Assembly (NCBI RefSeq): GCF_963675165.1
Contig: NC_087393.1
Span: 2,423,502 to 2,487,501, forward strand
Length of the DNA: 64,000 bases
Source of the DNA: Halichondria panicea
Taxonomy: Eukaryota; Porifera; Demospongiae; Suberitida; Halichondriidae
Direction of reading: 5' to 3'
Positions 1-64,000 of the stretch are shown here, piece after piece. Position numbers and translations under genes: made by a program. The notes under the pieces were generated by a model. The model made no database searches. It saw only the letters and a program-made list of their open reading frames with translations, and had not been told where the DNA came from. Every line of letters begins with the position of its first letter. Position 1 is the first letter of the stretch.

Positions 1-121
1 TTTACCTGCCATGTAAGCAGCAACCACGAAGATAAAATCCACGATCGAACTGACCACAAATATTGCTCAACCACGAATATTTTGCCCCACCCCCCCCGAA
101 AATTACCCACTATACGGTATA
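1..121. repeat. Degenerate copy of the CCCGCTATACGGTA-ended MITE family
   Basis: The segment has the phrases typical of this family: paired 'ccacgaa' motifs and a terminal 'acccactatacggtat'. Better copies lie near 21.3, 41.4, 56.0 and 57.8 kb. The left part may be cut by the window edge. Confidence 0.5.
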
Positions 122-465
122 CCTTATGCTGCTTTGTATCGTTTGGCATGAAATATCCTTTATTTACCCTAAAAGGAAGTCTTTCACCCACTCGACATCA
201 TGTACCCACAAGTTGTCCCAACTGATGAACCACATCCTGTATGACTGATCCACCCAGTAGAGCCATGCAGTGCTGCTAGCACAAACATTTGGTCAGACTT
301 TTTGGCAAGCCTAAGATCTCATCCCACACACATGCAAATAAGTACTTTTACTGCAACTCATCTGGCTAGGGTAAATCCCTTCGAAGCCATCAAAAAGTGG
401 GTGTGAACTGTGCAATAAAACCCACAACAACAAATCAGAGCTAGAATCTAGACAGACGTATACTC

Positions 466-3400
466 ATGATGAGCAGAAATTTGGAGCTTCCAATGTTGAC
501 TCCTTCCACAGTCACTGTTGGGGTAAGTCAATAGTTAATGCTAGATCTAGATTAGAGTGGCAAGCTCAACTTTTGTAAGACTAGATCTATAGCTAAACAT
601 GAATGATAAAAGTGAATGCAAGCTATAGGAGAAAGACCTTTGTGTTAGCTGCATGCCAAGGTCTGAATACTGCAAGATAGATCTATCATTGGTGGCCAAG
701 TTGTTATACTAGGGAATATAGCTAGCCACAAATGAGCTTGCTAGAGCTGGAGCTGAGCTTAATAATTATATTGGTTTCCTGATACCATATAAATAATTAT
801 GTGTTGACTAATCTCTCTACTCTGTACCCGTGTTACAATCTACAGAGAGAGCAGTTTGTGATTGTGGAGTTTGCAGGGATAATCCCTCAAAGCAGCTTGG
901 TGACCTTCAACTTCTACCATTGTGCCACGGGGAAGAAACTATCAACCATTCCAATAGTTCCTCTGGGCCCTCATACTGCTAAAGCAAAATTTCCAGGTAG
1001 ATTTCTAGCTACGTGTACGACAATACCGTCAGTGTAACTCTATATTTGGTGTAGCCTACAGGCAGTTACTTATTAAGAACTCTTTGAGATCAGAGGTTGA
1101 GCTTGATTTTGTTTGCATTGGGCACCCATACAAGCAAATTCTTGATGCACATACAACTTGTACAGATTCTGGCATCTGCCACTAAAGTGCTGTTCACCCA
1201 CACTCTAACCCTCAGGCGCCTTTATTTAATTGTATATGCATGGTAAATAGACCAACATGCAATGATATCCGTCGCCCACACACTTGCTTTCAGAGTTCAG
1301 CAAAAATGGAGAAGTTGAAGTCATTGTGCACATCAACAGAGAGGAAAGTACCCTCATGCCACGGTTCAGATTTCATGTACAGAGCCAACTGGAAGCCATA
1401 TTTGCTCCAGCTTTACAGGGATCAAACAGAAAAGCACTACTGGCATCAATAATGGCCTATCTGACTCACTGCGATGAAAAGAATAAAGAATTGTGTGCAC
1501 AGGCAGACACTCTACTGTGTAATTTGCTACACCAAATCCACACATTTGAGCTCAGTAACTGGTCAGTTGGAGCACTACTCACAGGTATTATATAATAAGC
1601 ACTTGCTATATATGGATTTTATTGTTGTGCACCTCCTTGTCATTAGTATTGTGTTGTAATTCTTATAGACTTGTAATATCAACAATAGAAAAACTTTTGA
1701 TGTTCATGATACAGGTAAACACGGAGCTGAGGAGAACCTGCTCCATTTTTGTGCCAGGAGACACCTGAGTGAGACAGCCGAGTATCTGCTACTGTCAATG
1801 CCAAACAGCAATAAGCAGGAGTACTTATACCAGCGCTCCTCTGACAACAAGACACCAATTGAACTGGCTCAAAAGAACGATATGCGACGAGTAGTTGATG
1901 AAATGACGGTAAGTAATGAGCTCACAAAGTGAAACTGTAATGTTTACTCTGTTTATCGTATCAAAGGTTCAGGCTGGTTCTACTAGCAAGAAAACTGTGA
2001 GTTTGACTAACGTAATTGATGCTGCACCTTATTTATAATACATATACACAGAAGGGGAAAAAGAAGAAGTCCCTGATGGTTGAGAAGTCAAGGTCAATAG
2101 ATTCCCAGATAAATCATCTCTGTATTCCAGGAAGCCCAGGTACAATGATAATCCCCCCAATGATCTATTTATCAACCTATTTACAGATGTCGTCACTAAA
2201 TCTTCTACATTCAGTCAATCTCCCGATCACAAAAGAAAGGTATGGCAGTGATTAACGCACAATTCAAATTATGTTTTGACACGTTACTACTCTGACTTGC
2301 CCCAGGAGAATAAAGCTTCCAATTTGAAAGCACTGAAGAAACATTTCAAGAAAGACAAGGTATGCATGGTTACATATGCATTTTGTTGATGAATTTGCGC
2401 ATACCACATGAATACACTTGTTGATGCACTTTAGGCTTCCTGGTACATTAATTCCACAGCGTATGAGGATTGCACATGTGCTATTCATTGCTTGAATGTT
2501 TATAAAGATTTTACTAATAACATACACGGTATGGCGTAAACACACATGTTGCTAAATAAACATTCCTATATAGTTGAGAAAACAAAACATCAGCACTAAG
2601 AAGCAACGACATACTGTTTGTTTTACAGGGTGTTCCAGTTGTATCTATGCCTCATCAACCTTATATCAACGAAGTGAGTTCCGTTATACAATTTTCAATC
2701 AACTTTAGAGCAACGAGTTATTTGTGCATAGTTCAACATTAGCGAATGACACTAATAATTTCAGCTTGATTGCGATATTAACTATTGTGAATGACACTAA
2801 CAAGATTGATTATGCGATTATGACGATTGCGAATTGTGTGCCTTGTAGGATTTCTTCTATGCGTATCTTTTCCCGTACGAGTCTTGCACATTTTAAACCA
2901 AATGTAATGTGTCATATAAAAAATGCGTGCATGTCAGCATTAAGTTTAGACATCATACTACTCACAGTTTGGCGAGGCAATGATAGCTCCTACCAGCCCT
3001 GGACCACAGTCTCCCAGTCGCCCCATTTCGCAGAGCATGGAGAGAATTGACAGAACAGGAATATGGTCAGAGTCTTCCAACAATCCTTTCTCAGACAGCA
3101 ACTACAACATATCTAGCCCATACGGTACAACCAGCCCTGTGCCCCCAAGCTCCCCCCTGCTGCGGCCAAGGCACGAAATCCCGACAAGATCATCAGTGAC
3201 TTTCCCTCAAAGTGTCAGGCCTGGGAGTCGTACAGATAGTGTTGGTAGTTCTTCATCATCCTTTGATCAGGGTGATTCACGACTTCTCCAAGTTGAGCAG
3301 AGACAAGCAAGGCCGGTTTCATCCGCTTTGTCTGGAGCATCTGATCATGGGAATGCTTTGTCAAAGGCTATGAAAGAGCTCAAGAGTAGAGCTCTGTATG

Positions 3401-6039
3401 TAGCAGAGGTTGTGCAAGAGTACAACTGGGCTAGTGTCGCACAAGGAGACAGCGACTGCATCCTCAAGGTGGGTTAATGAATTAGTCTAAAGATAGTGCT
3501 GAGACATGCACTTGATACAGTATGGCTATACGTATATGGTGTTATTGAAAGGGTATTAGCCATACTGTGCCAGTATCTAACCGCTATGCCAATATCCAGA
3601 TACTGGCACAGTTCACCATCTGAACTGTGCCATATGACAGATATTGGCATAGTGTTTCCTTTGATCTCAGAGGTCAAAATGCAACAACTTATAGTTACGT
3701 GTAGAGTATATTATCGTTATTTGTTTGGCTTTGTATGTTAATTGAGATAATTGTTCCCCTTCAGATGGGACACAGAGTATTTGTGACACAGGAGGGTGTG
3801 GAAGGTGACCACAAAATGTGCCTTGGTGTGTGGATGGGTCGATACGGCAAGCTACCGCTAGCAATCCTCAGACCTCTACCACACACAGAAGTGAGTAAAT
3901 TGAAGTGGCTTGGAAAATTTATCTAGCAAATAATGATCGAAAATGTTAACGGCATCAGTTATACTGAAACTGAACACGTTCGCAATTAGGCATGTTTACA
4001 TAGTAATTATCATACATTAGGTGTTGATTTGCTTACATAGCTACAGAACCTAAAAGAGGAGATTGCACTTGAAGAGAGCAGTGATGATGACAATTATGAG
4101 AAAGTGGATGATGGGCTGTGGTTGGGAGAAGAAGACGATATCTACAAAGTACCCCGGAATGTGGTAAGTGTATTTATAGTGATGACGACATACTCTACGA
4201 AGCCTTAATTGTCTCTTATAGAATCTATGCAAGAGTATCTTTGATAAATGCGGAATTGGCCATGTAATTATAACGGCCTGCAATTTGTGAGCAACATGTC
4301 CCAATGCAGCCGGCTCATTCTTACATTCCTGGATCAGATTCTGAGGATGATCAACCACTTTATGACGTACCACCCAACAGATTTAGGAACCTACCTACTG
4401 AAACACCAAACATAGTATGTTGATAGTACTCATGTGTATGTCAAGAGTTTTTATGCTTACATGTATATACACATGCAGCCATCCAGCCCCTACATGAAAA
4501 CATCTGATTCTGAAGAGGATCCTGTGTATGATGTGCCGCCTAATAGACACTTGCTTCCCGAAGGAAAAACTTCAGATCATGTGAGTACATTAGTTACACT
4601 GCATGGCTGCGATCCATGCATAGTTCAAGGCTATACTCTCCTAGAATGAAACGTGTTCTGTATAGCTCATCAGGGGCTCTAAAATCAGATGGTTCAAAGC
4701 TATAAATTGTATAAGTGGTGTACATAGTAAAATAAGTGTGCATGCATTGGGAGCATTGGGAAGGTTATTGTATTGGTTAGTCACTCTTTGTGTTTTCCTT
4801 TCTCTAACTGCATCCTTTCTCTAACTGCAGGACTACCTAAACATCCCAAGAGAGCAGCTTTTAGCATTTTCTGAGTTAGTGAAACAACCAAAAGAAGATG
4901 ATGACATGAAACAAAGTGCAAAAACAGACCATGATAGCCAGATTCCTATAAGTCAAATGGAAGATGGTGTCCGAGAGGCCCACGGTGTCACTGAAAAAAA
5001 GAAGAGATCCCACACTATTGCTGAATGTATCACTTTTCCAGTGGACGATACAGCAAATGAAGCTGCAGAAGACCAGGAGGATGACTCAAATATCTATGAT
5101 GATCTCGACTCTGCACTCTCGGAAACACTCCTTCTGATACAATCTGTAGTTTCGAATGCAGAACAACCCATGCACAATAATACTATTACCCCAAGCCTGG
5201 ATGGAAACCACAAAGCAAAGGTGTACGAAGGCACAGACGTTACAACAGAGAGCAGTGAGAGCAGTGACACATATTCGCACCTCATTCCAACTAATCGGAA
5301 GACAAAATATGAAAACGTACCCATTAACAACGAAAGCATACCCCCCACTGACGCGAGCCTACACATCAACGTCTCAACACACGACTCAAACAAAGGCGGT
5401 ACTGACAATAGTGTTACGTACTCCTCCGTCACCCCAAAAACGGAAAGGAAGACTATCACACCGAATTCTTCCCATGAAATTGGATATGCTGAAATAACAG
5501 CTGTGAAAAACATTGTACAAGGTGACAGCGAGCAAATGACAGTTGGAAGGATATCAACAACACCAAATGAGAGTGATGACGTATTTCAGCAGCCATCTAG
5601 CACAAACCCAGCCCCAAAACCAAAGAAAAGAACTCGATTTCTAACATCAACTAATCCGCCTAGGGTTTCTCCTAAGCCAAAGCCCCGACGATTAACGACA
5701 CCTCTCAAGTCCGAAGGTGATGAACCAGCATCTTCTATGAAAATTGAAAAGATACTAGCGAATTCGTTGAAAAGGGGAGAAGTACGAATAGCCACACCAG
5801 TTCATCAGACTCATGCCAAAACTGAGCAGAGTGCAGCCAAACCTGGAGAAATCAAGCCAGCACAACAAACCTCTGAATCCACGAAACCTCCATATGTGAA
5901 TGTAGAAGTAAGGACAAAAAAGAAGCCACCCCCTTCACCCCCAAGGAAGCGCAGTTCTCACTCAACGTCAAGCCCGGCAACAATGAAGAAGCCATCGCCA
6001 CAAGTTGCTCCAAAACCAGTAGTTGCTAAAAAACAATAG
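466..6039 (+). CDS. BCAP/BANK/Dof-type tyrosine-rich signalling adaptor (DBB/TIG-like, ankyrin-like and SH3 regions)
   Basis: The model has 15 exons: 466-522, 846-996, 1294-1584, 1715-1908, 1967-1996, 2052-2139, 2187-2239, 2306-2359, 2629-2673, 2968-3468, 3765-3890, 4047-4163, 4310-4414, 4479-4580 and 4831-6039. All join in phase to give about 1040 codons. Residues about 10-120 look like an IPT/TIG or DBB fold (LTPSTVTVG, VIVEFAG). Residues about 165-231 are helical and ankyrin-like (ENLLHFCARRH, KTPIELAQKND). Residues about 462-525 resemble a divergent SH3 domain (RALYVAEVV ... GVWMGRYGKLPLAILRPL). Acidic segments with YKVP, YDVP and YDVP follow, then a tail with VTYSSV, GYAEI and YVNV tyrosine sites and proline/lysine-rich SH3-ligand stretches. 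The order DBB, ankyrin, phosphotyrosine tail matches BCAP/BANK/Dof adaptors, which link receptors and kinases to PI3K; no YxxM site was seen here. The ATG at 466 is the first in frame; a TIR-type N-terminal exon could lie left of the window. Family assignment is inference. Confidence 0.7.
3556..3697. repeat. MITE fragment with TGTGCCAGTATCT hairpin, in intron 10 of the adaptor gene
   Basis: It contains alternating 'gtgccagtatct' and 'agatattggcatag' inverted motifs and ends in 'tcaaaatgcaacaac'. The same sequence recurs at about 9446-9556 and twice, in opposite orientations, inside 25.27-25.57 kb. Confidence 0.65.
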
Positions 6040-6176
6040 CACAGAGAAAAGTTGGTGTAATTTGTGTATAATTTTATCAGTCTTTTTACTAGATCTATGA
6101 TTACTATATAATTATTATAATTATGCATGTATAATTATAGTAATTTACAATTCTTACATAAAATTATGTGCATAAT

Positions 6177-6182
6177 AATAAA
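6177..6182 (+). terminator. AATAAA polyadenylation signal of the adaptor gene
   Basis: A canonical AATAAA lies 138 bp after the adaptor stop codon in an AT-rich 3' region. No cleavage site can be fixed by eye. Confidence 0.45.
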
Positions 6183-6566
6183 TGTTAATTTGCTGCTCTA
6201 TATTAATGGCTATAATTATATATATTAGAACTGTTTGTTCGGCTGAAGCAACCATGCACACATACTTTAATTTTGCATGTAGGTGTGTGCTCGGCTCCTC
6301 AATCTATAAATACTTCCAGATGCCTGTCACATAATTATATTGAGAATTCATTTAATGACGGATAAACTCTTCGCGATCACAATAATTGTTAACGAAAGTA
6401 CTGAATCGCGAACAGTTCATGAAATGGCTGGATTACACGAGACACACATTAACATTAAGTCAAGTGAGGAAGAGTATTAGTTGTGTGTTTAGAATTTAAC
6501 ATGAGTGAAATACCATGAGTGAAATACCATGAGAGAAAATACGTGAAAACTGCTAAAAAGACTAAC

Positions 6567-8791
6567 CTATACTGGCTTTAAAACTATGCAGTACGTATGA
6601 AAAATTGCTAGGATTGGTAAACCGAAAAGCATTGAAACAAGAAATACTTTTTCACTGGTATAGTTTGAGTCTTTCAGCTTCACATGCGAATAGCTTCCAT
6701 CACTATCTTTGACCAGTGCCATCCTATATGCACTCCACCATAACATTGGATAATTTTCCTGGATATATATAGACATGCAATCATTGTCCGCAATTGAGTA
6801 TTTTACTGAATATCCATGCATGCATGTGAATTGTGATGAGCATAATTAGACTTATACTACTGAGAGATAGAAGTTTCAGAACTTTTCGTACCATTCACAA
6901 CGTTTTTTCAGCTATATACAGCTGTATAAGTATAGCTATAATTATGTACCTCTGTAAGACATCTGGCTAACCTGCATGGGCCCATAACCTGTTGGCAAGA
7001 GTATTTCAACAAGCATCAGCGGTACAACGCGTATCATATCTTCGACTATAGTCGAGAGAGAGTGAGTGATAGAATTTCACACAACAATAAATCAATGAAC
7101 ATGCATGTATAGGGTATAGTACACAGAAACGCGCAGGGCCTCTTTACAACAAAGAACTATAATAATGTTGCAGAACGTCCATTGAGGGAGGCTCTGCATG
7201 CACAGGAAACTCTACAGAGACTATACTAAACACAAACTATTAATTGTGGTACTAAACAACTATAGTATACAACTATGCACATGCATGCAGTAATTAAGTA
7301 AGTGTTCTGAAACACGTAACTAATATCAAATGGAACTTCCACTTGGAGAAACTCTACTCAAATTATACTGTGCATAAATCGATTTGAACTTCTTCTTCAG
7401 AATTTTACCAACCGTCTTGTGTAGAAACATTGGAAGGAGCACAAATAGAGGATATGACAGCTCCACTGAATAGATCCCATACCAAGATCGAACTAGAATG
7501 ACTGAAATAGGTGTACTTGCCGTATCGAAACCCAGAAATACAACAAGAATTGGTAGAGACCTGCACAACATTACTGCAGCAGTCCAAATCAAAACAATTT
7601 TAACCACAGTCTTAATAACATGGCTATTCTGGACAGTTTTCTTCTTAACATACACAATGGTCAAGATTGAGAACACTACCACAAGTACAAATGGTGGTAT
7701 TGTCAAGACTCCCAATGTAAACATTGTGATAAATGGGTACGCATAAGGTATTGCTGCACCAGGGTGTCTGCATAACGAACCCCTAATATGTTCTTCAGAT
7801 GATCCAATGAAGTGTATCATATTGGCTAGCAAAGAAACCACAAACATTGTGAAAAATATTCCAACAACAACACGTGTCGATATCTTTTTGCTGCCCCATT
7901 TAGCGGATATATACTGTACTAAAGACAGGAGAGCGTTACTGGCCAATAGCTGAGTCTGGAAGGTACCAAAGAGCACCCAGAATATTTTCGAAGTTTGAGA
8001 TTCACAAGATCCAAAGAACTCCACAGTAGTAATTAAACTGCAGTCCAATAGTAAGCCATAAGTTAGAGGACCAATAACGCACAGTGTAGCAGTACAGATG
8101 TACAAAATCGACACGGGATCTCTGAGTTCTTTGTTGGAGATGAATACCCCGAGAACAATAGGTCCAAATACTAGCACTGGAACAACTACCAGTAGAATGT
8201 GCAGTACTCCGCTGGCAATGTAAAAAACACTAACATCAGTAAAATTTTGCTGACTAATATTGAAAGCAGAATTGTTCACAGCAGTCATGTTGCGCAGTCG
8301 TACTATACTTTGAAATGTATGCTAACAAACATGCATAATTTTTATAGTCTTGTGTCATAGCATGAATCCCACATGTGACAGATTATATAAGGCTTATAGC
8401 TTATATAACGTGTCATATACACCTTGTTTAAAGCATGCAATGCATCAGCCTCTTTAAGAATCATAATCATAATTATTTTTATCATTGTACAAAGTCATGT
8501 AGTATTATAGGCTTGTTCACACCATGCACATGCAGACTTTGGAAGATATAGCTAGCGCTGAAGCAGAAACAAAAAAATTGCTGAGCAGATGAATAAATCA
8601 TGTAACATGGAAAGAATAGCTGTTAGCTAGCTCAATGAAATGGATTGTGTATTACAAAACAGCATGTATACCTCCAAAAAGGACAACCTCCTCCATTACA
8701 TGCAATCCATTGGAGTGGACAAACATTGGATGATAGGTTTTGGCCACAAAGTGCAGCGCACGTCCTGTATTCTGAGTTTCATCATTGTAGA
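6567..8791 (-). CDS. Unidentified gene, C-terminal part (3 exons), tail-anchored membrane protein
   Basis: Three minus-strand open blocks carry good splice signals and join in phase: 8791-8672 (acceptor before TCTACAATG, donor gtatac), 7045-6972 and 6758-6567 (stop TAG). The joined product contains GRALHFVAKTYHPMF, MEEVVLFG, RVVPLMLVEILLPTGYGP and LWWSAYRMALV, and ends in a hydrophobic segment, VFLVSMLFGLPILAIFH, followed by a short tail. That end suggests a single C-terminal membrane anchor. Exons further upstream were not found. I do not recognise the family. The receptor gene at 7326-8288 would lie wholly inside the intron between the first two of these exons, on the same strand. An alternative is that exon 8791-8672 splices to an acceptor at about 8308 and adds an N-terminus to the receptor; phase permits this too. 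Confidence 0.4.
7326..8288 (-). CDS. Seven-transmembrane receptor, GPCR-like, single exon
   Basis: The intronless 320-residue ORF starts at an ATG at 8288. Its N-terminus carries N-glycosylation sequons (NNS, NIS, NFT). Seven hydrophobic helices lie near residues 27-50, 57-81, 101-126, 138-161, 184-213, 227-252 and 265-289. Cys95 before helix 3 and Cys173 in the second extracellular loop could form the usual disulfide. The DRY position reads VQYIS, and helix 7 has SYPLFVL where NPxxY would be expected, so canonical rhodopsin-class motifs are weak. A basic stretch (KKKFK) follows helix 7, as in helix 8 of GPCRs, and the tail is serine-rich. The ligand is unknown. A lineage-specific rhodopsin-like receptor is the most likely reading. 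Confidence 0.75.
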   Translation of the reverse strand: MTAVNNSAFNISQQNFTDVSVFYIASGVLHILLVVVPVLVFGPIVLGVFISNKELRDPVSILYICTATLCVIGPLTYGLLLDCSLITTVEFFGSCESQTSKIFWVLFGTFQTQLLASNALLSLVQYISAKWGSKKISTRVVVGIFFTMFVVSLLANMIHFIGSSEEHIRGSLCRHPGAAIPYAYPFITMFTLGVLTIPPFVLVVVFSILTIVYVKKKTVQNSHVIKTVVKIVLIWTAAVMLCRSLPILVVFLGFDTASTPISVILVRSWYGIYSVELSYPLFVLLPMFLHKTVGKILKKKFKSIYAQYNLSRVSPSGSSI

Positions 8792-8799
8792 CTGACATT

Positions 8800-9440
8800 A
8801 ACATCAGTATAATGAATCGATTACTAAAAATTAATGTTCAGCAACAAACAGTTCAAAGATTCTAGCACTTTAGCACTGAATCCAATTTAAAGGCACAATT
8901 TGCACATATTCAGTTGCACATGCATATGCGCATGCAGTGACAGTGCCATGCATAATGCATATTTTTACAGGTAGATTTGTCACACTGTTTAGCGCAATTA
9001 AATTTGTCATGTTTGAGCTTTTATAGGGCTGGATAAACTTCGTTCAGATTGTTTACATGCAGCTTGTCACTCCACATAATTGGTGCATTTCAAAATTGTT
9101 TCTCTCACTGTCACACTATGAAACAATTATGCACGATAGACGCAGCTACTATACGTGTTGTATTACGATCAAGAATGAGTATATTGAACATGCACCATGC
9201 ACTAAAAGTTTACAAATGCTCTGTATAGAAAAACCTGACACTCAAGGACACAAATATATATACTGGTAACTAATAATTATTGTAAAATTGTACTAAAAAC
9301 GACCACTATACAATACCAACTTTTCGAGGGTGCACATTATAGGGGTTGATAGATTATGCTCGAGATATTACCAATTCTTTTATGCTCAAGTTAACAGCTA
9401 TAGCCTATTCAATTAAATTGCCTATTATTCCCACAATATA
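8800..9440. other. No gene recognised
   Basis: The stretch is AT-rich with scattered GCATGC-type words. I saw no long reading frame, splice-bounded exon or clear terminal inverted repeats. Confidence 0.4.
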
Positions 9441-9445
9441 GGCCC

Positions 9446-9860
9446 TTGTTGCATTTTGACCTCTGAGATCAAAGGAAACACTGTGCCAATATCTGCCATG
9501 CGGCACAGTTTAGATGGTGAACTGTGCCACTATCTAGATACTGGCATAGTATGGCTGAAGTTACCTAAAGCCCACCCTCCACCCAGTAACCTGAAACGGT
9601 CCATATAACACTGTTGCAGTATTCACAGTGGTAGGCAGAAAATGTTTTTCATGCGTCCAGTGCATTCCACAGCCGACCACAAGTAGTTGCAAACTAGTTG
9701 TCCGAGTGATGTGTACACGGAAAGGAATGCAACAAGGAATGCAACAAATCAGTTGTTACACAGCTCACTCATGCGCACGATATATTGGCTCAGTAGTGCC
9801 TTTGCCCTCGAGGCCGCATCCCATGTGGCACATGTGCGTCGCAACTATTACATAATTCTC
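9446..9860. repeat. Second copy of the composite inverted-repeat element of 24.9-25.6 kb
   Basis: The left part (9446-9560) repeats the TGTGCCAATATCTGCC hairpin module. The right part (about 9600-9855) repeats in reverse the module with 'ggaatgcaacaa', 'acacagctcactc' and 'atatattggctcagtagtg'. Order and junctions match one half of the element at 24929-25625, so this is a one-sided copy of the same family. Confidence 0.65.
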
Positions 9861-9920
9861 ACCAAAAAAATGTTATATCAGCATTAGATATCGACCAACC
9901 CCTAGTGCACATTTCTACTA

Positions 9921-10490
9921 CAGTAGACTCTAGCTATTCCGGCTCTCTGAAGTACGGCCATTAATTTTGGCTAGCTAGATGTTTACTGCACAAAACTCGT
10001 CCTGAAATGTTGCCACTCGCTATTCTGTATACTGGCCAGTACTGGCTGCCACAAACTAGGTTTTCAATGTAATTTTATACGTTCATTACGGCCGGATATG
10101 ACATTTTGGGTGTGGTTTGGCACAGTTAAATAGAGAGCAGAACGATTCATTAATTATCCTCGAGATGACAGAACTGCAAAATTAGTTATTATATACCGTA
10201 TTATTTTGCAGGTGAAAAACCTTTGCGAATGAGCCAAATCAGCAGGAAATTTGCGTTCTGGAAAGGATCATGTGTATTTACTAGTAATAATTGCGGATTT
10301 TATTGTTGCGAATTATCAACCATCGCAAAGTTCGCAAATGTTTGATGCTTGCAAAATATTCTAGTAATACGGTATATAGATTAGAGGTAAGGTCGTTTTT
10401 AGCCGCGGCTATTTTCTGAAATACAGCCACCTCACTATTCTGGCTAAGCTGCACTGTCCCAAGGGTGGTCGGATTAACGAGAGTCTACTG
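9921..10490. mobile_element. CAGTAGACTCTCG MITE (Tc1/mariner-Tigger type) carrying a nested MITE
   Basis: It begins with 'cagtagactctagctattcc', ends with 'aacgagagtctactg' and is flanked by TA. Complete relatives of about 420 bp lie at 48567-48994 and 59854-60271. This copy is longer because another MITE (10194-10374) sits inside it. TA flanks and the CAGT start fit the pogo/Tigger group; no transposase ORF is present. Confidence 0.8.
10194..10374. mobile_element. Nested palindromic MITE ending TACCGTA..TACGGTA
   Basis: It is bounded by 'taccgtattattttgcag' and 'ctagtaatacggta', with internal inverted 'ttgcgaa/ttcgcaa' words. It interrupts the CAGTAGACTC element; sequence on both sides continues the intact copies at 48.6 and 59.9 kb. 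Relatives lie at about 49710-49880, 30815-30930 and 39537-39610. Confidence 0.7.
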
Positions 10491-11267
10491 TATTTGGCTG
10501 GAGAGCCCTCAGAGGAAATGTTCATGGGTTGTAATAATGCCAGGAAACCACATCCACCAAGAGCTTTGCATGTGCATGGGAGTTTATCTCAGTTTAAATG
10601 TTCGCGTTAACTGCTCTGCCCTCGAAAAACGCGAAATTTTGCACCTCATGAACATTTCCCTGCTTACAGGCCTTCATAGAGAAAAAATTGACAGGGGGGG
10701 GGGGAAATCAACATTTCAGAAAAATGGGGGGGCGAGGCGATTATTCGTGTGCGTTAACACACGGCCATCTAGGGGGGTCTGGGGGCATGCCCCCCCAGGA
10801 AATGTTTGTATTTAGACTGTCGTATATCGCACCTGGTGCATTCTTATGAACTGTGGTGTCAGTGTTAGGTTTATTAGTATTGTAGAATGTAATAAAAATA
10901 CAGAAATTTAATTGAACTGCCTGCATGCACTGAATGGTACTACGAGTTATCAGATAAAAACCATAGCCTGAGCGACACAAGCCTTTCTAAGCTCACTTAA
11001 TGAAAGTTACTCTTGAATCGCCCTCTGTACTTGCAAATAGTGACTTAGAAGAAATTGTGGACATATAGAACAGAAAGAGTAGAAGAAAAAATTAATAGCA
11101 GTTTAATTAAAGTAGCTTTGTAAAGAACTTATTATTGTATTGTTGTTATGAATATTAAGACAGAGCTGTTTGTTTGGTTGGTGTGACCACAGGCAGTGTG
11201 TTATGGCCTATATTTTCAATACAATTACCAGGGGGGGGGGGGGAGCGCCCCCCCCTATATGAAGCCC
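10491..11267. other. Intergenic stretch with G/C homopolymer hairpins, no gene recognised
   Basis: G-runs at about 10697-10735 and 11231-11243, and paired C-runs at about 10790-10796 and 11248-11255, give hairpin-prone blocks. Similar G/C blocks end the element near 31.5 kb, so these are probably transposon remnants. Confidence 0.35.
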
Positions 11268-11404
11268 CAGAGGAGATCCGACATGCGTGCACGAATCACT
11301 ATATACAAGTTCAGTGCATTGATGTCATTGCGGTCACATGATAACATCCAGGCCAAATGCGCTGAACTTGTAGTGATTCGTGCACGCATGTCAGACCTCC
11401 TCTG
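11268..11404. mobile_element. Mutator-like MITE, CAGAGGAG..CTCCTCTG termini, 9-bp target duplication
   Basis: The 137-bp element has near-perfect inverted arms of roughly 45 bp (ATGCGTGCACGAATCACTA and its complement). It is flanked on both sides by ATGAAGCCC, a 9-bp direct repeat typical of Mutator-like elements. A longer relative with the same end bases lies at 62949-63365. Confidence 0.85.
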
Positions 11405-11554
11405 ATGAAGCCCTGGCTTATACGCAGCTATTTATTACCATCTTATTTACGAACTTATGTTGCTTCTGAACCGGTAATTATAATAATGTTGAATACATCA
11501 GGTTTTACAACAGAAGAAAATCAAGCAAATAATTTAAAAAAGGTCATACAAGAG

Positions 11555-14500
11555 TCAGCACACACAAGATATGTGTGATACAGTATCTGTTTTGAGACTA
11601 TGAGTCCACTTGCCAAACTGCATTTAGCTAGTTGAATTGCTGTAGGAAATTAAAAATATCCATAACATGTGTATACATAACATGTAATGTACATGCATGT
11701 ACAAACATACAGCACATGAAAATTGATATAACGTGCTTATATAAAGAATGGGTTCTCACTTACCAGCTTGACACTAGGGCTATCAAACTCAGACATTGAC
11801 AGCTCAGAATGGTTTTCTTTATCTGAAGAAGGATATACAGTCCTTGTAGAGCATGTAATAATACACTACGGATTACAATAGCATCATGATTCTGTGCGAA
11901 ACCTGGCTCTTATAATAAATACACAGAATTACTTACCAGGAGAATCTTGAAATACTCTATTAGCGAATTTTTTCCTGAGAGCTGTTGCAATAACTGATGC
12001 TGGGTCACTATCTAATACCTCTTGTGTTTCTGTGTTTTGCTTACGCAATGGAGTACCACCAGGAGATCTGAACAGTACAAAGCATAATTATAGTATTACA
12101 TATTGGTCTACAGTCTGGAATCGAACAGCACATTGTGCACACACTGCCTTGCTACATTGGGTGCATGCCATGTACGCGTTGTTAAAATTACATCAATGGT
12201 CAACTCATCAATGGTCAAAAATGGCTGCACAACAAAATGCTCATTACTATTATTTTTGCAAACCAATCATACACAACCACCCATAATTAACTTTCAACAC
12301 AATTGGTAAAGGGTCACCACTTAAGCGAACACACTAACTCACCTTACTGCATGGACAGTCCTCAGTTTAACACTGCCTATGTCCCTGAGAACGTCAGTCA
12401 TGGGTGGCCTTGCTGGAGTAACCTGCGGTCGAGTCTCAGCAGTCGAGGAGGCTTCACTTTGGGAGGGCCGCCTCGCAGTGAATATCTGGGAAGGGAATGG
12501 TTCTAAACTTCCACAAGTACATGTACATGTTACATGTAAGTATGGCACTAAAACAAACAGTGTATCACGTACAGAGGAATGTACATGTACACAGAGGAGG
12601 AATGCCAGTGTCAAAAGGTCACTAATTAAAACATCACGTGGCCCTATGTTTTACATGTAAAACTGAGTTTACCCTCGCGCCCCTGAGTTTATACACCATC
12701 AATAGCTTGATCCTCTTTATAATCACAACAGAAATCGGTTGAGCTATCGCGCCCCAGAGGAATCAGCTTGAGAGAGGAGATCCAGGATTTAATTGCAACC
12801 TTTGACCTTTTATTGCATTCTTCAAAACCACAAGATATGGAAATTAGCCTTCCGTGGCTAGGGTAAAAATTTTGATGCACTGGCTTGCTGCACTGGATAG
12901 ATCTAGGTATAGTAAGCTTTCCAAGCAGGCAAATAAAGAACAGAAGCGCTAAGCTGCTATATGCAGCAAAGGTCAAGAACCCAGAACAAGAATGTTTAAT
13001 CCTTCATTAAACGTGACCCTATTGACCCTGGCGTTCCTCCTCTGACATGTACATAATACTGAATTCATTAAATTGAAATTGATATTCATATCAATTTCAA
13101 TTTAATGCACACTAGTCCAAATGCTGACAAACATTGTAGATCGTACATCAAACATGGCTCTCACGTGTGATTGTGGTGCTGTACTGAGTGCAGGGGGAGG
13201 AGGTGGTGGAGGAGGGGCAGGTATTGGGAGATCCCTCGTCTCAGCAAGAGCATACACTGCTATCTGAGCCTTCAGCTTAGCAAGCTCACCTTCCAGAGCA
13301 GATATCTTCTCCATAGTAACTACAGTACATTAGTGGCATTTTACAGTTAATACATGTACATTTGCGAGACAAAACTCTCCGTAGAATATTCAGTACAAAA
13401 GATTAGTGCACACATGCTAAAATCAAGAATGGTCTATAAAATACATGTGACAGTGCTGGCCTGCTTAATGCATCACGTGTGTGCTCCCCTCCCCTGTAAA
13501 GGTAACCATCTTACGGTGCTTGTCTCCTCCCTCTCCACTACTGTCCTCCTCAAATTCCACACCCTCCATTTCAAAAAAACTGGCCTCTTCAAGTCCATCC
13601 TCAGTAATTAGGTCCATGTGGGCGCCATCTCTTCTCGGGTCCTTGAGATAGGAGAGTGCTCGGAGGCCGTCAGAATCTTGAGCCAGTCTCTCCCCAGTGG
13701 CAGCATACCGCACTTCCATACCAGGGGTAGAGGGAACGCTTGCACTTGTAAGCTAATCGTGTGGGAGCAACAGTGAATAAGTAAGATGTACTGTTAGTGT
13801 AAATATGTAAAGTAGTTGTTACACAATGCACTTTGAGCTTCAAAAAACGGGTGTACATGTAACATGATACACAATTAATACAAGTAAAAGTCCAGCTATA
13901 CATGCACATAGTTACTGTACTGAGTCTGTCACAATGTATTTTGCTCAAAGATCCATTTGCAGTGTTGTAAAGTTAGGGAACAGGCTGATTTACTGTTAGA
14001 TAACAGACATGCACTCACCTGAATGTACAGCCTCTTCCCAGTTCTGATGGGTAGACAATCTCCCACTTGTCTCACTACACTGCGAGATCCACCATGTTTA
14101 TGCTGGAGGGAATAGTGTAAAACACCCGATATTAATTTGGCTGTTCCTCCTTCCTTTGATACAAAGGAGCTGAACGACTTGGATCAAGATTTGCTTCCTG
14201 TGAATCATGGGATGACAACACCTATAGATGTTGTCATCCTATGATTTGCTATAGATAGCATTAAAGGCAGTCTCGCATTAATTCTTGATGTATAATTAAT
14301 TTATAAATGTGGCCCTTAATCTGTCCCCCTTAATCAATCCTCTTTATATCCCCCAGGCCGCCGCCATAAACTCCTGGATCTTCCGGTTGCTCTTGATGCC
14401 CGGTTCATCCTCCACACCACTGCTGACATCAACCCCAGCTGGTTGAATCACTTTTAGTAGATCGCCAACATTGTCGGCATTGAGACCGCCAGCTATAATC

Positions 14501-16374
14501 AATCTGTTCGTCAATTCCTCAGGGATGACACTCCAATCAAAAACCTTGCCGCTACCACCTAAAAGCTTAGTAGGAGTATCCAACAGAAGATACATGTAAG
14601 AAGCACTTGGGTATTTGGTGACTGCTTCTCTGATAGAGTCAGTGCCAGTTGCTTGAATGGCTTTGATGTAAGGGAGGGCAAATGATAGGCAGTACTCCTC
14701 GCTCTCGGAACCATGAAACTGTATCATATCGGGTTTGACAGTGTTGATGATTTCATGCATGTCCGCCTCGCTGTGGTTGGCAACTACCACAACGGCCTTT
14801 ACACCATCACATTTATAGTCAATAAGCTGTCGCAGCATGGCTATTTCCTCTATACTAATGTAGCGTGAGCTACTCGGAACTTGCATCAAGCCGATGGCAT
14901 TGGCTCCCGCTTGGATAGCTGTCCGCAAGTGGTCTTTACTGCGGATGCCGCATATCTTGATGATTAGCTTCGAATCCCGATGCCCCTGTCCAACAGGTAA
15001 ATGCATATAGCTGATAGAATCAGGGTTAAGAATATAATTAGTAGAAAATAGGTACAGTGTATGTCACTAATACGCCATAGCGGAAAGCGTTCACCATCAT
15101 ATGCATGTAGAGTACAGGTTGAGCAGTGATGCTTTTTGTCAAAACTCTGCTCTGGCAGCAACTCTATGGAGGTATTAAAGCAGCAGTCGACGCAGGCGGC
15201 CGCCCTGAGAACCAAGTAATTAATTTTATATTGTCCGGCCTAAGCTCACTGTATTAACAGCAGGATTTAGACAGTAATGCAACTGTACACTTATCACGTT
15301 TTGCTGACAGTACCGTAAAAATTCTAATAAAGGCGCCACAAAAAATTGGCACACATACCAATTGAACAGAGAAAAATACATGAGCCTCAACCGGCGCCTC
15401 ATCATTTAGAGTAATGGCCACGTTGAAATTACAGGATAAATAGCTTTGATGGCTTCATTTTTCATTACGGTTCAAGTTGGCGCTAAGCTTTTAAGAGAGT
15501 GGGGTCTTTATTAGATTTTTTTTGGTACCTTCACTATAAAATCAGACAACCGGTTGTAGAGAGATTACTTTTTCTTTCACGGTTTGTATATCTTGCATGT
15601 AAGACCTCAATATTATCATAGATAGTAGAGGAGAGGGATTGGAAACGGGATCACGTGAGCTTATGCTTGCCATGTGAGGCCTCTGGGACAGTGCGTTCAG
15701 CAACCAATAGACACCTTGAGGTGTGATTTTACTGGTTTTGAGGTCAAGAGAAGCTTTTGAAAAGAAGCAAATGAGAGGATACTAGGTAAGTAAATGTATG
15801 AATAGCCCTAAAATTTGTCTTGAGGCATGGCTAGGTACAAAATGAAACATTATTACTAGCTAGAAGTCATGTTCACTCTTGGTAGCACACGATTTTACAA
15901 CACTTAGCTTCTCCGATTTGTTGATTTCCACTAGCCATCTTTGCGGGGTAGCATCTCCATAACTAAGCTGAGTTTATATTCGAGACTCGGAAATATTAAA
16001 GATCAATGTCCATATTATTGCTTCCAATCCATTAGATTTTGAAAATCACTATTCATGCTCTGATTTTGTCACCGCAGTGTCGATGTGTGGCAAGAACTTG
16101 GACTGATAAATGCAAGGACGGTCCGTGTGAAATAGTGCTAATTGCCTGTGTTTCCAATCCCCTTCCTCTACTATCTATGATATTATGCTTGGCGCTGTAA
16201 TTACATCAACTTTGAACATGGTATAAATACTCACCACACAAAGAGATTGTGAGCTCATTTTCTGTACTTGCAATAACCTGAAAATGTAGAGAGATCTATT
16301 AATTAAGATTAAAAAATAGGACACATCTTCAACCAAAATAATGATGTGCTCTAATCAGAAAAATAATACTCACC
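11555..16374 (-). CDS. MTFR1-like mitochondrial fission regulator
   Basis: Coding exons are 16258-16235 (ATG in the exon 16277-16235), 14102-14019, 13752-13515, 13319-13165, 12485-12343, 12067-11937, 11822-11764 and 11617-11555. They join in phase to 298 codons plus stop; vertebrate MTFR1 has about 330. An upstream non-coding exon ends at 16374. Family signatures in order are HGGSRSVVRQVGDCLP, the coiled coil KISALEGELAKLKAQIA, a polyproline run near PIPAPPPP, MTDVLRDIGSVKLRTV, and DPASVIATALRKKFANRV. These match the MTFR1/MTFR2/MTFR1L arrangement, proteins that act at mitochondria and influence fission. Joining the first coding exon gives MSSQSLCV before HKHGG, which resembles the vertebrate QSVLWSRKPYGSSRS region. 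The intron 16234-14103 contains the trpF-like ORF and a 575-bp MITE. The last exon (FGKWTHSLK...) is the least certain. Confidence 0.8.
13066..13107. repeat. Perfect 20-bp-arm palindrome in an MTFR1-like intron
   Basis: The arms 'cattaaattgaaattgatat' and 'atatcaatttcaatttaatg' are exact complements separated by two bases, and would form a cruciform or RNA hairpin. No transposon ends or target duplication were seen around it. Confidence 0.7.
14110..14343. other. Gap between the trpF-like stop and an MTFR1-like exon, with a small hairpin
   Basis: It holds an inverted repeat at about 14199-14247 ('atgggatgacaacacctata' with its near complement) and otherwise AT-rich DNA. No exon or AATAAA was recognised, so the 3' end of a separate trpF transcript cannot be placed. 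Confidence 0.45.
14344..15006 (-). CDS. trpF: Phosphoribosylanthranilate isomerase (TrpF-like), intronless, nested in the MTFR1-like gene
   Basis: The uninterrupted 220-residue ORF covers a full TIM-barrel PRA isomerase (family length about 200). This enzyme isomerises phosphoribosylanthranilate to CdRP in tryptophan synthesis. Signatures are KICGI with catalytic Cys19, GANAIGLM, SSRYI, MIQFHGSE, YLLLDTP with catalytic Asp143, GGSGKVFDW (phosphate loop), IIAGGLNADNV and GVDVSSGVE. Both catalytic residues and both phosphate-binding loops are kept, so it may be active. Animals normally lack the pathway, so transfer from bacteria or another microbe is the simplest reading. No other trp gene is visible. 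The ORF may start at the ATG at 15006. A 3' splice site (ttggacag before GGGCATCGG, 14988) would instead join it in phase to the leader exon ending at 16235, giving MSSQSLCV-GHRDSK. That would put it on the same promoter as the MTFR1-like gene. Confidence 0.9.
   Translation of the reverse strand: MHLPVGQGHRDSKLIIKICGIRSKDHLRTAIQAGANAIGLMQVPSSSRYISIEEIAMLRQLIDYKCDGVKAVVVVANHSEADMHEIINTVKPDMIQFHGSESEEYCLSFALPYIKAIQATGTDSIREAVTKYPSASYMYLLLDTPTKLLGGSGKVFDWSVIPEELTNRLIIAGGLNADNVGDLLKVIQPAGVDVSSGVEDEPGIKSNRKIQEFMAAAWGI
15220..15610. other. Intronic stretch with degenerate transposon pieces
   Basis: 'taccgtaaaaattctaataaaggcgcca' type words near 15312 and 'ggcgcc' words nearby recall the termini of the TACCGTAATTGATG family at 27.3 and 38.2 kb. 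No coding signal was seen. Confidence 0.35.
15611..16185. mobile_element. MITE with about 37-bp terminal inverted repeats
   Basis: The left arm at 15611-15647 (ATCATAGATAGTAGAGGA...GGATTGGAAAC) and its inverted copy at 16149-16185 differ at only a few positions. The 575-bp interior has no ORF. It lies in the intron that separates the leader exon from both the trpF-like and MTFR1-like exons. Confidence 0.75.
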
Positions 16375-16768
16375 TGACTGTGAATCTTCTACCGTTCTGT
16401 TGAGTTTTTCTTGTATCGTAATCGACAAGACAGTACAGCTACAGGTAGGTAGAAACTTCAAAGGAAAGGAGAGGATGTAGAACTTAGGAGAAAACTCAGA
16501 AAAGCTTTGTATTTAATTTGAACTGAAAAGAGTGTAAAAAAATTATCACGTGACAGCTAACGTTCCGGTTCAAGCAAGGTTCAAGATACTTTACCTCCGT
16601 GTACGAAGGTACGTGTGTTTAACAGTTTACAGTTAAGAAAAAGGTTCTCAAGACGTTCTTTACTACACTAGACACTTCTGTACTTACCACTAACAAGCTT
16701 ACTGACAGGCTTCTTCGTGGTGGTGTGCTTAAGAACTCTGACAAAAGTCCCTTGAAGGCTGTGCAATT
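16375..16768. promoter_or_regulatory. Divergent upstream region of the MTFR1-like/trpF locus and ARMC1
   Basis: The minus-strand leader exon ends at 16374 and ARMC1 begins with an ATG at 16769 on the plus strand, so both transcription starts fall in this interval. No TATA box is obvious. Assignment rests on position only. Confidence 0.4.
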
Positions 16769-19427
16769 ATGGATGTTCTAAAAGTGGTGCAACAATTGAG
16801 AGACTTAGCAGCAGATCCACAGAACAGAGCTACAATTGTTAGGGTACGTATCCTCAGACTTGTATGCATTAGCATGTGTGTGCACGCGTGATCTATATCA
16901 ATCAATATATTTCTAAAGTTAAACCGAGAACGTGTGCTGTGTTGTGAGGTTTCTTAGCGTCACTATGAGTGAACGAATCATTTATATATATATGGGCTTA
17001 GAAATTAAAAACTGGAAGTCAGAATGTACGTGATTGGGTGTGTGCTTCCTGATTGTTTCTTGGAAACTGCACTGCCTCTACCTCTATTAGGGATATGGTA
17101 CTGGTAGACTGGTACTGGTAGACTGGTACTGGTAGACTGGTGTCGTTTATGTTCACACATACATCTATACACACAGGATCAAGGCTGTCTACCTGGACTG
17201 GTTATATTCCTGGATAATGACAATCCGCACGTTGTGGGCACAGCATTGGAGGTAATAATAGCAGCCACGCAGCCACGAATCAGTCCGTGTGTACATTCTC
17301 CCATCGAATCTATGCCTTGCCCATACATATACTCGTTCATGTACTTTTTCCACTGCTGATTAATAACATAGCATTTAAATTCCTTTGTGTATTTGGTGTG
17401 TATTTGGTGCATGCATCTCTCGTGTTTTAATTATAAAACTTGTCCTAAACACAGCTCACATAGTGAGAACAATTCTCAGTGGTAGCATGTCCCCCCTCAA
17501 TGAAGTGTTTCATCCACACTCTGCTTGTCAATCACTACCTTTCACTTACTGTAGCATAGTTAGAGACTGGCTGTAACCTACACATGTACATGTAATTGCC
17601 TGTAGAATCATGAAACGTATGTGTGTCGGTGGACCGTCACTCTGTGGCTCTGTCTTGTTTATCCCTCTACCTTTTCTTTCACTAATGCCTGCTTGAAGTT
17701 TTGCTTTACTGGTATATGTACCCTCAACTGTGTAAGTCATGTGAAACTTTGAAAGGTTCTTCGGTACTATGACTATGTAACACATTTGAAGTGTAATTAT
17801 AGGTTTTCATGCTGATTCTGTTCTGTATATATATAGGCACTCTACTACTTAGCACAGGTGCCTTCCAACAAATCTCTCATGAAGAATGAAGTTGGCCTCT
17901 TGCTCAGTGTTAATAGGATAATCAGCAGGTATTGGTTAAAATTAATAACCGTACAGTACAGTACAATGTGTATGTACACTGCACTGAATATAGTGATAAG
18001 TGTTGTGTTGGCCTTTATTCATGATGTGCATTGTCAAGAATTTTACCAATAAATAAATGCTTTGTGGAGACATTCTGTTCTGATGTGTAAACATGTTTGG
18101 CTGTGTTTGGCTGTAGGTCCGGCTCTCCACCAGACGTTAAATCATCAGCGCAAAGAGTTCACGACCTTCTTATACCACCAGCTGGATCGACAAGGTACAT
18201 AATACACACTCTCCTGCTTGTACTGTATGAAGTGTTTGTGCAATAGCTGTTCCTGGAACAAATTTTGTTTTGATATCATAAGTATCCAAGCCCATCCATA
18301 GTCCCTACTTACAGTGCACAAGGTGCTGTATGTAGATCATTGTGGTGTGTCAACTGTATTATGACCTTTGTCCATGTTATGTGTGTGCAGACCACTCTCT
18401 CAAGCTCGCTCCACTCGTGGTCACCCTTTCCTGGGAGCCTCTAACAAGAGGGCAAAGGTCATCCTCCTGCAAATTGATGGACTCAGAGATCAGGTGTGTA
18501 AATTTTTATTTGGCCAGTACTCTTTTGCGTTAAAGGACAATTTGTGAGCAGAGCTCTTGTCCTCTGGTGGGAGGGGAAATGTATAGCCATATCATTCTTC
18601 CCTATCTTACTTGGAGAAACTAAGGAACTTGCTGAAATCCAAGATATGACGCAATAGTTTTTATGTGCCAGTATGATTAGCAATAACATTACTAACGATA
18701 TCTATCATAATGGACATGACATGTGGGTGTGATTTCCTGGTTGTTCATAATAAGAGGCAGTTTCACAGAGTTAGTCGTTGAAAGCATGAAGCTCGTCATC
18801 TGTCCCAAATCAAGAAGGTCCGCTCGTAGTGAGGTTTTTAGTGTACTAACTTATAATTATAGTGATTTCAACCCGTGCCTTAGCTAGTGTCTTTTATATA
18901 AAGAGGTTGTCTTCTGGTGGGAGGGTCCGTTATGGGAGGTTCCACTGTACTGAATGAAAGCACCACGGGTGCTGATGCCTCGGTGGAGGTGCCAAAGCTA
19001 CATAACATAAAACTACTAATAGCTAGCTTTTATACACACATTTATCATGATGAACATCTTTAATTGCTGCATGCAATCAACCTAATAGTGGGTAATGATC
19101 AACCATGATTGTTGTTAAAAACGATCGATTCAAGTCTAAAGTTAATGGCTGCAAGTTAGCATAGCTTTGCAGCTCTCTGCTCACTACCAATAGCTAGCGT
19201 TCTAGTGCAGAGCTAACTACTAAGTAGAGTAGTAACACTCGGTGAACAAGTTTTGCTACGGACTCTTCTGAAAAGGCTGCAATGGCATTCCAAGTAAGCA
19301 AAACTAGGCATAACTCGAGAACGAAGCATTATTTTGCAAATCCACGAATTAAAATCCAAGTAAACATGACTAGAAGCCTATAGAAACTCTTACTTGCACT
19401 TGATTCATCCTTGAGCAGCTGTAGCGG

Positions 19428-19470
<43 letters not shown>

Positions 19471-21730
19471 CCGTATACCTCGCTTGCGCATGCACACCGA
19501 GGCATAATGACAGTATTTGGCATACCATAACCTCTAGCTGTACAGCAGAGGTACATGCATGTACTTCTAATAAAGTATTCATCCTTTTACTTTGTGTTTT
19601 TCGCACTAGTTCAGTATACTGTGCCAAAATAATATACAAGCACTTGTACTTAGTTATGCTTTGGTGCATGCGCAAGTGAGGTATACGGTATAGTGTGTCT
19701 GTGTAGACTGCTATAGCTGCTCAATGATCAATGAAGTGCAAGCTTTCTTGGATTTCGATTAGTGGGTTTGCAAAATAATGCTTCGTTCTTGAGTTTTGTC
19801 TATTTTTGCTTAAATGGAGACCATTGCTGTCTCTTCTGACTCGTCCATAGCAATAATAGCTTCATGCAGGTTTCCATCGAGCCATCAGCACCTGCGATGC
19901 TTTGATTAATGAACAGAGCCTGTTGCTATCAGTGTTAATACATATAGGAGTCTCGCAGAGTGGTGGAGGAGACTTTCCTGGGTGTAAAGGGAGTGATCAG
20001 CTTCACATTCAACATGTCTCAGAGAAGGTGCTCTCTGAGAGTGAGATCAGAGGTTAGACCAGATGCCCTCTGTCATGCTGTGGAGCGATCAGGATCAATA
20101 TCTGCCAAGCAAGTCATCAAAAATGAGCAGGGGGAGGAGGTGAGTGACGGGTGCACAATAAGGTGCATGGCAGTTCCTTTGAATGACCATACATGTTTAA
20201 GTATGTACATGTACAATGTACATGTATGTAAGCATGTAAACATTGCCTCAAAAGATTATATACTGTGGATGGGGCAGCTAGTACTTATGATATTTCCATA
20301 CTCCAGGTGTTACTAGCGTTTGCTCCATCACCTCGCATTCCCAGTCTAGACGAGAAGGAGAATACACAACCTACTAAAGTGAGTAGTGAACTAGTGATCC
20401 ACCCACATCAACACTGCTATGTAATTGTTACCCGAGGCGTGCCTGGGCGGCCACGGGTATAGTAGTCCGTTGGTTTGTTTGTTTGTTTGTTTTTAACATG
20501 ATAATCTACTCACCTGGGTGCCATATAGCACTGGGTTTACAGCATGGATAGCCTTCACACAACAATATCGTTTAAATAGTGGCAGATTTTGCTCAAATAA
20601 AAGCGAGTAAGAAGCTTGAACTTGCACGTTGGCGCTAGCTAACTACCCGCGGCTTTTATTCGAGGTAGAGCCTACATTTACAGGTGACTTGATCCCGTAC
20701 CAGTAACAGGGTCACTAAAGTGAAAGCTAGAATTGTGACTAGTTGTTGGCTGACTCTGGACCAGCCTGGCAGGAGCCATACTACTCTAAGACTCCAGGTT
20801 TCTTATGCTGTTACCCCAGTCCACAGTGCATGTCTCATGTACCACTAAAACTCTGTTCTCAAATGTTTCAGCATGCCTTCAGTCTGGTTTGCTCTTGAGT
20901 TGCTGTGCAGTGCTAGTCATACATGCTTACATGCACTGCATTATTATTTATATCACTCCTCTGGTTTCTTTATAATCATGTCACCAGCCGAGGGTTTGCA
21001 CTTTAGTGCTCTTGTTCTTGTTTGTTTTGTTGCTTACTCTACTTATGTACATTGTGTGCGCTGTAGTGTATTGTATCTGTAGTTACAACACGTAATCCAG
21101 CTTGTCAAACTTTGTAATTGTGTGTCTCTCCTCCTATAGCTGCCAGACTACTTACCAGAAGATAATGATGAATCTCACAAGGATGATGAAAAGGTAAGGT
21201 TACCAGAAGACAGCCTGTATGCCAATAAATTGTAGAATAGTAATGGACCTAAATGTAGATATGTGTATGTGTGTTCATGCATGTACATACTGTATAGCTG
21301 GTATTATTTCGAGGGTATAAAATGTTCGTGGTTTTCGCAGATTAGGCATGTACTGCGAACATTTATAACCGCGAATTTAATATCGCATGCATGCATGCTG
21401 CAAAAAAGGCACTATTCCACGAAAATTAAATCCACGAAAACCCTTCTAAAGTAAAGGCATTTCCGCGAAAGTTTATACCCTCGAAATATACCCGCTATAC
21501 GGTATTTTGGTTTGTTTTATAACGTTAGATACACAGCAGGCATGTATAGGTTGATAAAAATAATGTGAATATGCTCATACTTTCTATTTAGAGTTACATT
21601 TTCGTACAAATACTAATGCATCTCATGTTCGTTTTTCTTGCAGGCCATTGAAAGAAGTGGAGCCGTGGGTCAAGGTGGAGGGTGGTTCAGCTCTGTCAGT
21701 AGTTTCCTGACCAACTCATTCTACTGGTGA
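16769..21730 (+). CDS. ARMC1: Armadillo repeat-containing protein 1
   Basis: Nine exons (16769-16843, 17177-17251, 17837-17928, 18117-18194, 18391-18493, 19948-20139, 20307-20378, 21140-21193, 21644-21730) join in phase to 275 codons plus stop; the vertebrate protein has 282. The match to ARMC1 is clear throughout: QLRDLAADPQNRATIV, DQGCLPGLVIFLDN, FLGASNKRAKVILLQIDGL (start of the HMA-like domain), LGVKGVISFTFNM, LPDYLPEDN, and the C-terminal SFLTNSFYW, which parallels NFLSRSFYW. ARMC1 is a cytosolic and mitochondrial outer-membrane protein linked to mitochondrial distribution and the MICOS/MIB bridge. Its divergent neighbour is also a mitochondrial-dynamics gene, which may be chance. Intron 5 is swollen to 1.45 kb by transposons. 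Confidence 0.95.
17101..17143. repeat. Three tandem copies of a 14-bp unit in ARMC1 intron 1
   Basis: The unit ctggtagactggta is repeated three times before 'gtcgtttatg'. It looks like replication slippage. Confidence 0.7.
18526..18947. mobile_element. TACAGTGGAACCTCC-type MITE (Tigger-like) in ARMC1 intron 5
   Basis: The right end 'gggaggttccactg' is followed by TA. The interior shares 'gagcagagctcttgtcctctggtgggagg' style words and 'gggtccgttatgggagg' with the copy nested at 40399-40872. The left end is worn. No transposase is present. Confidence 0.65.
18955..19905. mobile_element. Inverted pair of ACCTCGCTTGCGCATGCGC-type elements
   Basis: The left copy runs from 'gaaagcaccacgggtgctg' to 'cgcttgcgcatgcacaccgaggcat' (about 19505) and includes an (AC)n tract at 19431-19468. 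From about 19660 the same sequence returns reversed ('gcatgcgcaagtgaggtatacgg', later 'aataatgcttcgttctt'), forming a long imperfect inverted repeat in ARMC1 intron 5. Single copies lie at about 30186-30790, 32424-32942 and 45590-46140. Confidence 0.6.
20430..20700. repeat. Partial CCCGAGGCG..GGCCACGGGTATAGTAGTCCG element in ARMC1 intron 7
   Basis: It starts at 'acccgaggcgtgcctggg', then (TTTG)n and a stretch on 'caccTGGGTGCCATATAGCACTGGG' lines shared with the copy at 30.19 kb. The far end is missing or degenerate. Confidence 0.5.
21305..21505. mobile_element. Palindromic MITE ending CCCGCTATACGGTAT in ARMC1 intron 8
   Basis: 'tttcgagggtataaa' at the left is answered by 'tttataccctcgaaa' at the right, then 'tacccgctatacggtat'. 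It is about 200 bp with no ORF. Sister copies: 41440-41653, 55995-56193, 57768-57984. Confidence 0.75.
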
Positions 21731-22248
21731 ATCAAACTCTCTCTTTATTTCTGTTCTCTCTGTCTATGTTATGTTTTGCACGTCATGTAGTTTTATGTTT
21801 TATTGTGCACAATGGCTCAATTATGATCGTTGAAAAGTGGCCTTTAGCGTCAATTGATACCTCTTTTGTGTTCATTCTCACACATCCACCTGTATCCAAT
21901 CAAATTTCTTGTTCTGCTGTACACATGTACATAATTACGAAGATTTTGCATGCATGACATTAATTATGTTCACTCTGGGGTTGATCGTATGAATGCATAT
22001 TTCATATATCTGATTGTGTATGTAATGCATATGCCGGGTTACTGCCATGGGCGTGGATTTTTCCATGCAAGGAATTGATGCATGTGGCCTTTGGTTTTTC
22101 ATCAATACTATATTGATATAATATAACTCTTATAATTATAAACAATCGTTGGAGCTAGTGGTTTCACTATAATTATGATTAACCCTTCATATAAATAATT
22201 TATTGTAATCTGATTTGCGAATTAAAAAGTAAATAATTGTGCATGTTT

Positions 22249-25200
22249 TTATCTATGGTTGTGTTCCTCATTTGCAAATATTGTTGGTTTGCTTGTTGTC
22301 TGGAGCTCTTGCTTTAGCCAGTTCACTCGTGCTGAAACTGATTTAGTCCTTGAGGTGTTTGGAGACCCCGCTTGTCCAGTTGGCTTTGGAGGTGGAACTG
22401 GTGCGATCTTTGGAGGTGGAACTGGTGGGATCTTTAGCTTCGTTGGTGAGAGCACGACATTCTCATGGGTCTTTCTTTGGTTGTTAAATAGGCTCTGGCT
22501 CCTTGCCTCCGATTCTGGATGGTGATCAGACGGCCATATCGGTGTCTTTGCCGCTGGATATTGAGTGGGGTGTAAGGTCTCTGTGTGTGGAGAAGTTTGC
22601 TTTTCTGGACTGAGTTGATCCGGTAAATCGTACATGTGTCCTTGTACCAAGTCAAAACTGAGTGGATTGAAGTTCTCGTATTTTGTTAATTTCTTTTTAA
22701 GCTCTGCACCTGTCAGTGGGAACCCTTGTTCATTGAGATTTACGTAGTCTAATTTGTCATCATCAGAGTCATCTTCATCTTCTGGTTGACTACTTTCACT
22801 TTCACTTTCTGTACACTGTATAATCGACAATCAAGTTTATAGGAGGTAAATGTACCCGTCCTGGATTTACAAGTGTATTTATACCGGAAGGCAGTTACGT
22901 ACTGTATTATAACGGGAAAATTTGGCGACGATTGGTGAATTTTACTGAAAATTAAGTGGACGCAACGTCTTTGCCGTATATAGTAGCCACGCCTGAAACC
23001 CCAAATTAAAAACACCATTTCCGTCATTTTCCAAATTTTCCCGTTATACGGTACGTATTCATGAGGGTGCATGCACGGCAGGAATACATCATAAACATAA
23101 TTATAACTGTAAGTAAAAGTGTATGTAAAGACCCATAACCGTGGCAATAGTTTTTCGTGGGTTCAGTATAACGGGTATACTAGCTATATAACGCATAACC
23201 TTGCAGTTGTATACACACGTACGTGTAGAAGGGCATTTTTAATATAGATCACAGAATGAGTGGCCGGGGGAAAAGGTACCTTTGCACAAAATAATAATAA
23301 TAGTTACCTCCTCATACGAATACTTCACAGAGGTTGTTTTGGCTGGAGGAACTGGAAGAGCAATCCTATTAGTAGCTCGCGAAGGAAGGGGAATAGGCTG
23401 CCTTGTGCCTGCGATAGAGATGGATTGATGGTGTGACTATTCATTTAGTCGAGCTTACCATGAAAGGCAGTTTGCTGATCCTCGGCATTTGAATCATTCT
23501 CACTCTCAGAGTCAGTCGAGTCTTGTTCACGTGCAGCGACCATGTCCACATATTCTCCAGATTCATTGGTGAACAAAAAATCCTCGCTGTCTGCTTTATT
23601 TGAACTTATTGAGGATGGTGATAGACCAATGTTAGGCGATCTTTTGTAGGCTTTTGAAGGGATTAACACCGGTGCCACCTTTTTTTGTGGTATTGCAGGT
23701 TGCTGTATAAGTACATACAGAGGAGACTAATAAATTACTAAATTTTGATACTGCATATAAAGTACTCTAGCCTTGAGATATAATTATTGGGAATATTTGG
23801 CGAAGATGGCCATTTACATATCACATAGGGAAGGCCAGCTTCAATATTTCTAACTCAAATCAACCATAATTTATGCTGAGCATTGTTTACTTGGAAAGAT
23901 CCAGGCTTTTTGAAGGGCAGAGACAATCTCTTATCTGTCGCTGAGAAAGGTGTTTTTCTCGGCAGTGGAGGAAGAGGTAGCATTCGTCTGGTATTCTGTT
24001 GTTATAAATAAAGTTACAAAATGCATGCATGCGAATAAAATGGACGGTCTTTCTATTTGTATAAATGTATATGACCTCTTGTGTTTGGTAGGTTGCCTCC
24101 ACACATACAGCAGGAAACAAGCCGTGCTTTCCATCACTTGCTCCATACCACCAACCAGCTTCACGTGAGTGGCTAGTGACAACGTAAACCTTTTGACCAA
24201 TCTATAACCAAATCAATGAGTATTGTATTGTAATAGCATTGCCGTAATGCATGCATATCACTAGCTTCTTGCTTAAAATTAATAGCAGCAAAAGTGTACA
24301 TTGTATACCACCAAAGGGGAACTTACTTTCAAGCTAATCTTTCCTGGTTCTTGTGTGTAAAAATCCTGTTTGACAACGTAAACGCGTTTCACATCGTTTT
24401 TCATTTGGTTCCACATTGACACTCTATCAACGTCAACTGGCTCCAACTCAGCGGTTTCGTCCAGACCCACAGTATTAATAGCCGGGCTTGAAAACGAGGC
24501 AGTTATCACAGCCTCTTCTTCATCCTCCACTGCATCAAGGTTAGGGCTTGAGTCTAATGCTCTTACTACTTCCTCATTTCGTTTTTTCGCTGCAGGATCA
24601 CATCAAATTATGCACGTTATAAAAAATTCCGATATACTAGATCTAGCTGCTTACTTGTTTCATTTTTTCTTGGTCGCCTGCGTTGCTATAAGGGCAAACA
24701 ATTATAATGAGCAATTGTGACGAGGATACATTGGATTAACTCACAGCGGCAAATGCATAGGCTTCTTTTTCCATGCTTCTTAGATTAAACTTTTGAGCAA
24801 GATCTGTTAAGTTTTTCTTTTTCCACTTCTTATCTGAAGTGTTGGAAAATAGCATCATGCATGCTTAATATAATTATACCACTCAGTATAATTATTATCA
24901 TTATAATTATTAGGCCTTATAATTATTATGTTATAGTTGTGACACATGCACGAGTGCCACATGGGATATATTGGCTCAGTAGTGACTTAGGCCCGAAGGC
25001 CTCGAGGGCAAGTGCACTACTGAGCCAATATATCCAATGTGCGCACAAGTGAGCTGTGTAACAACTGATTTGTTGCATTCCTTGTGCATTCCTTTCCGTG
25101 TGTACACATCACTCGTTTTATAGGACAACTAGTTTCAACTACTTGTGGTGGCTGTGGAATGCACCAGATGCATGAAAAACGTTTTCTGCCTACCACTGAA

Positions 25201-26913
25201 TCTGTTGAACAGTGTTATACTATAAAAGGGACCGTTTCAGGTTACTGGGTGGAGGGTGGGCTTTAGCTAACTTCAGCCATACTATGCCAGTATCTAGATA
25301 GTGGAACAGTTCAAGGCTTGACCTGTGCCATATGGTAGATATTGGCACAGTGTTTCCCTCAAAATGCAACAACGTAGTGGCACAAGTGTTGCCCACTCAA
25401 AATGCAACAACGTATTGCAACAACGTATGTTGTTGCATTTTGAGCGGGCAGATCAAAGGAAACACTGTGCCAATATCTGCCATATGGCACAGGTCAAGCC
25501 TTGAACTGTGCCACTATCTAGATACTGGCATAGTATGGCTGAAGTTACCTTACGTTGTTGCATTTTGTCACTACTGAGCCAATATATCCCATGTGGCACT
25601 CGTGCATGTGTCACAACTATAACATATTGTGTAGGTATACATGTATTATTAACGTACCCGGTAGAAGGATATCCTGGATAGTGCAACTGGTCCCTGGCTT
25701 CATGCTGCCAACTAGGAGAGTCATCATACGATCAGTATGTGAATCCTACGTTTGTGAGGTGAAGCACAGTTTACAGTAACGATTATATATAATTATGTCA
25801 TGCAATACTTTACCTTAAATTGCTCTGTTTTTTCTCCACTAGCATTCAACATCAAAGTTGTTAGTACTGGTAGCACGGCAGTACTAGAGGACAGGTTCAT
25901 GCAAAGCTCCATAGCAGTTGTAAGAGGATGCTTTAAAGTTAATCTGAACGCCCCCAACTGTATCTTGTAACCTTTTCGGGACTCTAGAATCGGTGTAACC
26001 TCAACTTGACCTCTGCTCGTTGAATAAACTGCATTTTAATTATTAATTAGTGGACAGATGCACACTTCATGATGTGTTTAGGGACCACATTAACTAATAG
26101 CAACAACCAAAAGCAAACAAAAACATTATTGATTGAGTCCTACGCAAACAAGTATCTATCTGAAGCTTAGTATACTAACGTATACATATCACTTCCTTAA
26201 ATTGTTTTTATTCTAAAAAAACCCATCACAGTAAGTTTACTTTTGGGATTTGTGTGCTTGAGGAATGTGTTATGTGTGCTTCATATGCTGAGCAAACAAT
26301 ATATATGAGGCTTTACTTTCAGTCAGGTGACAGATACATGGACACTTTGTGCAGATGTGAAGCAAACAACAGCAGTTCAATATTCATGAACCAGAACCAA
26401 GTATCATCATAACAACCAAGTTTTATGCAATGCCCTGCATTATAACAAAACACTCCTACGAAATAAATAGGTCACTAATAGCTTGCAATGGGATGAGAAG
26501 AGAAGGAGTGACATACTCAAACTTCATTCTTTTGTTTAAACGTACGCGATCGTGTTAGCAAAATGAGCACAAATCCTCTCTAAACAAAACCTGTGCTTAC
26601 CTGGTGTATTGAACACAATGGTTTGACTTCCCACTCTTCTTGTTGTAATTTGCCGTGGAGAACTTCCCACGACATCCCCTGGAAATTGTAGTGTAATCCT
26701 TTCATTCTCATCTCCAACGGAATCATCATACAGCACTACCATTCTTGTTTCTTGCTGTACAAAAATACTGATAGATATCTACATGCATAACACACATAGT
26801 AGCTAGTGTAAATAGATCATGTTTTAGCTCACATTGCAGACAAAGTGATCTGGGATAAGAAGAGAAGGAGTGACATGCTCAAACTTCCTTCTGTTTGTTG
26901 GCCTGCTGCTCAT
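22249..26913 (-). CDS. SH3-containing, tyrosine-motif signalling adaptor, resembling the adaptor at 0.5-6 kb
   Basis: Twelve exons join in phase to 687 codons: 26913-26833, 26754-26601, 26028-25814, 25745-25658, 24833-24745, 24685-24655, 24589-24327, 24201-24076, 23995-23891, 23702-23459, 23408-23308 and 22815-22249. The N-terminal 150 residues (HVTPSLLIPD, ITLQFPGDVVG, GQVEVTPI) resemble the DBB/TIG region of the first adaptor, and NLTDLAQKFNLRSM recalls its ankyrin tail TPIELAQKND. An SH3 domain lies at about 288-343 (KRVYVVKQDFYTQEPGKISL, AGWWYGASDGKHGLFPA). A proline-rich ligand (RMLPLPPLPRK), EYVDM (a YxxM PI3-kinase SH2 site), DYVNLN and YDLP follow, then repeated PPVPPPK-type ligands. 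A membrane-proximal SH2/SH3 docking protein feeding PI3K is the likely role; this is inference. Intron 4 is almost wholly one transposon. Confidence 0.7.
22900..23054. mobile_element. Short palindromic MITE (GTACTGTATTATAACGGG / CCCGTTATACGGTAC)
   Basis: The two ends, including 'cgggaaaatttgg' and 'ccaaattttcccg', are inverted over roughly 30 bp. It sits between the last two coding exons of the minus-strand adaptor. Confidence 0.7.
24929..25625. mobile_element. Composite inverted-repeat element filling an adaptor intron
   Basis: The outer arms 24929-24987 and 25567-25625 are inverted copies over nearly 60 bp (ATGTTATAGTTGTGACACATG at the left end). Inside, a second hairpin is built from the TGTGCCAATATCTGCC module in both orientations (25275-25360 and 25450-25545), plus repeats of 'aaatgcaacaacgta'. 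A one-sided relative lies at 9446-9860. No ORF of transposase type is present. Confidence 0.75.
26489..26540 (-). pseudogene. Partial duplicate of exon 1 of the minus-strand adaptor
   Basis: 'aagagaaggagtgacatactc' with 'aaacttcattcttttgttt' nearly repeats exon 1 at 26853-26899 ('aagagaaggagtgacatgctc'). Translated it would read KFEYVTPSLLIP against KFEHVTPSLLIP. It lies in intron 2 and lacks a matching donor, so it looks like a dead exon copy. Confidence 0.55.
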
Positions 26914-27172
26914 GTTCAGATTCACCAACAACAACTCATAAACACAACTCGCAACTAGATGCAATGCGTTTGTCTTTGTCACAAGTAGCTAGTCAAAGTA
27001 AAGGTACTATTAAATGAGCTTCTCAAGCCTACATGTACATTATTTTTGTCTTCTCAATTTTGTAGCTGAGCATCATACGGCTTCAGCAAGTACATGGCCA
27101 CGCCACGCCCCCACACTAGCTTCCTTGTGTGATCTGAAAGGTCGTTTCCATGACAACTGTATAATAGTGACC
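26914..27172. promoter_or_regulatory. Short divergent region between the adaptor and the CCDC166-like gene
   Basis: The two start codons are 259 bp apart and point away from each other, so both promoters must fall here or in upstream non-coding exons. No TATA element is evident. Confidence 0.45.
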
Positions 27173-30100
27173 ATGCCAAAGAAAAAAAAAGAAAAGGGTG
27201 GTAAAAAGAAGGGCAAGGGTAAAGGGGAAGTCAAGGAAAAAGGAGAGGATACTGACAAGCCTTTTGAAGCACCTGGAGTTTCAGAGAAAGAAAAAATTCT
27301 CAAAAAAGAGTAAGTGAAAATTATTACCGTAATTGATGTAATTACAGCCCCATGTCAGCATCAGTATCATTTTTTAGGTCCTAAAAAAGTGCCAACCATT
27401 GTTGGAATTATTTGTTTCTGGCGCTTATAAAAAGGCTTGTTTGAGACATCAAGACAATCATCCTGCATCTTTGACTTCCTTCACTTCCAAACAGTTGTCT
27501 AACCCATAGCTACAGTCAATGAACGTTGTTCACAAGTCATCCAGCTCTCAACGGTGCAGCTAGCAAGTGAAACTGAGCTAGACCACGCCGCATTTTCTCT
27601 ACAAATTGTATACTAGCTGTTGAACATAAGCGCCACCATAATTTAGGCGCCAGAGCTTGGGTTGAATGCAATTTATTGTGCTCTAAAGATGCGCCACTCA
27701 GAAGTGGAATTAATTTTTTCTGGCGCTGTAATTACATCAATTACAGTATATAAGGCCACTCCAAGTGACACTCTGCTTTCTGGTCCTGAAGTTTTTCTAA
27801 TTGCATGTGGGTGGGCGGCTTTTCTCATTATGTCATTATCAATTTCACCTTATGAACTCATTATTTTGCAAATGAATATCATTATTACACTATTTTGTAC
27901 CACATGGACCATTCTTCGCATGCGTAGTAGAAATAATGAGATAGAAATCCAAGAATAAAATCTGATGCGGGCGGTGGACCAGAAACCAGAGTATCACTTG
28001 GAGTGGCCTAACGTACTTGGCTACCATCGATTCGACTTTCTTCTAATTACAGCGCCATGCGCCAAATTCATAAAATAATTTTTTTATTTTACTCCAATTG
28101 AACGCCAAGTAAATTCTGGAATTATTTTTGCTGCCGCTTAGGTAATTAGAAAAGAAATTATAACGCGAGGCTCTATGTACAACTGTCTATGGTAGCCTCA
28201 TGGAAACAGCTACTAATACTCTACGTTCTATTGCTAAGCGCCACTCTAATATAAGCAGCAAACTGGATTTATTTGTGTGCCACTGGAAAATCATAATAAA
28301 TTTTTCGTGGCATTGTAATTAAGAAATACGGTACCGCAATACCTCTAAAAGGCGACCCTCCAAATTTGCGACACCCTTGAGCTTAGGAAATGTTCTGACC
28401 TCTAAAAGTAGCAACAGCTGTGTTGACAATTAATGTCGCGTCCTAAATGAAGGTAAATGTAGCCACACCCTAGCCTCGATTCTAGCCGACTGGAAACACG
28501 TTTTTAAGCGGCTAGAAATCGACAAGTAGACTTAGTAGAGCTACCTCCAATTAGATGCAACCCTCTAATAAGCGACATCCAGGTCTTCAATATAATTTTT
28601 CAACCTCCAAAAGAATCGACCTCTGGTTTCGTAATTATTAAAAAAAAGTGTCGCCTTAATTAAAGGTATTACGGTAACTGTCTTTTGTATAAAATAGCAC
28701 TGAAAAACCAGTGGTAAAGTTTAGCATGGTTTGGCGGATAAATTGGTTTACACTTAAATAGAGAGTATAATGATTCATTATCAGAGAGACAGACCCGTAA
28801 TTAGATTCGAGGTAAGGTCGTTTTTTAGCTGCGGCTATTTTCTGAAATGCAGCCACCTCGCTCTGGCCAAGCTGCATTGTCCCAAGGGTGGCCAGATTAA
28901 CGAGAGTCTACTGTAATTGGATTTGAGTACAAGAAACCTGAGGTTGAGCATGCGCTTAAAATCAAAAAATCCTTTCTACGATAAGCGACAGCAAAAAATA
29001 ATTATGGACTTGTTCATCTATTATGGTGGTGCTGTAATTAGAAAAAACGATAGTAGCCGAGGCGCATGTGGGCGGCCACGGGTATAGTAGTCCGTTTGTT
29101 TGTGTTACGGAGCCTCCTTTCTTTCTTTTAAGTAGATACTACAGCTGTTGTGTGGGTTACCACATTTGTCGTGCACTATTGCCAATTATACAGAGTAGCA
29201 ACACAGGCGCCATTTATGTAGTTCGTTATAATGTTCATGAACTTTTATGTCAAGTTAGGTAGTAGTGATAGTTTCATTTTGCAATGTACATCTAAAAGCA
29301 TCTTCACCCTATATACTGACTCCAACTATTGTTATCCCAAACAGATTGGCTGAATTGGACTTTGAGCTGGACACTCTTAAGAGGCAAGTCAGCGATCTGA
29401 GGAGTGAGAACGATTGGCTTCAGAGAGAAGCAGATAAATCAAAGGATGAAAGTGTATGTACATGTGCACTTTAAACATTACAGGGGAATTAGTTAATGTA
29501 TTGTTTACCTTGAAACAGCATAACGTATGCATGAAAGGATAGATGCATAGTCTAAAAGTATCCTTGAAGTTTATTTAGTGAAACTATACATATTCTATAT
29601 CCTCAATCAAAAGCAGAGTAAAGTGATTGATAGTAACCCTTCAATAATAATAATATTATTGTCCTCGTGATTCCCCCATTTAGCAAGACTACCAAACTTA
29701 CATCTCTCGTAAGGCCCAGAAGAGACAGACTATGATAGTATCCCTCAACGACCACAACCAGCACGAGTTGAGGGAGATACAGGAGCAGAGGGAGAAGGTC
29801 ATTGATAAGTACACAGAGGAGAAAAAAGGTGATCATTCATAAAGAAAATTTGATTTCAAAGCCTAAAAATTCTTCATTGTCTCATACAATTGTGCTTGTA
29901 AGACTGTCCCTGTGTTGGTTAGATAAGTGAATACCAATATTTTACAAGATTTGTATAGCCAAGAAGCAATCAAGGTTAGAGCCTACAAAGGTTGTTCTCT
30001 TTTAAGAAGCTGTACTCTGTCACAATAAACTGTTGCCAAATAGTAGAGTTATACACTTCTCTATGTAGCACTGAATGTACAGCTGCTAAGAAAAGAGGAG

Positions 30101-33100
30101 GAACTTGAGGTTAAGAAAGACGAGCTGCAAGCCCTGGCATACTTTAAGGTATACTGTTCTGCTCTTCATGTATAGTTAACTCGAGACCTGTAGGCGACCA
30201 GTTATAGTGGTCGGTCAGTGTGCCTGTTTGTCTGTCTATATTCTAAGTGTGCTCACCTGGATGCCGCATACAGTACTGCGTTTGCAGCATTGATAGCCTC
30301 AAGGAAAGTACCACGAGTGCTGATACCTCGGGATATGCCAAACGTACATAACATAAAGCTACTAGCTATTGCTGATCATGACACACACGATATCATAATG
30401 AATATTTTTTGCGCTGGATGCGGTCAGAATCACAGGGAAACTCAAAGAATGGGAAATGATCGACCATAATTGTTGGAAAAAAGGATGCCAAAAGTTTAAA
30501 ATTAATTGCTGCATCATCAGTAGAGCCGTACAGCTCTTTTCTCACTCTTGCAGCTACCAATAGCTAGCGTTCTAGTAGAGCTAACTACTAAGTAGAGTAG
30601 CAACACTCTATGGACAAGTTTTGCTACGCACTCTTCTGAAAAGGCTGCAATGGTAAGCCAAACTAGGCATAACTCGAGAACCAAGCATTATTTTGCAAAA
30701 TAACACATGACTAGAAGCCTATTGCTGTAGCAGTCTACACAGACACACACTCAAATACACTACCGTATACCTCGCTTGCGCATGCGCACCGAGACATAAT
30801 AATTATAGTTACCGCATTACCTACTACAATGTTTGTGAGCAAAAAACCTCTGCAAATACTCTGCAAATGAGCCAAATTAGCAGAAATAGAAATTTGCGAT
30901 TAAGTTTTGCAATCTAGCAAGTATCGTGATGTCATAACAGGGTTTCATCCAGGATTTTAAGTTTGAGGGGGAAGTTTGAAAAGAAACTGCGCGTGCCAGC
31001 GCAAAAAATTTGAGGCCACCCACTTCCGGTCACCACACCCCCTATATTGTTTGTTTTTGGTGCCTATTTAGCGATGTGCTCCTGGCAATGTGCATTGACA
31101 GGCAACTCCATATAATTTGGTATGCTGGTTTGAAATTGTGGACCGTATCGACTATAGAAGACTATAGAAACCACAAAAAGCAATGAATAGATTTGTGGTA
31201 ATACTATAGGTGATGACCAAGCATCCTCTAGCAAAGCTATATGTAGCAAAAGACCGTGTCTGGTTATAGTACCCCTCTCTCTCTCTCTCCCTCTCCCTCT
31301 CCCTCTCTCTCTCTCTCCCTCTCCCTCTCTCTCTCCCTCTCTCTCTCTCTCCCTCTCTCTCCCTCTCCCTCTCCCTCTCTCTCTCTCTCTCTCCCTCTCT
31401 CTCTCTCCCTCTCTCTCTATCTCCCTATCTCTCTCCCTCTCCCTCCTCCTATTTCCCCCTCTCTTTTGGGGGGGAAGCTTCCCCCCCCGCCCGCTCCCCA
31501 CTAGATGAAACCCTGCATAATTATAAGTACATACATTTAAGTGTTTGCGGTCTTATTTTTTGTGAACCCCATTTTAGCATGTTTTAAGCTTGCAAAACAT
31601 GTATTAAGGTATAATAGTGGAAGATTTTCAAGCGCTGTTATTGAATAAAAACGAGCAAAAGCTAAGAAGCGCACCTTGCACTTAAGACTATAGAAACAGC
31701 TAGCTGGCTAAATGTATGTGCGGCTTTAATTCCTTACACATACACATAACCACTACAACCACAACGTTACCACATGGAGCTTGTTTTCCATACGAAAACT
31801 TCTGGCTTTCCTGCTGCTACCCAAACCCCAGTATGACCTATCACTGACTGCATCAGTAATAATATTCTCAAAGCCTTACCTCAACTTTGGTTGAGGTTTA
31901 CAAAACCTAAATTTCAGTATCCATTGCCTTATTAGCTATTATTTGCTGCATGGTGGCTTCCATATCCACAGCACTCCTACAATCATGCACACTTCAAGCT
32001 AATGGTTTAGCATTTCAGTACTCTAGTTACAGTTCTGTTACCACGTGCAACCCTTTAGTAGGTACTGTGAGTGTCATATTTGTTCATCAATCTAGCATCT
32101 CCTCTACTTATAAAATGTTATTTCACAGACATTGAAAGAGGAGCAGGACGAAGAGATAATGTCCTTGGAGCGCCGATTAGAGACCCTGAGATTTCAACAT
32201 GAAGACAGAGTGAGGGGAATGAAGACTAAGTTCCTCAAAGAGAAGAAAGCTTACGAGGACTCGATTGAGACTAGAATCAAATCCATGGCAGTGGAAGCCA
32301 GCAAGGTACATATCTTTATTTTCTTCTAATGCTAGTAACCACTTGCATATATGCAATGGATTGTGGATGGGCAGGGGCAGATCTAGGAATTGTGAACGGT
32401 TATAGAAGAGTCACTGATAAAAATGAAAGCACCGCCTCGGTGGAGATGCCAAAGCCACATAACATAAAGCTACTAATAGCTTAATTTTATACACAGGATG
32501 AACATTTTTTAATTTGCATGGAATGCAAACTCAAATAGTGGGTAATGATCGACCATGATTGTTAAAAACGATCGATGCCAAAGTTTAAGTCTAAAATTAA
32601 TGGCTGCCATCAGCAGAGCCTTGCAGCTACCAATAGCTAGCGTTCTAGTGCAGAGCTAAGTCCTAAGAAGAGTAGCAACACTCGGTAAACAAGTTTGGCT
32701 ACGTGCTCTTCCGAAAGGCTGCAATGGCATTCCAAGTAAGCAAAACTAGGCATAACTCAAGAACAAAGCATTATTTTGCAAATCCACGAATTAAAATCCA
32801 AGAAAACATGACTAGAAGCCTATAGAAACTCTTACTTTCACTTCATTGATCCCTGAGCAGCTGTAGCAGTCTACACAGACAGACAGACACACACACAAAC
32901 ACACTACCGTATACCTCGCTTGCGCATGCGCACCGAGGCATAAAATTGTCAACAGTTATCTCGCTAGACCAGTGCCCAGGCTAATAGCTACTGTAACATC
33001 ACTTTCATGAGAGAGACCAGGGGTGCTCAAGCCCCAAAAAACCACTGTTAAACATGCCACTGTCTAGATTGCCTCGACCAAAGGAGGCGGGACATGCGTC

Positions 33101-34082
33101 ACATGGCAATGGAATGTGTGGCATACAATGTTCACATTAGGGTCTTGACCTTTAACCTTTCCTTACATTTCAGTGTAGCTACATATATGGTGCCTGTGGT
33201 AGATCTACTGTTGTGCTCTCGCTCACATCACTTTCTAGTAATCTCGAATATTGTACTGTTTTAGAAGACGGCAACCAACCTGAATTAACTCCCTGACTGC
33301 TCTCTATAGTAGCCCATATGTACTGTGAAAACCACTAGATTTGATGGTGAATTTCAAGCCATTGAGCTGGGATCCCACTGGGATCTCTGATCCATAAGTT
33401 AGTACCATCCTTCCACTACATGATAGCGAGAAAATAACCGTGGGATCGCTGCTGTTCCGGGCCGGCTGCTTGAAGATCCGCACTTTTGGCACAAATCTCT
33501 GCGGTTAAAATGTGTTAATCACTGAGGCACACGTGATGTGTGTCCTACCTCCTCTGTAGTAGTGATGTGCGCCTCGACCATATGGTAGCTGATCTAGACT
33601 AGCTGACTCAGCCAGTAGCCAGCCCCACCCTCTTATCATGCAGAGAGAACTTTGTACTGTGTTGTCATGACAGTATAGCTAGCGAATCAGTAAGTCAATA
33701 TAGTTCATATCTAGTTGAACCCAACGAACTGACCCTGGATCTGCTCTTGATGGGCTAGCCGTAATGGAAACACTCATCAGGTCTGATTCACATTCAGTGT
33801 CTTACCACATTTGTGCTAATCCCATAAGTAAATGAACGACTGCTTTTGTCTCCACTTGCATAGGAGGTGACTGAGCACCTAAAAGAGCACACAAGTTACA
33901 TCAAGACGGAGAACCATCGTCTAAGGAAGGAGCTCCAGGACCTCATAGAGACTACCAATTCCCTACAGCTACAGAAGAAAAAGTTGGAGAAACAGTATCA
34001 AAAATTGTTACATGAGTATCAGTACAACCAAGGCATTCAGCAGCTTAGGGGATCAGTATTTAGGAATAATAGCACAGCCTAG
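27173..34082 (+). CDS. CCDC166-like coiled-coil protein (DUF4515)
   Basis: Six exons (27173-27309, 29345-29453, 29684-29828, 30069-30148, 32129-32305, 33864-34082) join in phase to 288 codons plus stop. A lysine-rich start (MPKKKKEKGG) is followed by almost continuous heptads. Landmarks shared with vertebrate CCDC166 in order are LRSENDWLQREA, YQTYISRKAQKRQ, IVSLNDHNQHEL, LQALAYFK, EEIMSLERRLETLRFQHE, KFLKEKKAYE, and LKEHTSYIKTENHRLRKEL. The DUF4515 family includes BBOF1 and CCDC121 relatives, some tied to cilia or basal bodies; the function of CCDC166 itself is poorly known. Introns are packed with MITEs. An unidentified gene lies inside the last intron on the other strand. Confidence 0.85.
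27325..27748. mobile_element. TACCGTAATTGATGTAATTACAGC-ended MITE, uninterrupted copy
   Basis: The left end 'taccgtaattgatgtaatta' is mirrored by 'taattacatcaattacagta' at the right. The 424-bp interior is homologous to 38222-39432, in reverse, and shows the empty form of the site that carries a further insertion in that copy. Confidence 0.8.
27950..28330. repeat. Degenerate fragments of TACCGTAATTGATG-like elements
   Basis: 'ctaattacagcgcca', 'ggtaattagaaaagaaatt' and 'cattgtaattaagaaatacgg' are scattered end motifs of this or related families in CCDC166-like intron 1. Boundaries cannot be set by eye. Confidence 0.4.
28331..28676. mobile_element. MITE with ACCTCTAAAAGGCGAC / GTCGCCTTAATTAAAGG termini
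   Basis: 'taccgcaatacctctaaaag' at the left pairs with 'taattaaaggtattacggta' at the right. The interior repeats words such as 'cctctaataagcgac'. No ORF was found. Confidence 0.6.
28722..28912. repeat. Right-hand half of a CAGTAGACTCTCG MITE
   Basis: It shares 'ttagattcgaggtaaggtcg', 'gcggctattttctgaaatgc' and the terminal 'aacgagagtctactg' with the full copies at 48.6 and 59.9 kb; the left half is missing. Confidence 0.7.
29056..29120. repeat. Fragment with GGCCACGGGTATAGTAGTCCG end
   Basis: 'agccgaggcgcatgtgggc' followed by 'ggccacgggtatagtagtcc' is the end sequence seen at 20.43 and 46.09 kb. No partner end is nearby. Confidence 0.5.
30186..30790. mobile_element. ACCTCGCTTGCGCATGCGC-type MITE in CCDC166-like intron 4
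   Basis: It runs from 'ctgtaggcgaccagttatag' through 'accacgagtgctgatacctcgg' to 'cttgcgcatgcgcaccgag'. It shares its interior with 18.96-19.5 kb and 32.42-32.94 kb, in the same order. It is non-coding. Confidence 0.65.
30938..31515. mobile_element. CAGGGTTTCATC-ended element with a long CT-rich tract
   Basis: It begins 'cagggtttcatc' and ends with the complement 'gatgaaaccctg'. The interior holds a pyrimidine tract of about 180 bp (31268-31448) made of CT and CCT units, then opposed G and C runs with AAGCTT between. The tract creates spurious long frames on both strands that are not genes. Confidence 0.6.
32424..32942. mobile_element. ACCTCGCTTGCGCATGCGC-type MITE in CCDC166-like intron 5
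   Basis: It runs from 'gaaagcaccgcctcggtgg' to 'cttgcgcatgcgcaccgag' and is closely similar to the left copy at 18.96-19.5 kb but with a much shorter (AC)n tract. Confidence 0.65.
33304..33581 (-). CDS. Unidentified small two-exon gene nested in an intron
   Basis: Exon 33581-33549 begins with ATG and codes MVEAHITTTEE; its donor is gtagga. Exon 33498-33304 follows an acceptor (taaccgcag), is in phase and ends in TAG. The 75-residue product contains RFVPKVRIFKQPARNSSD, VIFSLSCSGRMVLTYG and GLKFTIKSSGFH. It has no signal peptide, membrane helix or motif that I can name. It lies in intron 5 of the CCDC166-like gene, antisense to it. The tidy splice phase and codon-like composition favour a real gene; the small size argues for caution. 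Confidence 0.4.
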
Positions 34083-35303
34083 CATTGTTATTCAAAATTT
34101 GTTCCTAGCATTTAGCATTTTTTTATCCTGTACGTGAACCCCGCGTCATTTTGTCTATCATTTGCTTGTCTGCAGTAGATGTACTTCTGCCAGTTTATTG
34201 AATCTTAATTAAGTGCATGCGCATGCACAAATAATGATTGGGGGTGGGGGGAGGGGAGGTAAATGAAGTAAGGGAAGTCCGAGAAAATGATCGCTTATTT
34301 TAGTTATGGTAGACCTTTTCTAGTTTTTAAGCAGACGGGGGAAATCTAGAGACTGTTTGGGGGAAAGTAGAAAATAAGTTTTTCATCCGCCCCACTGGAT
34401 AGAGCCCATGCAGCCTAAATCCTCATCTACCTACATGAATAATAAGAAACCAGAGGAGTGTATCAGTGTAACGTGTTGCACAATAATTATAGCGTAGTGG
34501 ATAACACAGGCAATACAAATAAATTACGTATACATAGGTTATTTTCGAAAATAGGTTTACTTACAGTTATTATTGAAGACCTCTCTATAATTATACTGTA
34601 GGGCTGTGGCAAATTTGATAAAATAATGAGCAATTTGTGAAAATTTAGTACCTCGAAAATATCCTTCTTACGGTAGTACTGTCATATGTAAACGCCATAC
34701 ATTTATTACGGCAAGGCTTGCATGAGAAAAACAAGATGCTCAGTAGAGCATTCTCACCCTGTGCGTTGACATAACGGACATGATAAATACTGTAATGACC
34801 TTAACATTATGATAAATGATCATGAATTGGGATCGGAATGATTAGAAACAGTGTTTTTTTGCATTTGGCGCCTTCGAAGATTGCCTACAAAGTTTCAACT
34901 ACTATAAGTATAGCCTATTTTGCAACCACTGTTTCACATACACTGCATGCATGTGTGTTGATTTATAATTAATAGCTTTGCCAGCTCAACAGAAACCCCT
35001 GCACTCTTGATATTTTATTCAAAAACATGTTACATCATGTAAGAGTTTTGAGCACACAAGTCATACACAAAATCATTAGAATATATACAAATACAAAATG
35101 TATATCGACACGGAAATCTTCAGAGCATAAAATTCAACATAACAGTTACTATGTCTGACTATCTACATCATGCATGCACAGTCACATCTGAACATCATAA
35201 TTAATAAAAGCTATAATTATTTTATGTGCATCTGTGAGTGGGTATGTCCGTAAATAATAAATTACGATTACTATATTACAAGAAACAATTATGTGTTTTT
35301 AGT
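34083..35303. other. Intergenic between convergent CCDC166-like and RAC1 genes
   Basis: It is AT-rich with a worn palindromic MITE around 34540-34680 (ends 'ttattttcgaaaat' and 'ctcgaaaatatccttcttac'). Both genes end here; no gene was recognised. Confidence 0.4.
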
Positions 35304-37606
<2,303 letters not shown>

Positions 37607-37905
37607 CTTGAGTGATTTTATTGACTAAAAAGATCACAGTTCGAACTAGTAAAGTATCTCTGAGGTGTTCAGTAAGCGGTTAAATTGTCAACTCCTACTT
37701 CTTGCTGGGCACTGCAAGTCTTATATCCACCACACCTTTTCCCATATAAGGAAGAACTAAATTTAGATGTTACTATTTTTAGACCAGATTGGCTCTCTGC
37801 TCACGTGGTATCATTTCAGACTGAAAGAAGTGCAGTCCTTGTTTTGCTGATCTGCGCTGCCGCATACGCATATAATCTGAGGCACTGCCATATGAGATTG
37901 AAGTC
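37607..37905. promoter_or_regulatory. Presumed bidirectional promoter of RAC1 and SF3B5
   Basis: The start codons of RAC1 (minus) and SF3B5 (plus) are separated by 299 bp and are divergent. No canonical TATA box was seen. Confidence 0.5.
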
Positions 37906-40900
37906 ATGGTATGTAACATACAAGAGCATGACTAACATGTAGTGTGTTGTGTCTATCTCATTTCTTGTAATGCTCAAACGCAACCTAAAACAAAAGAAAA
38001 CGTTTTTCTTTTTAATGAGCATCATACCTTGCACTATACCTATACCATAATCATGCATACCCGGCCGGCCGTACCCATACATGTACGTGTATAAAATCAA
38101 AAAATTGTACTAATCTTATTGCCCACATGCATACAGGGAGACCGTTACAACATTCACAGTCAACTAGAGCATTGTAAGCACATTTATAATTATGTGAACA
38201 TGATGTGTGTGAAGGAATATGTACCGTAATTGATGTAATTACAGCGCCAGAAAAAATTAATTCCACTTTTGAGTGGTGCATCTTTAGAGCACAAAAATTG
38301 CATTCAGCCCAAGCTGGCGCCTAAATTATGGTGGCGCTTATGTAGCCTCTACACAGGCTCTCCTTTTTCTGTTCTTTATCACAATCGTTCAATAAGATAA
38401 AATACTGTATTAATCGTTCAATGGGATAAAATACGGTATTAATTGGAGGAATAAAGAAAGAAATAGACGTAGAGTTAGGAAAAAGGAGAGCCTGTATCGG
38501 GAAGTCGCGTGAGGGTAGAAGGGTGAAAATGAACGTGGGCATACTGAGCTAGAGATGTTGGACTGCCCACGCAGAGATCTATGACTAATAAAACTTTGCC
38601 TGCAGCAAGCTGGACTGGACTTGGAACTGGAAGTTTGCAAGCACTATAGCTAGCTATACCTTAGGCTTAGCTAGATGATCTACTAGTTATCTGTTCAGAT
38701 TCTATCAGACTATCATCTTTTCTTGTGTCTTTCTACATGCTATTATAAATTATAGTCTACTGATTATAGATCAAGAATAGCTTAGTCATCATTATCATAT
38801 AGCAGGTAGCTACTGCCACCAGAGCTGGCCACGCTGGTTCTCTGATCTGACTTGCAACAGCTTGGTGGTTGTCAGTACAGCCTTATTAACTCTGAATGCG
38901 TGGGAGAATATCTTACGTCACGATTGTGGGCTACATATCGCCCACGTTCATAAAAATCCTTGTGGATCACGCGATTTCCCAAACCAGGCCTTACTTTTTC
39001 TTAACTGTACGCCCATTTCTTTCTTTGCTGCCTCACTATGTCTTTCTTATGATTTATGGATGAACAGTGACAACAGCAAGAAAAAGTAAGGCCTGGGATC
39101 GAGGCTAGCGCTTATGTTCAACAGCTAGTATAGAATTTGTAGAGAAAATGGGCGTGGTCTAGCTCAGTTTCACTTGGTAGCTGCACCGTTGAGAGCTGAG
39201 TGACTTGTGAACAACATTCATTGACTGTAGCTATGGGTTAAACAACTGTTTAGAAGTGAAGGAAGTCAAAGATACAGGATGATTGTCTTGATGTCTCAAA
39301 CAAGCCTTTTTATAAATGCAAGAAAAAAATGATTCCAACAACGGGTTGGCGCTTTTTTAGGACCTAAAAATTATGCTGATGCTGACATGACGCTTAAATT
39401 ATGGTGGCGCTGTAATTACATCAATTACGGTAGTAAAGTATTCCCGGGGAAGATTTTTTGCTTAAAAAAGTATAATCGCCATGATTGTGTCGTTGTGCAC
39501 ATAATTATGCTACAAAGTGAAGCAAAAGTGATGCATACCGTATTACTACATTGTTTGCAAGTATCAAACTTGACGATTGTAATGGTTTTGCAAAAATGTA
39601 CACTGCCCGTGTAAACCTCTATGTATCATAATAGTATGCTGAGTCTCTTAATTATTAATTATTGGCACTGCACACTTTAATCATTGCATCCATTCTCCAT
39701 TACAGTACAGTCAAAGTATGTGGGGACTGGCCATGCTGACATCTCAAAATTGTGAGCTGCAGTTTGACGTATACATTGAAGTTGTGGTACAAAATACAAT
39801 GTGTGTTGCAAAGTTTGGCTTCCATAGTGTGTAAATGAGTGGGAAGTCAGTGGGAAGTCTGTATACAGGATCTATTTTTAGAACTACATAATTATACTTC
39901 CTGCTTTTGGAATGTGGTGTTGAATATTCATTGGTGTGTCAACTATTGGTGTGACTGTTGACACATCTGCTAGCTATGTTCTAAAAATAGAATGGCCATT
40001 ATAATTTTTATGCTTACGTTGAGCTGCGTGCTTGCTCTATACGATTGTGGCGACAGCACTATATTTTATGGTACAAATCTATTTTTAGCAGCAAGAGAAC
40101 GTTGCTGATAATACAGTAGACTCTCGCTATTCCAGCTCTCTGAAGTACGGCCATTTGGTTTGGTACGGATTTCTAGCTAGATGTTTACTGCATAAAATTC
40201 ACCCTGAAGTACGGCCACTTGCTATTCCGTATATATACCCTATAGCTGGTTATTTTCGAGACACGAAGTTTTCTAGTGCCTTGAAAATGGTGTATTGAAA
40301 CCTCTCAACTGTAGAGGTGTGGTCATTTGAACCCCCTATCCTCAAAATGTTTGTTTTGGCAATTCACGAAAATTTAGTGCCTCGAAAATAACCCGCTACA
40401 GTGGAACCTCTGATTAAAGGACACTTTGGGAGCAGAGCTTTTGTCCTCTTTTCGGAGGCTGTCCTCCGGTGGGAGGTTCATTCAAACTATTTATTGCCAT
40501 ATTAAAGAATATAGATAGTATGTTCATGTATTGTTTGTATGGACCCTATTTCTAGTTCAAGAAACTAAGGAACTCGCTAAAATTAAAGGATTCCTTACAG
40601 TTGCCAGAGATTAGCAATAACATTACAGACGATCTCTACCATATTGGACGTAAAATATGGGTGTGGTTTCTTGTTTGTCCGTTATAAGAGGCAATTTTGC
40701 ACAGATTTGGTCAGTTGGGAGCACGAAGCTTGTCCTCTGTCCGGAGTCAAGAAGGTCCGCTTATGGGAGGTTGTTTCTGTGCATTTAGATAGTGATTTCA
40801 ATCCGTGCCATAACTAGTGTCCTTTATAAAGAGGTTGTCCTCTAGTGGGAGGGTCCGTTATGGGAGGTTCCAGGCTGCCCCAAACTAGGTTTTCAATGTA

Positions 40901-42945
40901 ATTTTATACGTTTATTACGGCTGGATATGACGTTTTTGGTGTGGTTTGGCGGATAAAATTGGATTACACTTAAATAGTATAATATCCTCGAGATAAGAAC
41001 TAGTCATTAGATTCGAGGTAAGGTCGTTTTTAAGCCGCGGCTATTTCCTGAAATACAGCCACCTCGCTATTCCAGCCAAGCTGCTGTCCCAAGGGTGACC
41101 GGATTAACGATAGTTTACTGTAATTATAATTATAGTAGACAGTTACAATTTATGGTAGTCACTGTTCATAGTATGACCAAGTTAATGTGCCCCAAAATCT
41201 CCATAGCATAAGTTTACATACAGTATGTAGTTATGCCTATGCCATGTCCGTGTATTAAAACCACAGGTTTCACTCTGTGTGTACAATGTACCTTGTAAAT
41301 TTGTTTGGCTAAGTCTGTAATGGTTGCTAGAGGTAGGCCTGTGGGGGTGCTTGTGTACATTTTTTATGTAGCCACACACAAAGTAATTAGACACCTGCAA
41401 TTATTATTGTCTGTGTTTACATTGTAAGCCCCGGAGTAAAATATACCGTATAGCGGGTAATTTTCGTGGGGTAAAATATTTGTTATTTTCGTGGGCAAGC
41501 TGACCTCCACGAAATTTATCGTAGGCGTGGCTTATCTGAACGTAGGAATGCCATGCAGCCACAAGACTAAACAAAATTTTTACTCACGAAAACTACCGTT
41601 TCTCGAGTTGAACAAATTTTTTACTCCACGAAACTTACCCGCTATACGGTAATTATAATTTGGACACTTTCCTATAACACATATTTTCTGTTGTTCTCTC
41701 ACACACCTTGGCTAGGGACTGTTATTTGTGCATGTTCATAGCCTGTCTGCAACAAATTTGTTAGATGGTCATGCGCATTTTGCAAACGCGTTCTTATCAC
41801 ACCCACCACACCTAACTTATAACTGCCAAATTTAGAAAGCAACACACAACTACACGCAACGTACGTTAGTCACATGATTGTGTACGAAAATGGATTGTAC
41901 ATCATGTACATCATGTAAGGATATCCAGAATAATACCCTAAACTTGTTTATTGTTGTTTGATTTCACTTCCTCTCTCAATCTCCTTGCAGTGAATGGGTT
42001 GTGAACCAGCACAGAGACTCCCTCGCCTCGTACATTGGACACCCCAACCTCACTGAGTTTTTTGCCATCGCTGAGAATGAGAGTAAAGCTAGAATAAAAT
42101 TCAATTGTTTACAGGTAAACCTTTCACAGCTTAAGGTTACGGTATACTGTTCCACCCACGCTCAAATTTGCGTGGGTATTCAATGCAGTACACTAGTAAA
42201 ATGGCTCTCATCTGGCAATGGTCACTTGGCGTCAATTCTAAGCATCCGGAAACCCCTCCTTACCGTATAGTCTGCTGTTTTTTATTATACGAATAAAGGG
42301 GCAGGGCGACTCGAAGAGTTTTTCCCAAGAGAGAAGTTGAAACAAAGTTACGGCCATTTCTAGCTGTTTTTGTAGGCTAATATGGCGACTGTAGAGCAGT
42401 AACAAGGATATATTTTTTGCTATAAGGTCTCTATGAACAAGATCTCTTCGAGTCGCCCTCCAGTAAGTCTTTAGGCATCGAATACTGGTCAGAAAGACAA
42501 CCTGGAAGCTATGCAGTCAACAAAACTTGACGCTAAAATTTTCAGTTTTTTCCAGCTGACCTCAGACCACTTCATTGGATTATAAGACATAGATACTTTT
42601 AGCTACAATAATAGCTAGCATTGTTTCATGTTCTCTTTTCATTGATAATCATTGCAAGTTACAAAAATAATGTAGTGATGAGAAATAAAGAAAATAAATA
42701 TCTTATGAATTATTTATGAGCAATTAGTATACCGTAACCTTAAACATTGTAGTAAGTTAGTAGCCACTCGTTATTATAGATTGAGTTTTGTCCGTAAGTG
42801 AGGTAGAGTAGTGAAGACTCGTGTTTCGTGCTAAATTACGTGTAAATGAAATGTCTTATCATGATTGGTTGTGTTCAATTATCCCTTCCTGCAGAAAATG
42901 CTGCAACCGTGTGGAGTTCCTCCTGAAAAGCCTGAAGAGGACTAA
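37906..42945 (+). CDS. SF3B5: Splicing factor 3B subunit 5 (SF3b10)
   Basis: Five exons (ATG at 37906-37908, then 38137-38173, 39706-39751, 41991-42114, 42895-42945) join in phase to 86 codons, the exact length of the human protein. The product includes GDRYNIHSQLEHLQSKYVG, TGHADISKFEWVVNQHRDS, FFAIAENESKARIKFN and KMLQPCGVPPEKPEED. It matches SF3B5 almost end to end. SF3B5 is part of the SF3b module of U2 snRNP and contacts SF3B1/SF3B3 during branch-point recognition. Oddly, the start codon stands alone at the end of exon 1 (ATG followed at once by gtatgt), and four introns expand an 86-codon gene to 5 kb; the human gene is intronless. The introns hold nested transposons. Confidence 0.93.
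38222..39432. mobile_element. TACCGTAATTGATG MITE interrupted by a Mutator-like element
   Basis: The ends 'taccgtaattgatgtaatta' and 'taattacatcaattacggta' match the 424-bp copy at 27325-27748. The extra length is explained by the nested insertion at 38343-39107. Confidence 0.8.
38343..39107. mobile_element. Mutator-like element, TAGCCTC..GAGGCTA, 9-bp duplication
   Basis: It is flanked by GCGCTTATG on both sides (38334-38342 and 39108-39116). The related MITE at 27.3-27.7 kb shows the uninterrupted sequence GGTGGCGCTTATGTTCAAC on its opposite strand, so the empty site is visible in the same window. Inner arms around 38.44-38.53 and 38.96-39.03 kb are also inverted copies. No transposase ORF was seen. 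Confidence 0.85.
40114..41120. mobile_element. CAGTAGACTCTCG MITE with two further MITEs inside (SF3B5 intron 3)
   Basis: The outer ends 'cagtagactctcgctattcc' and 'aacgatagtttactg' and the flanking interior match the simple copies at 48.6 and 59.9 kb. The middle is replaced by a palindromic CCCGCTA-type MITE (about 40236-40397) and directly after it a CAGTGGAACCTC element (40399-40872). Confidence 0.8.
40399..40872. mobile_element. CAGTGGAACCTCTG MITE nested in the element above
   Basis: It starts 'cagtggaacctctgattaaa' and ends near 'ccgttatgggaggttcca'. It is homologous to 18526-18947 in ARMC1 intron 5. Confidence 0.7.
41440..41653. mobile_element. Palindromic MITE TACCGTATAGCGGGTAA..TTACCCGCTATACGGTA
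   Basis: The ends are exact inverted repeats ('taccgtatagcgggtaattt' and 'acccgctatacggtaa'). The interior repeats 'cacgaaa' words in both orientations. This is the best-kept copy of the family in the window. Confidence 0.8.
42131..42744. mobile_element. MITE with TTAAGGTTACGGTATACTG arms in SF3B5 intron 4
   Basis: 'ttaaggttacggtatactg' at the left is mirrored by 'agtataccgtaaccttaa' at the right. An inner hairpin pairs 'agggcgactcgaagag' (about 42304) with 'ctcttcgagtcgccct' (about 42447). Confidence 0.65.
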
Positions 42946-43128
42946 ACTCTAGTGAACTCTTTCTCTTTTTCACTGCATTATCTTATTATGCCACTCCCAA
43001 TAATGTTTTTCATTGACACACGACCATTGATTATGACTGCATAATTATATAAAATTAATGTGCAATCGTTTGACGACCCTAACCTAATTACTAACCCATC
43101 CACGTGGCCTATAGCTTTATAATAAGTC

Positions 43129-46100
43129 ATGGAAGGTCAGTTTGAAGACGCTTTCCCTGGCCCTGTCCTTGAGAAACCAGTAGTTAACAAGAGTAATGGC
43201 TGTCAGTCTGAGGAAGACGTTGAGTCTGACTGGACTGATGAGGGTGATTATGAGCCCGACCTAGAGGATTACAACTGGGAGAATGAGATTGGTAACTTTT
43301 CGAAAAAATTGGCTGCTGTCAGAAGTGGCACTCAACCCAATTCCAACAGAAGGCAGCCTCTTGCCTGTGGTGATCGCTCCAAAGCTATCGGATCAAAGAC
43401 CTTCGCTGTAAATTATGCTATTGTATGTTGTAGAGTGTCCATATTAAATAAGAGAAAGAGTATCAAACATAGCATTACCTTGCATCAGATGTATTCGGGA
43501 AGTAACGTTAATACTTCTTGCATGGTAACTGACCAATCCGAGCGCCTGGAGCCGCCACTTGCCTCAAGGCAGCAATAATGTTATGCGTTTCAGACAGTAA
43601 GTCACGCTATTTTCTGAATACATCTGATGCATGGAAAGGCTTCGTTCGATACTCTCTCTCTCTCCCTCTCCCTTATTATGAACTCTTGGATTAATAGAAT
43701 ACTATAGTTTGAAGCTTTGCATTTGGGGTGCGGTACTGGGTAGCCTAGGCTCAGTTAAAAGGTCTTAAAATCTGCTTCTTAAAGACGAGATCGTACATGT
43801 ACCTTCAACTGATTAAAGGTACCAAAGAAAAAATTAGACGATCAAATGCAGAAGCAGACTTTAATTATACCTGACTATCCTCGTTTTTTTTTTTTTTTTT
43901 TTTTACGCATGACTTCAACTTCACTGTAGATCAATAGCTGCACACTCATTTTTGATTTCCCATTCAGAGGTTTGAGAACAAGATCAATCTTGGATCTATT
44001 GATGAACAGAGGATACCCCACATGGCAACGAAATCTTTACTCGGAGTGTCAAAGGAGGTGAATCGATATCGAACAAAAGACAAGGCAGATCGAGCCACGA
44101 CTGAACAAGTACTCGACCCTCGGACACGCATGATTATGTTCAAGATGCTCAGTCGAGAATTCATCACTGAGGTGAATGGCTGTGTGAGTACTGGTAAAGA
44201 AGCTAATGTATACTATGCTACCAGTCCCGATGGAGACCGTGCTATCAAGGTGTACAAGACCTCCATCCTGGTGTTCAAAGATCGTGACAAATACGTAACC
44301 GGGGAGTTTCGCTTTCGACACGGCTACTCTAGACACAATCCGAGGAAAATGGTGCGTCTTTGGGCAGAGAAAGAAATGAGGAATTTAAATCGTCTTCATA
44401 GCAATGGAGTATTGTGCCCTAAACCAATTCTCTTACGAAGCCATGTCTTAGTGATGGAGTTTATGGGAAAAGACGGCTGGCCATCGCCTAAGTTGAAAGA
44501 AGTTCAGATTTCTGAGAGCAAAGCGAGAGAATTATACTTGGAGTGTGTGTTGATAATGAGAAGGATTTACCACAATTGCAAACTTGTTCATGCCGATCTT
44601 AGTGAGTACAACATTCTACTGCACGATGGACACATTTGTGTAATTGACGTCTCACAATCTGTCGAACATGACCACCCACAAGCACTTGAATTCCTTCGAA
44701 AAGATTGCACAAATATCACTGATTTCTTCCGCAAAAACGAGGTGCCTGTAATGTCTGTGAAAGAACTATTCGACTTCATAACAGACATCACTATCACTGA
44801 AAATAATATAGAGGAGTACCTAGAGATAGCCCAAGAGAGAGCTACTTCTCGTCCTTTGGGGGCAAAGTCAGCTGAAGAAGAGGTATCAGAAGCAGTCTTT
44901 CAGCAGGTTTTCATTCCACGGACTTTGGACGAGGTAGCTACCTTTGAGAAAGATTATCGCGAGCAACAGTCAGGCAAGGAGACAGACGTTTTGTATCGGA
45001 CTGTAACCGGACTAAGGTCTGATTTGTCTGGAGCACGGGTTGTACCACAGCTACTGGTGGATAATGTTCAAGGTGCAATAGTATACAGCTCCTTAATCTT
45101 TTGCTGCTTCAAGTATTCTATGTATCGGTTATTTTTTGCATTGTAGAGTGTAATTTACTTTACCCCATGCAGAGTGTCTGGAAAATGAGCTGGAGTTAAC
45201 TGACAGCAACAGTAGTGAAAGTGAAAGTGAAAGTGAGGGTGGAGATCAGCCACTCAAAACGCAGTATGTTCATCCGAGGGGAAAGGCTAAACAAGGTAGG
45301 ATTAGATCACTTCATGCCATAACTAGAGCACCTTGTGCCATAACTAGAGCACCTCGTGCCATAACTAGAGCACCTCATACCATAACTAGAGCACCACAGG
45401 TGTGCTGATGGCTCAGTTTAGAGTTTAAGACTCACAAAGCGGCAATAGTGGCTGCCAAATGTTCAACGTGCAATAAAAACTGTGGGTATGGCAGAGCTCT
45501 TAACACTTAGTGCATAGCTAACTATAATTATGAACCGATTTTTCTATGAATGATTGCAAGTCGTTTTGCCTCCGTGTGCATGCGGAAGTGATGTACGGTA
45601 GTAGTCTGTTAGTGGCTGCTCTACCGTTGCAATTCAGGTTACAGCTAGTACTTCTATAGGGCAAGTGAAAGTAAGAGTTTTCATCGGCTTCTAGTCACGT
45701 TTTGTTGATAGCAATGCAAAATAATGCTTTGTTCTCGAGTGCTATTTTGAAGGCTATGAAGACTCTTCAGACTCTTGCATAGCAAAATCTGTTGATATAA
45801 TAGCTATTCTACGTAGTAGTTACCTCTGCACTAGAACGCTAGCTATTGCTAGCAGCAAGAGTGAGAAAAGAGCTTCAAAGCCACACTGTTTCTCATCAGT
45901 TAGCTGCCATTAATAATTATGAGAACTTTGAACTTTCAGCATCCTTTTTAGCAGGTCGATCATTTCCCACTCTTTTTCTGCTCTGATTCCCTAAGAATTT
46001 TGTAATTGTACATGTGGGTATTTAATAATAGTCTGCTAGTATACTCAGTACTGTAGCTTCTTGCTATAAAGCTTTGGCGCCTCCATTCATTACCCGAGGC

Positions 46101-47429
46101 GCGCGTGGGTGGCCACGGGTATAGTAGTACTTTGGTTTGTTTGTCTGTTTGTAATTTTGTAATTTCTGAGTCTACTCATGGATGCCATAGCTTAAGTATA
46201 GGATATACCACACCTAAGAGGAGGATATATAGGGTGCATATCCTCCGAGTAGGTGTGGCATATCTGACTTATACCACGTGACCGCAGCACTATAAAAGGA
46301 CCTCCCCCTAGCAATAATTCAATCACGATGCAGATTGCAAAAAAGGACAAGACTATGCCGGATTTTGCACCCGTCAAAGAGCTAGTTGAGCAACATTTTG
46401 ACTCCTACAGATGCTCAAGAGCTTCCTTGGTCCAAGCGTTGACCATTCGACGTCCCTTACTGGAGTTGCAAGCTCTTCTTGGATGAAATGTATCTAAACC
46501 GCGCCCATGGACCCATGGAAGCTTAGCCATCTTGTTGGAGAGCACCTTCCGTGTTTCTGCCGTCGCTTTGAGTCTTAGTATCGTCAAGTATGGCTCTTTT
46601 CTCTTTGCTTACTTTCTTGAACAAATGAAAAAACTAAAAAACAACTTGAAAAACTGTGCATGCCTGGGGCTGTATGCTAATATTCTATATATCCTACAGC
46701 TGTTGACCAATGAGATCAATTTGTGGTGACGTAAGTGTGGTATAATTGTAGCTACTCTACACGCGGCCTTTATTCGAGGCAGACTACGTATTTACAGCTG
46801 AAGTGATCCCGTACCCGGAAAAATGGAACAGGGTCACTAAAGTAGAAAGCTAAAATAATGTAACAAAACTCAAGCCTCTAGCTCCTGCATTTATTGTCTT
46901 TTGGTTGCTACACACCTGTAGATCATGTCTACAGCCGAGGGTACGTTAGCACTTCAGTGCTCTAGTTCAATTAGTAGTAACCTTATGTTAATAGGGTTCA
47001 AATGCCATGTCATCAGGGTCAGTGTTTCTCTCCCTATCATACAGTTGTGCAATACAGTGTTCATTATTCCTGGGTATACATGCGCAAGCAATGTATACGG
47101 TACTTTCAACTAATAACTATACCCTCTTGACTTATTTGAACAGAATTCTTCTGCTTCACAGAAATTTCATGTACTATCTTAAGAGTTACTTGAATCATGC
47201 ATGTACGTACGTACGTACGTACTTATTCACTACTCTTAGATTTTCTTTACATTTCCTTTATACACGTATTGGCCATCTATGACCTTGTGATTCCCTCACA
47301 GATAAGGAGAGGCTTGACGAGAAGAGGGCTCACAAACAAGCTGTAAAGGAGGAGAAGAGAGAGGCTCGCAGAAACAAGGTACCCAAACACATTAAGAAGA
47401 AGAAAGAAAAATGTTCTAAACAGAAATAG
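43129..47429 (+). CDS. RIOK1: RIO kinase 1
   Basis: Four exons (43129-43407, 43968-45072, 45173-45295, 47302-47429) join in phase to 544 codons; the human protein has 568. The acidic N-terminus ([20 protein letters not shown]) is typical. The RIO domain begins near RFENKINL and carries [11 protein letters not shown] (ATP loop), [19 protein letters not shown], the catalytic [13 protein letters not shown] and the metal-binding [12 protein letters not shown]. All key residues are present. The C-terminus ends in a serine/glutamate stretch and a basic tail ([15 protein letters not shown]). RIOK1 acts in the cytoplasm in late 40S ribosome maturation and binds PRMT5. Intron 3 (2.0 kb) contains a minisatellite and a MITE. 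Readthrough of the donor at 43408 gives a stop after about 56 codons, so splicing there is required. Confidence 0.96.
43883..43905. repeat. Poly(T) tract in RIOK1 intron 1
   Basis: About 20 consecutive T residues lie some 60 bp upstream of the exon 2 acceptor. No element boundary was recognised around it. Confidence 0.6.
45312..45395. repeat. Minisatellite, about 22 bp x 4, in RIOK1 intron 3
   Basis: The unit 'gccataactagagcacct' plus four bases is repeated four times with a few substitutions. Confidence 0.8.
45590..46140. mobile_element. ACCTCGCTTGCGCATGCGC-type MITE, reversed, in RIOK1 intron 3
   Basis: It contains the family's 'ctcttcagactcttgcatag', 'acgctagctattg' and 'cgatcatttcccactc' words in reverse order, and ends with 'acccgaggcgcgcgtgggtg' and 'ggccacgggtatagtagtac'. 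The left boundary is imprecise. Confidence 0.55.
46190..46275. repeat. Hairpin in RIOK1 intron 3
   Basis: 'ataccacacctaagaggagg' is followed after a short loop by 'cctccgagtaggtgtggcat', an imperfect inverted repeat. No transposon family was assigned. Confidence 0.5.
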
Positions 47430-48208
47430 TAGCTCCTCTTTAACTATATTCATTCCTTCTATGATGTGTATTGAACTACCTAATTGTCATATTAAAGTAT
47501 ACCGTGCGCTATACAGTTTGCAAATTTTGGGTTTCTTGCTTTTGCGACAATTATGTGTCACTTTATAATTATGCTTATAATGAAGTCCGTGTTACGTATT
47601 ATAGTTGGGGGCATCTTTTGAGTAGAAGCTGTACAAGGCTGGACATACATGACAGCACTAACTTCTTCAGAACACATCATAGCGAAGACGGATCTCCGGG
47701 ACCTCTGACTTTGCACTCCCTCCGAACACACACTTTTTAAAAACAATGATTATAATCAGACTTAGCTAGCTAGCTAATCGAGTAATGCATGCACTCGCAA
47801 TACGCTCGTGTGTTACATAACCTCGAGCATTATTGCATCATCCAGCATTAAAACCGTTAACCATATATAAGTGTTTTATTTGAACTTAAAAAAAGGTGTA
47901 GCCAGTTCCAAGCTATACATACATTAATTACCCTGTGCTTGCACAGCAGGGGTAGAGTGATTGGTGTGTGTGGACAAAAAACTGAGCAAACTAGACACTT
48001 CCATGGACTGCTTTAATTAACTGCTAATGAAAAAATAATGAAACTTGTGTATATAGGTGCAAAGGCTGTTTTCTAATCATGTTTTATAGATTCACGATCA
48101 TTCCCGATAAACAGTTAATTGCGTGTCCCTTATATGTCAATACACAGGGTGAATGCTCTCTGCATGAGCATCTTAATTGTTTTAGCACAGTCAAGAGTTC
48201 GTTCATGA

Positions 48209-48308
48209 CTGTGTGTATAGCTAGCCGTTAGTCTGTGTGTAGCTAGCCGTTAGTCTGTGTGTAGCTAGCCTTAGTCTGTGTGTAGCTAGCCTTAGTCTGT
48301 GTGTGTGA
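48209..48308. repeat. Minisatellite, 21-22 bp x about 4.5
   Basis: The unit 'ctgtgtgtagctagccgttagt' recurs, with a one-base shorter variant 'agctagccttagt' in the later copies. Confidence 0.8.
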
Positions 48309-48566
48309 ATTAATTATAAATTTTGCTATAGGTGATCAATTAGCAATAACTGTAGACTTGAAGTGTGCATTAAACAACAGGTGACTACATTTAGCTGTAT
48401 AAAGCTGATGACAACTCAAGCCCTGCATCCTTCATCTCTCAAGTTTATAACATACTCAAAAATCTTCGCATGGACTTTGACACTCAACCCTCTTGCTATT
48501 GTTTGCTAAAGTCCCTCCCTGTTACTGTATTTAGCCATCTTTACAAACAATATAGATTGTGTTATA

Positions 48567-48994
48567 CAGTAGACTCTCGCTATTCCGGCTCTCTGAAATG
48601 CGGCCACCTCGATATACCGGCCATTTGGTTTGGCACGGAATGCTAGCTATATGTTTTCTACACAAAACTCGACCTGAAGTACGGCCACTCGCTATTCCGT
48701 TTACCGGCCAGTGCTGGCTGTCCCAAATAACGTTTTCAATGTAATTTTATATGTGTATTACGGCCGGATATGATGTTTTGGGTGTAGTTTAGTAAATAAA
48801 ATTGGATTACACTTAAATAGAGAGCAGAATGATTCATTATCTTTCATTATCCTCGAGACAAGAACTGCAATCAGTGATTAGATTCGAGGTAAGGTCTTTT
48901 TTAAGCCGCGGCTAATTATCTGAAGTACGGCCACCTCGCTATTCCAGCCAAGCTGCATGGTCCCAAGGGTGGCCGGATTAACGAGAGTCTACTG
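48567..48994. mobile_element. CAGTAGACTCTCG MITE, simple 428-bp copy
   Basis: The ends 'cagtagactctcgctattcc' and 'aacgagagtctactg' are flanked by TA. It serves as the uninterrupted reference for the nested copies at 9.9 and 40.1 kb. Confidence 0.85.
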
Positions 48995-49134
48995 TAGTGC
49001 TTTATCTACACAATTAGCTTTGGGTGAAGCATTCTTGCTCTACAAAACCCAATTTAAAGCTGTACGTACGACAAGAGACTATATCTTAAACTATATGCAT
49101 GTCAGCTGCTTTGTTATGTGTTGCACTGTTTCAG

Positions 49135-49480
49135 ATGATCCAGACATTTGACGAGAATTGATACTACGTGATTGATGTGTGCATTGTGCTAGTACTATAC
49201 ATGTACACTAAATATCCCCAGAGGATTATCTTTCAGGCGTGCTTTCGATCATGGACAATACAGAGCTATAGTAGTATATGGGAAGATACCCTGAATAAAA
49301 GATGTTCAAACTCATGATCCAGACATTTGACGAGAATTGATACTACGTGGTTGATGTGTGCATTGTGCTAGTACTATACATGTACACTAAATATCCCCAG
49401 AGGATTATCTTTCAGGCGTGCTTTCGATCATGGACAATACAGAGCTATAGTAGTATATGGGAAGATACCCTGAATAAAAG
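49135..49480. repeat. Recent tandem duplication, period 179 bp
   Basis: The block beginning 'atgatccagacatttgacg' at 49135 restarts at 49314 and stays almost identical (one difference noticed, gtgattgatg against gtggttgatg) to about 49480. Confidence 0.85.
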
Positions 49481-49709
49481 TTGTAGCAACGCCGGACTCA
49501 ATACAATGCATGGTGGTACAGTCATGTACAGTACAACACCTGTTACATAATAATATAACCATTGTCTATAAAACAAAATCACTGTAGTTACTTTCAGTAT
49601 ACCACAACAAAAGTGAGTTGTATAATAGCTTAAGGAACAGGTCAACAACAATCACCTTAACAGGCATAGACTGAGGCTTGACAGGTGGGTTAAACATACT
49701 ACGTATTAA

Positions 49710-49880
49710 TAGAATATTTTGCTGGTGAAGAATGAGCCAGAAAAATTGACCCTTTGCGATCTAACTATAATTATTGCGTTCTGACAAGGATCGTGTGTAA
49801 TTACCATGCAGTAGGTTTGCGATTTTATATTTGCAAATTGCATGATCGACGCTCGCAAAACATTCTAGTAATACGGTAAC
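49710..49880. mobile_element. Worn MITE ending CTAGTAATACGGTAA
   Basis: 'tattttgctggtgaagaatgag' and 'aaacattctagtaatacggt' match the ends and order of the nested element at 10194-10374. It lies just upstream of the dead gene's start codon. Confidence 0.55.
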
Positions 49881-49951
49881 AGTACGTATAACAATTATTA
49901 TAATTATGACCTGGGTCAATTTGATATTTTTTTCAAGGCTACAGCACGGCA

Positions 49952-52900
49952 ATGAAATTGCTGCCAAAATTGCTCTGTCTGATATTGTGCTTGGGGCCCA
50001 CCTGCCACGCTGCTGTGTACTATGTTACTCCACACTCTCCTTTGGACTGCCCTGCAAGTGAACATTGTCACACAATCAATGAGTACGCACAAAGCGACAA
50101 ATTTGGCCAAAATGACAATATTGTCTTGATCTTCTTGGATGGTACACATAATTTAACCAGCCTGAATCTTCAAATTGAACAAAAAGAGTCCGTGGTGATG
50201 ATTTTGCATCATAATGCAAATGTTACGATTCAGGTTCAAGACGAAGCACAGTTTATCTTAAGGAACATTAAGTTTGTAAACCTAACTGGGCTCACATTTA
50301 TTTCAACACGTTTCGACTACACTCCATGGTGTGTTCCTGATAGTGATAAAACCATACATCTGGCACAAGTGAGTGTATTCTCGTGCCAAAATTCCTTTTT
50401 TGAACAGTGCTCTTTAGCAATAGAGAATGTGGAAACTGTGAACATTGAAGAGATAAATTTTTCGAAAAGTTGGATCTACTATTCTATATCCAGCAACTCT
50501 ACTGACGAAGAAAATCTGAACAAATCAGTTTTGATCAGAGAAAGTGAGTTCAGTCTATCCACAATTGCAATGCTCCAAACAATTCCCTGCAATTCTAGTA
50601 CCGAGCCTAATAATATTAATGATAACAGTATCAGGTTTGGCATTGAAAATTGTTCCTTATTTGACTCTTTCGTTACGGTACAAATTACAACTCAAAGTGA
50701 ATTACATTTAGATGTTACTTTGAAAGACACAAGGGTACACAGTGAAAACGGTAACGCACCCTCAAATTTGTATGGTGTGACAGGGCTGTATGTCGACATA
50801 TCTTCGAATGTCACACTCCGTCTTGAGATAAATAATTGTGAGATTTCGGGCAACTCTGTTGGCCTTGCATTATTGGCAAACTACTCGGCTGATCTTGAAG
50901 TAGAGATTAAACAGTGCCAATTTCTTAATAATGGTGGTAACTTTGCCTTAGTTGTTGCACCGAAGTTTGGAGGTATTGGTTTAGTTCTTGGTTTAGGTAC
51001 AACAGCAAATATCAAAATTGATTCTACTATAATATCAGGGAACAAGTTTATTCAAGTCTACATTTATGCTGGTGACATTGTAACACTGTCAGATACTTTA
51101 GACTTAGAAATAGCCACCAGTAGTGAGCATACAGTCAGTAGTGACAATCTAACTTTCGAAATGACTCATAGTTCAATACTAGCCTCGATCCCAGGCCGAG
51201 TTTTCGCTTTTATAACGGTTAGGCGAACAACTGGGCCTGGTACTAGTTGTCTGCGCATGCGTCAGTCGTTGGTCAGATTCTGACAAATGGATATTCTAGT
51301 TCACTTTCGTGACATTTATATTCGTGTACTATCGTGTACTAGAAGTCAGTTCCCGTTTTATCATTATTGGAATCGATTGGAATCGATTGGAATGGCTCTT
51401 AGCTGAAGCTTCTCTCTTCTCTGAAGCTTATTCTGAAGACTGAACAACAAGGGAAGAGGTATAAAGCTTTGTCAAGCTTGTTAAGGTCAGATATTTTTGT
51501 GTGGGCCCTATGGCCTGCCATGCTATCAAGTCTTGTTCATGTTTGGCAAGAATGTAGGTAGACTATAGTTTCATCATTAATATGGTGGATCAAGTGAAGA
51601 GTGTGAGCTAGAGAACTTGGTGCTGCCATCATCAGCTCGTCGACAATGACACTATAATCGAGAAATTTCTACACGTATTTAAAATGTCTACTTCTCTGTA
51701 CAGGAGCAATGGCTAATATCCAGCTGTCCCAACAGTGCTCCTCTTGGCTATACTAACGGACGAGACTGGACAGTTTGAGGTAAGGGTTTAACCGTCTTTG
51801 GTTTCTTTTAATATTGTCCTATACTCACAGACACAGGACTGGAGTATGACCTGCTCATTCGAGCGTTGCTGGGTAGCTCAGAGACATCAAGAGAATCTAC
51901 GTTTTCTCAAGCAATGAGTTACGAGTTGGGGCCTAGAATCAGAGAAGTCCAGCAGCCTGCTAAATCTTTTTGAAACGTAATTTGAAGGCATTCAATCATC
52001 CTGAAGTGTTGCCCTGGGTCACTGTAATTGTGCTGCAGCACAACTGTCAACTCCCCAGGCCTTTGTGAAGCAGCTCCCTATGTGCATCTTTTGTGTACTC
52101 ACTCTGTGCATTTTCTGTGTACAAATTTCTATTATTGATTTATTAAATATTTTTGCCGACCACAAATATACAATGAAAATTTGACGCATGCGCAGACAAC
52201 TAGTACCAGGCCCAGTTGTTCGCCTAACCGTTATAAAAGCGAAAACTCGGCCTGTGATCGAGGCTAAGTTCAATACAAGATGATCTTCATGGAGATAATC
52301 AATTGAAAATCGGTCTTAGTGTAAGTGCTGTTTCTATGCAAGTCAGAAATTGCTCTTTTCAAAACAGTGCTATTTAAATTGGAACACACAGAGCAATGTT
52401 TGTGAATAGCAATTTCACTTCAACAAAACAAATGGGATTATTTATAAGAAATGCAAATACAAGTATTGACATCGAAAATTGTGCTTTTGTTAAAAATAAT
52501 AATATTGCTATTGTGATAGCGAATACAGGACAGATCATATCAATATCCCAGACAATAATACGAGAAAACAATAATGGAATCGTACTATTGGGTCAAAACT
52601 ATGACACAGTTTTAGAATTGAGGAGCTGCCTTTTTCAAGAGAATGTTGGAGTTAGTTTAGGAATTATTGACCTGGTGTTTAATACTATTCCTCCAAGAAG
52701 CACTGCTACGATTGATGCGTGTAATGTTACATTCTATAACAATGAGCATATAAGTTCACATCAAGCTGGAATAGTTCAAGTTGATGCAAGCGTCCATGTA
52801 CTCATTGGAGACCTGTGCAATTTTGAGAACAATAGAGGAAGTTCAATACGAGCATTCACAAGCAATGTAAGCTTACAAGGAAGTGTTACATTTCAAAACA

Positions 52901-55260
52901 ATACTGCATATCAGGGTGCTGCTATTTCACTCACCTCCTCAATGCTTATATTGGAAGGAGGTACAGATACAGTGATTGTATTTAGAAACAACAGTGCTGA
53001 GTATCTTGGTGGGAGCATCCACATTGATCATCCCGTGTACACTGACTCTAAATCAGGGTCTGCTTGCTTTTATAAGCTCCCAAAAGCTGCAATCGATAAA
53101 CTGACTGACTTAGAGATTAACATCAGCTTGGTTTTCAACAACAACACAGCACAGTATGGTGGATATGACATTTATGGGGCAACTGTTGACAGCAACTGTG
53201 TGGTGAACCTTGATCAAAAAGACCGTCATACTCATAGTAGTGTCGATATACAAGAAAGAATATTCAAATTCGACAGAGATGCTAAATATAGCATAAAGTT
53301 ATCTTCAACCACTACAGACCCCAGAAGAATATGCCTATGCAATAATGCTGAGAGAATTGTCTGTGCAAATTTAACATCAATTTTCTACGATATTGAACAG
53401 TACCCTGGGGAAACATTTCATATTCCGTTAATTGTAGTTGGTCTTGGCTTTGGAGCAGTATACGGCACCATGTACGCTAGACTATTGCCAACAACGAACA
53501 ACACAGGGTCATTACTAGGAGACAATCAATTATATGTAAAAGACGTTAATCACACAAAATGCAATTCGATTCCATTCAAGGTGTCTTCTGAGCAACCAGC
53601 TGAAACAATAGTGCTTGCAGTTAATAACATACCGATAAATCAGCCAGGAAATACATCTGCGATTAATTCATCTATCAATGACTTCAGCCAATATAAGGTG
53701 ATACCAATTACTTTGTCAACAGTCCCAGTATATATAAATCTTAAATTACTTAAATGTCCAGCGGGGTTTCAACTAATAAATTCAAGCTGTAATTGTAGTG
53801 ACATTCTACAGGACATTGGAGTCAACAAATGTCACATAAGTGAGAATAAAGCATACATAAAACGCTCCAGAAACACTTGGGTGAAACCCGTCTTTAATCC
53901 AGATGGCATTATTGGCAGTATGTACTGTCCTTTCAACTATTGTGACAAAGGATCGAAATTGAATTTAAATGACTCCAACTCGCAATGCTCTCTAGATCGT
54001 ATTGGTATACTGTGTGGAGGTTGTCCTTCTAATTTCAGCTTGGTTATTGGCAGCTCAAGATGTCTACCGTGTTCGGACAACTATGGTATGCTACTAGTGC
54101 TAGCTTTTGCAGTCATGGGCATTGTTCTTGTATTCTTTATTAAGATTCTAGACTTGACAGTCACAACTGGGACGATTAATGGCCTATTGTTTTATGCCAA
54201 CATTGTTTGGGCAAATCAAAGTGTGCTGTTTCCTCCACAAAACGAAACTAGCACTTTGCTGATGGTTCTAAAGGTATTTATGGCATGGCTGAATCTCGAT
54301 TTTGGTATTGAAACTTGCTTCATTGAACATCTTGATGGATACTGGAAGACATGGCTTCAATTTGCTTTTCCAATCTACATCTGGTCCTTAGCTGGTTTGA
54401 TTATAGTTGCTTCTCACTATTCGACTAAGATCACACAATTTCTTGGTAAATGGGAAAATGTTTTGGCAAGTCTTTTTCTCATAGCGTACGCTAAACTATT
54501 GCGTACTATTTTTGTTGTGTTGGAGTTTATGATACTAGTAGCCCCCAATAGCAATAAGCTAGTTTGGTCTTTTGATGGTAATGTTGCTTATTTTGGCCTA
54601 AAACACGGTGTTTTGTTTGCTGTTGCACTAGCTATTTTGCTGTTTCTATGGCTACCATACACAATCGTACTACTATTTGTTCAGACCTTTCGAAAATATT
54701 CTGACCGTAAGTTTCTAGGATGGGTGAATAGATTGAAGCCCATGTTTGACTCTTATTTAGGACCACTCAAAAACGATCATCAATACTAGGTAGGGCTATG
54801 CCTTTTAACTCGACTCGTTCTGCTAGTGGTCACTTCTATTTTACTGACTATAGCACCTTACATCACTGCAGTGCTTATCATAATTGTGTCCAGCATACTT
54901 TGTGTATTTGCCTCGACTGTGTATAACAAATTGCTTCCAACTATACTCGATGGGTGTTTCCTGGTAAATTTGGTGTTGCTGAGTAGTGGTGCAGTATTTA
55001 TTGAGGCTCATAGAGGAATTAGCAAAGACCTGCTTGCTTGCATTTCAGTGGGATTTGCATTCAGTCTCTTTCTCTGCATTATGGGGTATCATATTTGGGT
55101 TAGAGTCAAATTACTAAAGATAAAACAACGAAATGGAAGCAATGCTGACGGTTATCAGGATCTTGACAGACTAACCCCACTGGCACAATCTCGATCAATT
55201 ACGTACCAGGAAGTGTCTGTCCCTAGGTTGCGAGAGCCTCTACTTGAGTTCAATATTTGA
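49952..55260 (+). pseudogene. Dead beta-helix plus multi-pass membrane protein gene (sponge-type family)
   Basis: One reading frame runs through the locus, broken by a 1087-bp transposon (51180-52266), an in-frame TAA at 52375 and an in-frame TAG at 54787. It begins with a signal peptide (MKLLPKLLCLILCLG). About 900 residues of Asn/Ser-rich repeats (FENN, FQNNTA, FRNNSAEYLGGSI) resemble a right-handed parallel beta-helix such as in Pmp-like proteins. A cysteine-rich linker (GILCGGCPSNFSLVIGSSRC) follows, then several transmembrane helices (FAVMGIVLVFFIKI, GTINGLLFYANIVW, LPYTIVLLFV, and after the TAG, ITAVLIIIVSSILCVF). A cytoplasmic tail ends EPLLEFNI. In paralogues I recall, the TAG position reads Trp in a HRYWVGL context, a one-base change. 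The frame is otherwise open for over 1,000 codons, so inactivation looks recent. The function is unknown; an adhesion or receptor role is a guess. Confidence 0.8.
51180..52266. mobile_element. Mutator-like element, 83-bp terminal repeats, 10-bp target duplication
   Basis: The arms 51180-51262 and 52184-52266 begin TAGCCTCGATC and differ at about one position. AGTTCAATAC flanks both sides. The interior (about 920 bp) has no long ORF but a short tandem 'attggaatcg' run near 51370, so it is non-autonomous. The nearly identical arms indicate a young insertion. It lies in the coding sequence of the beta-helix gene. Confidence 0.92.
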
Positions 55261-55410
55261 GTGACATGCCATGGAGCACCAATGGAGTAGTAAAACTATG
55301 AGTACTTAAACTAAGTGTGTGTAGTTCTAGTTTTGAGTGACATGCCATGGAGTACCCATGGAGTAGTAAAAACTATGAGTGCTTATACTAAGGTGTGTGT
55401 GACTGGTTTT
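55259..55410. repeat. Tandem duplication, period about 76 bp
   Basis: 'gagtgacatgccatggagca' at 55259 recurs at 55335 with small differences, starting at the stop codon of the dead gene. Confidence 0.8.
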
Positions 55411-55461
55411 ATGTTACTATAAATGTTCTCCATGCAGACTCGAATATCATATATATACATG

Positions 55462-55726
55462 CAAGAGTAGATAAGAGTAAGAGTGTTGAACTGCTAGTAA
55501 CAGCGATTTCCTGCTCCTGCGGCATCACTTGATAGTTATGTTAGCAAACACTTCCCAGAAACCGCACATGCTGTGATTGCACAGTTCAGTGCTACAAACC
55601 ACAGACCACAGTTTACTTAACAGCACTCATTAATTGAATAGTGACGACAGTGATGACACATGTCAAGGCAAATGCAGTTCCACGATTACTACAGCAGTTC
55701 AACACTCTTACTCTTATCTACTCTTG
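55462..55726. mobile_element. MITE with perfect 34-bp inverted ends
   Basis: The arm 55462-55495 (CAAGAGTAGATAAGAGTAAG...) is exactly complementary to 55693-55726. The 265-bp element lies between the dead gene and ENDOV. It differs from the other families here. Confidence 0.85.
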
Positions 55727-55994
55727 ATACATATGACACTGACTGCAATATTAATTATGCTGTATGTACATGTACAGGTAATCAGCAATATGCCTATAAA
55801 AAAGGCTATAAAAATAAAGACACTAGGAATTGTTTTTAAAGTTACCATTCATTGGACAGTTCTAAAAATTGAATTGGAATCAAAAACTTGTTGCTAGCAT
55901 TATTTCGTTCTGAGATACTCCCTTGATTGAATGTCAGCCTGTGTACAACAGTAAAACATCATCACACTCTTCTCACGTAAACACATGTGTTACT

Positions 55995-56193
55995 ATACCG
56001 TATAGTGGTGTATATTTTGAGGGTATAAATATTCATGGTTTTCGCTAATTTTGCGAACATTTATACCCACAAAATAATAATTATTGCAAAAAGGCTGCTA
56101 TTTTCAGGTATGGCGAAAATTAATTCCGCAGAAATCTTTCTCAACGGTCTTTCTACAAAAGTTTATACCCTCGAAATATACCCGCTATAAGGT
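55995..56193. mobile_element. Palindromic MITE ending CCCGCTATAAGGTA, with a GTGGAACCC fragment beside it
   Basis: 'taccgtatagtggtgtatat' and 'gagggtataaa' at the left pair with 'tttataccctcgaaatatac' at the right. Immediately after it (56195-56300) lies a piece resembling the CAGTGGAACCTC family ('gtggaaccctctataacgg'). Confidence 0.7.
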
Positions 56194-56316
56194 AGAGTGG
56201 AACCCTCTATAACGGACACCTTTAGGGAACAATGTTTTGGCCTTTATACATAGGTGGCCTTTGTTATACACAAACTGTTCATTTGGGACCTGGGTGCCTG
56301 GCCGTTGTATAGCAAT

Positions 56317-59260
56317 TTATCTTTCGTACGGTGCAAAATTTTGCATTAGCTGTTTTACCATACAGGAAATTGTCAAGGAATATAATAGCACCATATAAGT
56401 TTACCAAACAAATGCTATACCATACACTAATTGGTACTCACCTGTCTAATTGGCTCTGGTACCCTCTTCATAGAGCAGGCAATAACAAGCTTCACTGCAG
56501 TCTCCAAGGATATTTTTTGTCCCACAGACACATACACGGGATTAGATGCTTCATCGGACGTTTTTAGAGCCTGCAAGAAAATCCACTGATCAAAAAATGG
56601 CATGCGATAGTCCTTAAGAATATTACAAGGCTACAGTTTTGGAACTCAAATTTAGCATAGTCAGGTTAGGGGAAACCAAAGCTAGTTGTAACTGCTATAT
56701 GGCTATATGCATGCATGGAAAAATCTACCAAATGGTATACATATAACTACTTACAGCTCCCCAAACGCGCCCAGATGTGCCTTCAAGACTGAAATAGTCA
56801 CCTTTCTTATGTAATAAGTCCACAATCTGCATTTAAACAACATCAACAGGTACGTATTCAAGATACAGGTAAACTATAATTAGTACATGTATGTATTTTA
56901 AATAGGAAGAGGAGGTACGTATCTTCAACATAATTCATCCTTCTTGTACACAGTTTTGGGGAAACGTTGGTTCATTTAAGTTAGTGGTAGAATGATGTAA
57001 TTTAATTGAAACTCCATGTGATTGTGTGTTACTGCTGTTTTTACATGGAGAGGCAGACAAAAGATCACCACTAGATTTTTGACGAATGGAACAGAACATT
57101 CTGTTTTACTTTAACGAATATCACACAAGCTCCACTCTGCATAGGACCCCTGTTTCACATTCTTTCTAGATAACTTCATCACCTGGTAAACATTGTTACT
57201 GCTACATGCTATATACATTATACTCACCTTTTGTTTGTGCTGTGGGCTTTGTTCTATCCCATCCACATGGAATAACTTCTTGCCCACACCAATGGAGGGT
57301 ATTCCAGAAAGAACACCAAGGTGACTGGCTATACCAAAGCCTGCAAGTAAGGAGAAAGCATAGAACCAGTTGCATGAACTACCCTCATTGCAGTGATACT
57401 TATTATACCCATTAAATTGAGGGCATACATAACATTTATTTCTCTTATAGTTTATCTTGTATGTATATTAATTCTTTTAATCGTCCATAGAACCTGTATT
57501 ACGTGTCGTATTTAACAGTCTCGTTACCTACACGTACGTACTTCAATACCTTGGGTCTACATGACAACATTTTCAATGGTAATTTAGGGATCAACTTCAC
57601 TTTGTATGTACATGTAGAATACACAGAAAACGTGTAGTTGATTATGCTTAGGAAAGATGGGCCAACAACAATATAGTATTCGGTCTAACCTCTAGGATGG
57701 AGTATGCCATTTCCATCCACAAGAATCACCTGCAAAAGTATGTACAAATGGAGATAACTTGCTTCTACCGCATAGTGCAAAATTTTCGAGGGGCTTAATT
57801 TTCGCGGATTTCGTGGGTTAGAATCCTACACGAAAATTAAGTCCACGAAAATTGCTATAACATGCATAGATTTAAAGGCGTAGCTTCCGGTAAGCAGTCA
57901 TTCCGTGAACATTTTACAACGAAATAGCTTTTAGAGGCTAATCCACGAAATATAAGTGCCTCGAAAATTTCACGCTATACGGTATTACATGTACAAACGG
58001 CATAATAAGCTCATACTGCATATAAAGCAATTTGATAAACAAAGTACTTGCACACCAGAAACCATGATGGTCATGTAAGTGTACACACTGTACCTGAGGA
58101 GTGAATTGAGGGTGGTTTTGCCTCACTTCCTCCAGTCTGTCTAGAAGAAAGCCAACCTCTCTGAAGGCAAGGAAACCAGGAATGTACGGCTCAGTCATCT
58201 CCACAGCTGCACAACTCGTGTGTACCACCTACCAATGCAGGGTAATGCCAAGTGCATAGCAGTTCATATAAAGTAGGTGTTGGAGTATCAAAATGTGAGT
58301 GAATGTATAGGAAGGAAAAAGGGTTTAGGCTCTTTGTACATGAATGTCCCACATCATTCATCTCACCTCTAACTGTGGAAAGTTGAGGATGCTGATCATG
58401 GCACAGGCTTGGTTAGGACTCTCCTTCATAAAGGATATGTCGACTCCTGCTACATGGTGTAGCTGTGAGAACATACCCTCCGCTGAACCCCATTGCAACA
58501 CCTCCTCACTATCCACCTCCATCAGTCGCAATTTGAGTTCCTCCTGCTGACTGAACCGTGAATGAAAAGTGACAGAATGAACACCAAATATCCCCCACAG
58601 TTTGCAAGTACTTGTAACTATATATAATTATGGATGAAAGTGACTAGCCTCGAGACCAGCCGTTCGTTATCTGAAAGAACGCCTGGTCAAGTTCTAATGT
58701 GCAACTGGTCTAGCTGAGTCAGCGTTTTATAGCATCATAATGATATTCATGGGTAATACACCTTGTGCGGGCAATTACCGGTCCAAGAAATTCCTGGACC
58801 ATAGAATGAGTGCTACATTAGAACTTGACCAGGCGTTCTTTCAGATAACGAACGGCTGGTCTCGAGGCTAGAAAGTGACAGCCTCTAAATTTGGCCTTAT
58901 TTAAAGTCTTGATGATACCAAATATGACTTGGGAAGCACGACAGCAGTTCATCAAAATACCATCACTCAGACTCAGTACTTTGTACATCGTACCTCTTCC
59001 ATTTTTCTCTCTTTGCAATCTCTTCAGGGGAATGCTTCTTTGCCAGCTCAGCACTGGTATTGAAATCACTTTCTGTAAAGGAAAAATAACTTCAGAATAT
59101 TGTCCAGCTTGACATATATACCTGCTGGAGAAGCCATCACCCTGGCCCTGAGTACTCTGCCCAACAGCGTTGAAGCAGAAAACAAGGCTTTGCTCAAGGA
59201 CATTGCATATTTGGGGGGTGGGGCTGAATCATTTAACATACGCCCACTTGTTTCTTTCAT
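56317..59260 (-). CDS. ENDOV: Endonuclease V
   Basis: Exons are 59260-59122, 59072-58994, 58550-58367, 58228-58094, 57729-57690, 57340-57228, 56826-56755, 56570-56442 and, less surely, 56349-56317. They join in phase to about 307 codons; human ENDOV has 282. Signatures are AGVDISF (metal-binding Asp), PYIPGFLAFRE (PYIP wedge and Glu), ILVDGNGILHPRGFG (Asp, DGNG), GVGKKLFHVDG and VPEPIRQ. The enzyme cleaves one nucleotide 3' of inosine, in RNA in animals. The usual VGHRMSLE motif reads VGQKISLE, so the conserved active-site His is Gln. The 46-codon first exon adds SLSKALFSASTLLGRVLRAR, which is basic, Ser/Leu-rich and acid-free, resembling a mitochondrial presequence. The final exon (LMQNFAPYER) lacks similarity and may be wrong. 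Confidence 0.9.
57768..57984. mobile_element. Palindromic CGCTATACGGTA MITE in ENDOV intron 4
   Basis: 'taccgcatagtgcaaaattt' and 'tcgaggggcttaattttcg' at the left oppose 'agtgcctcgaaaatttcacg' and 'ctatacggta' at the right. It is a variant of the 41.4-kb family. Confidence 0.7.
58645..58870. mobile_element. Mutator-like MITE, TAGCCTCGAG ends, 9-bp target duplication, in ENDOV intron 2
   Basis: The 226-bp element has arms of about 60 bp, starting TAGCCTCGAGACCAGCCGTT, that are nearly perfect complements. GAAAGTGAC flanks both sides (58636-58644 and 58871-58879). Its first eight bases are shared with the 51.2-kb element. Confidence 0.9.
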
Positions 59261-59373
59261 TGACGACCCGTTTCCATAACGACGACCCCGTCTGAATCAG
59301 TGTCTACCTCTGCTTCGACTCACAAACACTTGGAAGACTTAACTAGCCTCTGATCTTGAGGCTACTGTAGAAC
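59261..59373. promoter_or_regulatory. Presumed bidirectional promoter of ENDOV and DNAL4
   Basis: Only 113 bp separate the divergent start codons. The stretch is less AT-rich than its surroundings (CGACGACCCGT words). There is no TATA box. Confidence 0.6.
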
Positions 59374-60515
59374 ATGGCAGATGAGGCAGAGAAGCCAGCA
59401 GAAGCTACGGGAACTGCTGAAGCAGTTGAGAGTTCTGAGTCTGGCTTTAGGAACAGACGGCTGCACAACTATCCACTGATCAAGGTAAGTCGGGGAATTG
59501 TCTGCTTGTTCACGTTCTCTTCCAGCTGCTTACCAAAAATTCAAGACGGGATGTAAAACGGGTTCTGTGAGCTAAAGTTTAGTACAGATTTTGAAGTACA
59601 AGGTCGAAACAGTCCCGTTGGGTTGCAAAACCCACTCAAATCAGCAACTCATGAGAGACTTTGTTGTGCATCGTAATGCCACGCTACATGTAATGGTGAC
59701 TCATTCTAATCTTGACCTTCTGACTTTATAGAATTCCGACATGAATGAAGAGATTAGGGTAGAAGCAATGGAGCTCTGTGTGACAGCGTGTGAGAAGCAT
59801 GCCAGCAACAATGAGGTGAGCTGTAGAAACATAGTCGTCATAATTGTAATGTACAGTAGACTCTCGCTATTTTGGCTCTCTGAAGTACGGTCACCTCGAT
59901 ATACCGGCCATTTGGTTTGGCACGGATTGCTAGCTAGATGTTTACTGCACAAAACTCACCCTGAGTACGACCATTCGCTATTCTGTATACTGGCCAGTGC
60001 TGGCTGCCCTAAACTAGGTTTTCAATGTAATGTTATACGTTTATTACAGCCGGATATGACATTGTGGGTGTGGTTTGCAGATACAATTGGATTACACATT
60101 AAATAGAGAGCAGAATGATTCAATATCCTCGAGACAAGAGCCGCAAAATTAGTCAGTAGATTCGAGGTAAGGTCGTTTTTAAGCTGCGGCTATTTCCTGA
60201 AATGCAACCACCTCGCTATTCCAGCCAAGTTGCACTGTCCCAAGGGTTAACGGATTAACGAGAGTTTACTGTAGAATTAACTGAATAATGATTTTGAGCA
60301 TTCTTAGGCAAATTCTTTACCTCAAGGTATTCTACCCTTACCACATGCAGGCTGCAGCCAAGTTGATCAAGGAGACAATGGACAAAAAGTTTGGCCCAGC
60401 CTGGCATGCAGTGGTGGGAGCGGGTTATGGAATGGAGATCACACATGAGGTCAAGAACCTTCTCTACATGTTCTTTGGTGGGAACACTGCCATTTGCCTG
60501 TGGAAATGTGCATAG
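59374..60515 (+). CDS. DNAL4: Dynein axonemal light chain 4
   Basis: Three exons (59374-59484, 59732-59815, 60351-60515) join in phase to 119 codons plus stop; the human protein has 105. After a variable acidic N-terminus it reads NYPLIKNSDMNEEIRVEAME, LCVTACEKHASNNE, AAAKLIKETMDKKFGPAWH, AVVGAGYGMEITHEVKNLLY and FFGGNTAICLWKC, matching DNAL4 of the LC8-like light chain family nearly position by position. It is part of the outer-arm dynein motor of cilia, fitting the flagellated cells of sponges. Intron 2 carries a CAGTAGACTCTCG MITE. Confidence 0.96.
59854..60271. mobile_element. CAGTAGACTCTCG MITE in DNAL4 intron 2
   Basis: The ends 'cagtagactctcgctatttt' and 'aacgagagtttactg' are flanked by TA; 418 bp, no ORF. 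Closely related to 48567-48994. Confidence 0.85.
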
Positions 60516-60698
60516 ACACTCATTGTGCATTTCTATTACATCTTTACAACACATTGCTATTAAACATCATCATGTTTATCAGTTTTATTATCCTTGAACT
60601 TAATGCGCATGCGCACCTTGATTGTAATTGATTGCTATAATTATAAGGATCTTCAATATTATTATTATTAGCTGGGGCAGAATTGAAAAAACACTTGA

Positions 60699-62643
60699 AT
60701 GTTTTCAGCTCCTGCTAATCAGTGCCAGAGTGAGGTGCCCACCTCAGGCATGCTCCACTACTCTGGTGAAGATCCTGCAGTGACTCGCTTCAGAGAGTTG
60801 CTGAGCATCCAGACTATATCTCTCAAGAATCTGGACACCCCTGGGCCTCAGCCTGACTATTGTGGGTTGCAGCGTAGATACAAGCATCTATGATACTAGC
60901 CTCGATCCCAGGCCGCACTTCCCACTTCACTTTTCTATGAAGGCCGGTGAAGGAGGCTACTATATATGATACAAGCTATGGTTGCATCCAATAATAACTA
61001 GACTACATACTAGACTACATAATGTTTGCTTGCTGCAGGCTGAACTGATATTGCTATTAAATTAAAATCAAACGGTTTATAAGGTGGATACGTAACATCT
61101 AGTACCAATGCCCTTGCTAGTACCTCTTGATCTTGGCCTAGCTGGAGCTCGAGCTATATAAGCTAGATGTGTAAAGTTTGTCCCTTTACATGTAGATCTA
61201 CGTACACTGTAAATCGATTATAATTATGGCTGTGAGAAAAATTGGCTAGAGGTGGCGTTTGTGTAATTAATGTTAAATTATCTCGACGTTATTTCAGATG
61301 GGGTGGTGCGGTTTCTGGAGAGAGAGGCTAAAGAAATCGGACTCCTCTTCAAGTGCTTTGAGGTTTGTGGACTAGTTAGAAATTTATCTGTTCACAAGTT
61401 AGAGAGCATGTGTTTCAGAATGAAATAGAGACCACATTTTACATTAATTCTCCCTAATGATAGGTGGCCCCCAATCGTCCAGTTGTGATAATTTCATGGG
61501 AGGGTGCTGACCCCACCCTGCCCTCAGTGATGCTGAACTGTCACACTGACGTCGTACCAGTGTTCCAGGACAAGTGGGAATGTGATGCATTCAGCGCTTA
61601 CAAGAAGGAGAATGGAGACATCGTGGCAAGAGGAAGTCAGGTAGAGCGAAACCTCTTGTTATAGGACAACCTCTCTATAAAGGCCACTATAATTATTGCA
61701 CTATTGCACTATTGTTACAAAACAATGCAACCTCTCCTTAATCTGTTTACCTGTATACCTAGTTGTTAACTATTAAAATCTCAGTATTACAAATTTCCGA
61801 GGCTCACTCTTTATAATTATTCCCATAGGATATGAAGTGCTGTGGTTGCTGGTATTTGGAGGCCGTTAGAAACTTGAGAGCTGCTGGAAAGTCTTTCCTA
61901 AGAACAATCCATATGACGTTTATGCCAGGTACATGTATACATGTACAGTAACTAACATGGTGGACGTTGAAAGATGCAACATAGTAATACATGTAGATAT
62001 ATACTACATTCAGCCAGTCATTGATACAAGGATAAGCAATGTAATGTACAATCAATTAATTGTATACCTTTCAGTCCTTGCCTCTGTATGTTTCGCGTAC
62101 TTGATTACCCTCAGTAGACCCACGCACCATACCCTCGTACAGATGAAGAGGTGGGCAGCTTCAATGGTATGATCAAATTTGTTCAGAGAGAGGAGTTTAA
62201 GGAGCTGAATGTTGGGTTCTGTTTGGACGAGGGCTTGGCCAACCCGACAGACGCCTTCACTGTATTCTATGCTGAGAGGTCACCATGGTGTACGTGCATT
62301 CATTGTGTGCCTATATATCTGTATGTGCTTAGAGTCAAAGTGCATAGTGTACGTATACTCAATCCTCCATGGCCCTCTGTGTTACAGCTGTGGTACTTTT
62401 TTAAATCTAATTCGAATATTTCAATTTAACCCCTAATCTGGTTTCCAAAAATGAGTTCTTTAGGTGAATGGGCTCAATTAAGTCTTCTGTTGACAGGAAA
62501 GCAGTGTGTACATTGTACCAATTTCCTTTCCAACTTGTTTATCAATTACACGAAATTATTCTGCTGCAGGGCTCACCATTCACTGTCCTGGTAATCCGGG
62601 TCACGGCTCACGGTTCATCGAGAACACCGCTGTAGAGAAAGTG
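60699..62643 (+). CDS. ACY1: Aminoacylase-1, N-terminal half (gene continues beyond the window)
   Basis: Six exons join in phase: 60699-60861, 61298-61362, 61464-61640, 61829-61928, 62143-62289 and 62570 to about 62643. The start MFSAPANQ is the first in-frame ATG. The product follows human ACY1 to about residue 215: [23 protein letters not shown] (zinc-binding His and Asp), [14 protein letters not shown] (bridging Asp), [14 protein letters not shown] (catalytic Glu pair), [20 protein letters not shown] (zinc-binding Glu) and [10 protein letters not shown] (His of the dimer lid). ACY1 is a cytosolic M20 zinc hydrolase that frees amino acids from N-acetylated forms. The remaining half was not found up to position 64000, so it must lie further right, unless the gene is truncated. 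The last donor (gtgcgt or gtggtg) is uncertain. Confidence 0.9.
60898..60962. repeat. Small TAGCCTCGATCCCAGGCC / GGCC..GGAGGCTA hairpin in ACY1 intron 1
   Basis: It shares its first 18 bases with the 51.2-kb Mutator-like element and ends in an approximate complement. A clean target duplication was not seen, so it may be a deleted copy. Confidence 0.5.
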
Positions 62644-62948
62644 GTGCGTTGGATTCTCCGAAATGCCTTAATTAGGTTTGGGGTATACACAGGCACATTC
62701 GTACATGTATGTGCGTTATAGGCATTGTCGAGTTCCCCACGTCAGGTATCTCTGGGTACTTAAGGCCTGGGTCAGGCAAGTGTGGTTGTTTTTCCTCTGG
62801 GGGAGGTGGGGCACTGATAACATCATTGCCAACATTTAATGTAGATGATGTAGATTATGTAGTGTTAATGAGATTTATAATGTTTATTAATGTTATTCAT
62901 TGCAAGTGAAGTCACGTGTCCAAGGTACTTGCTTAGCACTGCTGGAAC

Positions 62949-63365
62949 CAGAGGAGGTCAGACATCACTTGAACTTTCACTAATTATGACCTTTTAATGA
63001 CATTCCAGGCCAAATTGCTGACTCAGCAGTAGCATCTACTGTACTTCTGCTAGTCTCTATTTCAGCCGCCCTCTAAAAGTTGGGCGGCCTAATAACGAGT
63101 CTACGTTATAGAGGGTGACTAATTCATGAGACAATATATTTCTGCACGGTTTCTGTCGCTGAATCTGTTGACAGCTAGTTGTGTTTGGTGTCTATGATGG
63201 TTACTGGACCTAACCCTATCAGCACATAATACCCATACTAGCTAGATCCGCCTAGATCCAGTCATGTTTTACTGCTGAGTCAGCAAAAACGAAAAGCAAT
63301 TTGGCCTGGAATGTCATTAAAAGGTCATAATTAGTGAAAGTTCAAGTGATGTCCGACCTCCTCTG
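62949..63365. mobile_element. Mutator-like MITE, CAGAGGAGGTC ends, 9-bp target duplication
   Basis: The 417-bp element has arms of about 80 bp that are nearly perfect complements (starting CAGAGGAGGTCAGACATCAC). It is flanked by TGCTGGAAC on both sides. It belongs to the same family as 11268-11404 and lies in the downstream part of the ACY1 locus. Confidence 0.9.
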
Positions 63366-63374
63366 TGCTGGAAC

Positions 63375-64000
63375 TATTCTACAATATAAATCTAAATTAG
63401 CAACAAATGCGGTGGGCTTACACGAGGTAAGAGTACTTGTTTAGGCCCTTAAAAGATAGAGTAGGTTTTGTCATGATTATGTTTCCAGCTGGGGAATTAA
63501 TATGTGCAAAACTGCCTTAGCTATGCTGGCTTCTTTAGCTCTGACAGCCACTCTAGAGGTAGGCTATGTTGTGTATCTCAAGAATGCAGTAACTTTTACT
63601 CTTCCCCAGCTGGATCCTAGTACTTAGCTATGAGATGTTCATCTAGCCTTGTTTTTGAAGCTTGATCTTAGCTTCTTCATGTCCGCATTTGTGGTACAAA
63701 ACTGCCATGCCGTCATCACCATTCATGGGACTAATTAGCATAATTGAAATAAGTTTTAGAAAACATTGAGCTTCATTTTGGATCATTTTGATGCAGCATA
63801 CACTATATATTGCAAATAATACAGCAGTATGAACATAGTGTTCATTTTGGTATTTAAGGCTAGACCCGGGCCTTAACTACCCAGAGATTATGTTGTCCGT
63901 TAGCTTTCTGTACCTGCATGTATTGTTACACCTCATCTCATACCACAGCCCCTTCCAACATTGGCCGGCTTATTAATATTTTAGTTTGCTGATACGGTCG
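63375..64000. other. No gene recognised; probably an ACY1 intron
   Basis: No reading frame with ACY1 similarity and no clear repeat ends were seen up to the window edge. Confidence 0.4.

What the first reader, a model, noticed from the sequence alone, without database searches (positions are those of the whole stretch)
14344..15006. Intact bacterial-type trpF gene in an animal locus
Seen: a full 220-residue PRA isomerase frame with Cys19, Asp143 and both phosphate loops, flanked at close range by spliced animal exons. Known: animals lack the tryptophan pathway. Inferred: horizontal transfer and retention under selection, since no stop or frame break is present. A lone trpF suggests use of a symbiont intermediate, complementation of a partner, or a changed substrate.
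Basis: partly seen in the sequence, partly recalled or inferred. Interest (0 to 1): 0.88.

Follow-up and report, generated by a model that had tools for sequence, protein, structure and literature searches.

The report
Bacterial tryptophan-pathway gene in an animal
An animal chromosome carries an intact bacterial gene for one middle step of making tryptophan, and elsewhere in the same genome the gene for the very next step, apparently from a different bacterial group; this is surprising because animals are thought to have lost this pathway.

Summary
In detail: window 14344-15006 (minus strand) is an intact, intronless 220-residue phosphoribosylanthranilate isomerase (TrpF) with its catalytic residues. 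It lies on a 5.74-Mb contig of a 131-Mb genome that holds Wnt genes. Its 5' flank recurs beside a truncated relative, P0003, in another data set. Trees put it among gammaproteobacterial-type TrpFs; grouping with yeast TRP1 (one recalled sequence) is rejected weakly, p-AU 0.033. One change is needed: trpF is not alone. The same genome has an intact, intronless 250-residue TrpC, the next enzyme, on another contig near a multi-exon cyclase gene. That TrpC falls with Chlamydiia-type TrpCs, support 100/98. So two consecutive steps seem to come from two bacterial groups. No match was found for trpA, trpB (two models), trpD (two models) or the trpE chorismate-binding domain. Kynureninase, which can supply anthranilate, is present. 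Most likely the two enzymes turn phosphoribosylanthranilate into indole-3-glycerol phosphate. Expression, substrate source and product fate are not shown, nor that the animal is a sponge.

The parts
14344..15006 (-). trpF: phosphoribosylanthranilate isomerase, 220 aa, single exon, intact
   Evidence: ORF; PF00697 E 1.6e-42; Cys19 and Asp143 invariant in 16 of 16 rows; fold model pLDDT 88.9, best PDB match 1nsj
14962..15006 (-). N-terminal leader MHLPVGQGHRDSKLI before the barrel; a leader of this pattern is in 14 of the 24 nearest listed relatives and absent in SAR86-type P0060
   Evidence: low confidence in the model, residues 1-9
15007..15171 (-). 5' flank of trpF, non-coding here (stops in frame), similar to the sequence that precedes the P0003 copy; it ends in CTGATTCTATCAG just before CTATATG, which looks like a splice acceptor (not tested)
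   Evidence: stops; tblastn E 2e-17 with P0003 residues 1-60; the match also covers the first 13 codons of trpF; sequence
14019..14102 (-). spliced exon of a mitochondrial-fission-regulator-like gene downstream of trpF
   Evidence: PF05308 E 9.4e-5 (23.2 bits) and 6.9e-4 (20.3 bits), cut-off 26.3; AG/GT borders read from the sequence

Best explanation
The ORF is a bacterial trpF that was transferred into the nuclear genome of an animal and kept. It most likely still makes a phosphoribosylanthranilate isomerase. It works with a second transferred gene, trpC, elsewhere in the genome: TrpF turns phosphoribosylanthranilate (PRA) into CdRP, and TrpC turns CdRP into indole-3-glycerol phosphate (IGP). 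TrpF is of a gammaproteobacterial type and TrpC of a chlamydial type, so the two steps were probably put together from two sources. Shown: both genes, predicted folds, conserved active-site residues, chromosomal setting, tree positions, and no match to the trpA, B, D and E models searched. Inferred: expression, enzyme activity, and the source and fate of metabolites. The best guess is that anthranilate made by the animal's own kynureninase becomes PRA by a promiscuous phosphoribosyltransferase or chemically, and that IGP goes to microbial tryptophan synthase or into indole compounds.
For: Intact frame, family match and fold. On a 5.74-Mb contig of a 131-Mb genome with 10 exon-level Wnt matches, against 0 of 14 prokaryote controls. 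GC 0.48 and GC3 0.520; nine other coding stretches of the genome (trpC among them) have GC3 0.339-0.518. TrpC: 250 aa, PF00218 E 5.6e-76, over one NCBIfam equivalog cut-off (281.8 against 260), model pLDDT 92.4, near a multi-exon oxidosqualene-cyclase-like gene. TrpC with Chlamydiia-type rows 100/98, a Verrucomicrobia grouping rejected, p-AU 0.026. TrpF inside a 14-row clade that includes a SAR86-type sequence, 93/93. Near relatives of both proteins elsewhere: TrpF P0001-P0006, 56-98%; TrpC P0121-P0124 and P0126, 66-93%. Kynureninase exons (9 matches) and a quinolinate phosphoribosyltransferase.
Against: No transcript or activity data. The pathway is open at both ends: 0 matches for PF00290, PF00591, PF00425, TIGR00263, TIGR01245 and TIGR01415. 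TrpF falls below the cut-offs of all 13 NCBIfam models that it matches (best 198.2 against 215). P0003, 92% identical over 68% of the query, is truncated at the GGSG motif and has Asp for the invariant Lys17; this may be decay or a sequence error. The window copy has a two-residue insertion near the active site. None of the 24 nearest listed TrpF relatives carries a name, so their hosts are unknown. The clade support of 93/93 is below the tool's star.
Confidence: 0.6

Rival explanations
1. Decaying relic: trpF and trpC were inserted by chance, never gave the animal a function and are still intact by luck or youth.
For: P0003 is truncated and has lost conserved Lys17; the genome holds a frameshifted, truncated trpC copy about 54 kb from the intact one; no pathway was found around them.
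Against: Relatives down to 56% (TrpF) and 66% (TrpC) identity keep the active-site residues named here, if these relatives are animal genes, which was shown only for P0003's flank. Two consecutive steps survive in one genome. In the trpC duplication the shared trpC piece is 95.9% identical, and same-orientation pieces near it are 83.6-91.4%; over 98 codons pN is 0.013 and pS 0.058 (3 replacement and 4 synonymous changes, one codon with two changes set aside).
Confidence: 0.2
2. Changed function: TrpF acts on another sugar-phosphate amine, as barrel isomerases can, and its pairing with TrpC is a coincidence.
For: Missing flanking steps; score below NCBIfam cut-offs; insertion before Asp143 and lower model confidence at residues 131-160 (block means 79, 66, 78).
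Against: 39 columns, Cys19 and Asp143 among them, are invariant in 16 of 16 rows; a trpC is present in the same genome; the 14 best structural matches are PRAI or TrpCF.
Confidence: 0.12
3. The rest of the pathway is present but was missed (diverged or split by many introns), so the animal makes or recycles tryptophan itself.
For: The genome search works exon by exon and scores only the best candidates; one TIGR01245 candidate was scored and fell short.
Against: The same kind of search found split kynureninase and Wnt genes; trpF and trpC are intronless, and other transferred trp genes might be expected to look alike; two models each for trpB and trpD gave nothing.
Confidence: 0.05
4. Contamination or misassembly: a bacterial piece wrongly joined into an animal contig.
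Against: Mid-contig position at 2.44 of 5.74 Mb, composition close to other genes, no other Pfam match but the fission-regulator-like one in six frames of 8001-23000, and a similar 5' flank before P0003 in another data set.
Confidence: 0.02
5. Vertical inheritance of an ancient eukaryotic TRP1.
For: Fungi and choanoflagellates keep tryptophan genes (PMC4339202, abstract start and passages).
Against: Tree position among bacterial TrpFs; yeast plus window clade rejected, p-AU 0.033, with one recalled, very long-branched sequence; intronless.
Confidence: 0.01

Closest known systems
Bacterial TrpF / PRAI (PF00697), gammaproteobacterial type
   Same: Full-length domain, Cys and Asp, barrel fold; named kin are Gammaproteobacteria (best in the capped GTDB scan 43%) and SAR86 (37%)
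   Different: Nuclear animal gene, N-terminal leader, two-residue insertion before Asp143, no other trp gene beside it
Chlamydial TrpC / IGPS (PF00218), as in Chlamydiia MAGs P0125 and P0127
   Same: 61-63% identical, one clade with 100/98 support; sponge-associated Simkaniaceae are reported to carry genes for tryptophan biosynthesis more often (PMC9666466, passages)
   Different: In an animal genome, near a cyclase gene, with a broken duplicate about 54 kb away
Trp/kynurenine/Trp cycle of Chlamydia caviae and kin (PMC3937554, passages)
   Same: Kynureninase plus TrpF and TrpC, no anthranilate synthase
   Different: No trpD, trpA, trpB found; genes unlinked; in an animal, not a pathogen
Catalogued gene transfers into Metazoa (PMC13342648, passages only)
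   Same: Foreign genes in animal genomes, Porifera among the top seven phyla
   Different: The passages seen name no tryptophan-biosynthesis gene; its gene table and the supplements of the Amphimedon list (PMC4784904; 0 hits in the main text) were not checked

Membership tests
TrpF / PRA isomerase | PF00697 domain over the curated cut-off, full length | tested here: met
   145.8 bits against 22.7, profile 1-192 of 193
TrpF / PRA isomerase | Catalytic Cys and Asp and phosphate-binding loops | tested here: met
   Cys19, Asp143 and loop residues invariant in 16 of 16 rows; their roles are recalled
TrpF / PRA isomerase | (beta-alpha)8 barrel most like solved PRAI | tested here: met
   Predicted model only
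TrpF / PRA isomerase | NCBIfam equivalog cut-off | tested here: not met
   13 models match, none over its cut-off; best 198.2 against 215. A naming threshold for bacterial proteins, not a defining property of the enzyme
TrpF / PRA isomerase | Isomerase activity | not testable with these tools
   Needs complementation or assay
Horizontally acquired animal gene | Lies within host chromosomal sequence | tested here: met
   5.74-Mb contig, Wnt-bearing genome, fission-regulator-like exon 241 nt away (below cut-off), similar flank before P0003
Horizontally acquired animal gene | Tree position inside bacteria, not with eukaryotes | tested here: met
   only one eukaryotic sequence, recalled, p-AU 0.033
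Horizontally acquired animal gene | Expression under host signals | not testable with these tools
   No RNA data; no AATAAA or ATTAAA within 1000 nt downstream, one TATAAA at 38 nt
Trp/kynurenine/Trp cycle | Kynureninase | tested here: met
   9 exon-level matches, apparently two tandem sets, C9:6171148-6175992, none over the whole-protein cut-off alone
Trp/kynurenine/Trp cycle | TrpD (anthranilate phosphoribosyltransferase) | tested here: not met
   PF00591 and TIGR01245, 0 matches
Trp/kynurenine/Trp cycle | Tryptophan synthase TrpA and TrpB | tested here: not met
   PF00290, TIGR00263, TIGR01415, 0 matches

The most novel reading that the evidence does not exclude
An animal has built, from two bacterial donors, a host-encoded bridge in tryptophan metabolism: kynurenine-derived anthranilate is turned through PRA and CdRP into indole-3-glycerol phosphate, which resident microbes (or an unrecognised host enzyme) finish to tryptophan or indoles. 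That would be an animal counterpart of the chlamydial Trp/kynurenine/Trp cycle, split between host and symbionts.
Probability: 0.2. Interest if true: 0.92.

Novelty: new variant of a known kind. Interest (0 to 1): 0.72.

Why it matters
Animals are thought to have lost tryptophan biosynthesis on their stem lineage (PMC4339202, passages). A genome that regained exactly two consecutive middle steps, apparently from two bacterial groups, would show patchwork recovery of part of a lost essential pathway. It would also make a direct test possible of whether an animal shares a biosynthetic pathway with its microbes or recycles tryptophan breakdown products.

Tried and rejected
Contamination, vertical inheritance and a lone relic gene were considered and set aside (see rivals). 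A scan of viral contigs gave one distant TrpF (32%), of no use. Whether P0007-P0020, some on contigs of up to 2.2 Mb, are bacteria or other animals could not be settled; a profile search with 11 of that wider group brought SAR86 and Gammaproteobacteria names for others but none for them. Upstream-exon candidates for the fission-regulator-like gene were listed and none convinced me, so whether trpF lies inside an intron of it is open. Six literature searches for trp genes in sponge or animal genomes showed no such report in the titles and abstract starts listed; one search was swamped by unrelated papers. PMC4339202 says that most animal matches to its lost genes are lineage-specific transfers or contaminants; its figure, not held, could include trp matches. 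PF01212 found an aldolase gene, not tryptophanase. No sigma-70-like promoter excess was found around trpF (5 found, 5.2 expected); terminator-like sites were 5 against 1.4 expected, two of them inside trpF on the opposite strand.
Full report
The observation. Window 14344-15006 on the minus strand is a single open frame of 220 codons from ATG to TAA. It matches Pfam PRAI over nearly the whole profile (E 1.6e-42) and, by sequence, 9 distinct PDB sequences, all PRAI or bifunctional TrpCF by name. In an alignment of 16 relatives 39 columns are invariant, Cys19, Asp143 and phosphate-loop residues among them. The fold model is good (pLDDT 88.9, pTM 0.86), and the 14 best PDB matches are PRAI or the bifunctional enzyme. 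The protein misses the cut-offs of all 13 NCBIfam models it matches (best 198.2 against 215). It has two residues more than the other 15 rows (M138-Y139) shortly before Asp143.

The setting. The window is C17:2423502-2487501 of a 131-Mb genome in 39 contigs; the contig is 5.74 Mb. The genome has 10 exon-level Wnt matches, so it is an animal's (that Wnt is confined to animals is recalled). No call showed that it is a sponge. Downstream on the same strand, 241 nt beyond the trpF stop, is an exon with AG and GT borders whose 28 residues resemble mitochondrial fission regulator (20.3-23.2 bits, cut-off 26.3). Six-frame Pfam scans of 8001-23000 gave only PRAI and this match. Composition is close to other genes: trpF GC3 0.520, nine other coding stretches, trpC among them, 0.339-0.518. 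A near relative in another data set, P0003, has an N-terminal extension that aligns with a translation of the window's own 5' flank (E 2e-17 with the first trpF codons included). So a similar locus exists in a second sample.

Not alone. A search of the same genome with PF00218 found an intact TrpC at C14:3527509-3528261, minus strand. It has 250 residues, one exon, PF00218 E 5.6e-76, and passes one NCBIfam equivalog cut-off (281.8 against 260). The residues that I recall as catalytic in IGP synthase (E46, K48, S51, K108, E156, N177, S208) are invariant in 12 of 12 rows, and the model has pLDDT 92.4. It lies tail to tail with a multi-exon oxidosqualene-cyclase-like gene: three exon-level Pfam matches on L004, two over the cut-off and one under it. 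The nearest of these is about 1.3 kb from trpC; by my reading the cyclase's last exon ends 345 nt from it. A second trpC copy at about C14:3582750-3583145 is frameshifted near its start and truncated after about 110 residues. In that duplication the shared trpC piece is 95.9% identical; same-orientation pieces close to it are 83.6-91.4%, and pieces further out go down to 70%. From codon 12 on, over 98 codons, there are 4 synonymous and 3 replacement changes, with one two-change codon set aside (pS 0.058, pN 0.013). The numbers are small but point to constraint.

Missing steps. No match at E 0.001 was found for trpA (PF00290), the trpD catalytic domain (PF00591), trpD (TIGR01245; one candidate scored), the chorismate-binding domain of trpE (PF00425) or trpB (TIGR00263, TIGR01415). 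The search can find intron-split genes: kynureninase came up as 9 exon-level matches, apparently two tandem sets, three of them with stops inside. The PF01212 hit is an aldolase gene, not tryptophanase. A quinolinate phosphoribosyltransferase is present.

Origin of TrpF. Of 6070 relatives the best 120 were listed. P0001-P0006 are 56-98% identical and unnamed. Trees: 108 rows (window, 67 of 120 listed relatives, 40 of 80 GTDB loci), 59 rows and 33 rows, the last two chosen by hand. The window groups with P0001-P0006, then with P0007-P0009, then with P0010-P0018, and more loosely with P0017-P0023 and a SAR86 type, all among Gammaproteobacteria. P0060 stands for SAR86: it is unnamed but 97-98% identical to P0269 and P0292, named SAR86. 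In one search the 14-row clade has support 93/93, under the star; the wider clade has SH-aLRT 95. Holding the window clade with yeast TRP1 costs 13.1 log units (p-AU 0.033); the yeast sequence was recalled, is a very long branch and is the only eukaryote. No chlamydial TrpF was identified, so a chlamydial go-between for TrpF is not excluded.

Origin of TrpC. 8000 relatives were scored and 120 listed. Trees had 65 rows and 32 rows out of 121. The genome's TrpC, P0121-P0124 and P0126 fall in a 16-row clade with 10 Chlamydiia-type rows, two of which (P0125, P0127) are named Chlamydiia (100/98). Grouping with Verrucomicrobia instead is rejected (p-AU 0.026). The six candidates for animal genes are not one clade in the best tree (P0123 sits with the Chlamydiia rows), but one clade is not rejected (p-AU 0.278). 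So P0123 may be bacterial, or there was more than one transfer. No contig length is shared between the top 24 TrpF and top 26 TrpC hits, so nothing suggests one operon as the source of both. Sponge-associated Simkaniaceae are reported to carry tryptophan biosynthesis genes (PMC9666466, passages), and Simkania negevensis has a complete trp pathway (PMC3937554, passages), so a chlamydial donor is reasonable if the animal is a sponge.

How it probably works. From the known chemistry of TrpF and TrpC, the pair should turn PRA into IGP. Without TrpD the PRA must come from elsewhere: microbes, a promiscuous host phosphoribosyltransferase acting on kynurenine-derived anthranilate, or slow chemical condensation (recalled). 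Without TrpAB the IGP must be exported or used otherwise. The nearest known arrangement is the Trp/kynurenine/Trp cycle of C. caviae (PMC3937554, passages), but two of its defining parts were tested and not found, so this is not filed as a member of it.

Against. Expression, activity and selection on trpF are not shown. P0003 looks decayed: it ends at the GGSG motif and has Asp for Lys17, unless these are sequence errors. The hosts of the near relatives are unnamed. The relic reading is therefore kept at 0.2.

Literature. Searches listed no paper whose title or abstract start reports trpF or trpC in an animal genome; only passages of four papers were read, and in a fifth none of the terms occurred. 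Gene tables in supplements could not be read, so a table entry may exist.

Noticed in passing
G000:C14:3527509-3528261 (L002:1486-2238, minus): Intact intronless TrpC of chlamydial type in the same animal genome, with a frameshifted, truncated duplicate at about C14:3582750-3583145 (L003).
   Followed up: yes
G000:C10:854343-855197 (L105:1498-2541): Intronless PLP aldolase frame of 347 codons (listed from a GTG) scoring 444.7 to NCBIfam NF041359 (cut-off 230) and 322.3 to low-specificity threonine aldolase (cut-off 312); possibly another bacterial-type gene.
   Followed up: no
G000:C9:6171148-6175992 (L008-L015): Apparently two tandem sets of kynureninase exons; three of nine matches have stops inside, so one set may be broken or the matches run into introns.
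   Followed up: partly
window 14203-14246: Palindrome, two 22-nt arms 91% complementary with no spacer, between trpF and the fission-regulator-like exon; looks like a small mobile-element hairpin.
   Followed up: no
window 19960-20140, plus strand: Exon-like frame resembling the C-terminal part of ARMC1 (recalled resemblance; no Pfam match up to E 1).
   Followed up: no
P0011-P0018 except P0017 (TrpF relatives): Variable in-frame repeat of units such as DGNL, DGSL and EGSL just before the GGSG loop, differing between similar proteins, some on contigs of about 2 Mb; host unknown.
   Followed up: no
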